Shown piece by piece: positions 1 to 60,850 of a stretch of 60,850 nucleotides of DNA. The notes beneath the pieces are model-generated. The model did not search any database, was not told where the DNA came from, and worked only from the letters and a program-made list of their open reading frames with translations. The position numbers and the translations under genes were made by a program. This stretch comes from an uncultured Erysipelotrichaceae bacterium (GTDB taxonomy: Bacteria; Bacillota_I; Bacilli_A; Erysipelotrichales; Erysipelotrichaceae): contig CALVBC010000007.1 in the NCBI GenBank assembly GCA_944325685.1, positions 1-60,850 of the forward strand, read 5' to 3'. Within the stretch, counting starts at the first letter, position 1, and each line of letters begins with the position of its first letter.

Positions 1-57
1 TGAAGTGCTATCAATAAAGTAGACACATACCTCAATTATTTATACAGTGTCATATAA

Positions 58-91
58 TATGACTACATCCAAATATTTGGATGTAGTCATA
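58..91. repeat. Perfect 34-bp palindrome upstream of orfA
   Basis: Two 17-nt arms meet with no spacer at 74/75. The palindrome lies between the left end of the IS and the orfA ribosome binding site (GGGAG at 103-107). In RNA it would form a strong hairpin on read-through transcripts entering from outside. IS elements such as IS10 and IS50 are known to use such structures to block translation from external transcripts. That role is an inference here. Confidence 0.75.
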
Positions 92-112
92 AGACAAAGA
101 AAGGGAGTCTAC

Positions 113-451
113 ATGAAGTATACAAGGCAACAGCGTTTGGATATTGGTAAAGATATCCATGACAATCATCTTCCATATGAAGAAGCGATGAGAAAGTATG
201 ATCTAGCCAGAACGACAGTCGAGAACTACTACCGTATGTATCTTGATGAATATGGTCTTAAGTCTAATAAGACGATAGGCTATCGATCTGATCTGACATA
301 TAGTGAGCTAGGATCGCTTTCTAAAGAAGAGCTCATCGATGAATTGATAAAGGCCAGAGTGGAGGCAGAACGCGCAAAAAAAGGTTACATGGTGAAAGGT
401 GGTGGTCAGGAAAAGGAATTCATTACTTTAAAGAAGCAGAATTCGAAATAG
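113..451 (+). CDS. IS3-family transposase OrfA (helix-turn-helix)
   Basis: This is a 112-residue OrfA. The N-terminal part (YTRQQRLDIGKDIHD, then RKYDLARTTVENYYRMY) is a helix-turn-helix DNA-binding domain. The C-terminal part is charged and probably coiled-coil (SLSKEELIDELIKARVEAE), as in IS3 OrfA proteins. I chose the ATG at 113 because GGGAG sits 5 nt upstream. An ATG at 47 is in frame but would place the 34-bp palindrome inside the gene and has no ribosome binding site. Alone, OrfA normally represses transposition; fused to OrfB by frameshifting it forms the transposase. Confidence 0.82.
   Translation: MKYTRQQRLDIGKDIHDNHLPYEEAMRKYDLARTTVENYYRMYLDEYGLKSNKTIGYRSDLTYSELGSLSKEELIDELIKARVEAERAKKGYMVKGGGQEKEFITLKKQNSK
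376..383 (+). other. Programmed -1 frameshift site (A7G)
   Basis: The run AAAAAAA at 376-382 followed by G is phased in the OrfA frame as GCA AAA AAA GGT, that is, a slippery heptamer A AAA AAA. After a -1 slip, decoding resumes at 382 in the OrfB frame, which is open from there to 1317. This is the classical IS3/IS150 signal for making OrfAB. Confidence 0.8.
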
Positions 452-1317
452 TCTATAAGTTAGCCAGCGAGTTTCCGATAGCTAAACTCTGTAAGATCAT
501 GGGCATCAATAGAAGCAGTTTCTATAAGTGGCGCAATAGAATAAAAAGTCCAAGCGCTAAGATGATCAAAAGAGAGGGCGATATGAAGCTGTTCTTAGAA
601 TATCATGATAAGTATCCAACCCATGGCTATCGTTGGTTAAACGCCAAGATACGGCTTGATAAAGGTATCGTACACTCTGATAACTATGTCCAAAGGTTAT
701 GCCACTTCTTAGGTATCAAAAGCGTCTCTAAGAGGTTTAGGACTTATAGAGCAGCTGGAAGAGAATGCGTCTATCCCAATCTCTTATTAGCCGATATAAA
801 TATCACAAAACCATTTGAAGTCATCGTCTCTGATATGACGATGATCAAGATAAATGGCGTATGGTATGAGATAACCTTCTATATGGATCTTTTCAACAAT
901 GAGATCGTTGCCTATGGTGTATCCGATACAAGAGGTGATCGAAGAACTTATATAAATGGACGTGATAAGATCATCGAGATAAAAAAAGAAGAGTATCCAG
1001 ATTATGAACTTATCCTGCACTCTGATCAAGGATCTGTATACGCTTCTAAAGATTTCAATGAAACCTTGCCTCTATATAATATCACAAGAAGCATGTCTCG
1101 TGCTGGTACACCAACTGATAATAGCGCTATGGAAGCTATAAACGGTTGGGCTAAAGAAGAGATGTTTACTGACTTTAAGATCACTGAATCAGATGATGTC
1201 TTAAAGACCATCAGTGAATATGTCACTTTCTTCAATAATGAAAGACCTGCCTACGCTTTAGGATATAAGACACCTAAACAAGTAAAGGATGAATACTTTC
1301 AAGAGAAGAAAGACTGA
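382..1317 (+). CDS. IS3-family transposase OrfB (DDE catalytic part, made as OrfAB)
   Basis: The DDE integrase-like catalytic region. Counting from an internal ATG at 499, the acidic triad is D112 (IVSDMT), D176 (HSDQGSVY) and E212 (SAMEAINGW), with 35 residues between the second and third, as in IS3 transposases. The frame is open without stops from the frameshift point at 382, and upstream codons give a typical OrfB start (EIVYKLASEFPIAKLCKIMG), so the product is best read as the C-terminal part of a fused OrfAB. No ribosome binding site precedes the ATG at 499. The ORF looks intact and the element potentially active. Confidence 0.85.
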   Translation, partial: RLHGERWWSGKGIHYFKEAEFEIVYKLASEFPIAKLCKIMGINRSSFYKWRNRIKSPSAKMIKREGDMKLFLEYHDKYPTHGYRWLNAKIRLDKGIVHSDNYVQRLCHFLGIKSVSKRFRTYRAAGRECVYPNLLLADINITKPFEVIVSDMTMIKINGVWYEITFYMDLFNNEIVAYGVSDTRGDRRTYINGRDKIIEIKKEEYPDYELILHSDQGSVYASKDFNETLPLYNITRSMSRAGTPTDNSAMEAINGWAKEEMFTDFKITESDDVLKTISEYVTFFNNERPAYALGYKTPKQVKDEYFQEKKD

Positions 1318-1488
1318 TATTTATAAGAAAGTGTCTACTTTCTGTTGACTAGTGCAACCCTGTACTTATTAGTATCCCCAAAAATCACGTGAAAGATTAT
1401 GATGAAAAAGATATATGTCTTACACAAGCTTATAAATCCCAATAACTTAAAGCTTTATTCCAATATTTTCGCATAAAGCTTTTAATCT

Positions 1489-1605
1489 TCAAACTCGTGA
1501 TATATATAATTTAGATACCCTAAGCCCTGTATTATCTAACACATATTGCTGTATTTCCTCATAAATGGCTTTACTCTCCTCAGTTGCTAAATCAAGATCA
1601 TCCAT
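1489..1605 (-). pseudogene. Remnant of the C-terminal extension of RlmD
   Basis: Directly after the rlmD amber stop (1606-1608) the same frame continues as MDDLDLATEESKAIYEEIQQ and ends at YISRV-stop, 38 codons in all. Many clostridial RlmD/RumA proteins, as I remember them, end in a small extension of this type (ESKATYEEIKxYVLExxGLKVSSLYI). The simplest reading is that an in-frame TAG cut the extension off and the remnant then decayed before its KRKCG part. It might still be expressed as a short peptide. No ribosome binding site was seen. Confidence 0.55.
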
Positions 1606-2937
1606 CTAAAATTCCACATCAATATGTTTATCTGTTTTAAGTTTGGAAAGCAAGACAACCGTCTCGATATGGGTCGTATGAGGAAACATATCAAATCCCT
1701 GGATACTGTTTATCTTATAACCACCTTCTAAAAAGATGGCTAAGTCTCTAGCTAATGTCGCTGGATTACATGAAACATAAACTACTTCTTTGACACTTTT
1801 TTGGATGATCGTATCGATGAGCTTATTATTTAAGCCTTTGCGCGGTGGATCTACGACGACAAGGTCGATATCATCCATATACTTGCCCATATCATTTTTG
1901 GCATCATCATAGTAGAAATGAGCGTTATCGATATGATTGATAAGGGCATTCTCTTTCGCATTCTCTACTGCTTCTTTTATCACTTCAACACCGATGACCT
2001 CTTTAGCGTAGCGCGCTAAGAAAAGAGCGATCGTACCGATACCACTATATAGATCTAAGATCCTAGTATCCTTATCGATATGGGCTTTATCTTTTATCTC
2101 CTTATATAGATCGATGGCTTGTTTTTGGTTGATCTGATAAAAAGACTTTAGTGATATCTGAAACATGATCCCATCAAGCTCATCGACGATATATGATGAA
2201 CCATATAGAGTGACCTCTTTATCACCTAAGATGACATTAGTATCCTTATCATTCACATTAACGATAACAGAACTGATATATGGGAAGGTCTTTACCAAGT
2301 CAGCTACTAAAGTATCACGACCATTAAAATCCTCTTGTCTTAAGATAAAGGCGACCATCATTTCACCTGTCACAAAGCCCTCTTTGATCAAGATATGTCT
2401 AAAATAGCTATCGACATGGTCATCAAAGATCCGCTTTTTTAGATAAGACAATACTCCATTAGCTCTTTTTGACTGGATAAGACAATCATCATACTCGATC
2501 ACATCATGACTATTAGTACGATAGAAACCCATCTTGCCATCACTTACTGGCACTTGGACTTTATTGCGATAGCGATCAGATAATGGTGAAGCGATGATGT
2601 CAGGCATTGGATAAGTAATATCACCGACATTTCTAAGTGTATCACTTAGCCACTTCTTTTTTAGTTCTAATTGATATTCATATTTTATATGCCTTAAGTC
2701 ACAACCACCGCATTTATAGGCAACAGCGCAAGATGAAGTTATCCGATGGGGACTTTTTACGATGAGCTCATCGATGATCGCATAAGCGAGGTTTTTCTTA
2801 TGGGCGATGATCTTGATCATCGCTTCTTCCCCGATGATCATCCCCTTTACAAAGATCACCAGTCCATCGACCTTACATACACCATGACCTTCGATCGTCA
2901 TATCTTCACATTTAGCACGTACAATCTGATTTTTCAT
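1606..2937 (-). CDS. rlmD: 23S rRNA (uracil-5-)-methyltransferase, RlmD/RumA (TrmA) family
   Basis: SAM-dependent RNA C5-uracil methyltransferase of 443 residues. An N-terminal TRAM-like OB domain is followed by a cysteine cluster (CAVAYKCGGCDLRH) that binds an Fe-S cluster in RumA. The SAM motif is DLYSGIGTIALFLA, followed by VVDPPRKGL and the catalytic-cysteine segment VYVSCNPATLARDL. It probably acts on 23S rRNA; RlmCD dual specificity is possible. The gene is single and divergent from the kinase-like gene at 2992. A TATAAT ends 7 nt before ATG with no Shine-Dalgarno, so the mRNA may be leaderless. A C-terminal extension seems to have been lost. Confidence 0.88.
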   Translation of the reverse strand: MKNQIVRAKCEDMTIEGHGVCKVDGLVIFVKGMIIGEEAMIKIIAHKKNLAYAIIDELIVKSPHRITSSCAVAYKCGGCDLRHIKYEYQLELKKKWLSDTLRNVGDITYPMPDIIASPLSDRYRNKVQVPVSDGKMGFYRTNSHDVIEYDDCLIQSKRANGVLSYLKKRIFDDHVDSYFRHILIKEGFVTGEMMVAFILRQEDFNGRDTLVADLVKTFPYISSVIVNVNDKDTNVILGDKEVTLYGSSYIVDELDGIMFQISLKSFYQINQKQAIDLYKEIKDKAHIDKDTRILDLYSGIGTIALFLARYAKEVIGVEVIKEAVENAKENALINHIDNAHFYYDDAKNDMGKYMDDIDLVVVDPPRKGLNNKLIDTIIQKSVKEVVYVSCNPATLARDLAIFLEGGYKINSIQGFDMFPHTTHIETVVLLSKLKTDKHIDVEF

Positions 2938-2944
2938 ACACCAT

Positions 2945-2950
2945 ATTATA
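2945..2950 (-). promoter_or_regulatory. -10 box of rlmD, leaderless geometry
   Basis: TATAAT on the minus strand, separated from the rlmD ATG by only 7 nt. Transcription would start at or next to the start codon. No purine-rich ribosome binding site fits in the gap. Confidence 0.55.
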
Positions 2951-2991
2951 ACGATAAATGGTAAAATAAAGCTACAGAGGGGGAAGAACTT

Positions 2992-3597
2992 ATGAATAAA
3001 GTGATCACGATCAGCCGTGAATTCGGCAGTGGCGGACGCGAATTTGGTCGTCGTCTAGCTGAAGAACTCAAATACGACTACTATGATAAAGAGATAATCA
3101 GCGAGATCGCTAAAAAGACCAAGATGTCAGAAGAGTATATCCAAGAGGTCACCGATAATAAACCGCACAATCTATATCCGATATCCTTCGGTCATACCTT
3201 TATCTACATCGATAACTACTATCCACTCCATCAAGCTAATGATATCTATGTCGAACAAAACAAGATCATCAAGGAGATGGCTGAGAAGTCTAACTGCATC
3301 ATCATTGGTCGTTGTGCTGACTACATCCTAAAAGACTATGATCCATTCCGCATCTTCATCTACGCTGACATGGAAGCCAAGGTCAAAAGATGTCAAAGCA
3401 GAGCACCAGAGGGTGAGAATTTGAATGATAAAGAGATGGCTAAAAAGATCAACAGCGTCAATAAAGGCCGTCGTCAATATTACGAATACTACACTGGGCG
3501 TGATTGGGGTGATAAGCTCAATTATGATCTATGCATCAATACTTCTAATGCCAATATCAAGGAATTAGTCCAAGTCATCGCTAAACTATTCAAGTAG
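2992..3597 (+). CDS. Cytidylate kinase-like family protein
   Basis: A 201-residue P-loop protein of the cytidylate-kinase-like family (Cytidylate_kin2 type). The N-terminus ITISREFGSGGREFGRRLAE is the characteristic modified P-loop; the CIIIGRCADYIL and IFIYADMEAKVKR segments follow as in that family. The substrate is unknown and it should not be equated with Cmk. A GGGGGAAG ribosome binding site precedes ATG by 6 nt. The gene is followed after 3 nt by an ATP-grasp gene, so the two are co-transcribed and probably functionally paired. Confidence 0.8.
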   Translation: MNKVITISREFGSGGREFGRRLAEELKYDYYDKEIISEIAKKTKMSEEYIQEVTDNKPHNLYPISFGHTFIYIDNYYPLHQANDIYVEQNKIIKEMAEKSNCIIIGRCADYILKDYDPFRIFIYADMEAKVKRCQSRAPEGENLNDKEMAKKINSVNKGRRQYYEYYTGRDWGDKLNYDLCINTSNANIKELVQVIAKLFK

Positions 3598-3600
3598 ATC

Positions 3601-4599
3601 ATGGATCTAGGTTTTATCATCAAACGCGTGATCGACCTTGACTATGGGAAACTCTTTTCCGTAGTCAAAAAGATCGCTAAAGAAGATCACAAAGCATCGA
3701 TCATTATCTTTTTTGATGTCGTAAGCTGCGGTATAAAATATGGTGCTGGCTATATGGATTACTACATCTTCCGTCTTGATCAAGTACCAAAAGATAAGCG
3801 CGATACTTTTGTCACGCGTACCAAAAACAATCACTATGTCAAAACCTTAAACAAGAAAGAAGCATGGCCTCTATTAGAAGACAAGGCCCTCTTTTTAGAG
3901 CAATTTGCTACATATTGTAAACGAAATTGGTTAAACCTTGAAAAGGCTTCTAAAGATGATTTCATTGACTTTTATCAATGTCACAAGCGTATCGTCGTCA
4001 AACCGAAATGTGGTACCCATGGTCATAAAGTCGAAGTATTAGAAACTGGTGAAGATCCAAATACAGTCTATGATCGTTTGATCCAAAATGGTCAGGTGAT
4101 CATTGAAGAATATGTCGATCAACATGATGAGATCAAAAGGTTATACCCCTATTCAGTCAATACTTTAAGGATCGTGACCATCAAAAAGGACGGCAAGTTA
4201 AATATCGTCTTTGCCTGCATGCGCCTTGGCAATGGTAAAGATAACGTCGATAATCTAAATCACGGTGGTCTAGCGGTGATCATCGATGAGAAGAAAGGTG
4301 AACTGGTCGGTGTTGGGGCTGACCGTGATGATAAGGCTTATCAAGCACATCCGATGACCGGTGTCACATTCGATGGCTTTAAGATCCCCTATTTTAAAGA
4401 AGCGATCGATATGATCGAAAAAGCCAGTGAATTGATCCCAGAGCTTAATTATGTCGGTTGGGATATCGCGATCACTAATGATGGACCACTGATCATCGAA
4501 GCAAATCACTTCCCAGGTCATGACATCTATCAACTACCGCCACATACCGCTAAAGATCATATGGGTATCGATCCGCATTTTAAAGCGATCCTCAAATAA
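3601..4599 (+). CDS. ATP-grasp protein of the sugar-transfer-associated type
   Basis: A 332-residue protein resembling the ATPgrasp_ST (sugar-transfer-associated) family. Recognisable parts are RIVVKPKCGTHGHKV (phosphate-binding loop), IIEEYVDQH, the arginine segment YSVNTLRIVTI, and the metal-binding end WDIAITNDGPLIIEANHFPG. Such enzymes ligate a carboxylate to an amine or thiol and are often found in surface-polymer loci; the substrate cannot be read here. The start is 3 nt after the upstream stop with no clear ribosome binding site, implying translational coupling. The unit ends at a terminator at 4615. Confidence 0.72.
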   Translation: MDLGFIIKRVIDLDYGKLFSVVKKIAKEDHKASIIIFFDVVSCGIKYGAGYMDYYIFRLDQVPKDKRDTFVTRTKNNHYVKTLNKKEAWPLLEDKALFLEQFATYCKRNWLNLEKASKDDFIDFYQCHKRIVVKPKCGTHGHKVEVLETGEDPNTVYDRLIQNGQVIIEEYVDQHDEIKRLYPYSVNTLRIVTIKKDGKLNIVFACMRLGNGKDNVDNLNHGGLAVIIDEKKGELVGVGADRDDKAYQAHPMTGVTFDGFKIPYFKEAIDMIEKASELIPELNYVGWDIAITNDGPLIIEANHFPGHDIYQLPPHTAKDHMGIDPHFKAILK

Positions 4600-4614
4600 C
4601 GAACTAATATCACT

Positions 4615-4653
4615 AAGGTCTATCTTTAAATTATAGTGGGGATAGACCTTTTT
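4615..4653 (+). terminator. Rho-independent terminator of the kinase-like/ATP-grasp unit
   Basis: A 10-bp stem (AAGGTCTATC at 4615-4624 with GATAGACCTT at 4641-4650) is followed by a T run, 15 nt after the ATP-grasp stop codon. Confidence 0.85.
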
Positions 4654-4667
4654 AAGCATTTAAAAAA

Positions 4668-4722
4668 CCTCCTTTATATAATAAGAATGTGTTCTAAAAG
4701 TGTCTTATTAAATGAAAGGAGG
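4668..4722 (+). other. Hairpin that sequesters a strong orphan Shine-Dalgarno
   Basis: Two nested stems: CCTCCTTT (4668-4675) with AAAGGAGG (4715-4722), and TAATAAGA (4679-4686) with TCTTATTA (4703-4710). The outer 3' arm is a perfect Shine-Dalgarno that would be fully paired. Downstream only very short frames exist: 17 codons from ATG 4712, with a hydrophobic tail, ending at 4765. The arrangement resembles type I toxin leaders, but no convincing toxin is visible; it may be a relic. The complementary arm also gives a Shine-Dalgarno on the minus strand. Confidence 0.4.
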
Positions 4723-4768
4723 AGGCGATATTGCCTATATCGATATTATCATAATGACCTTTTAACGC

Positions 4769-4790
4769 AAAAAGATCTAAACGGATCTCT
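4769..4790 (-). terminator. Terminator of the ligA-gatCAB unit
   Basis: Read on the minus strand, AGATC-CGTTTA-GATCT is followed by TTTTG, just downstream of the stop of the gene at 4807. The stem is short (5 bp, slightly extendable), so strength is uncertain. Confidence 0.5.
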
Positions 4791-4806
4791 TTGTATTTTA
4801 TAACGT

Positions 4807-5412
4807 TTATTCTGTTGGCGCTGTTGGCGTTTCAGTTGGCTCGCCTTCACCTCTTAAGTCGCTTGCGAGTTCTGCATCGATCGGTTCGGAGACTAGTTGC
4901 GTACTGTAGTTTTCCATCATCGCATTTTTCGTGACGATGTAGTAGATCATATTCTCATCTTCCGCATCCACGAAATTATAGACATTGATCGCAAGATCAT
5001 ACATCTTCTTATCTTCAGTCGAAGTGAAATAGGTCGATACGCTTAGTACACCATCTACCGCATTATACATATCCGGCAATAGCGCATTGATCTCTTCACT
5101 GGTAAGCGCATCATCCATATCGACATTGACTCTAAGTTGACCTGATATAAGCGTAGTTGTGACATCTTGGACACCACTTATACCTTTCACAGCACTTTCA
5201 ACTCGACTAAGATCATCATCAGTTATCGCTGGTTCTAAGTCACCTTCATAGCGATCACCGAAGATCGGTGTACCTGTCTGTAATGCAGCACTTACTAAGA
5301 TCCAACCAAAGATCAAGCACGGCACTAAGATGATGATCAGTCCGACGATAAGGACGATCCCACTTTTTGATAAACGGCGTTTAGCGCGTTTGTTTGTAAC
5401 CTTTTTTGTCAT
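4807..5412 (-). CDS. Membrane-anchored extracytoplasmic protein of unknown function
   Basis: A 201-residue protein that I do not recognise. A basic cytoplasmic start (TKKVTNKRAKRRLSKSG) leads into one transmembrane segment at about residues 18-43 (IVLIVGLIIILVPCLIFGWI). A soluble part of about 140 residues follows, with the alternating pattern of a small alpha/beta domain, and the protein ends in a low-complexity tail rich in T, P and E. It is the last gene after ligA-gatC-gatA-gatB, 21 nt from gatB. A TAGAAT with extended TG lies 6 nt before ATG, so it may also have its own leaderless promoter. Confidence 0.7.
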   Translation of the reverse strand: MTKKVTNKRAKRRLSKSGIVLIVGLIIILVPCLIFGWILVSAALQTGTPIFGDRYEGDLEPAITDDDLSRVESAVKGISGVQDVTTTLISGQLRVNVDMDDALTSEEINALLPDMYNAVDGVLSVSTYFTSTEDKKMYDLAINVYNFVDAEDENMIYYIVTKNAMMENYSTQLVSEPIDAELASDLRGEGEPTETPTAPTE

Positions 5413-5418
5413 GAGCTT

Positions 5419-5424
5419 ATTCTA
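5419..5424 (-). promoter_or_regulatory. Possible internal extended -10 box, leaderless geometry
   Basis: TGATAGAAT on the minus strand lies in the short gatB-to-downstream-gene gap and ends 6 nt before ATG 5412. No Shine-Dalgarno is present. It could be a promoter or chance in an AT-rich spacer. Confidence 0.4.
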
Positions 5425-5433
5425 TCACAACCT

Positions 5434-6858
5434 CTAGCGTTTAGAAAGCTTCTCTTTGACCATCGCTGAAGTCATCTGTGGATTAGCTTGTCCTTTGGAT
5501 TTCTTCATGACTTGACCAACTAAGAAACCAAGTGCACGGTCTTTACCATTTTTGTAGTCGATGATCGAATTTGGATTTTCATCGAGCACTTCATCGACGA
5601 GCTTTTCGATCATCGATGTATCGCTGACCTGTTTCATTCCCTTTTCTTCGACGATCTTTTCTGGATCATTACCATCAAGCATATCGACTAAGACATCTTT
5701 AGCTTGTTTGGAAGAGATGGTCTGGTCATTGACCATATCGACAAGCTTACTGAGTGACTTCGGCTCTACTTTTGTCGTTTCGATCGTTTGACCGTTTTTC
5801 TGTAGTAGACCTTGTAGTTCACTTACAAGCCAGTTACAACAAGCCTTCGCATTTTTACTATAGCGCATCATCTCATCGAAGTAGAAGGCTAGGTTCTTAT
5901 TTAGTAAGAGCTGTTTTGCATCATAATCACTAAGACCATATTCTTCGATATAGCGCTTTTGTTTAGCATCTGGTAATTCTGGCATCGCTTTGATGATGCT
6001 TTGGATCTCTTCGTCTTGGATCCTGATCGGGAAGATATTCGGTTCTGGGAAGAACTTATAGTCGACATTGCCTTCCTTTTTACGCATCGTGACCGTCGTC
6101 ATCGTTTTTTCGTCGAAACGGCGCGTCTCTTGATCGATAGTACCACCATTATCTAAGACTTCACTCTGTCTTTTGATCTCATATTCGATCGCATCTTTGA
6201 TATTGGCGATCGAGTTGAGATTTTTGATCTCGACCTTAGTACCAAATACAGTCGAACCCTGTGGTTTTAAAGAGATATTGACATCACAACGCATCGATCC
6301 CTCTTCCATCCTGGCATCCGATACATCAAGATAATTTAACGTCTGCTTTAATTTTTCAACATATAAAGCAGCTTCTTGCCCACTTTGCATATCTGGCTCT
6401 GAGACGATCTCGACAAGTGGCACACCTGCACGATTGAAATCGATCAAAGTCTCATCATATAAGTGGAATTGCTTAGCGGTATCTTCTTCCATATGGATAC
6501 GGTTGATACGGATGTCTTTTCTAACACCATCAAGATCGATATATAGATGACCATCTCGACCGATCGGATGGAATTGTTGAGTGATCTGATAACCCTTTGG
6601 TAAGTCAGAATAGTAGTAATTCTTACGATCAAAACGCACTAATGGATCGATCTTTAACTCAAGCGCATGACATAGCTCGATCGCTTTTTTGACCGCTTCG
6701 TGATTGACACATGGTAGTGTGCCTGGTAAAGCGATATCGATCTCATTAGTATCGGTATTAGCTTCCGCTTTGAAATGATAAGGAGCACCGGAAAACATCT
6801 TGGTCTTGGTATTGAGTTCAGCGTGGATCTCTAGACCGACAACGACATCGTAATTCAT
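5434..6858 (-). CDS. gatB: Aspartyl/glutamyl-tRNA amidotransferase subunit B
   Basis: GatB is the kinase/tRNA-binding subunit of GatCAB, which amidates Glu-tRNA-Gln (and often Asp-tRNA-Asn) using ammonia channelled from GatA. The 474 residues have the normal family length. Signatures are the N-terminal VVGLEIHAELNTKTKMF, FDRKNYYYSDLPKGYQITQ, and RAGVPLVEIVSEPDM, and the C-terminal YqeY-like tail ending MTSAMVKEKLSKR. It starts directly after the gatA stop (6859). The two tRNA-Gln genes at 26.2-26.7 kb have the U1-A72 pair that GatCAB is known to use for recognition. Confidence 0.96.
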   Translation of the reverse strand: MNYDVVVGLEIHAELNTKTKMFSGAPYHFKAEANTDTNEIDIALPGTLPCVNHEAVKKAIELCHALELKIDPLVRFDRKNYYYSDLPKGYQITQQFHPIGRDGHLYIDLDGVRKDIRINRIHMEEDTAKQFHLYDETLIDFNRAGVPLVEIVSEPDMQSGQEAALYVEKLKQTLNYLDVSDARMEEGSMRCDVNISLKPQGSTVFGTKVEIKNLNSIANIKDAIEYEIKRQSEVLDNGGTIDQETRRFDEKTMTTVTMRKKEGNVDYKFFPEPNIFPIRIQDEEIQSIIKAMPELPDAKQKRYIEEYGLSDYDAKQLLLNKNLAFYFDEMMRYSKNAKACCNWLVSELQGLLQKNGQTIETTKVEPKSLSKLVDMVNDQTISSKQAKDVLVDMLDGNDPEKIVEEKGMKQVSDTSMIEKLVDEVLDENPNSIIDYKNGKDRALGFLVGQVMKKSKGQANPQMTSAMVKEKLSKR

Positions 6859-8255
6859 TTATGCCACCTCCTTGATCATATCTTTACAACCGGTGATATT
6901 CTCGATCGCCTGGGCGATATCAAACATATCGGCTTCTTTAAAGGCATTACAGGTCAAATTGATACCGATCGGCATCTCATCTTTATAACCCATCGGTAAG
7001 GTGATCGATGGTAGACCAGCGAAATTACCGATGACCATGTGATTTTCACCGATGAGATATTCATCCGATAATTCATCAGTCGAAGTGTTATCTAATTTTG
7101 GGGCGATGGTGCCAGCAGCTGGTGCTAGTAAGCCATCAGCTTCTTTTAATTCTTTTAATACTTCCTCGACGATCAGTCTTCTGACCCTTTGTGCTTTTTT
7201 CAGTAAGCGCTCCTGGTTTTCTTCAAATAGTGAATAAGAACCGATCACAAAACGCTTTTTGATAAAGCTGGAGAAACCACGAGTACGGGTATTGGTCATG
7301 ATCTCTTCCATGCTTGTACCATCGACGCGATGGCCAAATCTGACACCATCGAGATTGGAATGGTTAGCGGTCGCTTCGGCGTTGGCGATGATGAAGTAAG
7401 TTGGGAATAGGCACTTCATGAGATCATCATCGAAGTGGACGACCTTGATGGTCGCACCCCTTTCCTTAAGACCTTCAACAACTTTATCAAAGCGATCTTT
7501 GATCACTTCATCATTTAGCGCATCATAGACATTGCCAAAGACTAAGATCTTCTTATCTTTGACATCACTATTTAAGATCTCACTGTAATTTTCCACTGGC
7601 GCAAATGATGAGGTCATATCTTTATCATCACGACCCGCTAAGACCTCTAAAGCTAAAGCCGCATCTTTGACATTAGTCGTAAAGTAACCGACATGGTCTA
7701 AACTTGAAGCGTATGGGATGATGCCATAACGCGAGATACGACCATAGCTCGGTTTGACACCGACGATACCACAATATGCCGCTGGCTTACGAACGGAGTC
7801 GCCGGTATCTGACCCAATAGCTAAAGGCACGATACCAGCTGCGACTAAAGCTGCACTACCACCAGATGAGCCACCGGTGATCCTTGTATCATCATATGGA
7901 TTTAAACATGGGCCGATATTAGCGGTCCTATTAGTACCACCCATTGCTAACTCATCCATCGAAGCCTTAGCGACAAATTTAGCCCCTGCTTCCTTGAGTT
8001 TAGTGACGATCGCCGCATCATATACTGGGATATAGTTATCTAAGATATCACTAGCCGCTGTTGTCCTGATGCCTTTAGTCGAGATATTGTCCTTTAAAGC
8101 GACAGGGATACCAGCTAATTTACCTTCCTTGCGTTTACCATCATCATCGATAAAAGTGATGACAGCGTTTAGTTTATCATTTACTTCATGGATCTTTTTA
8201 TAAGCTTCATTAGCACGATCCTTGATATCCAATACCATTAGTTCATCGATATTCA

Positions 8256-8256
<1 letters not shown>
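6859..8256 (-). CDS. gatA: Glutamyl-tRNA(Gln) amidotransferase subunit A
   Basis: The amidase subunit of GatCAB (465 residues) releases ammonia from glutamine. The Ser-cisSer-Lys triad can be placed at K55 (PVALKDN), S131 (GGSSGGSAAL) and S154. The segment around S154 reads GSDTGDSVRKPAAYCG rather than the usual GSDTGGSIRQPA, so Gly153 is Asp and Gln157 is Lys. I recall the same variant from mollicute GatA proteins, so it is probably lineage-specific and not a loss of function. The ATG overlaps the gatC stop by 1 nt. Confidence 0.95.
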
Positions 8257-10551
<2,295 letters not shown>

Positions 10552-10553
<2 letters not shown>

Positions 10554-10578
10554 AAGAGATAGCCTCATCGGCTATCTC
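10552..10578 (-). terminator. Terminator of the GntR/ABC operon
   Basis: A perfect 9-bp stem (GAGATAGCC at 10556-10564 with GGCTATCTC at 10570-10578) is followed on the minus strand by TTTT. The stem includes the stop codon of the permease gene. Confidence 0.8.
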
Positions 10579-12083
10579 CAATTTTCAACGGTTTTTCGTA
10601 CTTCACTGATCGATGCATTTTCTGAGATCGAACCATAAAGTTCGTCATATACACTTGCGCTTACTGTCCCATCGATATCTTCAATAAGAGCGACGATCTT
10701 TTCGATATCATCGATATCCTTGTCATCATTCACATAGATCCGATGACCGAAGTCAAATCTGCGTCCATCATCATCGCTTATAAACATGCTTATATATAAG
10801 CTAGAACTATAATCAGCTGTCGCTTGATAATATGGCACATAGTCATCTTCGCCACTCTTATAGCGCTCATATAGATCATCAATGATCGCGATGACATCAT
10901 TTATCGTCTCTTTATCCGTGATACTCATTGTCATTTCATTATATAGATCATAGCCTATGACTTCGGTATCACTTTGTCCATCCTCGATACTGACATATAT
11001 ATCAAAGCTTTTGATATTATCGATACTTCGATATGATCGGCTTAGATAGAATCCATCCGTCGCGTTTGCGATCGCTAAGATCGTAAGTGACGCAAAGATA
11101 CCAATGCCAAATAGTAGTAAATCATGCTTAGTAAAACGGATCTTGCGACGATAGATAAAAGTCATGATGAGATAAGCAATAAAGACAAAGGCAAACGAGA
11201 GGATCATCGTTAAAGTATCATCGATACCGAAAACAAAGATGAATAATAGACACATCGTGATCAGACCGATCGCTAAAGGCCAGGCAAAGAAATTAGATGA
11301 CACGGTCTCTGAGACCTCTGCTTTACGTCTTTTGATATCCTTTTTGATCGATATAAAGCAGACGATACCGATGATAAGTGCTTCAATGATCAATAGGATG
11401 ACCTCGATATCAAAGACCATTTCAACATCACCGATCAAAGTCTCAACGTTCAATAAAGGTGCTAAGCAAGTCATCAGTAAGATAATATATGGATTTAACC
11501 AATCAAAGGTGTTAGTTAGACCATATATCTGATGATTATCAAATACACCTAAGACAGTGACGATCAAAAACGGGATCGTGATATAGGCTAAACTCAAGAC
11601 GATACTATCGAATAAGCTATTAGTCTTATAGATTATCGATAAGACAAAGAGACTGACGATGATCGCAAAAATGCTCGTTAGGACATATAGGGCTAAGACC
11701 ATATAGGGCCGATTAAGGAAGCCGATGTTCATAAGGACCGGAATGAGCGTACCGATGATACCAAAGATGATGATCTGTGTGCTCATGTGGATAAAATTGG
11801 TACCGATGAGCTCAGGTTTTGATATTGGGATATTATAGTAGGTATCTAAAGCTCTTTTGGATTGTAAGAAGCTGAAGTATACAAAAGGCAAGATGAAACT
11901 TTCAGCCATGACGATAAAGATATAGGCATAAAGGGTCATCTCGATAGCTTCATAACTGGCGTATGAAGAAGTCGTTGGCAAAGTTAAGACATATAGTAAA
12001 GTCGGAAGCATCGTCACGATCAACATGAAGATCGATAGATGCTTTTTAGAACGGATGAGATATAGTAAGTATTCTTTATTCAT
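10572..12083 (-). CDS. ABC transporter membrane protein (ABC-2 type)
   Basis: A 503-residue integral membrane protein with at least ten hydrophobic stretches in the first 350 residues (for example SIFMLIVTMLPTLLYVLTL and IIFGIIGTLIPVLMNIGF). A C-terminal soluble part of about 130 residues is rich in Asp and probably external. It overlaps the ATPase gene by 8 bp and is the permease of a GntR-ATPase-permease cassette, similar in layout to the YtrABC exporters of Bacillus that respond to cell-wall stress. The substrate is unknown. Confidence 0.8.
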   Translation of the reverse strand: MNKEYLLYLIRSKKHLSIFMLIVTMLPTLLYVLTLPTTSSYASYEAIEMTLYAYIFIVMAESFILPFVYFSFLQSKRALDTYYNIPISKPELIGTNFIHMSTQIIIFGIIGTLIPVLMNIGFLNRPYMVLALYVLTSIFAIIVSLFVLSIIYKTNSLFDSIVLSLAYITIPFLIVTVLGVFDNHQIYGLTNTFDWLNPYIILLMTCLAPLLNVETLIGDVEMVFDIEVILLIIEALIIGIVCFISIKKDIKRRKAEVSETVSSNFFAWPLAIGLITMCLLFIFVFGIDDTLTMILSFAFVFIAYLIMTFIYRRKIRFTKHDLLLFGIGIFASLTILAIANATDGFYLSRSYRSIDNIKSFDIYVSIEDGQSDTEVIGYDLYNEMTMSITDKETINDVIAIIDDLYERYKSGEDDYVPYYQATADYSSSLYISMFISDDDGRRFDFGHRIYVNDDKDIDDIEKIVALIEDIDGTVSASVYDELYGSISENASISEVRKTVENWR

Positions 12084-12960
12084 GTAAGGTACCTCGCGTT
12101 TCTACTTCATAGATGAACAACTCTTCAAAGTCGATCGGTAAGACATCTAAGATAAGTGGTGACATAGCATTTAGTTTTTCTTCAACTACTTCTTGATCAC
12201 CTTTGATGACGATCGTCGATACACGCCCTTTTTGATCAAAGTTGACGATATCGAAGTCTTTGAAATCATCGATCGTCATCTCCTTATCAAAGACGACTTG
12301 ATATTTATTGATCGCTGATTTAGCGATATCAAGATCACCAGAGGTCTTGATCTGACCATTCTCTAATAAGCCAAAACTATCACAGATATCTTCAAGCTCC
12401 TTTAAGTTATGACTTGAGATGATGACTGATACCTTATCGTCGTTTAATAGCTCAGCTAAGGCCTTTTTAAAGTCAAGCCTTGTGAGTGGATCTAAGCCAT
12501 CAAAGGCTTCATCAAGTAGTAATAGCCTTGGTTTGATCGCTAAAGCCATGATGAGAAAGGCTTGTCTTTTCATACCCTTAGAGAAGGTATTGATCGTCTT
12601 TTTAGGGTCAAGCGCAAACATGTTCAAATATTTGTAGTAAGCCTCATGATCAAAGGGATAGAAAGAACTATAGAAGGCGACAAGATCATCGATCGTCGAG
12701 GTCCTAGAGAAGTATGGATCATCACCGATCAATAGGATATTGCGTCTGATCTCTGGGTCATCGCTTATGACTTCATTATCGAATAAGATCGATCCCTCAT
12801 CGATATCATAAACACCAGCGATCGACCTTAGAAGCGTCGATTTACCAGCACCATTGACACCGACTAAACCGAATACCTTGCCATCTTCGATCGTTAGATC
12901 AAGATCTTTCAAGACCTTTTGGTCTTTGAATTCCTTATAGACATTGCGCACTTCTAACAT
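12076..12960 (-). CDS. ABC transporter ATP-binding protein
   Basis: A 294-residue ATPase. Walker A is GVNGAGKSTLL, the signature is FSKGMKRQ (a degenerate LSGGQ typical of YtrB/EcsA-like exporters), and Walker B is LLLLDEAFDGLD followed by the H-loop SSHN. It partners the permease at 10572 and overlaps the upstream GntR gene by 7 bp. The presence of KGMKRQ rather than SGGQ suggests an exporter-type cassette. Confidence 0.9.
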   Translation of the reverse strand: MLEVRNVYKEFKDQKVLKDLDLTIEDGKVFGLVGVNGAGKSTLLRSIAGVYDIDEGSILFDNEVISDDPEIRRNILLIGDDPYFSRTSTIDDLVAFYSSFYPFDHEAYYKYLNMFALDPKKTINTFSKGMKRQAFLIMALAIKPRLLLLDEAFDGLDPLTRLDFKKALAELLNDDKVSVIISSHNLKELEDICDSFGLLENGQIKTSGDLDIAKSAINKYQVVFDKEMTIDDFKDFDIVNFDQKGRVSTIVIKGDQEVVEEKLNAMSPLILDVLPIDFEELFIYEVETRGTLHE

Positions 12961-13316
12961 ACACTTTCCTCCTTGAATACTTCTTCAACGATCACCATCA
13001 CCTCATTTTTAGTGACACCCTCTTCCTTATACCCCTTCATATCTCTTTTGATGGCGCTAAGGATGTCTTTATGATCACTTTTCACTTCGCTTATAAAGGC
13101 TCCCTTTTTCGATAAGATATATATGTAGCCATCTTCTTCGAGCTTTTGATAAGCCTTTTGGACGGTATTGGGATTGATCCCTAGGTCCATCGATAATTCA
13201 CGCACCGATGGCAATTTGTCATTGGGCTTTAAGATACCGATCTGGATGAATTTCAAGATCTGCGATCTGATCTGTTCATATATCGAGCTTTTACCATGTA
13301 GATTGATCGTGAACAT
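12954..13316 (-). CDS. GntR-family regulator, YtrA type
   Basis: A 120-residue regulator with an N-terminal winged helix (SIYEQIRSQILKFIQIGIL...LPSVRELSMDLGINPNTVQKAYQKLEEDGYI) and a short C-terminal dimerisation tail, which is the YtrA subfamily layout. It begins the ABC cassette and has the ribosome binding site AGAAAGGAG 5 nt before ATG. Four tandem 9-bp repeats lie just upstream (13330-13365), so autoregulation is likely. Confidence 0.9.
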   Translation of the reverse strand: MFTINLHGKSSIYEQIRSQILKFIQIGILKPNDKLPSVRELSMDLGINPNTVQKAYQKLEEDGYIYILSKKGAFISEVKSDHKDILSAIKRDMKGYKEEGVTKNEVMVIVEEVFKEESVC

Positions 13317-13329
13317 ACGCTCTCCTTTC

Positions 13330-13365
13330 TGTATTATCTGTATTAATTGTATTATTTGTATTACT
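13330..13365. repeat. Four tandem 9-bp repeats, probable operator of the GntR/ABC operon
   Basis: TGTATTATC, TGTATTAAT, TGTATTATT and TGTATTACT follow each other exactly, with TGTATTA invariant. They end about 14 nt before the GntR start codon and cover the likely promoter. A 9-bp period is close to one helical turn, as expected for cooperative binding on one DNA face. The link to the GntR protein is inferred from position. Confidence 0.6.
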
Positions 13366-13405
13366 AAAGGTCAACAAGAAAAGCTAGTTTCCTAGCTCTT
13401 CTAAC

Positions 13406-14677
13406 TTATTCCTTACCTAATAGTTTGAACATCTTCTTCTTATAGACTTCAACACCTGGCTGATCAAATGGGTTGATATCAAGCAAGTAGCAGGTCATAC
13501 CACAAGCCTTGAAGAAGAAGTAGATCATATAGCCAAAGCTATATGCGCTGTTATCATCTAAGTGGATGACGATATTTGGTACATTACCATCATCGCTATG
13601 GGCACTCAAAGTCCCCTTCATTGCCATTTCATTGACCCAAGATACCTTCTTATCAGCTAGGTAGTTCATATGGTCATAGTCGTTTTCTTCTTTCGGGAAG
13701 ATGATATCACCTTCCATCCCATCGACCCATAAAAGCGTCTCAAAGAGACATTTACGACCAGCTTGGATGAATTGGCCTAAAGAGTGAAGGTCGGTCGAGA
13801 AGGTCGCACTTGTCGGTAGGATACCTTTGCCATCTTTACCTTCTGATTCACCGAATAGCTGTTTCCACCATTCACCGATCGAAGCTAATTGGAGCTCATA
13901 GGTGACAAACATCTCAGCGCTGTAACCCTTCTTATCTAGGATGCGTCTAGCGACCGCGTATTGATAAGCGATATTCTTATCAAGATCTGGATCGCTTAGA
14001 TCTTCGTAAGCTTTTAAAGAACCCTTTAATACTTCATCAGGATCGATACCAGCTAAAGCTAATGGTAATAAGCCCACAGCGGTAAAGACGCTATAACGGC
14101 CACCGATATCATCAGGGATGACAAAGGTCTCATAACCTATCTCATCAGCTAGTGCCTTTAAAGTGCCACGAGCTTTATCTGTTGTGGCGATGATACGCTC
14201 TTTAGCTTCTTCTTTGCTGTATTTACTTTCAACGAGTTCTTTGAAGATCCTAAAGGAGATAGAAGTTTCTGTCGTCGTACCTGATTTAGAGATGACATTT
14301 AAGACGATGTCCTTGTCTTTGACATGGTCATATACCTGTTTTAAGTAGGTGGCACTGAAGGTATTACCGATAAAGATGATCTCAGGTCCATTGCTTGGAT
14401 ATAAGCCATTGATCATCTCGATGGCAGCTCTTGCCCCTAAATATGAACCACCGATACCACAGACTAAGACGACATCGGTCTTATCCTTTAATTTTGAAGC
14501 GACTTCTTTGATCCTTTTGACCTCTTCTTTGTCATATTCTAGTGGCCACTTTACCCAACCGACAAAGTCGTTGCCTTTACCGGTCTTTTCATGGAGCCAG
14601 TTGTGTGCTTTGGTCACTTCATCTTGATATGCATGGATATCTTCATTCAATTTTGCATTAGTTAGATCTAATTTCAT
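13406..14677 (-). CDS. pgi: Glucose-6-phosphate isomerase
   Basis: Pgi interconverts glucose-6-P and fructose-6-P. I start it at the ATG at 14677 ([17 protein letters not shown]), which has GAAAGGGA upstream, giving 423 residues; the frame is open further upstream but that sequence is not Pgi-like. Signatures include [16 protein letters not shown] (substrate phosphate binding), [14 protein letters not shown], and the C-terminal [14 protein letters not shown]. It overlaps the preceding S1-domain gene by 20 bp, echoing the yugI/pgi neighbourhood in Bacillus. Confidence 0.95.
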
Positions 14678-15038
14678 GTTGGTCCCTTTCTTTGATCCAT
14701 TTTGGTAGTTGTCGTTTGATCGAAGCAAAACCGATCTTATTTGCTGGCAAGCCCACAAAGCGTGCTCGCCTTTTGGCCTTGCGCATGCTTTGATCGACAG
14801 CCTTGAATGATAGTCGTAATTGCTTATGCTCTGTATCGACATCGATCACTTTGACAAGCACATGATCATCGATACTCACAAATGACCTGACATCCTTGAC
14901 AAAACGCTCAGATATCTCTGAGATATGGATAAGCCCTTTTACCCCATCATCAAAGCTCACAAAAGCGCCATAGGGTTGGATACCGGTGATCTTGCCATAA
15001 ACGATCATCCCAGGTCTGTAATCTTCGATCTTCAACAC
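14658..15038 (-). CDS. S1 RNA-binding domain protein, YugI/CvfD type
   Basis: A 126-residue protein with one S1 domain at about residues 6-76 ([20 protein letters not shown]...GLIHISEIS...VLVKVIDVD). A basic tail follows ([12 protein letters not shown]). This matches YugI/GSP13 and CvfD, which bind RNA or ribosomes and modulate translation. The start is GTG at 15038, and TATAAT ends 7 nt before it with no Shine-Dalgarno. A TTG at 15035 is the next possible start. It leads into pgi. Confidence 0.85.
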
Positions 15039-15045
15039 GATGTCT

Positions 15046-15051
15046 ATTATA
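15046..15051 (-). promoter_or_regulatory. -10 box of the S1-domain gene, leaderless geometry at GTG
   Basis: TATAAT on the minus strand ends 7 nt before the GTG start at 15038. Nothing like a Shine-Dalgarno is present. The divergent PAP2-like gene starts about 50 bp away. Confidence 0.5.
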
Positions 15052-15101
15052 CAGCTTTATCGTCGATTTGTGATATACTCTTTAGGAAGGAGAAAGATAG
15101 A

Positions 15102-15554
15102 ATGCTACATGCGATGTATCCCTTATGGTCATTTATTATCTCAGTCGTCTTAGCACAATTCGTCAAACCCTTTTTGGCGATGATCCGTACTAAGCGCTTT
15201 GAACCACGGTTGTTTTTTGCATCCGGTGGGATGCCATCGAGCCATACCGCAGGTGTCGCTTCGCTTTGTATGAGCGTTGGTATCCAAGAGTCATTCAATT
15301 CGCCTTTGTTTGCAGTGACATTAGCTTTAGGGCTTATCGTCTCATACGATGCCGCTAATGTGCGCTACTATTCTGGTAAGAATATCCAAGTCACTAAGCA
15401 GATCATCAAAGATCTCAAACAAGATCCTGAGATCGATCTTATCGATCCGATCTATGAAGAACCGCTCAAAGACGTCTTAGGTCATAAGTACAATGAAGTC
15501 TTTGCTGGTGGTATCATCGGGATCCTCTGTGCACTTGTGTTATCACTTTTTTAG
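15102..15554 (+). CDS. Divergent PAP2 family membrane protein, YuiD-like
   Basis: A 150-residue membrane protein of the family related to acid phosphatase/vanadium haloperoxidase (YuiD type). The conserved segment SGGMPSSHTAGVASL contains the phosphatase-like SSH motif, followed by SYDAANVRYYSGKN. I chose the ATG at 15102 because of the AAGGAG site 9 nt upstream; the frame is open upstream but antisense to the S1 gene. It is co-transcribed with the NifU-like gene 9 nt downstream. The substrate is unknown. Confidence 0.85.
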   Translation: MLHAMYPLWSFIISVVLAQFVKPFLAMIRTKRFEPRLFFASGGMPSSHTAGVASLCMSVGIQESFNSPLFAVTLALGLIVSYDAANVRYYSGKNIQVTKQIIKDLKQDPEIDLIDPIYEEPLKDVLGHKYNEVFAGGIIGILCALVLSLF

Positions 15555-15563
15555 GAGGTAAAT

Positions 15564-15830
15564 ATGGAAGATAAAGAAAAGGTCATCTTGATCGAACAGA
15601 CGATCGAAAAGATCCGTCCCTACATCCAAAGGGATGGTGGTGATGTGACGTTTGATCACTTTGAAGATGGTATCGTATATGTCGAGGTCCATGGTGCTTG
15701 TATTGGTTGTTCAGCTCTTGATATAACGATAAAAGATGGCATTGAAGCCATCATATTAGATGAAGTACCTGATGTTAAGGAAGTAAGACTAGTCAATACT
15801 CCTTATAACAGCACGACCTATTCATTCTGA
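15564..15830 (+). CDS. NifU C-terminal domain (Nfu-type) Fe-S scaffold protein
   Basis: An 88-residue protein made of a single NifU C-terminal domain. Core residues are RPYIQRDGGDVTFDHF and the cluster-binding CIGC motif in HGACIGCSALDITI. It probably carries or delivers Fe-S clusters. AGGAGG lies 4 nt upstream of ATG. The gene converges with the AI-2E-family gene, overlapping it by 13 bp, and a shared hairpin terminates both. Confidence 0.93.
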   Translation: MEDKEKVILIEQTIEKIRPYIQRDGGDVTFDHFEDGIVYVEVHGACIGCSALDITIKDGIEAIILDEVPDVKEVRLVNTPYNSTTYSF

Positions 15831-16963
15831 GAGTCTACGGACTCTTTATTTTTTACCCTGAGCCTTGCATAACCGCTCAAGAAGTAGTAGACGATACTGA
15901 AGACTGGAACGCCAAAGAACATCCCGACGATCCCAAATAAGCCACCGCCGACGATGATCGCAAACATGATCCAGATCTTGCCAAGGCCGATCGAATCACC
16001 CATGACCTTAGGATAGATGATATTACCATCGATCTGTTGTAAGACGATGATCATGATGATAAAGATCAGACATTGATATGGATCGATCATCAAAAGGATA
16101 AAAGCTGATGGTATGGCTCCGATAAACGGACCAAAGACCGGAATGACATTGGTGATGGCACATACGCAACTTATAAGCACCGCATAGTCTAAACGCAAGA
16201 TGCTCATACCGACAAAGACCAAGATACCTAAGATCATCGCATCGATGAGCTGGCCACGGATAAAACGATTGAACTTCTCCACTGACTTAGCTAAGACAGT
16301 CGAGATATTAGCGATATGACTCTCTTTCATTAAAGCCTTACCAAAGGTCATGAATTGGCCATGGATGCTTTCACGATCTAACATGATATAGATATAGATG
16401 ATGACCCCGATAACAAACGATATGACGCCACCGATCGTCGAATAAGCAGCATTGACGATCGATGGTAAGCCGACCATCAAGATATTGACAAGTTCATTGA
16501 TGACCGATGTCGCATAGCGCTCGATCGTATTGATCGTATCTGATGTGAATAGATAAGATAGATCTAAGCTTAAAAGCCAATCGGTCAGATCATTGATATA
16601 TGTATTCATATTGCCAGCTAATTTAGCGGCACTGCTTATTAGTTGTGGTACGATGATGATCAAAAAGATCGTGATGATCAAGACTAAAAAGATCACTGAA
16701 CCAAAGGTACCGATGTAGCGACGATATTTTGTTGGTACCTTATCTGGCAACATCTTTTCGATAAAACGACAGACATTAGCTAAAAGAAGATACAAGATGA
16801 TACCCCAGATAAATGGCATCAGGATATCGACAAGCGACCAAAGGAAATCAGCTACTACCGAAATATTGGCGATAAGCATAAAGAAAGCGACAACGATCAC
16901 CCCAGCTGTAGCTAGGACGAACACTTGTCGCATTGCATCTTTGTCTTTAAAATAATTTTTCAT
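15818..16963 (-). CDS. AI-2E family transporter (YtvI/PerM-like), copy 1
   Basis: A 381-residue membrane protein with about eight transmembrane segments, of the AI-2E exporter/PerM family. Typical parts are IISCVCAITNVIPVFGPFIGAIPSA split around the conserved NVIPVFGPFIG, QQIDGNIIYPKVMGDSIGL, and GGGLFGIVGMFFGVP. Members act as small-molecule or Na+/H+ exporters; the substrate is unknown. A second copy lies at 37946-39139. TGCTACAAT ends 6 nt before ATG and no Shine-Dalgarno is present. Confidence 0.88.
   Translation of the reverse strand: MKNYFKDKDAMRQVFVLATAGVIVVAFFMLIANISVVADFLWSLVDILMPFIWGIILYLLLANVCRFIEKMLPDKVPTKYRRYIGTFGSVIFLVLIITIFLIIIVPQLISSAAKLAGNMNTYINDLTDWLLSLDLSYLFTSDTINTIERYATSVINELVNILMVGLPSIVNAAYSTIGGVISFVIGVIIYIYIMLDRESIHGQFMTFGKALMKESHIANISTVLAKSVEKFNRFIRGQLIDAMILGILVFVGMSILRLDYAVLISCVCAITNVIPVFGPFIGAIPSAFILLMIDPYQCLIFIIMIIVLQQIDGNIIYPKVMGDSIGLGKIWIMFAIIVGGGLFGIVGMFFGVPVFSIVYYFLSGYARLRVKNKESVDSQNE
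15830..15854. terminator. Terminator between converging NifU-like and AI-2E-family genes
   Basis: Stem AGAGTC-TACG-GACTCT (15830-15845), followed on the plus strand by TTTATTTTTT. It serves the plus-strand gene clearly. The minus-strand gene ends at 15818, beyond the stem. Confidence 0.7.
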
Positions 16964-16969
16964 GAGCTA

Positions 16970-16975
16970 ATTGTA
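16970..16975 (-). promoter_or_regulatory. Extended -10 box of AI-2E-family gene 1, leaderless geometry
   Basis: TGCTACAAT on the minus strand (hexamer 16975-16970) ends 6 nt before ATG 16963, without a ribosome binding site. Confidence 0.5.
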
Positions 16976-17023
16976 GCACAATTGACTCACTCTTAAATAA
17001 GTTCTTTATTACACTTTTGTAAG

Positions 17024-17851
17024 TTAACCCTTTAGACCACCTCTAGCAACACCATTGACGATGTACTTTCTTGCGAACAAGAACAAGATGATCATCGGAA
17101 CGATAGTGATAGTCGCTGCAGCCATCATGAGCTTCATATCTGAACCACCTTCGGTCATAAAAGCATATAGACCATAAGGCAATGTCCTTTTAGCGTCACT
17201 GTTGATGACAAGCAGTGTCCAATAGAATGAGTTCCAACAGGTGATCGCATTCAAGATCGTGATCGTCACAAGGCTAGGTTTAGCGATCGGGACCATTATC
17301 CGCCATAAGTACTTCCAGTTCGATGCTCCATCGATCCTTGCGCTGTAGTATAAACTATCCGGTATCGATAAGAAGAAGTTTCTTAAGATATAGGTATAGA
17401 AGATCGAGGAAGTAAATGGCAAGATCAAGACAAATAATGTATCGATGATACCAATCTTAGCGACAGTCATATAGTTTGTGATGACAAGCATCTCAAACGG
17501 TACCATCATAAGACCTAACAAAAGTGAGAAAATGAGATCTCTACCCTTAAATTTAAGCCGTGAAAAAGCAAAAGCACCCATGATCGTCGTGAATGTCGTG
17601 ATGATAAGACACGATATCGTAACAATGATCGAATTTAAGAAATACAGGGCAAATGGAGCCTTTTCGAATGCCACCTTATAGTTTTCAAAGTTGAACCAGT
17701 TACTCGGTGTCCATGAAGGAGGATATAATGTCATATCTTGTGCTGTCTTTAATGAGTTTATGATCATCCAATAGAATGGGAAGATCATGATCAAAGCTCC
17801 GATCACAAGGAAGAAATAGACAAAGAATTTCTTAACGTTAAACTTTTTCAT
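17024..17851 (-). CDS. Carbohydrate ABC transporter permease, MalG/UgpE type
   Basis: A 275-residue inner-membrane permease with six predicted helices. The binding-protein-dependent transport (EAA) loop reads YYSARIDGASNWKYLWRIMV, and the protein ends in VNGVARGGLKG, typical of the CUT1 family MalG-like subunit. It is the last gene of the binding protein-ATPase-permease-permease operon, 9 nt after the partner permease. AGGAGGAAGAT precedes ATG. Confidence 0.93.
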   Translation of the reverse strand: MKKFNVKKFFVYFFLVIGALIMIFPFYWMIINSLKTAQDMTLYPPSWTPSNWFNFENYKVAFEKAPFALYFLNSIIVTISCLIITTFTTIMGAFAFSRLKFKGRDLIFSLLLGLMMVPFEMLVITNYMTVAKIGIIDTLFVLILPFTSSIFYTYILRNFFLSIPDSLYYSARIDGASNWKYLWRIMVPIAKPSLVTITILNAITCWNSFYWTLLVINSDAKRTLPYGLYAFMTEGGSDMKLMMAAATITIVPMIILFLFARKYIVNGVARGGLKG

Positions 17852-17860
17852 ATCTTCCTC

Positions 17861-18781
17861 CTAATAGTATTTCCACTTTCTTTGAACATAGAGTTGGATC
17901 ATCGTAAACACGAAGACAATCAAAAACAAGATGATACTTGCCGCTGCTGCATAGCCCAAATGCCTTGAGACACTGAACTCGTAATAGATATAGTAGACGA
18001 CGGTAAACAAGTTATAAGCTGTGCCAGGACTACCATTGAATAATGGGAATAATTCACCAAAGACCTTGGATGCACTGATCATATTGATGATACAGGTAAG
18101 ACCTATGGTCGGTGCTAATAGTGGTACAGTGATCCTAAAAAACTGTTTTGAACTACTAGCGCCATCGACCCTAGCAGCTGTGTAATATAGTGGATCGATA
18201 TTTTGTAACCCCGATAATAAGAGTATAATCGTAAAAGGCATCATATTCCAAATACCGTAGATGATAAGCGCCCAGATATTCATGCTTGGATCGATGAGCC
18301 AACCGATCGGTTCAACTCCAAATAAACCAAGCACAGCATTGATGACACCTATCCTATCATTGAACATGAGCTTCCAGACAAGACCGATCGCCGTCACTGA
18401 TGTGACCATTGGTAAAAAGAAAGCTGTTTGGAATATCGCGATACCCTTGATCTTTTGATTCAAGAGATTCGCAAAGAATAATGATAATACTGTACTGATA
18501 GGTACGACAAAAATGACATACATCGCCGTATTTTTTAGGGCATTTATAAAATATGGATCTGATAAGATACGAGCGTAGTTACCTAGACCATAGCCTGTAA
18601 ATGCACCAGTGATCTGCCTATAGCCTTCTTTAAATGAAATGAGGACGATATTGATGACCGGATACAAGGTGAAGACGATGATACCGATCAAAAACGGTGC
18701 TAAATAGATAAAAGGTTCCCATTTAGTATTAAAAATACCTGATCCACTTTTTTTCTTACTGCCTAAAACCGCTGCAGCCAT
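17861..18781 (-). CDS. Carbohydrate ABC transporter permease, MalF/UgpA type
   Basis: A 306-residue permease with six core helices and an extended basic N-terminus (GSKKKSGSGIFNTKWE). The EAA loop is YYTAARVDGASSSKQFFRIT. It pairs with the permease at 17024 and starts 2 nt after the ATPase stop. The substrate is not readable from the sequence; CUT1 systems move oligosaccharides, glycerol-3-P or similar. Confidence 0.93.
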   Translation of the reverse strand: MAAAVLGSKKKSGSGIFNTKWEPFIYLAPFLIGIIVFTLYPVINIVLISFKEGYRQITGAFTGYGLGNYARILSDPYFINALKNTAMYVIFVVPISTVLSLFFANLLNQKIKGIAIFQTAFFLPMVTSVTAIGLVWKLMFNDRIGVINAVLGLFGVEPIGWLIDPSMNIWALIIYGIWNMMPFTIILLLSGLQNIDPLYYTAARVDGASSSKQFFRITVPLLAPTIGLTCIINMISASKVFGELFPLFNGSPGTAYNLFTVVYYIYYEFSVSRHLGYAAAASIILFLIVFVFTMIQLYVQRKWKYY

Positions 18782-18783
18782 GG

Positions 18784-19839
18784 CTATAACCTCTTACCAC
18801 TTTCCTTATCAAAGAGGAAGACACCTTTATCGCGTAAAGTGATCTCGATAATATCACCTGTTTTGTATGTATAATCGCTTGAAAGATAGACACGGATCTC
18901 GGCACTGCCGATCTTGATGTTGGCCAATTCTTCTTTACCCATCGTATATCTTTGGATGATCTCAGCTTTTGCATTTTTGACTTCATCAAAAGTAATGGCT
19001 TCAGGTCTGATACCTAAAACGACCTCTTGACCAACTTGTCCTACTTTACTATTCAATTTGATGACAGTGCTATTATCCAATAGTTCAAAATCACCATCTT
19101 CATTGATCTTACCATCGATCATATTGATCGGTGGATTACCTAAGAAACTAGCGACAAATTGATGTTTTGGATCGTCATATAATTCTTGTGGCTTATCCAC
19201 TTGCATCAGGACACCATTTTTCATTAAGACGATACTGTCTGAGATAGACATCGCCTCTTCTTGGTCATGAGTGACGAAGATCGTTGTGACTTTAGTTTCT
19301 TGTTGGATACGTCTGATCTCTTCACGCATCTCTAGACGTAATCTAGCATCAAGATTAGATAATGGTTCATCCAATAACAATAAACGAGGATTTTTGATGA
19401 GAGCACGGGCGATCGCTACACGCTGTTGCTGACCACCGGATAACTCCTTAGGTAGACGATCTAAATATTGATCGATCTGAACAAGTTTAGCCATCTCTTT
19501 GGCTTTCTCGATCCTTTCAGCTTTATTGACCTTTTGGATCTCAAGAGGGAAACAGATGTTCTCTAAAACGGTCATATGTGGATATAGGGCATAGTTTTGG
19601 AATACTAGACCAACACCTCTTTTTTGTGGTGGCATATCCGTAACATCATCATCATCGAAATAGATATGGCCTTCAGTTACCGGTAATATCCCTGCTAACA
19701 TATTTAGCATCGTCGATTTACCACATCCCGATGGACCAAGTAAAGCAGTCAATTTCCCACTTTCAAAATCCATCGTGAAATCATCAACAGCTACCGTATC
19801 TGGGAATTTCTTCGTAAGATGATCGATCTTAATTTGCAT
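18784..19839 (-). CDS. Carbohydrate ABC transporter ATPase, MsmK/UgpC type
   Basis: A 351-residue ATPase: Walker A GPSGCGKSTMLN, Q-loop VFQNYALYPHMT, signature LSGGQQQRVAIARAL, Walker B LLLLDEPLSNLD, H-loop FVTHDQEEAM, and a C-terminal TOBE/OB domain (about residues 240-345). The length fits CUT1 ATPases such as MsmK and UgpC. The gene sits between the binding protein and the permeases. A hairpin with a T run separates it from the binding-protein gene. Confidence 0.94.
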   Translation of the reverse strand: MQIKIDHLTKKFPDTVAVDDFTMDFESGKLTALLGPSGCGKSTMLNMLAGILPVTEGHIYFDDDDVTDMPPQKRGVGLVFQNYALYPHMTVLENICFPLEIQKVNKAERIEKAKEMAKLVQIDQYLDRLPKELSGGQQQRVAIARALIKNPRLLLLDEPLSNLDARLRLEMREEIRRIQQETKVTTIFVTHDQEEAMSISDSIVLMKNGVLMQVDKPQELYDDPKHQFVASFLGNPPINMIDGKINEDGDFELLDNSTVIKLNSKVGQVGQEVVLGIRPEAITFDEVKNAKAEIIQRYTMGKEELANIKIGSAEIRVYLSSDYTYKTGDIIEITLRDKGVFLFDKESGKRL

Positions 19840-19854
19840 ATTCTTCTCCTTTAA

Positions 19855-19893
19855 TAAAGAAAAAGCTTAGGGTCATAAAAGACCCTAGGCTTT
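19855..19893 (-). terminator. Intercistronic terminator-like hairpin after the sugar-binding protein gene
   Basis: On the minus strand, AAAGCCTAGGGTC-TTTTAT-GACCCTAAGCTT is followed by TTTTCTTT. The stem is about 12 bp with one mismatch. It lies between the binding protein (ends 19917) and the ATPase (starts 19839). Partial termination here would give excess binding protein. Confidence 0.7.
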
Positions 19894-19916
19894 CATAATT
19901 TAGTGTGTTATTTAGA

Positions 19917-21167
19917 TTAACCTTCTTGTAATGCTGAGTTACAGTTAGCTTCAGCGTTGCTTAGAGCAGTATCAACATCAGTAGTACCTGTAGCTACTTC
20001 TGTGAATAATTTTTCGATCTCTGTTCTAACTACAGCAACACCTGGGATAGCAGCAAATGAACCACCGATCTCTGAACGTAGGTTCTCTAAAGATGTATTA
20101 CCAGAAACGAATTCTTTATAAACATCTGTATCTCTTGTTGCTTGGTATGGTGAAGCATAGTTAGCTACTTTACAGAATTCAGCATTGACTTCTGGTGAAG
20201 CTAAATATAAAGCGAATTCTGCTGTTGCAGCCTCAGTAGCTTCATCAGCTGAGAAAACGATAACGCCACGGTTCCAAGCTGGTGTCCATTCAACTGAACC
20301 ACCTTGTGGTACTGGTGCAGTAGCATATTCTGAACCTTCAGGTAGGTTGATATATGGAGCTCCGGCAATTGAACCGATATATGATACTAAGTTCTCTGAG
20401 TTGAAATCATCTGAGAAGTAATCTGAGATCGTTGGGTTCAATAGGAATAAGCCACTTTCGATCGCATCAGCAAACCATTGAACTCTCTCAGCAACTTCAG
20501 GTGTGTTGAAAGTGACGCTCTTAGAAGCGACATCGATAAGTTCGTTGCCTGTTTGCATGATCAAAGTTTGACCAACGTCAGTTAGTGAATCAGCAGCGAA
20601 ACCATACTTTTCTGGATAAGCTTCTTTGATAGCTTCACAGTTTGCAACTAATTCATCCCAAGTTGTTGGAACTTGAAGACCTAACTCATCATAGATCGTC
20701 TTATTGTAGAAGAAGATAGGACCTGATGTGAATAAAGGTAGGATATGTAATTTACCATCAGTGAAACTTGTAGCTTCTTTATATGCGCCTTCATCAACAG
20801 TGCTAGCAAAGTTTTCTGGAACATACTTACCAAGATCTGCGACCATATCGTCAGTTACATAGTTAGCAGCTTCTGATGCATAGTGGATGATCATGTTAGG
20901 ACCTGTACCTGTTGATACAGCTTGCATGACTTTTGATTCGAAATCTTTTAATACTTGAGTCTCAACAACGACTTCGATATCTTCATGTGTTGCATTGAAG
21001 TCAGCAACAGCTTGATCGATGAAAGCTTGTTGATCTTCAGTGTAAGTGTGCCATAAGACAACGCGTGTCTTACCATCTTGAGTTGTAGAGCCACCGTTTT
21101 GTGAACTACAACCTACTAGGCTTAGCGCTAAGGCTAGAGCCAAGAACAACGTGATAATTCTTTTCAT
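19917..21167 (-). CDS. Sugar-type ABC solute-binding lipoprotein, UgpB-like
   Basis: A 416-residue lipoprotein with a signal peptide and lipobox ending SLVGC (C20), followed by a Ser/Thr/Gly linker. The mature part has the CUT1 binding-protein pattern (VVLWHTYTEDQQAFIDQAVADF, MPNMIIHYASEA-like and YNKTIYDELGLQVPTTWDEL). It resembles UgpB-like binders, but the ligand cannot be assigned. AAGGAGAG precedes ATG. It is the promoter-proximal gene of the importer operon. Confidence 0.92.
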   Translation of the reverse strand: MKRIITLFLALALALSLVGCSSQNGGSTTQDGKTRVVLWHTYTEDQQAFIDQAVADFNATHEDIEVVVETQVLKDFESKVMQAVSTGTGPNMIIHYASEAANYVTDDMVADLGKYVPENFASTVDEGAYKEATSFTDGKLHILPLFTSGPIFFYNKTIYDELGLQVPTTWDELVANCEAIKEAYPEKYGFAADSLTDVGQTLIMQTGNELIDVASKSVTFNTPEVAERVQWFADAIESGLFLLNPTISDYFSDDFNSENLVSYIGSIAGAPYINLPEGSEYATAPVPQGGSVEWTPAWNRGVIVFSADEATEAATAEFALYLASPEVNAEFCKVANYASPYQATRDTDVYKEFVSGNTSLENLRSEIGGSFAAIPGVAVVRTEIEKLFTEVATGTTDVDTALSNAEANCNSALQEG

Positions 21168-21179
21168 AACTCTCCTTAA

Positions 21180-21207
21180 TGTCTATTTAGACAATTGCAT
21201 TATAACA
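21180..21207 (-). promoter_or_regulatory. Promoter with overlapping palindromic operator for the sugar importer
   Basis: An extended -10 TGTTATAAT lies on the minus strand (hexamer 21204-21199). Just downstream, at the expected transcription start, is TGTCTATTTAGACA (21180-21193), whose arms TGTCTA/TAGACA are perfect complements. The position suits a repressor. No regulator gene is adjacent. Confidence 0.6.
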
Positions 21208-21235
21208 CTAACACTGATCCTTTTTGGTGCTTTTA

Positions 21236-21267
21236 AAGAAAAAAGCTCTAAATTTTGATAGAGCTTT
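21236..21267 (-). terminator. Terminator of the pgcA-trmR-acidic protein unit
   Basis: Stem AAAGCTCTA (21242-21250) with TAGAGCTTT (21259-21267). Read on the minus strand it is followed by a T-rich run. Confidence 0.8.
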
Positions 21268-21296
21268 GTTCAAACTTAATAGTGATTTAACTTATC

Positions 21297-22382
21297 TCAG
21301 TCGACGATATCAACGCGATAGCCTTCATACTCGCCATTTAATAAGCGAGCTTGGTTAGCGATCTCAAAAATATTAGCTAAGATCTTACCATCTTCATTGA
21401 TGAATTCCTTGATGACATCGACGATCATCTTGCCTTCATCGACATTGATCTGATAGTCATGATCTAAGACGATCTCAGTGAACTGACGAAGTTCATCGAT
21501 AGTCACAAAGGATATCCGATGGAGCAATAATACATAGCGATCATATGGATACTCATTTGCTAGTGATTCCTTTAGATCGTATACAGCGCGGATGAAGTTT
21601 AATGAAAGATATGGATATAGTTCACTAATCTTACTGTAGATGTCCTTATCTTCTTCAACTTCATCGACCTCTAAGGCATCTTTCAATTCCTCGGCCAACT
21701 CATCAAGATAAGCATCTTCGGCATTTTCTTTCTCTTCGACCTTTTCATCACTCAGATCTTCTTGGCGCAAGATCTCGGAGAAGATCTTATCGATCTCATC
21801 ATTATCTGCCTTCTCATCTTTGAAGACCTCACTCATATCGACTTCTTGACCATTTTCATCTAAGGCGATGGTCTCATCGATCGCTTTTTGGATCTCTTTT
21901 AGATAACCATCTTCGTCAAATGACAAGTCATCGTCTTCTTTCTCAGTATTAATCGAAACTAAGAGATCTTCGATCTCCTTTATGATCTCATCTTCATCAT
22001 GGTGTTCTTCTTCATTCACCGCTTTTTGATCATCCGGGATCTCTAGTTCAGCAAAGACCTCTTTGAGAGCTTCATCGATATCTTCATCTTCCTCTTTATC
22101 GATCCTAATCGCATCATCGGTGTCATTGAAGATATCATCGATGATGCTTTCACCGATGAATTTTAATGATTCAGTTATATCTTGGATATCATCTTCGATC
22201 GAAGAATCAAGATCCTCTGCTTCTTCTTTTTCATCTATGAGTTTTTGGCTTTGCGTATCTGTCAGCTCTTCTAATTCCCTTAAGATCTCATCGCTGTCAT
22301 CGCCTTCGTCTTTGATGACAGAGCTGAGATAGGTCAGAGCTGAAGCCGCTGCCGCAAACAATACGACATGTCCTATCTTCAC
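21297..22382 (-). CDS. Highly acidic membrane-anchored protein of unknown function
   Basis: A 361-residue protein I do not recognise. A short N-terminal hydrophobic helix (VVLFAAAASALTYLSSV, about residues 6-22) is followed by some 220 residues dominated by Asp and Glu (DDSDEILRELEELTDTQ, EEDEDIDEALKEVFAE). A more balanced C-terminal domain of about 110 residues follows (YPYLSLNFIRAVYDLKESL to YEGYRVDIVD). The long acidic part looks disordered or helical. It overlaps trmR by 4 bp and is last in the pgcA-trmR operon. Confidence 0.7.
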   Translation of the reverse strand: MKIGHVVLFAAAASALTYLSSVIKDEGDDSDEILRELEELTDTQSQKLIDEKEEAEDLDSSIEDDIQDITESLKFIGESIIDDIFNDTDDAIRIDKEEDEDIDEALKEVFAELEIPDDQKAVNEEEHHDEDEIIKEIEDLLVSINTEKEDDDLSFDEDGYLKEIQKAIDETIALDENGQEVDMSEVFKDEKADNDEIDKIFSEILRQEDLSDEKVEEKENAEDAYLDELAEELKDALEVDEVEEDKDIYSKISELYPYLSLNFIRAVYDLKESLANEYPYDRYVLLLHRISFVTIDELRQFTEIVLDHDYQINVDEGKMIVDVIKEFINEDGKILANIFEIANQARLLNGEYEGYRVDIVD

Positions 22383-22954
22383 AAGCTTTTCCTCCTTACT
22401 TGCAATATACCATCTCCGATATTCTCTTCTAGAATTATAGCAAATCGATCATCTTCTTGTACATAATCAATGAATTCTTGGATCTTTTTGACCATCGATA
22501 AAGTGTGACGATTATGCGTCAGTCCTCGATCTTTGACAAAACCATGGAAATTCATATTGTCAAAGATCATCACGCCCCATGGTACAAGATGGGGAAAGCA
22601 CATCTCGAGATATTCGATATTGTGGGCTTTACCCGCATCGACGAAGATCAGATCATAATCATGCCATATCTTAAGGTCTTTGATATCCATGTGATAGATC
22701 GATATCTGATCTTCTAAACCATTCTCTTTGACATTAACGATAGCTTGATCATAACGCTCTTTATCCCTTTCGATCGTATCGATATGGATCAGATCATCGA
22801 TCTTAGCCATCTCGATAGCACTATAGCCAATAGCACTACCAAGTTCTAAGATATTGCGATAACCATTTTTAGAAATGAGCTCTTTTAGATAAGCAAGGGT
22901 CCCATCCTTGATGATCGGGACCCCTTGCGCTAATGCTTTGTCTTTTAATGTCAT
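22379..22954 (-). CDS. trmR: O-methyltransferase, TrmR/YrrM type
   Basis: A 191-residue class I SAM-dependent methyltransferase of the O-methyltransferase family 3. The SAM motif is NILELGSAIGYSAIEMAK, metal and substrate segments include LIFVDAGKAHNIEYLE and MIFDNMNFHGFV. By length and motifs it fits TrmR, which methylates 5-hydroxyuridine at the tRNA wobble position. The ATG at 22954 overlaps the pgcA TGA (TGATG). It is translationally coupled to both neighbours. Confidence 0.8.
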   Translation of the reverse strand: MTLKDKALAQGVPIIKDGTLAYLKELISKNGYRNILELGSAIGYSAIEMAKIDDLIHIDTIERDKERYDQAIVNVKENGLEDQISIYHMDIKDLKIWHDYDLIFVDAGKAHNIEYLEMCFPHLVPWGVMIFDNMNFHGFVKDRGLTHNRHTLSMVKKIQEFIDYVQEDDRFAIILEENIGDGILQVRRKSL

Positions 22955-24642
22955 CACTTGAGCAGTTCACTCATAAAGACGTGATAGCGGTCGTTTTTCG
23001 CCTTAGCTTCTTTATAAGTCTTGTCCTTGATCGAGAAGTAGACCTTACATTTAGGTTCAGTGCCACTTGGTCTGATCGCGATAAAGGAACCATCAGCGAA
23101 GTAGTATTTTAAGACATCAGAGACATCATAGCCACTTAATTCAGTGACTTCATCACCGATATGTGTCTTACGCTCTTTATAGTCTTCCCATTTGACCACT
23201 TTATTGCCTTCGATCTCTTCGATCGGCTTTTGCCGTGTTTCATCCATGATCTCTTTTAAACGCTTAGCACCATCAGCACCAGGCAACATGATCGAAAGCT
23301 GTGAATCATAATAAGCCCCTAGACGCTCATAGATCCCATCCATGACGTCCTTTAAAGTCTTACCCTTTTCACGATAATAAGCACATGCCTCCGCTAACAT
23401 CAAGCAAGCTTGTGTCGCATCCTTATCACGGACAAATGGTGATACAAGTGATCCATAGGATTCTTCATAACCAAAGACGTAGTTTTTCGCATGGTCTTTT
23501 TCATATTGAGCGACCTTATCACCGATATACTTGAAACCTGTTAAGGTCTTTTCACATTCAACACCATAGTAGTTAGCGACAGCTTCACCGATATCAGATG
23601 TGACGATCGTATTAAACATGCAAGGTCTTTCTGGCATTAAGCCGAGCTCTTTTTTAGTGCTCAAGATATATTCAAGCAGCAATGCACCAGTTTGATTACC
23701 ATTGAAGATCGTATAGTCGCCATTATGATGCTTGATACCTACACCCATCCGATCACCATCAGGATCACAGACTAAGATGAGATCACAATCCTCTTTTTTA
23801 GCGAGCTCTAAGACCTTTTCATAAGCACCTGGCTCTTCAGGATTAGGTGTCTTGGTCTTAGAGAAGGCAGGATCTGGTTCACACTGTTCAAGTACAGGGA
23901 CTACATTATAGCCAGCCTCTTTTAAAGTATCTCTAACTGGATGATTAGAAGCGCCGTGTTCTGGTGAAAAGGCGATCTTGAAGTCCTTATTCAAGTCCTT
24001 GCGAAGCCTTATCCCTAATACTTCTGCATAATAAGCCTTATCGACTTCATCACTGACGACATGGATCAAACTTTCATCATATTCACCTGGTTTGATCGCT
24101 AAGATGTCATCTAGCATATCGATCTTGTCGATGACTTTTTGGGCTAGCTCAGGTATCAGTTGACAACCGTTGTGGTCATATAGTTTATAGCCATTGTACT
24201 CTTTAGGATTGTGACTTGCGGTGATCATGATACCACCATCACAATGATAGAACCTCGTCATAAAGGACAATTCCGGTGTCGGTCTTAGATCTTTAGCGAT
24301 ATATACTTCGATCCCATATGTCGCTAATAGATGGGCACAATCATAGCCAAACTCCTTTGAATGGTAACGATTGTCATAAGAGATAGCGACTTTAGGGTGA
24401 TCACTTAGCTCTTTTAGGTAGTTGATAAAGCCCATCGTTGCTTTCCTGACGGTATGGATGTTTAAACGATTAGGACCAACACCCATTAGGCCACGCATCC
24501 CCGCCGTTTGGAATTTGACATCGGTGTAAAAACAATCTTCGATCTCGCTTGCTGATAGGCTTTCTAATTCTTTTCTTAGCTCTGGATCAAGATCAGGATG
24601 ATCTTGCCAATACTTTAGTCTTTCTTGTATATCCATTTTCAC
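22954..24642 (-). CDS. pgcA: Phospho-sugar mutase (alpha-phosphoglucomutase)
   Basis: A 562-residue alpha-D-phosphohexomutase. The catalytic phosphoserine lies in GIMITASHNPKEYNGYK, the Mg-binding loop is DPDGDRMGVG, the sugar loop is GYEESYG, and the phosphate-binding C-terminal loop is RPSGTEPKCKVY. Size and motifs match PgcA, which makes glucose-1-P for UDP-glucose and wall glycopolymers. AGAGGTGA precedes ATG. It begins the pgcA-trmR-acidic protein operon. Confidence 0.9.
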   Translation of the reverse strand: MKMDIQERLKYWQDHPDLDPELRKELESLSASEIEDCFYTDVKFQTAGMRGLMGVGPNRLNIHTVRKATMGFINYLKELSDHPKVAISYDNRYHSKEFGYDCAHLLATYGIEVYIAKDLRPTPELSFMTRFYHCDGGIMITASHNPKEYNGYKLYDHNGCQLIPELAQKVIDKIDMLDDILAIKPGEYDESLIHVVSDEVDKAYYAEVLGIRLRKDLNKDFKIAFSPEHGASNHPVRDTLKEAGYNVVPVLEQCEPDPAFSKTKTPNPEEPGAYEKVLELAKKEDCDLILVCDPDGDRMGVGIKHHNGDYTIFNGNQTGALLLEYILSTKKELGLMPERPCMFNTIVTSDIGEAVANYYGVECEKTLTGFKYIGDKVAQYEKDHAKNYVFGYEESYGSLVSPFVRDKDATQACLMLAEACAYYREKGKTLKDVMDGIYERLGAYYDSQLSIMLPGADGAKRLKEIMDETRQKPIEEIEGNKVVKWEDYKERKTHIGDEVTELSGYDVSDVLKYYFADGSFIAIRPSGTEPKCKVYFSIKDKTYKEAKAKNDRYHVFMSELLK

Positions 24643-24650
24643 CTCTAATA

Positions 24651-24675
24651 AATAAGGAGATCATACGATCTCCTT
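24651..24675 (-). terminator. Terminator of ptsH
   Basis: Stem AAGGAGATC (24654-24662) with GATCTCCTT (24667-24675), loop ATAC, followed on the minus strand by a T-rich ATTTATT. It lies just beyond the ptsH stop. Confidence 0.75.
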
Positions 24676-24681
24676 TCATTC

Positions 24682-24948
24682 TTAAGCAATTACCTTTTGT
24701 GTCTTTAAGATCTCTTCGATCGTTTGGATAGCTACATCTTCATCCTCACCTTCACATGTGATGGTGATCTCTGATTGAGTTGGGATACCTAATGACATAA
24801 CTCCCATGATTGATTTCATATTGACAGCACGCTCTTTATATGCGACCTTGACATCGCTCTTGAATTTGCTGGCAGCATTTACGGCAACAGTAGCCGGACG
24901 CGCATGTAGTCCTACTGGATCTACTACGACAACTTTTATTTCTTTCAT
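24682..24948 (-). CDS. ptsH: Phosphocarrier protein HPr
   Basis: An 88-residue HPr. H15 (GLHARPAT) is the phosphotransfer site and S46 (NMKSIMGVMSLG) is the HPr-kinase site typical of Bacillota, so carbon-catabolite control through HPr(Ser-P) is likely. It is monocistronic, with its own ribosome binding site (CAGGAGGGATAAG) and terminator. No PTS enzyme I or sugar permease occurs in the window. Confidence 0.95.
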   Translation of the reverse strand: MKEIKVVVVDPVGLHARPATVAVNAASKFKSDVKVAYKERAVNMKSIMGVMSLGIPTQSEITITCEGEDEDVAIQTIEEILKTQKVIA

Positions 24949-25037
24949 CTTATCCCTCCTGATAATCTTGATTACAAGACTTATTCTAAACTAATCCCAC
25001 AGATAATTCAATCAAATATAAAGCGTTTTCAATATTT

Positions 25038-26126
25038 TCACTTAAAGCGTGGATCATAGGTCAAATATAACTTGCCATCTTTATAGTAACGTCTTTCAAG
25101 ACGATCACTTAATCCCGTCAATATCTCATAAGGGATCGTGTTTAGCTCTTTAGCCATATCGTATAGTGAAATATGTTCACCAAAGATCTCGACATCGCTT
25201 GTGACCTTGATCGGTACTTCACTTTCACACATGAGCTGATCCATACAGATATTGCCGACGATCTTGATATAGTGACCATCAACATACACCTTACGACCTT
25301 TATTGATGCGCAATAAGCCATCCGCATAGCCGATGGCTAAAGTGATGATATAAGCATCATGATCTAAGTGATATGTCTGACCATAACCGATGCCTTCGCC
25401 TTTTTTGACTAAACGACAATTAGTCACTGTTGAATACAAAGATACACAAGGCTTTAACTTTTGATCAACTGATGCATAACCCAATAGACCGATACCACAA
25501 CGGACATGAGTGGATATATCATCAAAAGCTCTGATCGTCGCATCGGTATTAGCCGTATGGATATAGGTAAAGTGATGATCAAGATGTTTGACGATCCTTT
25601 TAAAGCGTTCATATTGCATGACTGTAAAATCGATATCATCATCGCTTTTAGCGAAATGAGTAAATATACCTTCTACTATAGCCCCGTTTTCCTTTAGATA
25701 GGCCAATACTTCATCAATTTCATCTTCTAATATTCCGATCCGATGCATGCCGGTATCGATGGCTAGATGGACCTTAAGACAGAAAAGATCTTTTTTATCG
25801 ATACTGTAGATATAATCTTTAGATACCGTCGTTATCGCTACATCATTCAATAAGGCTTCTCGGATATCTTCTTTTGGCACATAGCCTAAGACCAAGATCT
25901 TAGCACTTACAAGGTTGCGTCTTAGATTGATGGCTTCAAGTAGTGATGAGACACCAAAGAAATCAACGCCTTCTTCCATTGCGATCTTAGCCACGATATG
26001 ATCGACAAGACCATAGCCATTAGCTTTGATGATAGCCATCATCTTTTTATTCGCTACTTCACTTAGATAGTGGATATTGTGACGATACGCATCGGTATCG
26101 ATCGATACAAAACTGTTAGCTTTCAT
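25038..26126 (-). CDS. alr: Alanine racemase
   Basis: A 362-residue PLP enzyme that makes D-alanine for peptidoglycan. The PLP lysine is in MAIIKANGYG, the fold-III barrel includes HLAIDTGMHRIG, and the C-terminal beta domain has YADGLLRINKGRKVYVDG and GNICMDQLM with the catalytic-tyrosine region. It shows that the organism makes a wall. The gene is single. TATAAT ends 7 nt before ATG with no Shine-Dalgarno, so the mRNA may be leaderless. Confidence 0.94.
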   Translation of the reverse strand: MKANSFVSIDTDAYRHNIHYLSEVANKKMMAIIKANGYGLVDHIVAKIAMEEGVDFFGVSSLLEAINLRRNLVSAKILVLGYVPKEDIREALLNDVAITTVSKDYIYSIDKKDLFCLKVHLAIDTGMHRIGILEDEIDEVLAYLKENGAIVEGIFTHFAKSDDDIDFTVMQYERFKRIVKHLDHHFTYIHTANTDATIRAFDDISTHVRCGIGLLGYASVDQKLKPCVSLYSTVTNCRLVKKGEGIGYGQTYHLDHDAYIITLAIGYADGLLRINKGRKVYVDGHYIKIVGNICMDQLMCESEVPIKVTSDVEIFGEHISLYDMAKELNTIPYEILTGLSDRLERRYYKDGKLYLTYDPRFK

Positions 26127-26133
26127 GTGTATG

Positions 26134-26139
26134 ATTATA
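26134..26139 (-). promoter_or_regulatory. -10 box of alr, leaderless geometry
   Basis: TATAAT on the minus strand ends 7 nt before ATG 26126. The gap (CATACAC) has no ribosome binding site. Confidence 0.55.
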
Positions 26140-26195
26140 ATACTTTCAAAATTGATTAGCTATTCTTTTTTAAATGTGCTAATATACATAGGCAT

Positions 26196-26271
26196 TGGGG
26201 TGTAGCCAAGCGGTAAGGCAACGGACTCTGAATCCGTCATTTCATAGGTTCGAATCCTATCACCCCAGCCA
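26196..26271 (+). tRNA. tRNA-Gln (anticodon CTG)
   Basis: Full cloverleaf with encoded CCA. The acceptor stem is TGGGGTG/CACCCCA, discriminator G, anticodon loop CTCTGAA between ACGGA and TCCGT. The first pair is U1-A72, the pair recognised by GatCAB. Confidence 0.93.
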
Positions 26272-26295
26272 ATGTAAAGTTTTTCGAAAAAGTGT

Positions 26296-26324
26296 TTGAC
26301 GGCTTGAGATGTGTATGCTATGAT
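26296..26324 (+). promoter_or_regulatory. Internal promoter of the tRNA cluster
   Basis: TTGACG, a 17-nt spacer and TATGAT lie between tRNA-Gln and tRNA-Val, close to sigma-A consensus. Transcription would start about 26331, 15 nt before tRNA-Val. The last six tRNAs thus probably form their own transcript. Confidence 0.75.
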
Positions 26325-26345
26325 TATTAAGCTTTCGAGCACATT

Positions 26346-26421
26346 GGAGGTTTAGCTCAGTTGGGAGAGCATCTGCCTTACAAGCAGAGGGTCAGCGGTT
26401 CGAGCCCGTTAACCTCCACCA
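26346..26421 (+). tRNA. tRNA-Val (anticodon TAC)
   Basis: Acceptor GGAGGTT/AACCTCC, discriminator A, encoded CCA. The anticodon loop is CTTACAA between TCTGC and GCAGA. Confidence 0.95.
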
Positions 26422-26432
26422 TTAAGTATTTT

Positions 26433-26508
26433 GCCGACTTAGCTCAATTGGTAGAGCAACTGATTTGTAATCAGTAGGTTGTGGGTTCAAGTCCTATAGT
26501 CGGCACCA
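26433..26508 (+). tRNA. tRNA-Thr (anticodon TGT)
   Basis: Acceptor GCCGACT/AGTCGGC, discriminator A, encoded CCA. The anticodon loop is TTTGTAA between ACTGA and TCAGT. Confidence 0.95.
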
Positions 26509-26515
26509 TTATTTT

Positions 26516-26600
26516 GGAGAGGTAGCGAAGTGGCTAAACGCGGCTGACTGTAAATCAGCTCCCTACGGGTTCGGCAGTTCGAATCTGCCCCTCTCCACCA
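26516..26600 (+). tRNA. tRNA-Tyr (anticodon GTA)
   Basis: Class II tRNA with a long variable arm. Acceptor GGAGAGG/CCTCTCC, discriminator A, encoded CCA. The anticodon loop is CTGTAAA between GCTGA and TCAGC. Confidence 0.95.
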
Positions 26601-26628
26601 TTACAAAGTAGTTGGTGATGAAGGATGT

Positions 26629-26704
26629 TGGGATGTAGCCAAGTGGTAAGGCAACGGACTTTGACTCCGTCATTTCGCTGGTTCGAACCCAGCCATCCCA
26701 GCCA
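26629..26704 (+). tRNA. tRNA-Gln (anticodon TTG)
   Basis: Acceptor TGGGATG/CATCCCA, discriminator G, encoded CCA. The anticodon loop is CTTTGAC between ACGGA and TCCGT. It also has the U1-A72 pair. It differs from the CTG copy mainly in the stems, so the two are likely a duplicated pair. Confidence 0.95.
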
Positions 26705-26709
26705 TTAAT

Positions 26710-26785
26710 GTCCCGGTAGCTCAGGCGGTAGAGCATCTGACTTTTAATCAGAGGGTCGAAGGTTCGATTCCTTTCCGGGACACCA
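26710..26785 (+). tRNA. tRNA-Lys (anticodon TTT)
   Basis: Acceptor GTCCCGG/CCGGGAC, discriminator A, encoded CCA. The anticodon loop is CTTTTAA between TCTGA and TCAGA. Confidence 0.95.
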
Positions 26786-26792
26786 CTGAATT

Positions 26793-26866
<74 letters not shown>

Positions 26867-26878
26867 TATGTTATCTAG

Positions 26879-26898
26879 ACCTTGTAAAAGGTTTTTTT
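26879..26898 (+). terminator. Terminator of the tRNA cluster
   Basis: Short stem ACCTT-GTAA-AAGGT followed by seven T residues, 12 nt after tRNA-Gly. Confidence 0.8.
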
Positions 26899-26914
26899 AT
26901 TTTGTCATCTTTTA

Positions 26915-26945
26915 AAAAGTAGAGTGCGTTTTGCACTCTACTTTT
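26915..26945 (-). terminator. Terminator of the FucI-like operon
   Basis: A perfect 13-bp stem (AAAAGTAGAGTGC at 26915-26927 with its complement at 26933-26945), followed on the minus strand by T residues. It contains the stop codon of the small membrane ORF. Confidence 0.85.
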
Positions 26946-27080
26946 CATCATTCACAAACATCGCAGCGATCGCAATGATCAGGGCTATAAAACCGATAGC
27001 GATACCGATCGGTCCTAGTACAAAGGTTAGACAAATAGCTCTAATACGATCGCCAGTAATAGATATTTGACACTTTTCAT
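26938..27080 (-). pseudogene. Small two-helix membrane protein gene, apparently frameshifted
   Basis: ATG at 27080 overlaps the stop of the FucI-like gene (TAATG), a strong sign of a real coupled gene. That frame reads MKSVKYLLLAIVLELFV and stops at 27027. A different frame then continues without a break as LGPIGIAIGFIALIIAIAA and MFVNDEK to 26938. Together they would make a protein of about 47 residues with two transmembrane helices. A single-base indel or sequencing error is the simplest explanation. Function is unknown. Confidence 0.5.
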
Positions 27081-28264
27081 TAAAGAAGTTTGAAGAATTC
27101 TTCGATGACACCAGTGTGATCACCAACACAGACACAATGGTGGTTACCGATCGGATCAGTCGTGAAGTAGTCTAAACCTTCATCCATATGGAGCTGGATC
27201 TGCGTACGGCAAAGAGCCTCTTCATGAAGATCGGCAACGATCTCAGCTTTTTGGGCGAAGTGACGCGACATATCACCACTGCATTTGAAGATCGTACATG
27301 GACCTAGTGGGATATCACCAGCGACCGCAACACCAAGACCTGACTCATAGTGAGTCATGAGTTTGTATTGGCATGGCATATTGAGTGGTAATGTGCAATG
27401 AGCTAAGACCATTTCGCTTTGTTTGCGCATGATACGGCTAGGATTGCACATGAATACTGGTTTCTCACTTAATTCACCTAATACGACCATTGAGATAAGT
27501 GATGGCATATCACCCTCACATCCACTGTATACACCTTGGGCATTCAAGATCGCAAGACCTAAACAACCGGTGTTTTTGATCGGACCTAATAGGTCAAAGC
27601 ATCTGACAGTGATCGCTTGTAGGTTGTATTTGTCTTTGATTCGAGCGAAAGCACCATAGATATCGAGAGCTTTCTCCAATTCACCTTTATCAAATTCATG
27701 GGCTTTGAGATCTCTTGTGAAGTCATTTTCTTCATAACCACCTTTTTCGATCTCAGCAAATACCTCTTCCATTGGTACATCGACGATCTGCATACCACAA
27801 GCTGCTTCAAGCTTGTTTGGATCGACATTTGATGAGATGAGCCAGTCACTTGAATGACCTAGAGCACCTAGTCTAAAGCCTTTGAGCTTCTTTAAGACGG
27901 CTTTAGCTTGGATCATGTCTTTGATGCGCGTAGCTGCTTCATCGACATCACCATGTAGGATAAGACCTTTACGACCGACTTGTTTAAAGTAAGATAAGAT
28001 CTCCATCGATGCCGCAAGGGAGTTGTTTTCACCAGTGGTCAAGACGATGATCGGATCTTCAAGTTCATCGATCGCAGCTTTGAATTTGCCTTCAGTGCCA
28101 CCACCACCGATGAATACGACTTCTGGAGCTCCATCGACAGGATCATCGATGTGGAAATCGATGCCAGCTTTAGCGCCGACCTCGTTTAGATAAGCGATGT
28201 TTTCAGCCGAACGTTTCTCTTGGTCTGAATTCATGCTCAAGAAATATTTTACATTAACATCCAT
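27080..28264 (-). CDS. L-fucose/L-arabinose isomerase-like protein
   Basis: A 394-residue protein resembling short members of the FucI/AraA isomerase superfamily. It has an N-terminal Rossmann-like half (VVFIGGGGTEGKFKAAID, LTTGENNSLAASMEI) and a C-terminal half with GCLGLAILNAQGVYSGCEGDMPSL and VFMCNPSRI. True FucI and AraA are longer (about 500-590), so the substrate and even isomerase activity are open. ATG at 28264 is chosen because of GGAGGAAG upstream. A small membrane ORF is coupled downstream. Confidence 0.72.
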   Translation of the reverse strand: MDVNVKYFLSMNSDQEKRSAENIAYLNEVGAKAGIDFHIDDPVDGAPEVVFIGGGGTEGKFKAAIDELEDPIIVLTTGENNSLAASMEILSYFKQVGRKGLILHGDVDEAATRIKDMIQAKAVLKKLKGFRLGALGHSSDWLISSNVDPNKLEAACGMQIVDVPMEEVFAEIEKGGYEENDFTRDLKAHEFDKGELEKALDIYGAFARIKDKYNLQAITVRCFDLLGPIKNTGCLGLAILNAQGVYSGCEGDMPSLISMVVLGELSEKPVFMCNPSRIMRKQSEMVLAHCTLPLNMPCQYKLMTHYESGLGVAVAGDIPLGPCTIFKCSGDMSRHFAQKAEIVADLHEEALCRTQIQLHMDEGLDYFTTDPIGNHHCVCVGDHTGVIEEFFKLL

Positions 28265-28366
28265 AAATATCTTCCTCCTACCATATTCTAACATTTATCA
28301 TCCCTTTTTATCGAAAAAGTTAAAAAACTTGATCTACAAACTATATGGATATCGGAAATAAAAAAA

Positions 28367-28458
28367 TGGCGAAGGAAATGGGATTCGAACCCATGCGCCG
28401 ATATTCTCGACCTATTGGTTTTCGAAACCAACCCCTTCAGCCTCTTGGGTATTCCTTC
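28367..28458 (-). tRNA. tRNA-Ser (anticodon CGA)
   Basis: Minus-strand class II tRNA with a long variable arm. Acceptor GAAGGAA/TTCCTTC, discriminator G, encoded CCA. The anticodon loop is TTCGAAA between TTGGT and ACCAA, giving CGA for UCG codons, which this genome uses mainly before ATC/ATG codons. Confidence 0.93.
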
Positions 28459-28518
28459 GCAACGGGTATATTATAGCGAAAAAATACTCTTTTGTGTACC
28501 CATTTTATAAAATGGCGA

Positions 28519-29925
<1,407 letters not shown>

Positions 29926-29949
29926 TCATTTAAAAAAGTAAAAAAGTTA

Positions 29950-29978
29950 TTGACAGACCCTTTGAGTTTGATTATCAT
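29950..29978 (+). promoter_or_regulatory. Promoter of the T-box leader
   Basis: TTGACA (29950-29955), 17-nt spacer, TATCAT (29973-29978): a near-consensus sigma-A promoter. Transcription would start at about 29985. Confidence 0.8.
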
Positions 29979-29984
29979 TTGCGC

Positions 29985-30213
29985 ATATCGATGAATAAGA
30001 ATAGTACTTTCAAAAGACTTACAAGCGAGTCCGAGATGGTGGAAGCGGACAGAGGATATGAAAGGAAGCGCTCTTAGGAGGTATATCACGGAACTTAAGT
30101 ATGTGATATCGTTACCCGCGTTAAGGGTTTGAGCAGGTTCGTCTTGTACGAGCAATTAAAGTGGTACCGCGGTCAAAAGTCGTCTTTAGTAATGAAGATG
30201 ACTTTTTTATTTT
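29985..30213 (+). promoter_or_regulatory. T-box riboswitch upstream of an amino-acid ABC importer
   Basis: The T-box sequence AAAGTGGTACCGCGG is at 30158-30172. A terminator with T7 is at 30175-30209. Stem I has the AGTAC of the specifier loop (30003-30007) and the distal loop GATGGTGGAAGCGG. A further hairpin (ATATCAC/GTGATAT) is at about 30084-30110. With lower helix TAAGA/TCTTA and upper helix TTTCA/TGAAA, the specifier loop reads GGAAGCGC, giving GCG (Ala) or, one base on, CGC (Arg). The variable T of TGGT pairs with discriminator A, which fits both. Confidence 0.88.
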
Positions 30214-30224
30214 AGGAGGGACTT

Positions 30225-30977
30225 ATGAAGAAACTATTAACTGTCTTATTATCACTACTTATCCTCACTGCATGTGGAAGTAATGAAGAAGCTACCGTCT
30301 ATACCGATGAGCTTATAAGTGAAGGTACGATCATCGTCGCTACATCACCTGACTATCCACCATATGAATCGATCGATGAGACCACTGGCGAGATCGTCGG
30401 TTTTGATATCGATGTTATGGAAGCTTTAGCTCAAAGACTCGACTTAGAAGTATCATGGCAATCGATGGAATTCTCGACGATCGTCTCCGCTGTCCAAACA
30501 GGGCAAGTCGATCTTGGTATCTCAGGCTTTAGCTATGATCCCGAAAAGCAAGTCGCTTTCTCTGATGCTTACTACACATCAAGCCAGACGATCTTGTATC
30601 AAGCTGATGATGACTACACTTCGATCGATGACTTTGATGGCAAGGTAGTCGCCACCCAACTTGGGACGACCTGTTATGACCTTATGACTGGATATGAGGA
30701 TATCGAAGTTGTCACTGGTACTGATGCCGCTGTGCTTGTTGAAGCACTAAGGACTGGTGCTTATGATGGTGTATGTCTTGATACACCGGTAGCACAAAAC
30801 TATGTCGATAATAATTCTGATTTCAAGATGTTAGAACCGATAGCTGAAGATAGCTATTCGATCATCACAAGTACGGAAAATGATCTTCTCATCGCTAAGA
30901 TCAACGAAGCGTTAGAAGAGTTCATGGCAACTGATGCCTATGATGAACTTTTAGTTAAATGGGGTATCACAGAGTGA
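30225..30977 (+). CDS. Amino-acid ABC transporter substrate-binding lipoprotein
   Basis: A 250-residue lipoprotein with lipobox ILTAC (C17). The mature protein is a family 3 (polar amino acid) binding protein: TIIVATSPDYPPYESID, GFDIDVMEALAQRL, DLGISGFSYDPEKQVAFSD, and VATQLGTTC. The conserved Arg that usually holds the substrate carboxylate is not obvious in the ISGFSYDPEK segment, where many homologues have T-x-x-R. First gene of the T-box-controlled importer; AGGAGGGACTT precedes ATG. Confidence 0.93.
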   Translation: MKKLLTVLLSLLILTACGSNEEATVYTDELISEGTIIVATSPDYPPYESIDETTGEIVGFDIDVMEALAQRLDLEVSWQSMEFSTIVSAVQTGQVDLGISGFSYDPEKQVAFSDAYYTSSQTILYQADDDYTSIDDFDGKVVATQLGTTCYDLMTGYEDIEVVTGTDAAVLVEALRTGAYDGVCLDTPVAQNYVDNNSDFKMLEPIAEDSYSIITSTENDLLIAKINEALEEFMATDAYDELLVKWGITE

Positions 30978-31657
30978 ATGTCGCTAGTATCTTAACTTTA
31001 GAAAATATCAGCTACTTAGGCTATGGGGCGATCATCAGCTTGCTTATCGCCCTTGTAGCGGTAGCTGGTGGTATCTTGATCGGTACCTTGATCGCGATCT
31101 TAAAGCTTTCTAAAAATAAGGTCCTTAGGATCATTGCGAATATCTACATCGAGATCGTGAGAGGTACACCGATGTTACTACAGATCTTGTTCTTCTATTT
31201 GGGGATCCCGGTATTATATCAATTGATCGTCGGTTCACCACTAAGGGTCAATATCTATGTATGTGGGATCTTAGCGATGGCTTTAAATTCCGGTGCCTAT
31301 TGCGCCGAACTCATCAGATCAGCGATCGAAGGGATCGACAAAGGGCAAAGAGAAGCAGGTATCACCTTAAACCTCAGCGAAGCGACCATCATGCGCAAGA
31401 TCATCTTGCCGCAAGCGATCAGAAGGATCGTGCCACCACTGGTATCCGAATTCATCACCCTCATCAAAGACTCTTCCCTATTAGGGACGATCGGCGTGAT
31501 GGAACTTTTGAATCGAGCTAAGATCATCGGCGCTAATAACTATAACTACCTAGTACCCCTTGTCATCGCTAGTATCTTCTATCTTGTGATGACGATCTGT
31601 ATCTCGTATCTTGCCAAAAACCTTGAAAGGAGACTAGCGGTATATGATCAAAACTGA
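30974..31657 (+). CDS. Amino-acid ABC transporter permease
   Basis: A permease of the HisM/GlnP family, about 227 residues, with the conserved [18 protein letters not shown] and the EAA loop [20 protein letters not shown]. The GTG at 30974 overlaps the TGA of the binding-protein gene (GTGA), which I prefer; an ATG at 30959 in the same frame is an alternative. It overlaps the ATPase gene by 14 bp. Together these genes form a complete importer. Confidence 0.92.
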
Positions 31658-32372
31658 AGCTATATGTAAGCATTTCGGTGCTTTAAAAGCCCTTGATAAT
31701 GTCGATTTTATCCTAAACGATAATGAAGTGGTCTGTATCGTTGGCCCAAGTGGCAGTGGTAAAAGCACCTTGTGTCGAGCTCTCAATGGTCTTGAGATCA
31801 TCGATAGTGGCAAGATCTATTATGATGATAAGGCTATCGATTTTAGATCAAAGGAAGATGCCAAAGCGGTACACAGTACCACTGGCTTTGTCTTTCAACA
31901 CTTCAATCTCTTTCCTCATCTTTCCGTCCTTGACAATCTTTTGATGCCCTATCTTGAAAATAACAAAGGCTCAAAGGAAGATGGGATCAAATTAGCTAAG
32001 GAACTACTTCAACGCGTTGGCGTCTTAGATAAATCCGATAACTACCCTAATAAACTATCTGGTGGTCAGAAACAAAGGATCGCTATTGCGCGTAGTTTGA
32101 TGTTGAGGCCGAAGGTATTACTGATGGATGAGCCAACTAGTGCCTTAGATCCAGAGATGGTCAAAGAGGTCTTAGATGTCATGAAAGATCTAGCCCAAAG
32201 CGGGATGACGATGTGTATCGTCACTCATGAGATGAACTTCGCTAAGAATATCGCCGATCGGATCGTCTTTATGGATGAAGGAAAGATCGTCGAAGAAGCC
32301 GATCCTGAGACCTTCTTTAACTATCCAAAGACCGATCGTCTTAAGACCTTCTTAAGCAAGATGCTATATTAA
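31644..32372 (+). CDS. Amino-acid ABC transporter ATPase
   Basis: A 242-residue GlnQ/HisP-type ATPase: Walker [17 protein letters not shown]-loop [16 protein letters not shown], signature [15 protein letters not shown], Walker [18 protein letters not shown]-loop IVTHEMNFA. It is the last gene of the T-box operon, followed by a strong terminator. Confidence 0.95.
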
Positions 32373-32385
32373 AATAGGTAAATGA

Positions 32386-32414
32386 AAAGATGGATCACGA
32401 TATCCATCTTTTTT
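32386..32414 (+). terminator. Terminator of the amino-acid importer operon
   Basis: A perfect 10-bp stem AAAGATGGAT (32386-32395) with ATCCATCTTT (32402-32411), followed by further T residues. Confidence 0.9.
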
Positions 32415-32425
32415 CATATATAGCT

Positions 32426-33733
32426 TTAACCTTTACGCCCTTGGAAGGCAAGTGCGTCCTCCGCAGCGAAGTGTTTGATCTGCTTCCATTCGACCTTTTT
32501 AAATAAGGCGACAAGACCGATCGGGACATAACTCATGACAAAGATCACAAATCCTGGTAGATACTTGATCTTATTTATGGTCGTCGTATGGATATTGTCC
32601 CATTCACTGACTAGTGTAGCCGCTCCGACAAATAGGTTCAGTAAGAACATATTTATAAAATAACTGAATATAAAGGTCTCGCATAAGTTCATCGTTTGAA
32701 CGACGAAGTAAGTGTCATATTTTGTACCACAGTAGATGTAGACAAATAGGTTGATGATGATCATGATCACCTGTAAGATCGTCATCGGTGCTGTGGATGC
32801 AAGAAGATCATAGCACGCAAAGCTTCGCTTATCGAAGATCCCTTTGATCAGTGACGATGTGTACTTGGCATTGATCTGATAAAAGCCCTTTGACCAACGC
32901 ATCCTCTGATCCCAAGATTGCTTCATCGTCGTCGGTTGTTCATCATAGACGATCGCTTTATCACAATAGCCGATCTTGACACCATCGATCGCACATTTGA
33001 CTGAGAATTCGATATCTTCGGTCAATAAGTGATATGGCCAACCATTATTCTTGGTGATGACCTTTTGCGATACAAAGAAGCCTGTTCCTGATATCGCACA
33101 GTTGGTATTTAATAAGCTACGTGGGTAATTCAAGAAGCGTGCTTCCTTCATGAAATATAATGAATTAGCAGCACTGATCCAGTTAGTATCGTAGTTTTTA
33201 GAATTACGATATGAAGTCATCACTTCATAGCCCTTTAAAAGATGAGTGCGATTCATCTCTTTGACAAAATCCTTATCGACGATATTATCGGCGTCAAAGA
33301 CAAAATAGCCTTCATAATAAGCTGATCCTACATACTTTCTGATCATCCTAAAGGCATGATCTAAGGCATAGCCCTTACCTTTATGGACTTGGTCATTCCT
33401 AATGATGACATAAGCACCTGCTTCTTTAGCTACCTTTGCGGTACTATCAGTACAATTATCCGCAATGACATAGATATCAAATAAGTCGCTAGGATAATCC
33501 TGTGCTTTTAAAGAAGCGATCAATTGTGCGATGACTCCCTCTTCGTTTCGTGCGCTTATCAGCGCGGCATAACGCTTATATTCGACATCTTTCGTCTGAT
33601 CCTCTTTCTTTGTCCGCTTGGCGATAAAACCAATTACTATAAACAACGATTGGTAAGCAAAGAAGATGGTCATAAATGCGACAAAGACGAAGTTGATCAT
33701 CGTTAGTGCGTCTCTGATCTCTAACATTCCCAT
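32426..33733 (-). CDS. Family 2 glycosyltransferase, membrane-bound
   Basis: A 435-residue processive-type glycosyltransferase. An N-terminal membrane helix is followed by the GT2 domain (YAALISARNEEGVIAQLI, IADNCTDSTAKVA, FVFDADNIVDKDFV, LLTEDIEFSVKCAIDG) and QRMRWSKGF, equivalent to the Q-x-x-RW motif of synthases such as hyaluronan or poly-GlcNAc synthases. Further transmembrane helices follow at about 290-420. The polymer is unknown. AAAGGAAA lies upstream of ATG. A 24-bp inverted repeat lies in the leader. Confidence 0.85.
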   Translation of the reverse strand: MGMLEIRDALTMINFVFVAFMTIFFAYQSLFIVIGFIAKRTKKEDQTKDVEYKRYAALISARNEEGVIAQLIASLKAQDYPSDLFDIYVIADNCTDSTAKVAKEAGAYVIIRNDQVHKGKGYALDHAFRMIRKYVGSAYYEGYFVFDADNIVDKDFVKEMNRTHLLKGYEVMTSYRNSKNYDTNWISAANSLYFMKEARFLNYPRSLLNTNCAISGTGFFVSQKVITKNNGWPYHLLTEDIEFSVKCAIDGVKIGYCDKAIVYDEQPTTMKQSWDQRMRWSKGFYQINAKYTSSLIKGIFDKRSFACYDLLASTAPMTILQVIMIIINLFVYIYCGTKYDTYFVVQTMNLCETFIFSYFINMFLLNLFVGAATLVSEWDNIHTTTINKIKYLPGFVIFVMSYVPIGLVALFKKVEWKQIKHFAAEDALAFQGRKG

Positions 33734-33751
33734 TCGTTAATTTCCTTTCTT

Positions 33752-33789
33752 TCACAGAATGAACACAATCTGTGACTTGAATTATTATA
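33752..33789 (-). promoter_or_regulatory. Promoter and inverted repeat upstream of the glycosyltransferase
   Basis: A minus-strand -10 TATAAT is at 33789-33784. Near the predicted transcription start lies TCACAGA-N10-TCTGTGA (33752-33775), a perfect 7-bp inverted repeat. It has no T run, so it is a candidate operator or leader hairpin and not a terminator. Confidence 0.5.
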
Positions 33790-33842
33790 CTCATCGAAAG
33801 TTAGATGTGCGTAAAAAACGTTAAATTTAAGTTAAAATTAAG

Positions 33843-34613
33843 CTAAGCAAGCGCTTTATTGCGCTTATAGATCATCATAAGGCCGGTAAATGTAAGATTA
33901 GGGTCATAGATATCGATAAGATCGGTATGTTCACTAACCTGGCGTCCTAAACCGCCGGTCGCAATGACCTTGAGGTCACCGACTTCAGCTTTGAATTTAT
34001 TGATGATATATTCAACGCTACCGATATAACCCCAAAAGATACCTGTCTGCATAGCTAAGATGGTATTACTGGCGAGGATCTTATCGGTCGGTTTGATCTC
34101 GATCTCCGGTAACTTCGCTGTATTCTCACTTAGAGAGTGCGCTGATATCTCAACACCAGGGATGATACAACCACCATGATATACTGCATCTTCGTCGATA
34201 TATTCAAATGTCGTCGCCGTACCAAAGTCGATGACCAAGATATCGCCACCATACTTATAGTGAGCACCTACCGCATCGACGATGCGATCAGCACCGACTT
34301 CTTTAGGATTGTCGTACTTGATCTTGATCCCAGTCTTCATACCCGGTCCGACGATCAGCGGTTCTTTATCGAGATAACGCCTGATACTATTGTTAAATGA
34401 ATGCATGATCTTAGGTACGACTGATGCGATGATGACATCATCGATATCATCAGCTTTGACACCAGCTGCTTGTAAGAAATGGGTGATCATAAAACCATAT
34501 TCATCCGATGTCCTTTTAAACCAAGTAGTCAAACGATAAGAACTGATGAGCTTTTCATCGTCATATAGACCAAAGGTGATATTGGTATTACCGATATCAA
34601 CTACTAGTAACAT
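33843..34613 (-). CDS. coaX: Type III pantothenate kinase
   Basis: CoaX phosphorylates pantothenate in the first step of CoA synthesis. The 256 residues carry LLVVDIGNTNITFGLYD (phosphate loop), GADRIVDAVGAHYKYG, VIDFGTATTFEYID and ATGGLGRQ. ATG at 34613 overlaps the coaBC TGA (TGATG); a GTG one codon earlier is possible. It is last in panT-coaBC-coaX, giving uptake and activation of the vitamin. Confidence 0.95.
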   Translation of the reverse strand: MLLVVDIGNTNITFGLYDDEKLISSYRLTTWFKRTSDEYGFMITHFLQAAGVKADDIDDVIIASVVPKIMHSFNNSIRRYLDKEPLIVGPGMKTGIKIKYDNPKEVGADRIVDAVGAHYKYGGDILVIDFGTATTFEYIDEDAVYHGGCIIPGVEISAHSLSENTAKLPEIEIKPTDKILASNTILAMQTGIFWGYIGSVEYIINKFKAEVGDLKVIATGGLGRQVSEHTDLIDIYDPNLTFTGLMMIYKRNKALA

Positions 34614-35782
34614 CACTTCACCTCCATCAAACGCTCTAAGATAGCGTATCCAAGTTCACTTTTAGTCATGATACCTAACTTTTCGATATTGTCTTTGGTG
34701 ATGATGGTGACGACATTGGTATCACCTTTAAAACCAGCCCCTTCTGTATTGAGGTCATTGGCGACGATCATATCGAGGTCTTTCTCTTTGAATTTCTTCA
34801 TCGCATTTTCGATAAGATCATCAGTCTCCATCGCAAAGCCACAGAGCTTATAGGTCTTATCTTTACCTAAACCCTTAAGGATATCATCAGTGCGCTCTAA
34901 AACTAAGCTCATATCATCGCTCTTTTTGATCTTGTGGTCACTTACAGATCTCGGTCGATAATCAGCGACGGCGGCAGCCATGATGATATAGTCAGCCTCT
35001 TTCTTATAATTATCGATCGCCTCTTTCATCTCTTTAGCGCTTGTTATCGTAACGACATTTATACCATAAGGATCTTTTAGATCACTCCCTGATACCAAGA
35101 TCACATCAGCCCCTAAATTACGGGCTGCTTTAGCGATACTATAGCCCATCTTACCACTTGAATGATTGGTGATATAGCGTACAGGATCGATCGCCTCTTT
35201 AGTGGCGCCTGCGCTGACTAAGACTGTCTTACCTTTAAGAGGCTTATCTTTATGCACATACATCTCGATCGCATCGATCATCACTTCAATATCGACAAGC
35301 TTGCCTTTACCAACATCGCCACAAGCTAAAAGCCCACTTGTCGGTTCGACGATATGTATGCCATAGTGTTTGAGTTTTTCGATGTTGTCTTTAGTGATCG
35401 GGTTTTCATACATATTGGTATTCATCGCTGGACAGATGACCTTAGGGCAATCACAAGCTAAAAAGGTCGTCGTCAACATATCATCGGCGATGCCACTAGC
35501 GATCTTGGCGATCACGTTGGCTGTTGCGGGAGCGATGATAAAAAGATCAGCCTTTTTCGCTAAGGATATATGTTCTACACTGTAGTGGACGTGTTTAGAA
35601 AATGTATCCACATATGTATCGTGTTTAGTAAGTGATGAGAAAGTCAGCGGTGTGATGAATTCAGTGGCATTTTTTGTCATGATCACCTCGACATCATACC
35701 CCTTCTTGATGAGATCACTTACCAGTTGTACGGTTTTATAAGCGGCGATGCCGCCTGTTACTCCTACTAAGATCGTCTGCAT
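34613..35782 (-). CDS. coaBC: Bifunctional phosphopantothenoylcysteine synthetase/decarboxylase
   Basis: A 389-residue fusion. The N-terminal CoaC flavoprotein domain (about 1-175) has GVTGGIAAYKTVQLV, HISLAKKADLFIIAPATANV, PAMNTNMYENP and the flap LLACGDVGKGKL with the catalytic cysteine. The C-terminal CoaB domain (about 185-389) has VSAGATKEAIDPVRYITNHS. It converts 4'-phosphopantothenate to 4'-phosphopantetheine. It starts 1 nt after panT and is coupled to coaX. Confidence 0.95.
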   Translation of the reverse strand: MQTILVGVTGGIAAYKTVQLVSDLIKKGYDVEVIMTKNATEFITPLTFSSLTKHDTYVDTFSKHVHYSVEHISLAKKADLFIIAPATANVIAKIASGIADDMLTTTFLACDCPKVICPAMNTNMYENPITKDNIEKLKHYGIHIVEPTSGLLACGDVGKGKLVDIEVMIDAIEMYVHKDKPLKGKTVLVSAGATKEAIDPVRYITNHSSGKMGYSIAKAARNLGADVILVSGSDLKDPYGINVVTITSAKEMKEAIDNYKKEADYIIMAAAVADYRPRSVSDHKIKKSDDMSLVLERTDDILKGLGKDKTYKLCGFAMETDDLIENAMKKFKEKDLDMIVANDLNTEGAGFKGDTNVVTIITKDNIEKLGIMTKSELGYAILERLMEVK

Positions 35783-35783
35783 T

Positions 35784-36398
35784 TTAAACTCCTTTCATGA
35801 TCTTCTTGGCTACTTTATAAACGGCTAAGACGATGACCATCGCAACGATAGCTTCAACAATGCCGCTTGTGAAGATGACCGTTATGATCGCCTTTAAGAC
35901 AAGGTCACCACTTAAACCCATCGCCATCGCATAAGCATCCTTAAAAAAGATATAAGCTAAAACCATGACCAAAGTCGTATTAAATAGAAACGATGAAATG
36001 AAACTTGTGATCATGACTCTGATGGTATCTTTAGCTTTGATGAGTTTCTCATAGATATATCCACTCATATAACCCACTAAGATCCGTGACACAAAAGCGA
36101 TCAAAAGACTGGCCATATTCCCACTTATCTGACCCACAGAATAAAAAGGTGAAAAGAGGAATGAGGTGAGATTAGGTTCAAAGGTGCTCTTTAAAAAAGA
36201 CAATAGACCAAATACAAAGCCAACGATCGCCCCATCCTTTTTTGAAAGCAAGATCCCAGCTAAGATAACAGGGATATGCAAGGTCGTCGCATTGATAAAA
36301 CCCATGGGGATAAAGCCTAAAAAAGGAACGACGGATATCACGACCTCAATGGCGATGAAAAAAGTCAGATAAGTAAAATGATGTAGTTTATTTGTCAT
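35784..36398 (-). CDS. panT: ECF transporter substrate-binding (S) component, probably for pantothenate
   Basis: A 204-residue membrane protein with about six helices. FIPMGFINATTLHIPVILAG and the following SKKDGAIVGFVFGLLSFL are typical of ECF S components of the PanT type, and the coaBC-coaX neighbours support pantothenate. ATG at 36398 is used because AAGGAGG is upstream, though only 3 nt away. It needs an ECF energising module (EcfA1A2T), which is not in the window. Confidence 0.8.
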   Translation of the reverse strand: MTNKLHHFTYLTFFIAIEVVISVVPFLGFIPMGFINATTLHIPVILAGILLSKKDGAIVGFVFGLLSFLKSTFEPNLTSFLFSPFYSVGQISGNMASLLIAFVSRILVGYMSGYIYEKLIKAKDTIRVMITSFISSFLFNTTLVMVLAYIFFKDAYAMAMGLSGDLVLKAIITVIFTSGIVEAIVAMVIVLAVYKVAKKIMKGV

Positions 36399-36465
36399 AT
36401 ACCTCCTTACTATCGTTTTAGATAAATACGATGTGTGAGGATCAAAAAGTTTAAAGTCGATCGGT

Positions 36466-36529
36466 GATGATACCATCAGATGTATGGTCCATCATCAACT
36501 TTGCGCTCTTTTTGACCGCCATGATTATA
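36466..36529 (-). promoter_or_regulatory. panT promoter and leader hairpin
   Basis: An extended -10 TGCTATAAT (hexamer 36529-36524) would start an RNA near 36517, leaving a leader of about 118 nt before panT. Its first strong structure is a hairpin (36496-36466): GATGAT and ACCAT pair with AUGGU and AUCAUC around a 7-nt loop, with two extra bases (GG) between the stems. No T run follows. It may be a regulatory leader. Confidence 0.4.
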
Positions 36530-36539
36530 GCACTTATTG

Positions 36540-36545
36540 TATAAT
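36540..36545 (+). promoter_or_regulatory. -10 box of rarA, leaderless geometry
   Basis: TATAAT ends 6 nt before ATG 36552. The gap is TGTGAT, with no ribosome binding site. It lies 11 bp from the divergent panT -10 box, so the two promoters interleave. Confidence 0.55.
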
Positions 36546-36551
36546 TGTGAT

Positions 36552-37892
36552 ATGGAAGAGAATATTTTTGCCAAATTAGTCAAAGATAATCGCCCTTTAG
36601 CCGATCGGATGCGACCGACGACTTTAGAAGAATTCGTCGGTCAAGAAGATCTAGTCAAAGAAGGTGATCTACTATATACGATGATCAATAACGATCAGAT
36701 ATCATCGATGATCTTTTGGGGACCACCTGGTGTCGGTAAGACCACGCTAGCTAAGATCATCGCTAATCATACCAAGAGCTACTTCTGTACCTTTAGTGCG
36801 GTGACAAGTGGGATCAAAGAGATCAAAGAAGTCATGAAAGAAGCGGAAGTGAGAGCTAAATACGATCAGAGAACGATCGTCTTTGTCGATGAGATCCACC
36901 GTTTCAACAAAGCCCAACAGGATGCCTTTTTGCCTTATGTCGAAAATGGCAGTATCATCCTGATCGGGGCGACGACAGAAAATCCGAGCTTTGAGATCAA
37001 TAATGCGCTTTTATCACGCGTCAAGGTCTTTGTCTTAAAGAGTTTAGATAGCGATGACATCTACAAGATCATCGATCGTGCGATCACGGATGAAAAAGGC
37101 TTTGGCAGTATCAAAGTAAAGATCAGTGATGAAGATAAGATGGCGATCGCTAGCTTTGCCGGTGGCGACGCCCGTTTTGCCCTCAATTCTTTAGAGACGG
37201 TCATCTATAATGCCAAGATCGAAGATGACACCGTCATCGTCGATAAGGAGATCATCAAAAAGGTCTTACAAAGACGAAGTTTGCTTTATGATAAAAAAGG
37301 TGAAGAACACTACAATATCATCAGCGCCCTCCACAAAAGCATGCGCAACAGCGATGTCGATGCCGCGATATATTGGCTAGCGAGGATGCTAGAAGCGGGA
37401 GAAGATCCACTCTATGTCGCACGACGCATCGTCCGCTTTGCCTCGGAAGATATCGGGATGGCTGATAGCCGGGCCTTAGAGATCACGATCGCTGCTTATG
37501 ATGCCTGCCGTTTCTTAGGGATGCCTGAATGCAATGTCCACTTGACTCATGCCGTGACCTATTGTGCCCTAGCTCCTAAATCCAATGCCTTAGAGGTGGC
37601 TTATAATGAAGCTAAAGTCGATGCCTTAAAGACGATCAATGAGCCAGTGCCTTTACATATCCGTAATGCCCCGACTAAGCTCATGGATGAATTAGGTTAT
37701 GGTCAAGGCTATGAATATTCTCATGACTATAAATACCATATGACCGATATGACTTGTCTTCCTGATAAACTACTAGGTCGAAAATACTATCGGCCATCAG
37801 ATCAAGGGTCAGAAGTAAAGGTAAAACACCGTTTAGAACAGATCAAAGAGATCAAAGAGTTAGTCAAAAAGGAAAAGAAAAGTTCGCGCTAG
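36552..37892 (+). CDS. rarA: Replication-associated recombination protein A (AAA+ ATPase)
   Basis: A 446-residue RarA/MgsA/WRNIP1-type clamp-loader-like ATPase acting at stalled forks. It has RPTTLEEFVGQEDLV, Walker A FWGPPGVGKTTLAKI, Walker B IVFVDEIHRFNKAQQD, sensor GATTENPSFEIN and a C-terminal tetramerisation domain (NSDVDAAIYWLARMLEAGEDP). ATG at 36552 is preferred over one at 36537 because homologues start near EENIFAKL. No Shine-Dalgarno is present. Confidence 0.95.
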   Translation: MEENIFAKLVKDNRPLADRMRPTTLEEFVGQEDLVKEGDLLYTMINNDQISSMIFWGPPGVGKTTLAKIIANHTKSYFCTFSAVTSGIKEIKEVMKEAEVRAKYDQRTIVFVDEIHRFNKAQQDAFLPYVENGSIILIGATTENPSFEINNALLSRVKVFVLKSLDSDDIYKIIDRAITDEKGFGSIKVKISDEDKMAIASFAGGDARFALNSLETVIYNAKIEDDTVIVDKEIIKKVLQRRSLLYDKKGEEHYNIISALHKSMRNSDVDAAIYWLARMLEAGEDPLYVARRIVRFASEDIGMADSRALEITIAAYDACRFLGMPECNVHLTHAVTYCALAPKSNALEVAYNEAKVDALKTINEPVPLHIRNAPTKLMDELGYGQGYEYSHDYKYHMTDMTCLPDKLLGRKYYRPSDQGSEVKVKHRLEQIKEIKELVKKEKKSSR

Positions 37893-37902
37893 CGAGCTTT
37901 TT
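37881..37902 (+). terminator. Terminator of rarA
   Basis: Stem AGTTCGC-GCTA-GCGAGCT with one G-T pair, overlapping the rarA stop codon, followed by a T run. Confidence 0.75.
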
Positions 37903-37945
37903 AAAAGGAGCGTATCATGACTTTTATGAGTCTTAGACAAGATAT

Positions 37946-39139
37946 CTAGATATCATCATAGGTGGTCTTCTCGGTGATCGTAAGGTCCTTTTTCTTAAGG
38001 TTTGCCCCGGTGACATCAGATATGAACATATAAAGACAAGCGGTAAGTGGCACAGCGATAAGCATCCCAAAAGGTCCAAAGATCCCACCGAAGAAAAAGA
38101 CGGAAACTAAGATCCATACAGCGTGCAAGCCCGTCGCATTACCCATGATCTTCGGATAGATGAGATTGCCATCGACATTCTGGACGACCTGATAGATGAT
38201 AAAGAAGACCAGCGCTTTGATCGGGTCGACAGATAATAGTAAGATGATCGCGATGATCGTGATCGCTAAAGCACCAAAGTATGGGATAAAGACCGCTATC
38301 GCACACATCGATGCGATCAACATGACATATGGGACATCGAAGATCTTAAGGGTGATATACATCAAGACCCCAACGATGATCATCTCGATGAATTTGCCAC
38401 CGACAAATTGCTTAAAGATATCATCGGTTTGCGATAGATAATACAAAGCCCTTTTAGCGATATCCTTAGGTAAGATGGCAAATAGGAGCTTTTTCCCCTG
38501 TCTTATAAAGGTCTCCTTTGAGCCTAGTAGATACAGACAGACAAAGAAGCCGATGATGATATTGAAAAGAGTACCACCAATGCTGATAAGTTGTGTGATC
38601 GTACCTGTTCCAGTACCGACTAAAAGATCAGTGACCATCGAAAAAAGCGAGGCATAGCTGATACCGAAATTATTCAAAAAGGCTTCAAGGTCAAGGTCAT
38701 TGAGCGAGGCAAGATCGATATTTAGATAAGCTAATAGTGCTTCGATATTAGTGACCAAAGATGAAAAGAGATTACCGAGATTAGATATGATCCTGATGAT
38801 CGAATCAAAGGTCTCTGGTACGATGATCATAAAGATGATCGTCACAAATAAAGCCACAATGATCACAGCCAAAAAGATAGCTATCCCCCGGTGATGCCTT
38901 TTGATAAAAGAGGTATCTTTTAAATACTTATCAAAAAGACCTTCGATAAAACTCATCGGGATATTGATAAGAAAAGCCATGATGATGCCATAGAAAAAGA
39001 CATTGACATAACCCAAAAGCCGTTTGACGGTATCGACGATCGGCCAAAAATTCTCTACCAATAAGATCACCAATCCCGCAAAAGCAATGAGGATCAACCA
39101 CGATCTGATCTTGACTAGTTCATCTTTAAACTTATTCAT
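37946..39139 (-). CDS. AI-2E family transporter, copy 2
   Basis: A 397-residue paralogue of the gene at 15818, with the same landmarks (FIPYFGALAITIIAIILL, VVQNVDGNLIYPKIMG, FFFGGIFGPFGMLIAVPL). It is 13 nt after glpK. The gap holds TATAAT ending 6 nt before ATG and no ribosome binding site, so it may be read both from upstream and from its own leaderless promoter. The substrate is unknown. Confidence 0.88.
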   Translation of the reverse strand: MNKFKDELVKIRSWLILIAFAGLVILLVENFWPIVDTVKRLLGYVNVFFYGIIMAFLINIPMSFIEGLFDKYLKDTSFIKRHHRGIAIFLAVIIVALFVTIIFMIIVPETFDSIIRIISNLGNLFSSLVTNIEALLAYLNIDLASLNDLDLEAFLNNFGISYASLFSMVTDLLVGTGTGTITQLISIGGTLFNIIIGFFVCLYLLGSKETFIRQGKKLLFAILPKDIAKRALYYLSQTDDIFKQFVGGKFIEMIIVGVLMYITLKIFDVPYVMLIASMCAIAVFIPYFGALAITIIAIILLLSVDPIKALVFFIIYQVVQNVDGNLIYPKIMGNATGLHAVWILVSVFFFGGIFGPFGMLIAVPLTACLYMFISDVTGANLKKKDLTITEKTTYDDI

Positions 39140-39145
39140 GCTTCA

Positions 39146-39151
39146 ATTATA
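39146..39151 (-). promoter_or_regulatory. -10 box of AI-2E-family gene 2, leaderless geometry
   Basis: TATAAT in the 13-nt glpK gap, 6 nt before ATG 39139. A TTGCCT lies 18 nt upstream, inside glpK. Confidence 0.5.
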
Positions 39152-39152
39152 C

Positions 39153-40631
39153 CTATTTATCTTCACTATAGGCAAATCGTTTTGTCGCTAAAAGCGCATT
39201 TGTCCACCGCTTATATAAAGCATCGATATCATCATCTGCATTTGGCACAAAGATGGTCTCATCATCGCTTTTAAAGTCGTCCATCTGATAAAAGCCACAA
39301 GCTAGTCCAGCGAAGCGGGCAGCGCCTAAAGCTGTCGCCTCGTTGATATTCGGTCGATGGACATCGATACCTAAAAGATCGCTTTGGAATTGAAGCAGGA
39401 AATCATTGGCGCTAGCTCCACCATCCACTTTGAGCATCTTGATCTTCGTCTTAGTCTCCTCTTCGATCACATCGATGAGATCTTTGACTTGAAAAGCCAT
39501 CGCTTCAAGGGCAGCTCTAGCGATGTGTTCTCTTTTGGTGCCTCTAGTAAGACCAAAGATCGTCCCTCGACACATATCATCCCAATATGGTGCCCCAAGG
39601 CCGACAAAGGCTGGTACGATGGTGATACCACCATCATCCTTGACGCTTTTTGCCATCGCTTCTGTTTCCCTAGCTGAATCGATGATCTTTAAGCCATCAC
39701 GTAGCCACTGGATAAGACTACCCGATACAAAGATGCTGCCCTCTAAAGCATAGTCGACCTTATGATCGATCGACCAAGCGATCGTTGATAATAGACCTTT
39801 TTTAGAGATGACAAGATCATCTTTGGTATTGACTAAGATAAAGCCACCGGTGCCATAGGTATTTTTGATATCACCCTTTTTAAAACAGGATTCACCAAAT
39901 AGGGCTGCTTGTTGGTCACCAACTAGGGCCATGATCGGGCAGGCGATATTGAAAAAGTTATTTGGATCAGTATAGCCAAATAAGCCACTTGTATCTTTTA
40001 CTTCCGGTAATATATGCATCGGTACGCCAAATAGGTCACATAGCTCTTTATCCCACTTGCATGTATGGATATCAAAAAGCGAGGTCCTTGATGCATTGGT
40101 GACATCAGTCGCATGGACCTTACCACCGCTTAGCTTCCAAAGTAGCCAAGTATCGATGGTCCCAAATAAGAGATCAGTATCATCCTTGATCACATTTTCA
40201 TATAACCACTGGATCTTTGAGGCACTGAAATAAGGATCTAAGATAAGACCGGTCTTTTCTAAGACCAGCTTTTCATGACCTAGTTCTTTGTGTCTGGCGA
40301 TGATCTTTTCCGTCTGCCTTGATTGCCAAATGATCGCATTGTAGATCGGGATCCCGGTCTTTTTATCCCACATGACTGTCGTCTCCCTTTGATTGGTGAT
40401 ACCGATCGCTAAGATATCCTTAGGATCGATATGCGTCTTTTGGAATAATTGACCAAGACAGTAGATGACAGAAAGATAGATCTCATTGGCATCTGCTTCG
40501 ACCCAACCATCATGCGGATAATATGTTGCTACTTCTTTTTGTGCGCTAGCGATCATCTTTTGGTCTTGATCAAAGATGATCATCCTAGTACTTGTCGTAC
40601 CCTGATCGATCGCAAGGATGTACTTAGTCAT
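39153..40631 (-). CDS. glpK: Glycerol kinase
   Basis: GlpK phosphorylates glycerol to sn-glycerol-3-P. The 492 residues contain ILAIDQGTTSTRMIIFD, AIGITNQRETTVMWD, VGDQQAALFGESCF, KNTYGTGGFILVNT and VDGGASANDFLLQFQ. The activation-loop segment reads LFGYTDPNNFFNIACPIM; the histidine phosphorylated by HPr in Enterococcus-type GlpK (context YHF, as I recall) is not there. GGGAGGTC precedes ATG. It begins 10 nt after rlmH, so it may belong to the yybS-rlmH transcript. Confidence 0.95.
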   Translation of the reverse strand: MTKYILAIDQGTTSTRMIIFDQDQKMIASAQKEVATYYPHDGWVEADANEIYLSVIYCLGQLFQKTHIDPKDILAIGITNQRETTVMWDKKTGIPIYNAIIWQSRQTEKIIARHKELGHEKLVLEKTGLILDPYFSASKIQWLYENVIKDDTDLLFGTIDTWLLWKLSGGKVHATDVTNASRTSLFDIHTCKWDKELCDLFGVPMHILPEVKDTSGLFGYTDPNNFFNIACPIMALVGDQQAALFGESCFKKGDIKNTYGTGGFILVNTKDDLVISKKGLLSTIAWSIDHKVDYALEGSIFVSGSLIQWLRDGLKIIDSARETEAMAKSVKDDGGITIVPAFVGLGAPYWDDMCRGTIFGLTRGTKREHIARAALEAMAFQVKDLIDVIEEETKTKIKMLKVDGGASANDFLLQFQSDLLGIDVHRPNINEATALGAARFAGLACGFYQMDDFKSDDETIFVPNADDDIDALYKRWTNALLATKRFAYSEDK

Positions 40632-40641
40632 ATTGACCTCC

Positions 40642-41103
40642 CTATTTGTGATAAGTTTCGTTATGTAATATCTTAAATCCCCGATAGATCTGTTCTAAGA
40701 TGATGAGCCTTGTCATCTGATGTAAGAAAGTCATATCGGATAATTTCAAAAGGCGATCAGCTCTTTGTATCACCGCTTTTGATAGACCTAAAGAGCCACC
40801 GATCACAAAGGCAATGTTTTTGGTGGCTAAGGTATCATCGATAAACTTCGCAAAAGCGATAGAATCCATCATCTTGCCTTTAAGATCTAAACAGACGACA
40901 TGATCTTGATCGCTTATCTTAGCCAAGATCCTTTCACCTTCTTTGTCTTTGATATGATCGCTTGAATCATTTGTGGTGATCGCTTCATCTTTGACTTCGA
41001 TGATCTCGATCTTGTGGTAGCGATCGATCCTTTTTGTATAGTCATCACAGAGCGCTTTGAGCTCTTGTGCTTTGATCTTACCGACGGCGATGATCTTGAT
41101 CAT
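40642..41103 (-). CDS. rlmH: 23S rRNA (pseudouridine1915-N3)-methyltransferase
   Basis: A 153-residue SPOUT methyltransferase. MIKIIAVGKIK, the SAM knot segment NIAFVIGGSLGLSKAV, and the C-terminal MTFLHQMTRLIILEQIYRGF with the terminal NETYHK are diagnostic. It modifies helix 69 of 23S rRNA. It overlaps htrA by 4 bp, a neighbourhood common in Bacillota. Confidence 0.95.
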   Translation of the reverse strand: MIKIIAVGKIKAQELKALCDDYTKRIDRYHKIEIIEVKDEAITTNDSSDHIKDKEGERILAKISDQDHVVCLDLKGKMMDSIAFAKFIDDTLATKNIAFVIGGSLGLSKAVIQRADRLLKLSDMTFLHQMTRLIILEQIYRGFKILHNETYHK

Positions 41104-42155
41104 TCGATCACGCTTTCTAAGGTCGCTTCTTCATTTCCTTGTCTGATGACGACATTGATCGTTGACCCTTGAGCGTATTCTTGATCGATCATATCTTCGA
41201 TCCTTACCATATCCTGATCTCTGATCGCTAATATGATATCGCCGCTCCTTAAACCTAAGCTTTCACCAAGAAAACCGTTTTTAACTTCTTCGACTAAAAG
41301 ACCGTGATCTAAACTAAGGTCGATATTCAAAGCTGCTTTTTGATAATTGGTGAGCTCTGTGATCGGTGTCACCTTGATACCAAGATCGTTTTTGGTCACA
41401 GACCCACTTTCGATGATCTCATCGACCACTAAACGCAATTCATGGCTTGGCAAAGAAAAGCTTAGGCCGTCACTATCAGATATGCTGACGCTCAAGGTGT
41501 TAAGACCGACTAATTCCCCCGCCATATTGATGATCGGACCACCGGAATTACCGGCGTTTAGATCGACATCGCTTTGGATCATATCGATAAAATACGACCG
41601 ATCGTCGATATTAAGATCAAGTGTCCGCATCGGACTTGATACGATACCAAAGGTCAAAGAAGCTCGATATTCACTGCTCAAAGGACTACCGACCGCAACG
41701 ACAAATTCACCTGCTTCAAGAAGCCTAGAATCACCAAAGGCGATCGGATCGATGGTATATTGGCTTTCAAAGATGAGTACTGCCACATCTAATATCGGAT
41801 CAAAGCCGACAAGCGAAAGCTCGATCCGTTGATAATTATCTAAAGAGGCATGATAGCTATCAGCCATTTCGATCAAATGGTAGTTAGTCACGATATATAC
41901 CGTGTCATCTACTTGCCGGTATATGATACCACTACCTAAGGTATTTTCCGTCTCGATCGTAACTATCGATGATCTGACATCATCATAGATCGCTGTCAGA
42001 TCAGTTGAAAAACCATTGACCTCATTTTGGATGACCGTTGTCTGGACACCGTTTTCAACTGTGACATTATCCCTTTGATATAAGATCACTGATAAGATGA
42101 CATTCCAGATCACAAGGATACCGATAAAGATCCATAAAGCTCGATTTCGCATCAT
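41100..42155 (-). CDS. HtrA/DegP-type serine protease, membrane anchored
   Basis: A 351-residue S1C protease. One N-terminal helix (ALWIFIGILVIWNVILSVIL) anchors it outside the membrane. The triad is H93 (IVTNYHLIE), D123 (DPILDVAVLIF) and S204 (AGNSGGP), and a PDZ domain follows at about 255-350 (GLLVEEVKNGFLGESLGLRSGDIIL). It is coupled by 4-bp overlaps to the M23 gene upstream and rlmH downstream. Confidence 0.93.
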   Translation of the reverse strand: MMRNRALWIFIGILVIWNVILSVILYQRDNVTVENGVQTTVIQNEVNGFSTDLTAIYDDVRSSIVTIETENTLGSGIIYRQVDDTVYIVTNYHLIEMADSYHASLDNYQRIELSLVGFDPILDVAVLIFESQYTIDPIAFGDSRLLEAGEFVVAVGSPLSSEYRASLTFGIVSSPMRTLDLNIDDRSYFIDMIQSDVDLNAGNSGGPIINMAGELVGLNTLSVSISDSDGLSFSLPSHELRLVVDEIIESGSVTKNDLGIKVTPITELTNYQKAALNIDLSLDHGLLVEEVKNGFLGESLGLRSGDIILAIRDQDMVRIEDMIDQEYAQGSTINVVIRQGNEEATLESVIE

Positions 42156-43660
42156 GATATCGCCTCACAATTCATATAGATACAAGGATTGATCCTCACA
42201 TCGTCAAGTCTTAATTCAAAATGGACATGGACACCATAGGCAAGACCAGTCGAACCCATCGTACCAAGCTCATCACCTTTCATGACCGTATCACCGATAT
42301 CGACGATCGCTGGTTCTACTAAGTGACCATAATAGGTCTTAAAGCCGTTTTGATGGTCGATGACGATATAGTTACCACTGATACTATCGTAGGATTTTTC
42401 GATGACGACACCATTATCAGCGGCATATAATGTTGCATAGCGTTCATATCGATTGATGAGGTCTAAGGCATAGTGACCACTATAACCAAGCCATCCATTA
42501 CTGATGTGGGCATTTTCCACTGGCCATCTAAAGCTACCGGTACCTACATCTGGTTTTTGTTGGGCACCGACGGCGACGATACCTTGGATCGGCTGAGTGA
42601 TGATCGACCTTGATACTTCATGACCAGTCATCAAGACCCCATTGATCCACGTCTCTTCATAAAGCGTATATGAACTACCTGTCTGTTCCTCTTGGATCGT
42701 CTGCATCGAACCGACATATAGTTCACTATCCTCTAAGACGATGGTCTGCTCTGGATAGACATCTTCTAAACGAAGGCTCTCTTTGGTGACGATGACGGTG
42801 ATCGGCGAAGTGAAGTAGGTGACATTTAAGACCATCCCTGGTGTCAAGATCTGATCGACCGAGAAGATCTGATTAGGATTTAACATCATGATCTGCTCTG
42901 GTGACATATCGCCATTGAAGTAACCGACACCTTGTAATGTATCCCCTTCTTGGACAGTGTAGAAATCACGATCGACATTATCACCATAACAGAAATATTC
43001 ATATACTTCATCAGCATCCATCATGATACCACGGACCTTAGCGACGCCAGTATGAGTGGTGATCGTTTCAACGATCCGATAACCGATCGAGCGATCACCG
43101 ACCTCCGTCATCTCATCAAGGACACTTGAAGATGATAGAGCTGTCCTTTCACTTTCGGATATAAAATTATTCAAAAAACGCGATATTGCTTCTTCAAAAT
43201 CGGCCATATCCGCAACATAGATCGTCGCATAGACACCTTCATCAGTCGAAAAGTCGATGATATTTGTCATGATGCCAAAGGCATCACGTTCTAAAAGGTG
43301 GTCAAATATCTCGTCATCGATATCTTCTACTTCATAATAGGCGATCTCTTTAGCCATATAATAATCACCTGCCAAAGCCATATATGTATTAGGGTAATCA
43401 CTGGCATATTCGCTTTGATAAAGCTCTTCAAGCTTTTGATCAAAGGCTTCTTTATCACTTATGATCCCGACGAGTTCTCCACCATCATAGACCCTATAAT
43501 ACTCATGTGCAGTATCACCATAAGATAAGATCGTCTGTGGTATCTTACCATTTAATTCACCAGTCACGCTTAAAACAGATGCATCATTTGATGATCCTAA
43601 TAATAAGACGATGATGACGCTGATGACAGCTGATATAGCAACAGTCAGGATATTTTTCAC
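42152..43660 (-). CDS. LysM/M23 family cell-wall metallopeptidase
   Basis: A 502-residue exported protein. An N-terminal hydrophobic helix (ILTVAISAVISVIIVLLLG) is followed by about 200 residues of unassigned extracytoplasmic sequence, a LysM domain (YTVQEGDTLQGVGYFNGD) and a C-terminal M23 domain. Zn ligands are GHYALD and HVHFEL, with YGHL in between. It probably cuts peptide bridges of peptidoglycan. The start is GTG within the dnaB stop (GTGA). Confidence 0.9.
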   Translation of the reverse strand: MKNILTVAISAVISVIIVLLLGSSNDASVLSVTGELNGKIPQTILSYGDTAHEYYRVYDGGELVGIISDKEAFDQKLEELYQSEYASDYPNTYMALAGDYYMAKEIAYYEVEDIDDEIFDHLLERDAFGIMTNIIDFSTDEGVYATIYVADMADFEEAISRFLNNFISESERTALSSSSVLDEMTEVGDRSIGYRIVETITTHTGVAKVRGIMMDADEVYEYFCYGDNVDRDFYTVQEGDTLQGVGYFNGDMSPEQIMMLNPNQIFSVDQILTPGMVLNVTYFTSPITVIVTKESLRLEDVYPEQTIVLEDSELYVGSMQTIQEEQTGSSYTLYEETWINGVLMTGHEVSRSIITQPIQGIVAVGAQQKPDVGTGSFRWPVENAHISNGWLGYSGHYALDLINRYERYATLYAADNGVVIEKSYDSISGNYIVIDHQNGFKTYYGHLVEPAIVDIGDTVMKGDELGTMGSTGLAYGVHVHFELRLDDVRINPCIYMNCEAIS

Positions 43661-44997
43661 TTATCTTGTCCTCTTTGTAAGCCATAGAAACAGTTTGTAT
43701 CTCTTTCAAAACCTAATTTGACGATACCGGTTGGACCATTACGGTGTTTAGCTAGATTGACTTCGACTTCTTCAACTTTAGGTCGATCTTCACTTTGTTT
43801 ATAGTATTCTTCACGGTACAAAAACATGACTAAGTCCGCATCCTGCTCGATCGAACCCGATTCACGAAGGTCACTTAGCATCGGTCTTTTATCAGCTCTG
43901 GTCTCAACTGAACGCGATAACTGTGACAAAGCGATAACAGGCACTTCTAATTCCCTAGCTAGAGCTTTTAAGCGCCTTGATATTTCCGATACTTCCTGTT
44001 GTCTTGATTCAGCTTTGCCATTGCCTTGGATCAGTTGCATGTAGTCGATGATGATAAGGGCTAAGCCATGTTGGTTTTTAAGGGCCCTGCTTTTAGCGAA
44101 GATCTCACTGACTTTGATGCCTGGCGTATCATCGATAAAGAACTGTTGTCTTTTTAATTCATTGACCGCTTCATTGAGATCAGACCACTCCTTGTCGGAT
44201 AGTTTACCCGTCCTGAGCTTTTGACCATCGATCTTGCTTTTGGCCATAAGCATACGCAATGCCAATTGATCATAAGGCATCTCAAGCGAGAAGATAGCTA
44301 CTGCACCACTTGATACCGCTGCTGTGTTCATCGCGATATTAAGGGCGAAAGCTGATTTACCAACTGATGGACGAGCAGCCAAGATGATGAGGTCACCTCT
44401 TTGAAAACCGGTCGTCATGACATCAAGATCACTGTATAAGGTCTTGATACCCGTTACTGTATCACCTAGTTCAGATATCCTTTGGATCTTCTGCAAGGTC
44501 TCATCAAAGATCTCACTGCTGCTTTTGAATTCACTGTAAGCACGACTCCTAGTGATATCTAAGATCTTGCGTTCAGCTTGGTCGAGCAGATCTTCGATAT
44601 CGATACTGCCATCATAGCCATCTTGAGCGATCGTATTGGCGACGTTTATGATCTTCCTTGCATAGGATTTATTCTTGATGATCTTGATGTATTCTTTGGT
44701 ATTAGCACTAGAGATGACTTTATCGGATAGCGATAGTAAAAAATCGACTCCGCCAACTTGATCGAGATAATCATAGTCGGCAAGCCGTGACTTTAAAGAG
44801 GTGACATCGATCGCCTCTTTTTTCTCATGCATCGTATACATGATACTGTAGATCTTTCGGTGCTTATCGAAATAGAAGTCATCGCTTTGGATATTGGCTT
44901 CGATCGCTAAGCGCATCGCATCATCGTATACGAGGATATTACCTAATAAGGACTCTTCGGCCCCTAGGTCATATGGCATCACTCTATCTGGCATCAT
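43657..44997 (-). CDS. dnaB: Replicative DNA helicase
   Basis: DnaB/DnaC-type hexameric helicase of 446 residues. The N-terminal domain ([18 protein letters not shown]) is followed by a RecA-like C-terminal domain with Walker [15 protein letters not shown], Walker [15 protein letters not shown] and the arginine-finger region [21 protein letters not shown]. It overlaps rplI by 4 bp, matching the conserved rplI-dnaB pair of Bacillota. Confidence 0.97.
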
Positions 44998-45431
44998 TCC
45001 TCCAATTGGACACGGATCGTGGCGATCACGCCTTTATGCAGTTCGATCCGGATATTTGTAAAACCTAAGGTCGTGATCGGATCATTGTCGATGATCTTGC
45101 GTTTGTCGATCGTATAACCTTGTGTTTTTAAAGCTTCGTGGATCTGCTTGGTCGATACTGAATTGAAGACCTTGCCGTTTTTGACATTGACCTTGAATTT
45201 GAAGACCTTGGTCGCTAACTCCTTTTTTAATCCTTCAGCTTTAGCTACCTCTTGGGCTTCCTTAGCATCTGCTTCCGCTTTTTGTTTATTTAGGACTTTG
45301 AGGCTGTCATCACTAGCTTGGACAGCTAGTTTACGCATCAGTAAGAAGTTACGTGCATAACCGTCACTGACCTCTTTGACTTCCCCTTTTTTACCAACAT
45401 TTTTAACATCTTGTAGTAGGATGACTTTCAT
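44994..45431 (-). CDS. rplI: Ribosomal protein L9
   Basis: L9 of 145 residues: the N-terminal rRNA-binding domain [20 protein letters not shown] with [13 protein letters not shown], a long connecting helix (about 45-75) and a C-terminal domain. It lies 2 nt after gdpP. GGAGAG precedes ATG inside gdpP. Confidence 0.97.
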
Positions 45432-45433
45432 TT

Positions 45434-47377
45434 TTAATTCTCTCCTTGTAAATATCCTTCGATCGCTTCATGAAGTTCTCCTTCAAGTTCACTGATCGAT
45501 CTATCTTTGACTTGTAGACCAGCAGCCGTCATATGGCCACCACCGTTCATCTTCTCCATGACCATCTGGACATTGAAGCCGTCTTTCGATCTTGCGCTGA
45601 TCGCCACTTCATCTTTACTGATACTAGCGATGACGAAGACCGCTTTGATCCCGATCGTCTGTAACATCGTATCGCTGGCTTGCGAGATGATCGAACGTGG
45701 ATAGATATCTGCATCGCCTTTAGCGATGATGATCCCATCTTTATAGATATATGACGATCTGATGAGCTTAGAGCGCTTTAAGACTAACTCATATGGTTCT
45801 TCATTGAACTTTTCAACAAGCATTGGATCTGCCCCATACTGCCTTAAGGTCTTTAAGACTTCAAAGGTCCTAGCCCCAGTCCTGACCCTAAAGCGATTGG
45901 TATCGATGAGGACACCAAGATACATAAGACTAGCTTCGATCGGGGTGATCGATACTCGACCCATGAGATATGGTATGAACTCACATACGAGCTCACAAGT
46001 CGAAGAAGCACTAGCTTCGATATAAGTTAAGATCGGATTAGTATCAAAGTCAGCCATCCGACGATGGTGATCGATGATGACGATGCGTTTAGCCTCTTTG
46101 AGTAATTCCTTACCATTTGATTGCGCGGCGCTATGGTGATCGACCATGATGACAAGTGAATTTTGATCTAAGTGATTGATCGCTTCATTGATGCTTACCA
46201 AGTGGTGACGCTCATTGAAGTTATCTTCGTTCTGCTTGATCGCATCCGCGACCCTAGCTTCGATACCACCGGTCTTATAGATGACATAAGCCTCCTTTTT
46301 AAAGCTTTGGACGATATCTGCCATCAAGATGGCACTACCGACACAGTCAGCATCCGCATCGAGATGGCCACAGATGATGACATTGCTCGAACGGTTGATC
46401 AGATCTTTGAGCGTGTTGGTCATGACTCTGACTTGGACCTTGCTCGATTTCTCTTTAGCTTCTGATGTACCACCAAAGTAGACGACATCTTCCCCTACTT
46501 TACGGACTGCTACTTGGTCACCACCTCTAGTCTGGGCAAGATCTAAAAGGCTTGTCGCTACTTCATCGAGCTCTTTTAAGTCACTGCTGCCTCTAGCGAA
46601 TGACATCGATAAGGTCACCGGTACTTTTAGGTCTCTTGCGACCTTTCTTTCCATATTCAAGACGCTAAAGCGATCATCCGCTAAACGGTGATAGATCTTC
46701 TCATTCAACACCAAGAATAAGCGGTGATTGCGCAAGGTCTTATAGGTGACCCCATATTTTTTGAGATATTCTAAGACCGGTAATTTAAGGTCATTGCTTA
46801 GACTTGAGATATCCTCATCAGAAGCGATGAGATCATCGAGGTTATCAAAATTGATCAGACCAAATACCGGTGCTTCACTGGCGATCTTCTCTTGGAGGTC
46901 ATAATTGACCGTGATGTCTTTAAAGAATAATACCGAAGCATCATCTTTTTTAGTAACCTCGTATTTATGCTCATTGATGATCACGACGATCCTTTCAAGA
47001 TCGCCATTTAAGATATCACCTAACTCCGGGATCCAAGCTAAAAGCTTTTGCCCGATGACATCGATATCCCTTTCTTTAAAAAGCGTACTAGTCCAAGTCA
47101 CCTCATGGTTTTCGTTATAGACGATCATCCCAACTTGGGCAAGCTCGATCGCTTCATCGATCGAACGGTCAAGTTCAACTTCACTGTAACGGTCGGTATC
47201 TTTACGCCATTTATTGATAAAGATAAAAGAAGCCACCAAAACAAAGACACAGACGCCATAGACGATGACCATCGCGATGACGTTGATATCAAATAACCAA
47301 TATAGGGCAAAGATCACCAGTCCTAATAGGACCATGATCAAGCTCATAGTGATGATAAAATTGCGTATATTTTTCAT
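45434..47377 (-). CDS. gdpP: Cyclic-di-AMP phosphodiesterase GdpP (YybT)
   Basis: A 647-residue membrane phosphodiesterase that hydrolyses c-di-AMP. Two N-terminal transmembrane helices are followed by a PAS-like region, a degenerate GGDEF domain ([15 protein letters not shown]) and a DHH/DHHA1 module ([40 protein letters not shown], and [12 protein letters not shown]). It overlaps yybS by 4 bp. It links cell-wall and osmotic signalling to the replication/ribosome genes in this operon. Confidence 0.96.
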
Positions 47378-48282
47378 ACTGTTCCTTTTTTATTCTCTAG
47401 ATAACGTTGTAATGGTCCTGTCGCATATAAAAAGCCTAAGATCGCTAAGACGACAAAAGACAGTGGCATCAAGAAGATGATGATAAGGATGAGCATGAGG
47501 CTCATGTTTTTCTTGTGGATGATATAGCCATATAGCAAGGCGAAGAAATATCCTTGCATACATAGTAATAACATCCCGATCATCCCAAAGCACATGACGA
47601 TATAGACAAGATCTGAACTGATCTCCATATTGGCTATCAATAGCATGATCGCAAAGAAGATAAAGGCGATATAAGCGACGACCGGAGGTAATTTAAACTT
47701 CTCGATCGAAGCATTGGTACATACCTTGACCTTTAATCTAGGCAAGATGATGACCGCTAATAGATGGACTAATAAGCCCTCGATAAGACCGGTGAAGAAG
47801 ATCGCTGCCGCATAGACCATCTTGATCATCGTATCCGATATCGCGATATTGAACGAAGCACCGAGATCTTGGATCATCGTATTCATCTCTTGCATATCCG
47901 ATACACCAAATATCGGTAAGATGAGGATCGTCATGATGAATTCCCCGATGATAAAGACGATGATCGCCGATAACGATAAGATCTGCTTATCATAGCCGCG
48001 TTTACATAGGCTACCATATACGATACCGCATATCGATGCCAGAGTATTGAATAATATCAGGTAGATATTACCAAACAAAAAGGTGATAAAAAAGTTACAT
48101 ACGCCTAGGATGATACCATTCTGGTAATCATATTTGGCGGTATATAAGATCGAGATCAAAGCGATGGCGATCGGTATATAGACATCTAATAATCCCGGTA
48201 ACAATCTATCAAGCAACATCAGAGCGCCACCGATCGCTAGATACATCGCTCCTTCAGTCATTTTATGGATATTCTTATTCAT
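47374..48282 (-). CDS. yybS: YybS family (DUF2232) membrane protein
   Basis: A 302-residue membrane protein with about eight helices, at the position of yybS just before gdpP in Bacillota. I start at ATG 48282 (MNKNIHKMTEGAMYLA), which matches the family N-terminus and lies 6 nt from an extended -10 box; the frame is open upstream. It has no Shine-Dalgarno. It heads a chain of seven to nine co-directional genes. Function is not established. Confidence 0.85.
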   Translation of the reverse strand: MNKNIHKMTEGAMYLAIGGALMLLDRLLPGLLDVYIPIAIALISILYTAKYDYQNGIILGVCNFFITFLFGNIYLILFNTLASICGIVYGSLCKRGYDKQILSLSAIIVFIIGEFIMTILILPIFGVSDMQEMNTMIQDLGASFNIAISDTMIKMVYAAAIFFTGLIEGLLVHLLAVIILPRLKVKVCTNASIEKFKLPPVVAYIAFIFFAIMLLIANMEISSDLVYIVMCFGMIGMLLLCMQGYFFALLYGYIIHKKNMSLMLILIIIFLMPLSFVVLAILGFLYATGPLQRYLENKKGTV

Positions 48283-48288
48283 GGGACT

Positions 48289-48294
48289 ATTATA
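48289..48294 (-). promoter_or_regulatory. Extended -10 box of yybS, leaderless geometry
   Basis: TGCTATAAT (hexamer 48294-48289 on the minus strand) ends 6 nt before ATG 48282. It would drive the yybS-gdpP-rplI-dnaB run without a 5' leader. Confidence 0.6.
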
Positions 48295-48319
48295 GCAAAT
48301 CTCTTCTGTAATGTTACCA

Positions 48320-48344
48320 CTAAAAAAGTCCCCGTAGGGACTTT
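48320..48344 (-). terminator. Terminator of rpsF-ssb-rpsR
   Basis: Perfect 8-bp stem AAAGTCCC/GGGACTTT with loop CGTA, followed on the minus strand by T6, just after the rpsR stop. Confidence 0.9.
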
Positions 48345-48346
48345 GA

Positions 48347-48577
48347 TTAGTCAGCAACGTATGGTAATAAAGCCATTTGGCGCGCTCTTTTGATCGCTGT
48401 TGCCAGCATCCTTTGATATTTAGCGCTTGTGCCAGTTACACGACGTGGTGTGATCTTACCGTTAGTTAAGATGAACTTCTTTAATAGATCGACATCTTTG
48501 TAGTCGATATAAGTGATCTTGTTTTTGGTAAAATAACATACTTTTCGATAACCAACTCTTTGTTTTCTGAAAGCCAT
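48347..48577 (-). CDS. rpsR: Ribosomal protein S18
   Basis: A 76-residue S18 with the family core [20 protein letters not shown] and [20 protein letters not shown]. It ends the rpsF-ssb-rpsR operon, 12 nt after ssb, with AGGAGG before ATG. Confidence 0.97.
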
Positions 48578-48589
48578 GTTTTCCTCCTA

Positions 48590-49024
48590 TCAATAAAATG
48601 GTAAATTATCACTTGAGATATCAAGTGAAGGTGTGTTAGCTAGATCATCATCGATACTGTCTTTGATGTCATAAGCTACTGGTTGAGGTGCTTCTTGGGC
48701 TTGGTCACGTCTTGAACCACCGATCAGTTGGACACTTTCAGCAGTTACTTCCGTAACGTATACCCGGCCATTTTGTCCCTCATAATTACGCGTTGTAATA
48801 TGCCCTTCGACCGCAACGATCGAACCTTTTTGCGCATAATTCGCTAAGAATTCAGCTGATTGACGCCAGGCAACACAGTTGATAAAGTCTGCTGACTGGC
48901 CCTGATCTGACCTCGTACGACGATTGCACGCAACGGTAAATGAAGTTGTGCTGATACCGGTCGTCGTCTTCCTCAGTTCGATATCTTTAGTCAGTCTTCC
49001 GACTAAGACTACGCGGTTGATCAT
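48590..49024 (-). CDS. ssb: Single-stranded DNA-binding protein
   Basis: A 144-residue SSB. The OB fold has [46 protein letters not shown] and [16 protein letters not shown] flexible linker leads to the acidic protein-interaction tip. The tip ends DNLPFY, with a tyrosine after the usual terminal phenylalanine. It lies between rpsF and rpsR as in most Bacillota. Confidence 0.96.
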
Positions 49025-49026
49025 AC

Positions 49027-49326
49027 TTACTTACCAGCTTTTTCGTCAGTTGAGATCGTCATATGACGCACGATACCATTATTGATACGCATCAAACGAT
49101 CAAATTCATTCAAGCCTTCGGTACCGACAGTGAATGTGGTGACGACATAGTAACCCTTAGTCATCTTCTCGATCGGATAAGCGAAGTCACGTAAGCCCCA
49201 TTCATCGACATTGTCGATCGTGCCGTTATGATCGGTGATGATCTTGTGCATCTCTTCGATCAATGCTTGGCGTGATGCTTCATCGAGGTTTGAATTCACG
49301 ATATACATCGTTTCGTACTGTTTCAT
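49027..49326 (-). CDS. rpsF: Ribosomal protein S6
   Basis: A 99-residue S6: [40 protein letters not shown], and [15 protein letters not shown]. It leads rpsF-ssb-rpsR. GGAGGTAAAAC precedes ATG, and a hairpin with an adjacent CCG lies about 23 nt before ATG. Confidence 0.96.
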
Positions 49327-49348
49327 GTTTTACCTCCTTTTGGTCTAA

Positions 49349-49370
49349 CGGTCTTTACATTAGTAAAGAC
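49349..49370 (-). promoter_or_regulatory. rpsF leader hairpin, candidate S6:S18 autoregulatory site
   Basis: On the minus strand, GTCTTTAC and GTAAAGAC form a perfect 8-bp stem around TAAT, and its 3' end runs into CCG (49351-49349). S6:S18 is known to bind a leader structure marked by a CCG trinucleotide in many bacteria, so this is a plausible feedback site. Confidence 0.5.
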
Positions 49371-49415
49371 AAGGAATATTTCTATTCGCTTGAGTATATT
49401 AGCAGATTTAGCCGC

Positions 49416-50402
49416 TTAGCGCAATACTTCTTTGTATACTCTTAAGACATTTTCATGGGTGATCTTAGCGATCGTCTTATCACTGTAGCCATGGTCTTTT
49501 AAAGCTTTGACAAGATCTTGCATCTCACTACCGTTTTTAAGATCACTTCGATCACCGATGCCATCAAAATCGCTACCAAGGCCGATGACATCTTCACCAC
49601 CCACTTTGATGATATGATCGACATGCCTAATAAGACCTTCGATATTTCCATCACCATCATCATCCACAAAATCCTTACAGTAATTAAGACCGATGACGCC
49701 ACCTTTTTTGGCGACTTCCCTGATCATATCATCAGTCATATTCCGAGCGACTGAACAAATGCTACGTGCGTTGGAATGTGAGGCCACAAAAGGCTTGGTA
49801 CTATACTTGACGACATCGTAAAAGCCCGCATCTCCCAAATGGGAGACATCGATGATGATACCCAGTCTTTCCATCTCTTTGATATATTCGATACCAAATG
49901 GTGTAAGCCCATCTTTGGTGTTGATCTGTCTGATCTTGTTGTAGCGATCTTGATCGCTACTATTATCGAAATTAGGATATCCGATACCATTAGGATAATT
50001 CCAAGTAAGGGTGATCATCCTGACGCCTAAGCGATGATACAGTCTTAATATAGCTAGATCATCATGGACGACTGCCCCCTCTTCTAGTGTAAGCATCGCA
50101 CTCATAAGACCTTCATTGATATTCTTCTCTATATCACTATAGCTATATACCGGTCTGATCAGATCTTCATTAGCCTCGATCTCACGATAATACTTATCGA
50201 TGAGCTTTTGACAATAGTACATCGGATCATCGACGACAAGCGGTGTAAACATCGCAAAGTTCTGTAATAGGTAGTCGCCTTTTTGCATCTTTCTAAGATC
50301 AAGGTGATGATCATTCTCTCTTAAACTGCCGTTTTTTCCTTCATTTTCATCATTAAGCAATACCGATATCGTATCGCAATGCATATCGCAGATCTTCATC
50401 AA
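49416..50402 (-). CDS. Membrane dipeptidase family (M19) peptidase
   Basis: A 328-residue Zn-dependent dipeptidase of the renal-dipeptidase family. Metal-site segments are CDMHCDT, LTLEEGAVV, IIDVSHLGD and FVASHSNARS, and GLGSDFDGI follows near the C-terminus. No signal peptide is seen, so it is probably cytosolic in this organism. It is last in the M16C-chromate transporter operon, with AGGAGG before ATG. Confidence 0.9.
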   Translation of the reverse strand: MMKICDMHCDTISVLLNDENEGKNGSLRENDHHLDLRKMQKGDYLLQNFAMFTPLVVDDPMYYCQKLIDKYYREIEANEDLIRPVYSYSDIEKNINEGLMSAMLTLEEGAVVHDDLAILRLYHRLGVRMITLTWNYPNGIGYPNFDNSSDQDRYNKIRQINTKDGLTPFGIEYIKEMERLGIIIDVSHLGDAGFYDVVKYSTKPFVASHSNARSICSVARNMTDDMIREVAKKGGVIGLNYCKDFVDDDGDGNIEGLIRHVDHIIKVGGEDVIGLGSDFDGIGDRSDLKNGSEMQDLVKALKDHGYSDKTIAKITHENVLRVYKEVLR

Positions 50403-50408
50403 AACCTC

Positions 50409-50969
50409 CTATAAACTGAAGATGACACCGCATAATCCTGCCACAAAGATGATGAGGATAGGGTGGATCTTCGGCTTCTTTAGATAAATGAATAGTAATA
50501 CCAAAAAGATGATGATGCAAGGGATATTAAATAAGTCAAAAGATAAGCCGGCATCGACGTTGAATAAGGTCGAGATGAATAGGTCATATACAGCAGCGAT
50601 GATAAAAGCGATGACCGCCGGTTTGATACCGGCAAAGATCTCATTAACGACCTTGATCTTTTTGAATTCCTTTAAAAAGCGAGCGATCAGCGTGATAACG
50701 ATGATACTTGGAGCGACGATCGATAAGGTCGTGAGCAATGCTCCTAATATACCACCGGTATGATAGCCGACATAGGTCGCCATATTGATGCCCATCGGGC
50801 CTGGCGTTGATTCCGATATCGCGATCATCATCGACAGTGTATCAAGATCAAACCAGCCGTATACTTCCGCCATCTCCTTTAAAAATGGTATCGTCGCAAG
50901 ACCACCACCGACCGAAAATAGACCGGTCTTAAAAAACTCGATGCATAATGACAGATAGGTACTAAGCAT
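50409..50969 (-). CDS. Chromate transporter family protein, second half
   Basis: A single CHR-domain protein of 186 residues. Motifs are FFKTGLFSVGGGLATIPFL and SESTPGPMGINMATYVGY. I prefer the ATG at 50969 because AAGGTGAT lies upstream; one at 50984 is in frame. It pairs with the CHR protein at 50962; short CHR proteins usually occur as such pairs. Family members move chromate or other oxyanions; the real substrate is unknown. Confidence 0.85.
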   Translation of the reverse strand: MLSTYLSLCIEFFKTGLFSVGGGLATIPFLKEMAEVYGWFDLDTLSMMIAISESTPGPMGINMATYVGYHTGGILGALLTTLSIVAPSIIVITLIARFLKEFKKIKVVNEIFAGIKPAVIAFIIAAVYDLFISTLFNVDAGLSFDLFNIPCIIIFLVLLFIYLKKPKIHPILIIFVAGLCGVIFSL

Positions 50970-51525
50970 CTTGATCACCTTCAACTTTCACTAATTTGAG
51001 CTTTGAAAAGACGATCCCTAATACCGCAGCCACGATCACCAAGATGACCGTCGATAAGCCGGTGAATAAAGATAAGATCAAAGCCAAGGCAAAGATGACA
51101 AAGGAACCGATATTGTAGATACTCTTTTGCCATAAGCCCATGATCGCCTTGACCATCAAAACACAAACACCGATATTGATACCTTTTAAAGCGTGGATGA
51201 CGATCTGATATTCTAAGAAGTTGTTTAAAAAGGCGGCGATGATCGTGATGATGATAAAGGATGGTGATACAACACCAAGTGTCGCAATGATCCCACCTAT
51301 CACCCCTTTTTGGTAATAGCCGACAAAGGTCGCGGTATTGACGGCGATGATGCCTGGCGTACATTGACCGATAGCATAGTAATCCAAGATCTCATCTTCC
51401 GTTGCCCAGTGTCTTTTTTCGATCACTTCCCTTTGGATCATCGGCAACATCGCATAGCCACCACCAAAGGTGACAAGACCCATCTTGAACCAAGTGGCGT
51501 ATAAGTCCCAAAGCAAGCGCATCAC
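50962..51525 (-). CDS. Chromate transporter family protein, first half
   Basis: A 187-residue CHR-domain protein: WFKMGLVTFGGGYAMLPMIQ and GQCTPGIIAVNTATFVGY. It overlaps the M16C gene by 4 bp and the partner CHR gene by 8 bp. The two halves probably assemble into one transporter with antiparallel halves. Confidence 0.85.
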   Translation of the reverse strand: MMRLLWDLYATWFKMGLVTFGGGYAMLPMIQREVIEKRHWATEDEILDYYAIGQCTPGIIAVNTATFVGYYQKGVIGGIIATLGVVSPSFIIITIIAAFLNNFLEYQIVIHALKGINIGVCVLMVKAIMGLWQKSIYNIGSFVIFALALILSLFTGLSTVILVIVAAVLGIVFSKLKLVKVEGDQDA

Positions 51526-54386
51526 TTGACCTCGATCGTTTCATCGACATCGATCTTATCGATGACATCTTTTGGTCCAACGACACAATATACCGCTTCA
51601 TCTTGCGCTTTCTTTAGCGCATCAGCGATCGCTAATAGATCATCGCGTTTGGTATCCAAGATCTCTGCACGCGTCTTCTGCCTTAATTCAAAGCTTAGAC
51701 CGATGATGTAGTTACGATCGGCAATCGAGCTTTTAACGCGCGGTGACATGAGTGGTTCATTGTCAGCGATCGTGCCGATGATACTTGTTGGGATATCAAA
51801 ACTATCGATATTATCTTTGATATAGTCAGCTTGCCCTTTAAAGATCGATAAGGTCCTTTTGGCATTTGGATCACTGGTTGAAAAGGAGGATACATAATCG
51901 GTAGCTAAGATACTAGCGCCTGTCCCATATGCACCACCTTTGCGTCTCACTTCATTCCATAGATGATCTAAGCTCAAGATCTTCATCGCCACTTGATAAC
52001 TGCCTTTATAAGGCAAGATACGACTTAGATCATAGCCCATGACCACCGATGAGACATCGCTTGGGACGATGATACCTTTATTCTTTTTTGGATATAAGTC
52101 TATCTCTTCATTAGGTTTGTCACTTTTCTCTTTGATCACCTTTAATAGATCACCTATACTATCATCTTCGATCTTATCGCCAGTGATACTGATGATGAGA
52201 TCTTTTTTCGCGATATATGAACGTACCTCATTTACCTTAGTGATAAGCTTATCAAAATCGATATCGCATATCAGATCATAGAAACTGATCCCACTTAAGA
52301 CATCGTTGATAACGCCGATCTTTGAATAGGTGGCATAGACCTCAGTAGCGGCGATCGTGCGGGCTAAAGATTGTGAGCTAAAGCGTTGTTTCATCCCCAT
52401 TTTAAGTTGCGTCATGATCTTTTGGATATCTTCGATCGTACTCTCATCGATCTTGGTCTTAAGCAAGACCTCCATCATGATCTCTTTTGCCTTTTGATAG
52501 TTTTCTTTTAAAGCACTAAAGGAGACGACGAATTTCGTCTTGGCATTTTTAGGATCATTTAGATCTTGATATGGAGTGATAGTGATATTTGAACTACCGA
52601 CATATAAAGATAACTGTAGAGCTAGTTCATCAGCACTATACTTTTCGGTCTTTAGTTTACCAAGCAATAAGGAGAAGATGCGCAGATAGCCAAGATCTTC
52701 TTTGCCTAGACCATCGATATCAAAATACATGCTGGTATGATAGATACCACTAGTATTGATATTGTGTTTGAGTAAAGTCACATCATCTAGTTTTGTGACT
52801 TCTGTCGGTAGTGGTATTGGATCTTTACTGATATCGGCAAGCGTCAACTTTGGTAAGAGATCTTTGATCTCTTTTGGATCATCTTCACTTTGCCATATTA
52901 GGGTCTTTTGATCCTTTTCTTTATAAATAGTTAATTCCTCTTCACTTAATGAAGATAGTTCCCTTTCTAAGCGATCAGCCATCGCTTTTTCTTTTAGAGC
53001 ATTATAGTCTTCAGATGGTTCAAAGATGATCTTACAGGTCTTTTCATTATGCAGATAGATATCATCTAATAGCTTTTCAAATAAGTTATCATCAAGACCT
53101 TCTTTCATCTTTTTAAAGTACCTTTCAGTGCTCAGCTTAGCATCAGGTTCACCACCATATAAGATGCTTTCTAACATCAGAATAATATAAATAAGACCAT
53201 CCGGTGATGTGCCAAAATCCCTTTCCTTATTGGCAAATTCACTTGCCGCTATCGCTGCTTTGATCTTAGCTTTATCGATACCATTTACAACAAGACCACT
53301 TAAAGTATCATGTATCAATTTATCGACTTTATCGATATCTTCTTTATCTACATTTTTGACTTCCATCTTGAGCCATGGTTCAGCGACACCATCGATCATA
53401 TATATACTGATGTCTTCAGCTAGGCCACTTTGTAAGATCGCCTTTTTTAAAGGCGCTTCATTATGACTGCATAAGACATCATCGAGGATCGAGACAGCAT
53501 ATTGGGTGAAGATGTCATCAAAGCGCGAAACGATCATCCCATAGACGATGCGATAACGATCAGACTCACCGCTTTTTGGATAGGTCATCGTGATCGTCTT
53601 AGGTCCTTTGTAGCTTGTAAAAAGAGCGCTATTGTCGATCGTGATGCCCTTATCTTTACCCTTTAGATATTCATCTAATAAAGCCATGACCTTTTCGACA
53701 TCCACCTTGCCATCGACTAAGACACAGGCATTACTTGGATGGTAAAACTTTTTGTAGGTAGCGATAAACTCATCATAGCTGAGATCGATGATATGTTCAG
53801 GATCGCCACCAGAATTATAAGCATATGCCGTATCTTTAAAGAGCTCCTTATTGATCGCATCAGTCTCGATCTCATCGATGTCCGCCATGACCCCTCGCAT
53901 CTCACTGTATACGACGCCGGTATATTGTGGCTTATCTTCACTAAAATCATAACGCCACCCTTCTTGATAGAAGATCTCTTCTTTTTCTAAGATCATCGGC
54001 GCAAAGACGGCATCGACATAGACGCTGACAAGGTTCATAAAGTCCTTGTCATTGCGCGAAGAGACCGGATATAGTGTTTTATCAGGATAGGTCATCGCAT
54101 TTAAGAAGGTATTCAAAGAACCCTTTAAAAGGTCTAAGAAAGGCTCCTTTAAAGGATACTTTTGTGACCCACCTAAAACACTGTGCTCTAAGATATGGAA
54201 AACACCGGTATCATCCTTTGGTGTCGTCTTAAAGGCGATCGTAAAGGTCTTATTGTCATCATCTCTTTCAAGCCAATAGAACTTAAGACCGGTTTTTTGA
54301 TGGATATAGACATGTAACTTGGCATCGATCTCTTCGATATCTTGATCGACAAGACTTTGATAGCCATATTTTGTGATATCAAACAT
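51522..54386 (-). CDS. M16C (presequence protease-like) metallopeptidase
   Basis: A 954-residue insulinase-family protease of the M16C/PreP type. The inverted zinc motif is H64-x-x-E67-H68 in GVFHILEHSVLGGS; the second half carries the C-terminal pitrilysin-like domains. It probably degrades short peptides in the cytosol, as no signal peptide is seen. AAGGAGATTAACT precedes ATG. It begins the operon M16C-CHR-CHR-M19. Confidence 0.92.
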   Translation of the reverse strand: MFDITKYGYQSLVDQDIEEIDAKLHVYIHQKTGLKFYWLERDDDNKTFTIAFKTTPKDDTGVFHILEHSVLGGSQKYPLKEPFLDLLKGSLNTFLNAMTYPDKTLYPVSSRNDKDFMNLVSVYVDAVFAPMILEKEEIFYQEGWRYDFSEDKPQYTGVVYSEMRGVMADIDEIETDAINKELFKDTAYAYNSGGDPEHIIDLSYDEFIATYKKFYHPSNACVLVDGKVDVEKVMALLDEYLKGKDKGITIDNSALFTSYKGPKTITMTYPKSGESDRYRIVYGMIVSRFDDIFTQYAVSILDDVLCSHNEAPLKKAILQSGLAEDISIYMIDGVAEPWLKMEVKNVDKEDIDKVDKLIHDTLSGLVVNGIDKAKIKAAIAASEFANKERDFGTSPDGLIYIILMLESILYGGEPDAKLSTERYFKKMKEGLDDNLFEKLLDDIYLHNEKTCKIIFEPSEDYNALKEKAMADRLERELSSLSEEELTIYKEKDQKTLIWQSEDDPKEIKDLLPKLTLADISKDPIPLPTEVTKLDDVTLLKHNINTSGIYHTSMYFDIDGLGKEDLGYLRIFSLLLGKLKTEKYSADELALQLSLYVGSSNITITPYQDLNDPKNAKTKFVVSFSALKENYQKAKEIMMEVLLKTKIDESTIEDIQKIMTQLKMGMKQRFSSQSLARTIAATEVYATYSKIGVINDVLSGISFYDLICDIDFDKLITKVNEVRSYIAKKDLIISITGDKIEDDSIGDLLKVIKEKSDKPNEEIDLYPKKNKGIIVPSDVSSVVMGYDLSRILPYKGSYQVAMKILSLDHLWNEVRRKGGAYGTGASILATDYVSSFSTSDPNAKRTLSIFKGQADYIKDNIDSFDIPTSIIGTIADNEPLMSPRVKSSIADRNYIIGLSFELRQKTRAEILDTKRDDLLAIADALKKAQDEAVYCVVGPKDVIDKIDVDETIEVK

Positions 54387-54403
54387 AGTTAATCTCCTTT
54401 TTA

Positions 54404-54427
54404 AAAGAAGAAGGATATCATCCTTCT
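54404..54427 (-). terminator. Terminator of pheST
   Basis: Stem AGAAGGAT-GAT-ATCCTTCT read on the minus strand, followed by TCTTTT, immediately after the pheT stop. It also lies 23 nt before the M16C start. Confidence 0.8.
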
Positions 54428-54428
54428 T

Positions 54429-56831
54429 TTATGATCTAAGATCGCCACCATAGCGCTCACTGATCGTCGCTTTGATCTTATCGTGGACTTCATTGACTTC
54501 TTCCACTTTCAAAGTATGATCACTTGCACCATAGACGATATTGAATGACACGGAACGATGGCCACTTGCGACTTGTGTTCCGGTATAGATATCAAAGACC
54601 TCGATGTGTTTGACTAGTGGTCCACCAGCCTTCTTCATCGCCTTGATCACTTCACCGATCGCGATTTCATCAGCTAAGACAAACGATAGGTCACGTGATA
54701 CCGATGGGAAACGACTGATCTTATGCGCTTGGATCTTAGCTGGTTTACTATCGACAAGCATATCTAGATCAAGCTCTAGATAGTAAGCTTTAGGGATCTT
54801 CTTCTCTTCGACTATTTGTGGATGGATCTCACCTAAGATCGCTAAGACATCCTTGCCCATCTTTAAGATGCAAGAGCGATAAGGATGGAAGTGAGTGGTA
54901 TCAAGGTCGTTTTTGACGACTTGGATCCGACCTAACTCAAAGCCTAAGTGATCCAATAATTCTAATGTCAGGCCTTTGATCGTATAGAAGCTATTTTCGA
55001 CCTTACTGTGTAAGACCTTTGAATTATTGAGATCACCACTCAAGATGATGGCTAAACGCTCTTTTTGGATATCGCCTTTGGCATATAAAGTCGAGATCTC
55101 AAAGAGGTTCACGTCTTTATTGTAGTGAGCTTCATTATAAGCTAGTGTATCGACAAGTGAATTCATGAGGCTGACACGGATATACTTTCGCGCATCATTA
55201 AGTGGTGATGCTAGACAGATCGGCTCACCGACTGGCAAAAGCGTATCCTCAACTGATGCTTTATCACCCAAGGTATATGAAACGATCTCATTTAGACCAT
55301 TATGACTTAAGATAGCTCTGATCTCTCTTCTTAAGCTTTGACGTCTTGTGAGTTTACCGATCGTCATCGGCATCTTTGGCAAAGTCGCTTCAAGATCATC
55401 ATAACCGATCAGTCTGATGACCTCTTCATCGATATCTTCAGCGATCTTTAAGTCGTTAGCTCTATAAGATGGGATATGGGCGATGATCTTATCACCTTCT
55501 ACTTCTGGCTTTAGATCTAAACGCTTTAAGACACTAACGATCTCATCGCCCGTCAAATGGGTACCATTGACCTTATTTAAGTGCTCGACGGTCTCTTTTA
55601 CCGTATATGGCTCATAAGTGCATTTGCCCCATTCAACCGTCTCTTCGATCCCTTTAGCATCAGCGTATTCGACTAATAATTGCAAAGCACGATCTAAAGC
55701 TTTCTTTTGTGCTAGTGGATCTAAGCCCTTGGCAAAGCGCATCGCTGCTTCTGTCTGTAGACCTAAACGATTGGCGGTCCTTCTGACCTGTGGACCATCA
55801 AAGAGCGCACTTTCGATGATGATGCCTTTAGTATCATCTAAGATCTTGGTGTTTTCACCACCCATGATACCAGCGATACCGGAAGGTCTACCATTATCAG
55901 TGATCATGATATCACCCTTTTTGATATCATAAGTGACACCATCTAATGCCTCATATGGGCCTTCATAATCATCGACGACCGTGATCTCCTTTAAAGGATT
56001 AGTCCTTAGGTCATAAAAGTGCATCGGTTGTCCTGTTTCTAGCATGACATAATTTGAGATATCGATGACATTATTGATCGATTTGACACCACTAGCGATC
56101 AGATGTTCGCGCATCCAAGCTGGCGATGGTTTGATCGTGATACTATTGACGACTTTAGCTAAGAAATGTGGACAATTAGCCGTCTTTGACATAAGTCTAA
56201 AGTCTGTCTTATCACCGATATCACTATAGCCTTCATATTCTGGTAAATGACACTTGCGATCTAAGATCGCCGCCATCTCTTTAGCCATCGCAAAGACGCT
56301 TAGACAATCCGAGCGGTTGGCTGTGAGTTCGATCTCTAAGATATCATCATCAAGACCGAGCTTTTCTAAGATATCGGTATCACCGACAGCAAAGCGGTCA
56401 TCTAACTCTTCGATCCCACTTAAAGATGGGGAATCATCATCTAATAATTCCTTTTTGACACCGAGTTCCAATAACGAACATAACATGCCATTAGACTCTA
56501 CACCACGGATAATGCCCTTTTTGATCGTCATCTCGGGAAGTTTCGCCCCGACTTGAGCGACGATCGCCTTGATGCCTTTTCGGCAATTCGGTGCTCCACA
56601 GACGATATCTAATACCTCATCACCGATATTGACCTTGGTGATATGTAAATGATCTGAATCAGGGTGATCATGACATTCGATGACTTCACCGACGACTAAT
56701 CCTTCACCATAAGCTAGTCTTTCATGATCAGCTACTTCAAAGCCAGCTTTGACTGTCTTATCGATGATATCATCGACACTAAGACCAGAAAGATCGACAA
56801 GATCACCTAACCATTTCAAACTTAAACGCAT
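54429..56831 (-). CDS. pheT: Phenylalanyl-tRNA synthetase beta subunit
   Basis: PheT of 800 residues with normal domain order: tRNA-binding EMAP/OB-like domain (VVGEVIECHDHPDSDHLHI), B3/B4 editing region (ANCPHFLAKVVN, NVIDISNYVMLETGQPMHFYD), B5 domain, catalytic-like core and a C-terminal anticodon-binding domain (AHKISRFPSVSRDLSFVL). It follows pheS by 12 nt and is under the same Phe T-box. Confidence 0.97.
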   Translation of the reverse strand: MRLSLKWLGDLVDLSGLSVDDIIDKTVKAGFEVADHERLAYGEGLVVGEVIECHDHPDSDHLHITKVNIGDEVLDIVCGAPNCRKGIKAIVAQVGAKLPEMTIKKGIIRGVESNGMLCSLLELGVKKELLDDDSPSLSGIEELDDRFAVGDTDILEKLGLDDDILEIELTANRSDCLSVFAMAKEMAAILDRKCHLPEYEGYSDIGDKTDFRLMSKTANCPHFLAKVVNSITIKPSPAWMREHLIASGVKSINNVIDISNYVMLETGQPMHFYDLRTNPLKEITVVDDYEGPYEALDGVTYDIKKGDIMITDNGRPSGIAGIMGGENTKILDDTKGIIIESALFDGPQVRRTANRLGLQTEAAMRFAKGLDPLAQKKALDRALQLLVEYADAKGIEETVEWGKCTYEPYTVKETVEHLNKVNGTHLTGDEIVSVLKRLDLKPEVEGDKIIAHIPSYRANDLKIAEDIDEEVIRLIGYDDLEATLPKMPMTIGKLTRRQSLRREIRAILSHNGLNEIVSYTLGDKASVEDTLLPVGEPICLASPLNDARKYIRVSLMNSLVDTLAYNEAHYNKDVNLFEISTLYAKGDIQKERLAIILSGDLNNSKVLHSKVENSFYTIKGLTLELLDHLGFELGRIQVVKNDLDTTHFHPYRSCILKMGKDVLAILGEIHPQIVEEKKIPKAYYLELDLDMLVDSKPAKIQAHKISRFPSVSRDLSFVLADEIAIGEVIKAMKKAGGPLVKHIEVFDIYTGTQVASGHRSVSFNIVYGASDHTLKVEEVNEVHDKIKATISERYGGDLRS

Positions 56832-56843
56832 CTTCTTACCCTC

Positions 56844-57884
56844 CTAGTCTAATCTTTTGAACGCTTCTAAGAAGCGGGCATCATTTGTATATAGATCTCT
56901 TATATCATCGATCCCATACTTGAGCATCGCTACTCTTTCAAGACCGATACCAAACGCAAAACCGGTATAACGTTCAGGATCGATACCAGCCATCTTCAAG
57001 ACATTAGGATGGACCATCCCACTACCTAAGATCTCGATCCAACCTGTACCTTTACATACTGGACACCCTTTGCCATGGCACATGTGACATGACATATCGA
57101 CTTCGACTGATGGTTCGGTGAATGGGAAGTACGATGGCCTAAAGCGGATCTTATGACCTTCACCGAATAAGGAGTCGATCATAAATTGTAAGGTCCCCTT
57201 TAGATCACCTAAGGTGATCCCTTCAGCTACGACTAACCCTTCAGCCTGCATGAATTGATGAGAATGGGTCGCATCATCGTTGTCTCTTCGATACACCTTA
57301 CCAGGGCAGATCAATTTGATCGGTAGATCATGGGCTTCTTTTTCTAAGACGCGCATCTGGATCGCTGTCGTATGGGTCCTCAGTAAGGTCTTTTCATCGA
57401 TATATAGGGAATCCTGCATATCACGTGCTGGGTGACCCTCAGGGATATTAGCTCTTTCAAAGTTGTAATAATCGAGTTCGACCTCTGGTCCTTCCGCTAC
57501 TTTATAGCCAAGACCGACAAAGCAATCTTCGATCGCTTCTTGGACCAAAGTCAAAGGATGCAATGTCCCAAGCTTTGGTGTATAGGCATCTAAGGTGATG
57601 TCGATCTTCTCTGCTTCAAGACGCTTGGTGTCTTCGATCTTCTTGAGTTCATCCTTTTTAGCTTCTAAGGCTTTGGTGATCTCATCTTTGACGATATTGA
57701 CCTCCTTACCAAAAGCCGCTTTTTCCTCTTTTGGGATCGAACGCATCACTTCCATAAGACCACTTACCTTGCCCTTTTTCGATAGATAAGCGATCCGCAA
57801 TTCTTCGATGTCTTTGAGGTCTTTTGCCTCATCGATCTTCTTTAGTGCTTCTTCCTTTAAGCCTATGACCTCTTTTAAGTCCAT
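56844..57884 (-). CDS. pheS: Phenylalanyl-tRNA synthetase alpha subunit
   Basis: PheS of 346 residues. An N-terminal coiled coil (about 1-90) precedes the class II core: [35 protein letters not shown], the cysteine-rich segment [20 protein letters not shown], and [16 protein letters not shown] at 57884 has AAGGAGGATATT upstream. A T-box leader precedes it. Confidence 0.97.
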
Positions 57885-57889
57885 AATAT

Positions 57890-58103
57890 CCTCCTTAAAA
57901 AAATAAAAACTGTGTCTTAGAAACGATCGAAACCGCGGTACCATTCTAATTCACAGTTAATGTGCTCTCTTTAGCTATAACGGGCTTACCCGTAGATAAC
58001 TTCAAGAAGTGAATTCGAGAAATTAAGTCTAGGTCTATTGCAGCTATTAAGACCCTCTCTTTAGACATCCTTCCTGTACTAGTCTTCTTTACTTCGCTTA
58101 TAC
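57890..58103 (-). promoter_or_regulatory. Phe-responsive T-box riboswitch of pheST
   Basis: Minus strand. The T-box sequence GAATGGTACCGCGG is at 57946-57933. The terminator pairs AACTGTG and TTAGAA with TTTCTAA and CACAGT, leaving the T-box in its loop, followed by T5 (to about 57903). In Stem I, AAGAAG pairs with CTTCTT, and the 3' loop CGAATTCA contains specifier TTC (58013-58011), a Phe codon. This matches the downstream gene. Confidence 0.93.
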
Positions 58104-58109
58104 CTCATA

Positions 58110-58137
58110 ATTATATAGAAATAAACATTAAATACAA
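58110..58137 (-). promoter_or_regulatory. Promoter of the pheST T-box leader
   Basis: On the minus strand, TTGTAT (58137-58132), a 16-nt spacer and TATAAT (58115-58110). Confidence 0.75.
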
Positions 58138-58197
58138 GCTTTTCCCTATACAAATCGATGCCTTAGATAGTAAAATAGTTGCATAAGGAGGCATATT

Positions 58198-58791
58198 ATG
58201 AAACTATCCCAACTGATCAAAGTCTACCAAGAAAAGACCGGTTTTAATAAAGCGACGATCGCTAAGACCTTCGGTGTATCGAAAGCGACTGTCGGTCGTT
58301 GGTTGAGCGGTGATATCGAAAGGGTCCAAGAAGAGACATCAGAACGCATGAGTAAGATCTTGGGCGTCAATGTATCAAAGCTCTTAAATGAAGAGATCCC
58401 TGTCTTTAAAAAACCGATCTTAGGGATGGCTAAGGCTGGCTATGATCTTCTACTTCAAGATGATTGGCTAGGGGAAGAAGCTTTGACCTATGATGATTAT
58501 TCCAAAGGTGACTTCTTTTTAAAGGTCATCGGTGATTCGATGATCGGTGAAGGCATCAAAGATGGCGCCTTGGTCTATGTCAAAAAGACTGATAATGTGC
58601 CCAGTGGCAAGATCGCTGTCGTCCAGATCGGTGATGAAGTGACGATCAAGAAGATCATCTACCAAAAGGAGACGATGATCTTAGAAGCCGCTAATCCAAG
58701 TGTCGCCAATCGTTATTTCACCAAGCGTGAGATCAAAGAACTACCGGTCAAGGTCATCGGTCAGGTCATCTATGCCAAGGTCGTCTTTTGA
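58198..58791 (+). CDS. XRE-type HTH regulator with LexA-like S24 autoprotease domain
   Basis: A 197-residue repressor. Residues about 3-60 form an XRE-type helix-turn-helix (NKATIAKTFGVSKATVGRWL). An S24 domain follows: cleavage-type A80-G81 (GMAKAGYD), S114 (VIGDSMIGEGI) and K151 (EVTIKK). The 37-residue Ser-Lys distance equals that of E. coli LexA (119/156). The usual Bacillota LexA has a winged helix, so this is a non-canonical SOS-type repressor. AAGGAGG precedes ATG. It overlaps the SRAP gene by 1 nt. Confidence 0.88.
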   Translation: MKLSQLIKVYQEKTGFNKATIAKTFGVSKATVGRWLSGDIERVQEETSERMSKILGVNVSKLLNEEIPVFKKPILGMAKAGYDLLLQDDWLGEEALTYDDYSKGDFFLKVIGDSMIGEGIKDGALVYVKKTDNVPSGKIAVVQIGDEVTIKKIIYQKETMILEAANPSVANRYFTKREIKELPVKVIGQVIYAKVVF

Positions 58792-59297
58792 TGTGTGGAC
58801 GCTATTTCCTAAAACTTCCTGATACAGCTTTTGGCGAAAAGATCAAAAGAAAGACAAATGAATATTCCCTCTTCTATAAAGAAGGTGAGATCTTTCCCTT
58901 CGATGATGTCCTAGTCTTTATAAGGGATAAAGATCAGATCGATATCAGATCGATGAAATGGGGACTTAAAGAGAAACATCGCATCAACGCTCGCAAAGAA
59001 ACGCTTATAAATACCGACATCTATAAAGGCATGCGACCATGTGTCATCATCGCTAGTGGCTTTTATGAATGGCATCTTAAAAAGAAATACTTCATAAATA
59101 CCGATAGTGAGATCATATACCTCGCCGCCATCTACAACGATGAAGGATTACTCATCATCACGGAAGATAGCTATAAAGACATGTGTGATATCCATGATCG
59201 GATCCCGATCATCTTCAATAATAAAGAGATGCTTGAATATCTATTTCAAGGTGATCTAAAACACATGATGAAAGATATCCAAATAAAAGAGGTGTAG
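58791..59297 (+). CDS. SRAP domain protein (HMCES/YedK family)
   Basis: A 168-residue SRAP protein that, in the family, forms a covalent thiazolidine crosslink with abasic sites in single-stranded DNA through Cys2. The key residues are present: C2 (MCGRYF), N66 (RINARKE), E93 (SGFYEWH) and H135 (DIHDRIP). ATG at 58791 puts Cys at position 2 as required; it overlaps the TGA of the LexA-like gene. It is shorter than typical 200-230-residue members. Confidence 0.92.
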   Translation: MCGRYFLKLPDTAFGEKIKRKTNEYSLFYKEGEIFPFDDVLVFIRDKDQIDIRSMKWGLKEKHRINARKETLINTDIYKGMRPCVIIASGFYEWHLKKKYFINTDSEIIYLAAIYNDEGLLIITEDSYKDMCDIHDRIPIIFNNKEMLEYLFQGDLKHMMKDIQIKEV

Positions 59298-59354
59298 ACC
59301 TCAATCACCCCAACACATGTGGGTGCCTTGTTTGAGTTCTACACCTCTTATTTT
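59287..59354. terminator. Shared nested hairpin terminator of converging genes
   Basis: Three nested stems: AAGAGGTGTAGA with TCTACACCTCTT (59287-59298 and 59338-59349), CTCAA with TTGAG, and CACCC with GGGTG. T residues follow on the plus strand. It holds the SRAP stop and about 12 C-terminal codons of the deacetylase. Confidence 0.8.
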
Positions 59355-60581
59355 TGCAAGTTCAGTAACATTTACCAATTGATAACCTTCATCGATCAGA
59401 TATTCGATCGCTTTTTCATCGACACAGGCTTCAATGGTCGTCGGATGGATGTCATGCATGAGGATGACCGCATTTTCAAAGGTCTCATTTTTGATGACAT
59501 CGGTGATCGCTTTTGGATCACGACTCTTCCAGTCTTCAGTATCGATATCCCATAAGATCGCTGGCAGTGGTACAGCTTCATCGACAGCGCTGTTATACGC
59601 TCCCTCTGGTGGTCGATATAGATGCATATCGTAATTCAGCTCTTCTTTGAACCAAGACGCGATATCCATGACTTCACTTTTTGCCACTTCTGAAGATACC
59701 CTCTTTAAGTTTGGATGCGATACCGTATGTGAACCATACTCCATACCCTTAGATATACCATCTGCTAAGATGATCTTCGTATTCGGTCCTAGGTTTCTAC
59801 CCACACAGAAGAATGTAGCTTGAGCATCTAGTCGATATAATTCTTCTAAGAGCTTTGATGTACACTCTTCATTAAGACTTGGTCCATCATCAAATGTAAG
59901 GGCAACAGCTGGTCTTTTGTCGCTGATATAGACCGGTTTAACATATTCTTCAGTCTGACCGATATCCATACCAAGCTCAGCCCCGATCACTTCGATCGGG
60001 ATCTTGACATCGATATCATACTCATCAAAGTGGCAGACGAAGCTCTCACCATCTAATGTATAGCTATAACGGTCAGAGGTGATCGTTGGATAATAGGTGT
60101 CCTCTAAAAAACCAACAGTATAGGCATAGTCAAGCTCAGCTTTCTTCATCGTATAGCGTAAGTAATCTGATATGATCATCTGTCCTTTTTCGCTTATATT
60201 GTCACCGAGTTTTGGATCATTGCCGTTTTTGTCGACGATAAATGATGTATCATCATCATAGCGATAGATCGTATATTCACCTAAAGTCTCAACTTCATAA
60301 TCGAAGATCGTCTTTTCTTCAACTCCACGACATAAGTTACGGGCTACTTCTTTTCCTTTTCTTGTGCCTTTAGGATAATAGGCTAAACAAGTATTGGTCA
60401 TATAGCGATCAGCATCGCTATTGACGCTTTCTTCACCCATGAAAACGAGGTTTTTATAGAAGAATGATATACCGATCACCGCTGTCGCAACGATGATCAA
60501 GATCAGGGCTAATACTGAAAAGATCTTGAAACTAGTCCTTACTTTACGTTTTTTTCTTGTCTTTACTGTCTTTTTTGTCAT
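59301..60581 (-). CDS. Polysaccharide deacetylase (NodB domain), membrane anchored
   Basis: A 426-residue protein. A very basic start (TKKTVKTRKKRKVR) and one helix (IFSVLALILIIVATAVIGISF) anchor it. An extracytoplasmic domain (about 50-220) follows, then a C-terminal NodB deacetylase: VALTFDDGPS, SHTVSHPNL, RPPEGAYN, and LMHDIHP. It probably removes N-acetyl groups from peptidoglycan. It has no Shine-Dalgarno; a TAGAAT lies 19 nt before ATG. Confidence 0.9.
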   Translation of the reverse strand: MTKKTVKTRKKRKVRTSFKIFSVLALILIIVATAVIGISFFYKNLVFMGEESVNSDADRYMTNTCLAYYPKGTRKGKEVARNLCRGVEEKTIFDYEVETLGEYTIYRYDDDTSFIVDKNGNDPKLGDNISEKGQMIISDYLRYTMKKAELDYAYTVGFLEDTYYPTITSDRYSYTLDGESFVCHFDEYDIDVKIPIEVIGAELGMDIGQTEEYVKPVYISDKRPAVALTFDDGPSLNEECTSKLLEELYRLDAQATFFCVGRNLGPNTKIILADGISKGMEYGSHTVSHPNLKRVSSEVAKSEVMDIASWFKEELNYDMHLYRPPEGAYNSAVDEAVPLPAILWDIDTEDWKSRDPKAITDVIKNETFENAVILMHDIHPTTIEACVDEKAIEYLIDEGYQLVNVTELAKIRGVELKQGTHMCWGD

Positions 60582-60624
60582 AAAATATCAACCGCTAAAT
60601 ATTCTAACATAATGAAAGTTATAT

Positions 60625-60652
60625 TTGCATTAGAATTGATTTATGGTAATAT
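60625..60652 (+). promoter_or_regulatory. Promoter of tRNA-Arg
   Basis: TTGCAT, a 16-nt spacer and TAATAT, placing the start about 6 nt before the tRNA. Confidence 0.55.
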
Positions 60653-60664
60653 TTACTAGCACTT

Positions 60665-60739
60665 GCCCTCTTAGTTAAATGGATATAACAAGCCCCTCCT
60701 AAGGGCTAGTTGAGGGTTCGATTCCCCCAGAGGGTGCCA
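60665..60739 (+). tRNA. tRNA-Arg (anticodon CCT)
   Basis: Acceptor GCCCTCT/AGAGGGT (G1-U72 wobble), discriminator G, encoded CCA. The anticodon loop is CTCCTAA between AGCCC and GGGCT. It reads AGG. Confidence 0.92.
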
Positions 60740-60752
60740 TTTAAAGCAGTAC

Positions 60753-60782
60753 ACCGAAGACGATATGGTCTTCGGTTTTTCT
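60753..60782 (+). terminator. Terminator of tRNA-Arg
   Basis: Perfect 9-bp stem ACCGAAGAC/GTCTTCGGT, loop GATATG, followed by a T run. Confidence 0.88.
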
Positions 60783-60835
60783 TTTATAAGCACTTAACGG
60801 TCAGCAGCTGATCAACAAGGAGATAGTACTATAGT

Positions 60836-60850
60836 TAGAATTTTCCTATG
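60836..60850 (+). promoter_or_regulatory. Possible leaderless start at the window edge
   Basis: TAGAAT (60836-60841) is followed after 6 nt (TTTCCT) by ATG at 60848-60850, the last bases of the window. The geometry equals that of the leaderless genes described above. Whether an ORF follows cannot be seen. Confidence 0.35.

Follow-up and report, generated by a model that had tools for sequence, protein, structure and literature searches.

The window analysed here, 60,850 nucleotides in length, is contig C7 of the genome of an uncultured Erysipelotrichaceae bacterium (GenBank assembly GCA_944325685.1; 1.36 Mb in 31 contigs, completeness score of 100%). It carries a regulator gene that runs from an ATG at 58198-58200 to a TGA at 58789-58791, and a SRAP gene that opens with an ATG at 58791-58793 and ends with a stop at 59295-59297, so that one base is common to the regulator TGA and the SRAP start codon (Table 1). 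Reading of the sequence bore out both the regulator coordinates and the TGA/ATG overlap given in the initial annotation. The gene 3' of SRAP, from 59301 on, lies on the opposite strand. Genes for Phe-tRNA synthetase and for a polysaccharide deacetylase neighbour the pair. A T-box leader (57916-58101, minus strand) precedes the Phe-tRNA synthetase genes and is divergent from the regulator; against Rfam RF00230 it reached 78.6 bits, short of the gathering score (93), with an E value of 1.7e-17 in a search of 451 bases. The listed open reading frame start at 57944 overlaps this leader, and the actual start therefore probably lies further in. Another T-box leader in the window is located at 29982-30190 on the plus strand (125.4 bits).

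Table 1. Features of the regulator-SRAP locus, in window coordinates.
Feature	Position	Strand	Remarks
-10-like hexamer TAAAAT	58171..58176	+	directly 5' of the predicted operator; noted by inspection only
Predicted operator GTTGCATAAGGAGGCATATTATGAAAC	58178..58204	+	spans the regulator's ribosome-binding site and start codon
CI/XRE-type HTH + Peptidase_S24 regulator, predicted self-cleaving repressor	58198..58791	+	197 aa; A80-G81, S114, K151
SRAP (YedK/HMCES-type) gene	58791..59297	+	168 aa; Cys2, Asn66, Glu93, His135

Residues 73-191 of the regulator matched the Pfam Peptidase_S24 domain with an E value of 3.8e-20, and matches of the N-terminal part to helix-turn-helix (HTH) families (LacI, HTH_31, HTH_3, and others) all fell under the Pfam cut-offs. 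The protein had initially been described as an XRE-type HTH joined to an S24 domain with Ala-Gly, Ser, and Lys at LexA spacing. Consistent with this description, we found A80-G81, S114, and K151 at successive spacings of 34 and 37 residues; in E. coli LexA the cleavage site, serine, and lysine are spaced by 35 and 37. Sequence and structural model both place a predicted cleavable Ala-Gly and the Ser/Lys pair in the S24 domain. G81, S114, and K151 are present in 81 of 81 regulators (that of the window plus those of 80 loci in relatives, L122 being taken only as far as its in-frame stop), and residue 80 is alanine in 64 and glycine in 17 of them. L122 (L122:1698-2288), a regulator homologue with one in-frame stop that adjoins a long dinB frame, was omitted from the 36-row alignment and included among the 80 named loci.

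In the regulator model (pLDDT 84, pTM 0.64), five helices at the N terminus are followed by an S24 domain rich in beta strands, and the loop at the predicted cleavage site (residues 80-87) is the least confident part. The top fold matches in the PDB were LexA structures, RecA-filament complexes among them, with a TM-score of up to 0.89 for the S24 domain (normalized to target length) and about 0.57 for the whole chain (query length). The best PHROG family was the phage repressors phrog_4 (residues 2-193, E = 3.9e-32), and phage repressors matched the regulator at about 25-30% identity. In a 75-row tree, midpoint-rooted and with long branches, in which two rows have an odd composition, the five LexA rows split from all family and phage rows with a support of 99/96. 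Phage ancestry of the regulator is likely and is compatible with a present role in the SOS response. The SRAP protein was assigned by Pfam PF02586 (90.2 bits against a cut-off of 27.1, E = 1.8e-25); the Cys2, Asn, Glu, and His that had been called intact read as C2, N66, E93, and H135, and are unchanged across six aligned sequences including that of the window.

No classical LexA, the presence of which had been left to be checked, was found in the genome by PF00717, PF01726, and TIGR00498 searches. The single PF00717 (S24) protein of the 1.36-Mb genome is the regulator itself. The LexA DNA-binding domain PF01726 had zero matches in the genome, with none in the regulator at E ≤ 0.001, and the sole match to the NCBIfam LexA model TIGR00498 was again the regulator, at about 64.1-64.8 bits against a cut-off of 110.95. 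A separate LexA was thus rejected for this genome. PF01726 is a poor probe, giving 21.2 bits for the LexA of genome G108, a protein that TIGR00498 scores at 136 bits, over its cut-off. Of the 73 PF01726 matches listed in the family, 42 fall in frames of 336-367 aa, probably HrcA-type repressors, and its controls gave matches in four archaea. Of 14 control genomes, six had a match over the TIGR00498 cut-off. Within the family the same held for 4 of 145 genomes (G108, G042, G134, and G068), so LexA is rare in the family, not absent. The G134 match contains internal stops, that of G068 spans positions 72-196 only, the S24 portion of a regulator homologue, and G095 has a full-length match under the cut-off. 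G108, whose LexA is encoded at L238:1133-1738 (minus strand) and is over the curated cut-off, and G042 both carry LexA plus the regulator, indicating that the regulator is not simply a LexA replacement everywhere. The genome of the window has one RecA and two Y-family polymerases, DinB (locus L033) and a UmuC-like protein (locus L034); the gene for the latter is followed by a YolD-like gene, the YolD match being below cut-off.

A candidate operator was recognized from a shared palindrome. The consensus, GTTKCATAA-N9-TTATGMAAC (27 bp), was drawn by eye from the regions upstream of regulator homologues, which often have GTTGC...GCAAC arms, and from the dinB promoter of this genome, which has them likewise. 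It has two perfect copies genome-wide, one over the regulator start codon and the other at G000:C17:40547-40573, 21 bp before dinB on a different contig. A copy with one mismatch (G000:C29:43014-43040, L037) lies just 5' of a gene for a 282-aa HTH protein; it may mark a third target, or be a similar site that belongs to the HTH regulator itself. The weakest match, with three mismatches, is on contig C27. At ≤2 mismatches the genome scan gave three matches against none for the reversed pattern, and at ≤3 mismatches four for each. The right arm of the site at the regulator overlaps ATG-AAA-C, so the match there could be partly coincidental. In G045, a genome of the same genus, a perfect site is present at the regulator and a three-mismatch site lies 21 bp upstream of dinB, the same distance as in the genome of the window.

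A check for operators shared with recA or Y-family polymerase genes had been asked for; it came out in favour of dinB, with its perfect site, and against the other two genes. The predicted operator was not found before recA by pattern scan and reading of the upstream sequence, nor before the UmuC-like polymerase gene in the genome scan; both were accordingly rejected as targets in this genome, and the classical link to recA is absent here. As the same site precedes dinB, the predicted targets extend beyond SRAP, and the initial proposal that the repressor drives a single repair protein was not supported.

Homologues of the regulator were detected in 120 of 145 family genomes and were undetected in the other 25. 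The 80 named loci, the best among 309, are biased towards close relatives, and their genes were assigned by the best-scoring query; many are titled Erysipelotrichaceae, other titles being Solobacterium, Sharpea, Thomasclavelia, Longibaculum, and Erysipelothrix. Linkage to Y-family polymerases was seen in most of these relatives, such a gene lying divergently to the regulator at 56 of the best 80 loci (dinB at 39, umuC at 17). Cultured relatives with a divergent dinB include Sharpea azabuensis and Longibaculum muris. The divergent partner is a small gene at 17 loci and none of these at seven. SRAP lies 3' of the regulator at five of the best 80 (L117, L118, L119, L120, and L127), and at L120 the order is small-dinB divergent from regulator-SRAP.

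SRAP was found in 92 of 145 family genomes, and a search of the six genomes of the genus did not find it in three. SRAP and the regulator occur together in 82 of 145 genomes and are ≤2.5 kb apart in 29; in G126 the distance is about 4 kb. SRAP is immediately downstream on the regulator's strand in seven of the 145 genomes, including that of the window, and ≤2.5 kb away in divergent direction in 22. We judge this linkage to be more than chance, the proximity counts being our own reading of the homologue tables. From 30 family genomes with SRAP near the regulator, 27 further loci were selected on that basis, and the other three genomes (that of the window, G045, and G109) were viewed separately. 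Among these 27, the regulator is divergent from dinB-small-SRAP at 17, from small-SRAP with dinB not found at five, and from SRAP at one; regulator-SRAP is accompanied by a divergent dinB-small at three and stands alone at one. These arrangements make SRAP part of a recurring cassette. In the genome of the window SRAP lies behind the regulator, and dinB-small with its site is on another contig; the pair seems to be a rearranged part of the regulator-dinB-small-SRAP cassette. In this lineage dinB may have moved away with its site kept, so that the circuit would be held by regulation, not by linkage.

The small gene of the cassette, which lies either 3' of dinB or divergently to the regulator, encodes a family of about 73-95 aa (for example L033:434-721, minus strand). 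Across 26 sequences it has invariant G, P, C, and W residues, the C-terminal Trp81 being invariant, and the model is all beta with a pLDDT of 89. Searches with the 26 members gave best E values of 0.012 in Pfam and 0.026 in NCBIfam, each for a single member and to unrelated families. No convincing PHROG match and no sequence relative in the PDB were obtained, and the PDB fold search was empty at E ≤ 0.001. With about 80 residues, mostly beta strands, a conserved C-terminal Trp, and a place next to DinB, the small protein has the features that Aravind et al. (2013; PMC3765255) gave for a stand-alone ImuB-C domain. From its model and gene position it is thus a putative member of that group.

A site with ≤3 mismatches precedes the regulator in 26 of the 80 relatives and 54 exceed three mismatches; the count is partly circular because several genomes that served as source of the consensus recur among the 80 named loci. 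The background at the same threshold was 0.2% of 4000 dinucleotide shuffles, and coding controls gave 0 of 80, with none even at ≤5 mismatches. A consensus-free scan for 9-bp arms pairing at a minimum of 8 of 9 positions found palindromes with a 9-bp spacer at 26 of 80 loci, where five shuffles had 2-6 of 80. The count was 32 of 80 at a spacer of 11 and 25 of 80 at one of 13, both reflecting the same longer palindromes, and the shuffles were also exceeded at several other spacers. Symmetry was retained with altered arms, for instance TGTGC/GCACA at L154 and GTAGC/GCTAC at L160. When all 145 family genomes were scanned at ≤2 mismatches, the pattern had 85 matches in 57 genomes and the control 76 in 52, showing no family-wide enrichment of the exact consensus. 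With the pattern hardly above control, the operator prediction draws on position and on the perfect matches. G084 and G144, which belong to the same genus and have a divergent umuC, had zero matches at ≤2 mismatches, and their promoters contain direct repeats of TTATGCAAC. Upstream of the regulator at L010 and L011, where umuC is divergent, direct repeats of TTATGCAAC lie 11 bp apart and take the place of the palindrome. By raw count, ACTTGAA-N5-TTCAAGT was the best palindrome upstream of the regulator at 14 of the 27 SRAP-linked loci, and this or a close form was doubled in 5 of 10 promoters listed. These palindromes mark another clade that carries the cassette (L200-L220), in some promoters in two copies, resembling duplicated phage operators.

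We consider it quite probable that the pair belongs to an HdiR-like minimal SOS circuit, in which a phage-type repressor does the job of LexA on a minimal scale. A regulator dimer would bind the 27-bp palindrome at its own translation start and silence itself together with the overlapping SRAP, and would also bind the identical palindrome before the unlinked dinB-small operon. Upon DNA damage, RecA filaments formed on single-stranded DNA would stimulate cleavage at A80-G81 by S114 and K151. Repression would then be lifted, allowing production of DinB for lesion bypass, its small all-beta partner, and SRAP, which would shield abasic sites in single-stranded DNA; fresh repressor would turn the circuit off again. 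DNA binding, dimerisation, RecA-stimulated cleavage, induction by damage, and the roles of SRAP and the small protein are what we infer from sequence, models, and gene order.

An S24 repressor might instead answer a cue other than RecA, such as heat, ClpP, or a cognate activator, with the dinB/SRAP link reflecting general stress mutagenesis. Such a cue is reported for Streptococcus mutans IrvR, HdiR responds to heat as well (PMC8565304), and recA has no site in the genome of the window. Against these points stand the conservation of G81, S114, and K151 in every one of the 81 regulators, linkage to lesion-bypass genes, and top fold matches to LexA with LexA-RecA complexes among them, and we regard such a cue as unlikely. 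The conception of a two-gene unit with SRAP as sole target, from which the initial annotation started, draws on the one-base overlap of the two genes and on the next gene, from 59301, being on the other strand; the perfect site before dinB, the equal site-dinB distance in G045, and the gene arrangement in relatives leave it very improbable. Equally improbable is a domesticated prophage repressor with repair genes nearby by accident. The phrog_4 match, the identity of about 25-30% to phage repressors, and the grouping with these apart from LexA in the tree would suit such an origin, but homologues occur in 120 of 145 family genomes, the neighbours are Phe-tRNA synthetase and polysaccharide deacetylase genes, and the site and the linkage to repair genes are shared.

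The minimal SOS circuit has a close counterpart in HdiR, a LexA-like repressor of Lactococcus and Streptococcus which, according to PMC8565304, controls itself and a UmuC gene as a minimal regulon and clusters with phage repressors in bacteria without LexA. In the manner of this functional class, the regulator combines a phage-type HTH with an S24 domain in a genome where no LexA was found, and its predicted operator occurs both at the regulator gene and at that for a Y-family polymerase. Unlike HdiR, which we compare by description, the regulator is linked to dinB, the small all-beta gene, and SRAP. The regulator shares with LexA the S24 domain, the spacing of cleavage site, Ser, and Lys, and a predicted operator at its own gene; it differs in an N-terminal domain modelled as helices only, not as a winged helix, in a score under the NCBIfam cut-off (64.8 against 110.95 bits), and in that no site was found at recA. 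PMC8565304 supplies three precedents, namely HdiR (Streptococcaceae), UmuDAb (Moraxellaceae), and a non-canonical LexA (Bacteroidetes). The Bacteroidetes non-canonical LexA and Acinetobacter UmuDAb (PMC8565304) and S24 regulators of Francisella (PMC13148647) are all S24 repressors, distinct from canonical LexA, with ties to DNA-damage genes. Compared by description, the Bacteroidetes proteins run a canonical SOS regulon and UmuDAb is tied to UmuDC polymerases (PMC8565304), unlike the regulator. DinB operons with stand-alone ImuB-C, often with LexA and SRAP, are a known neighbourhood (Aravind et al., 2013; PMC3765255). The repair partners described there are the same as those of the regulator; the present case differs in the phage-type S24 repressor, in the candidate operators identified, and in a dinB that is unlinked in the genome. 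The kinds of components are therefore known, and the regulator group, the candidate operators, and the displaced dinB with its site appear undescribed in limited literature searches. No paper naming Erysipelotrich- or Erysipelothrix was among the literature matches listed, subscription papers lying mostly outside the search.

With less assurance than for the single locus, we lean towards a wider reading in which most of the Erysipelotrichaceae and their allies have a minimal SOS circuit under a phage-type S24 repressor. This repressor would control one lesion-bypass cassette composed of DinB or UmuC, the ImuB-C-like small protein, often SRAP, and the repressor itself. Repressor and operator would drift together, the palindrome arms shifting in step in one clade and ACTTGAA-N5-TTCAAGT being used in another, and dinB would have been displaced with its site kept. 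If so, a further phage-type repressor has taken over part of the DNA-damage response, SRAP is placed with DinB under a damage-responsive switch, and the family offers a natural series of repressor-operator pairs seemingly drifting in step. The predicted operators make the regulon directly testable. Many records of the group are titled from animal guts.
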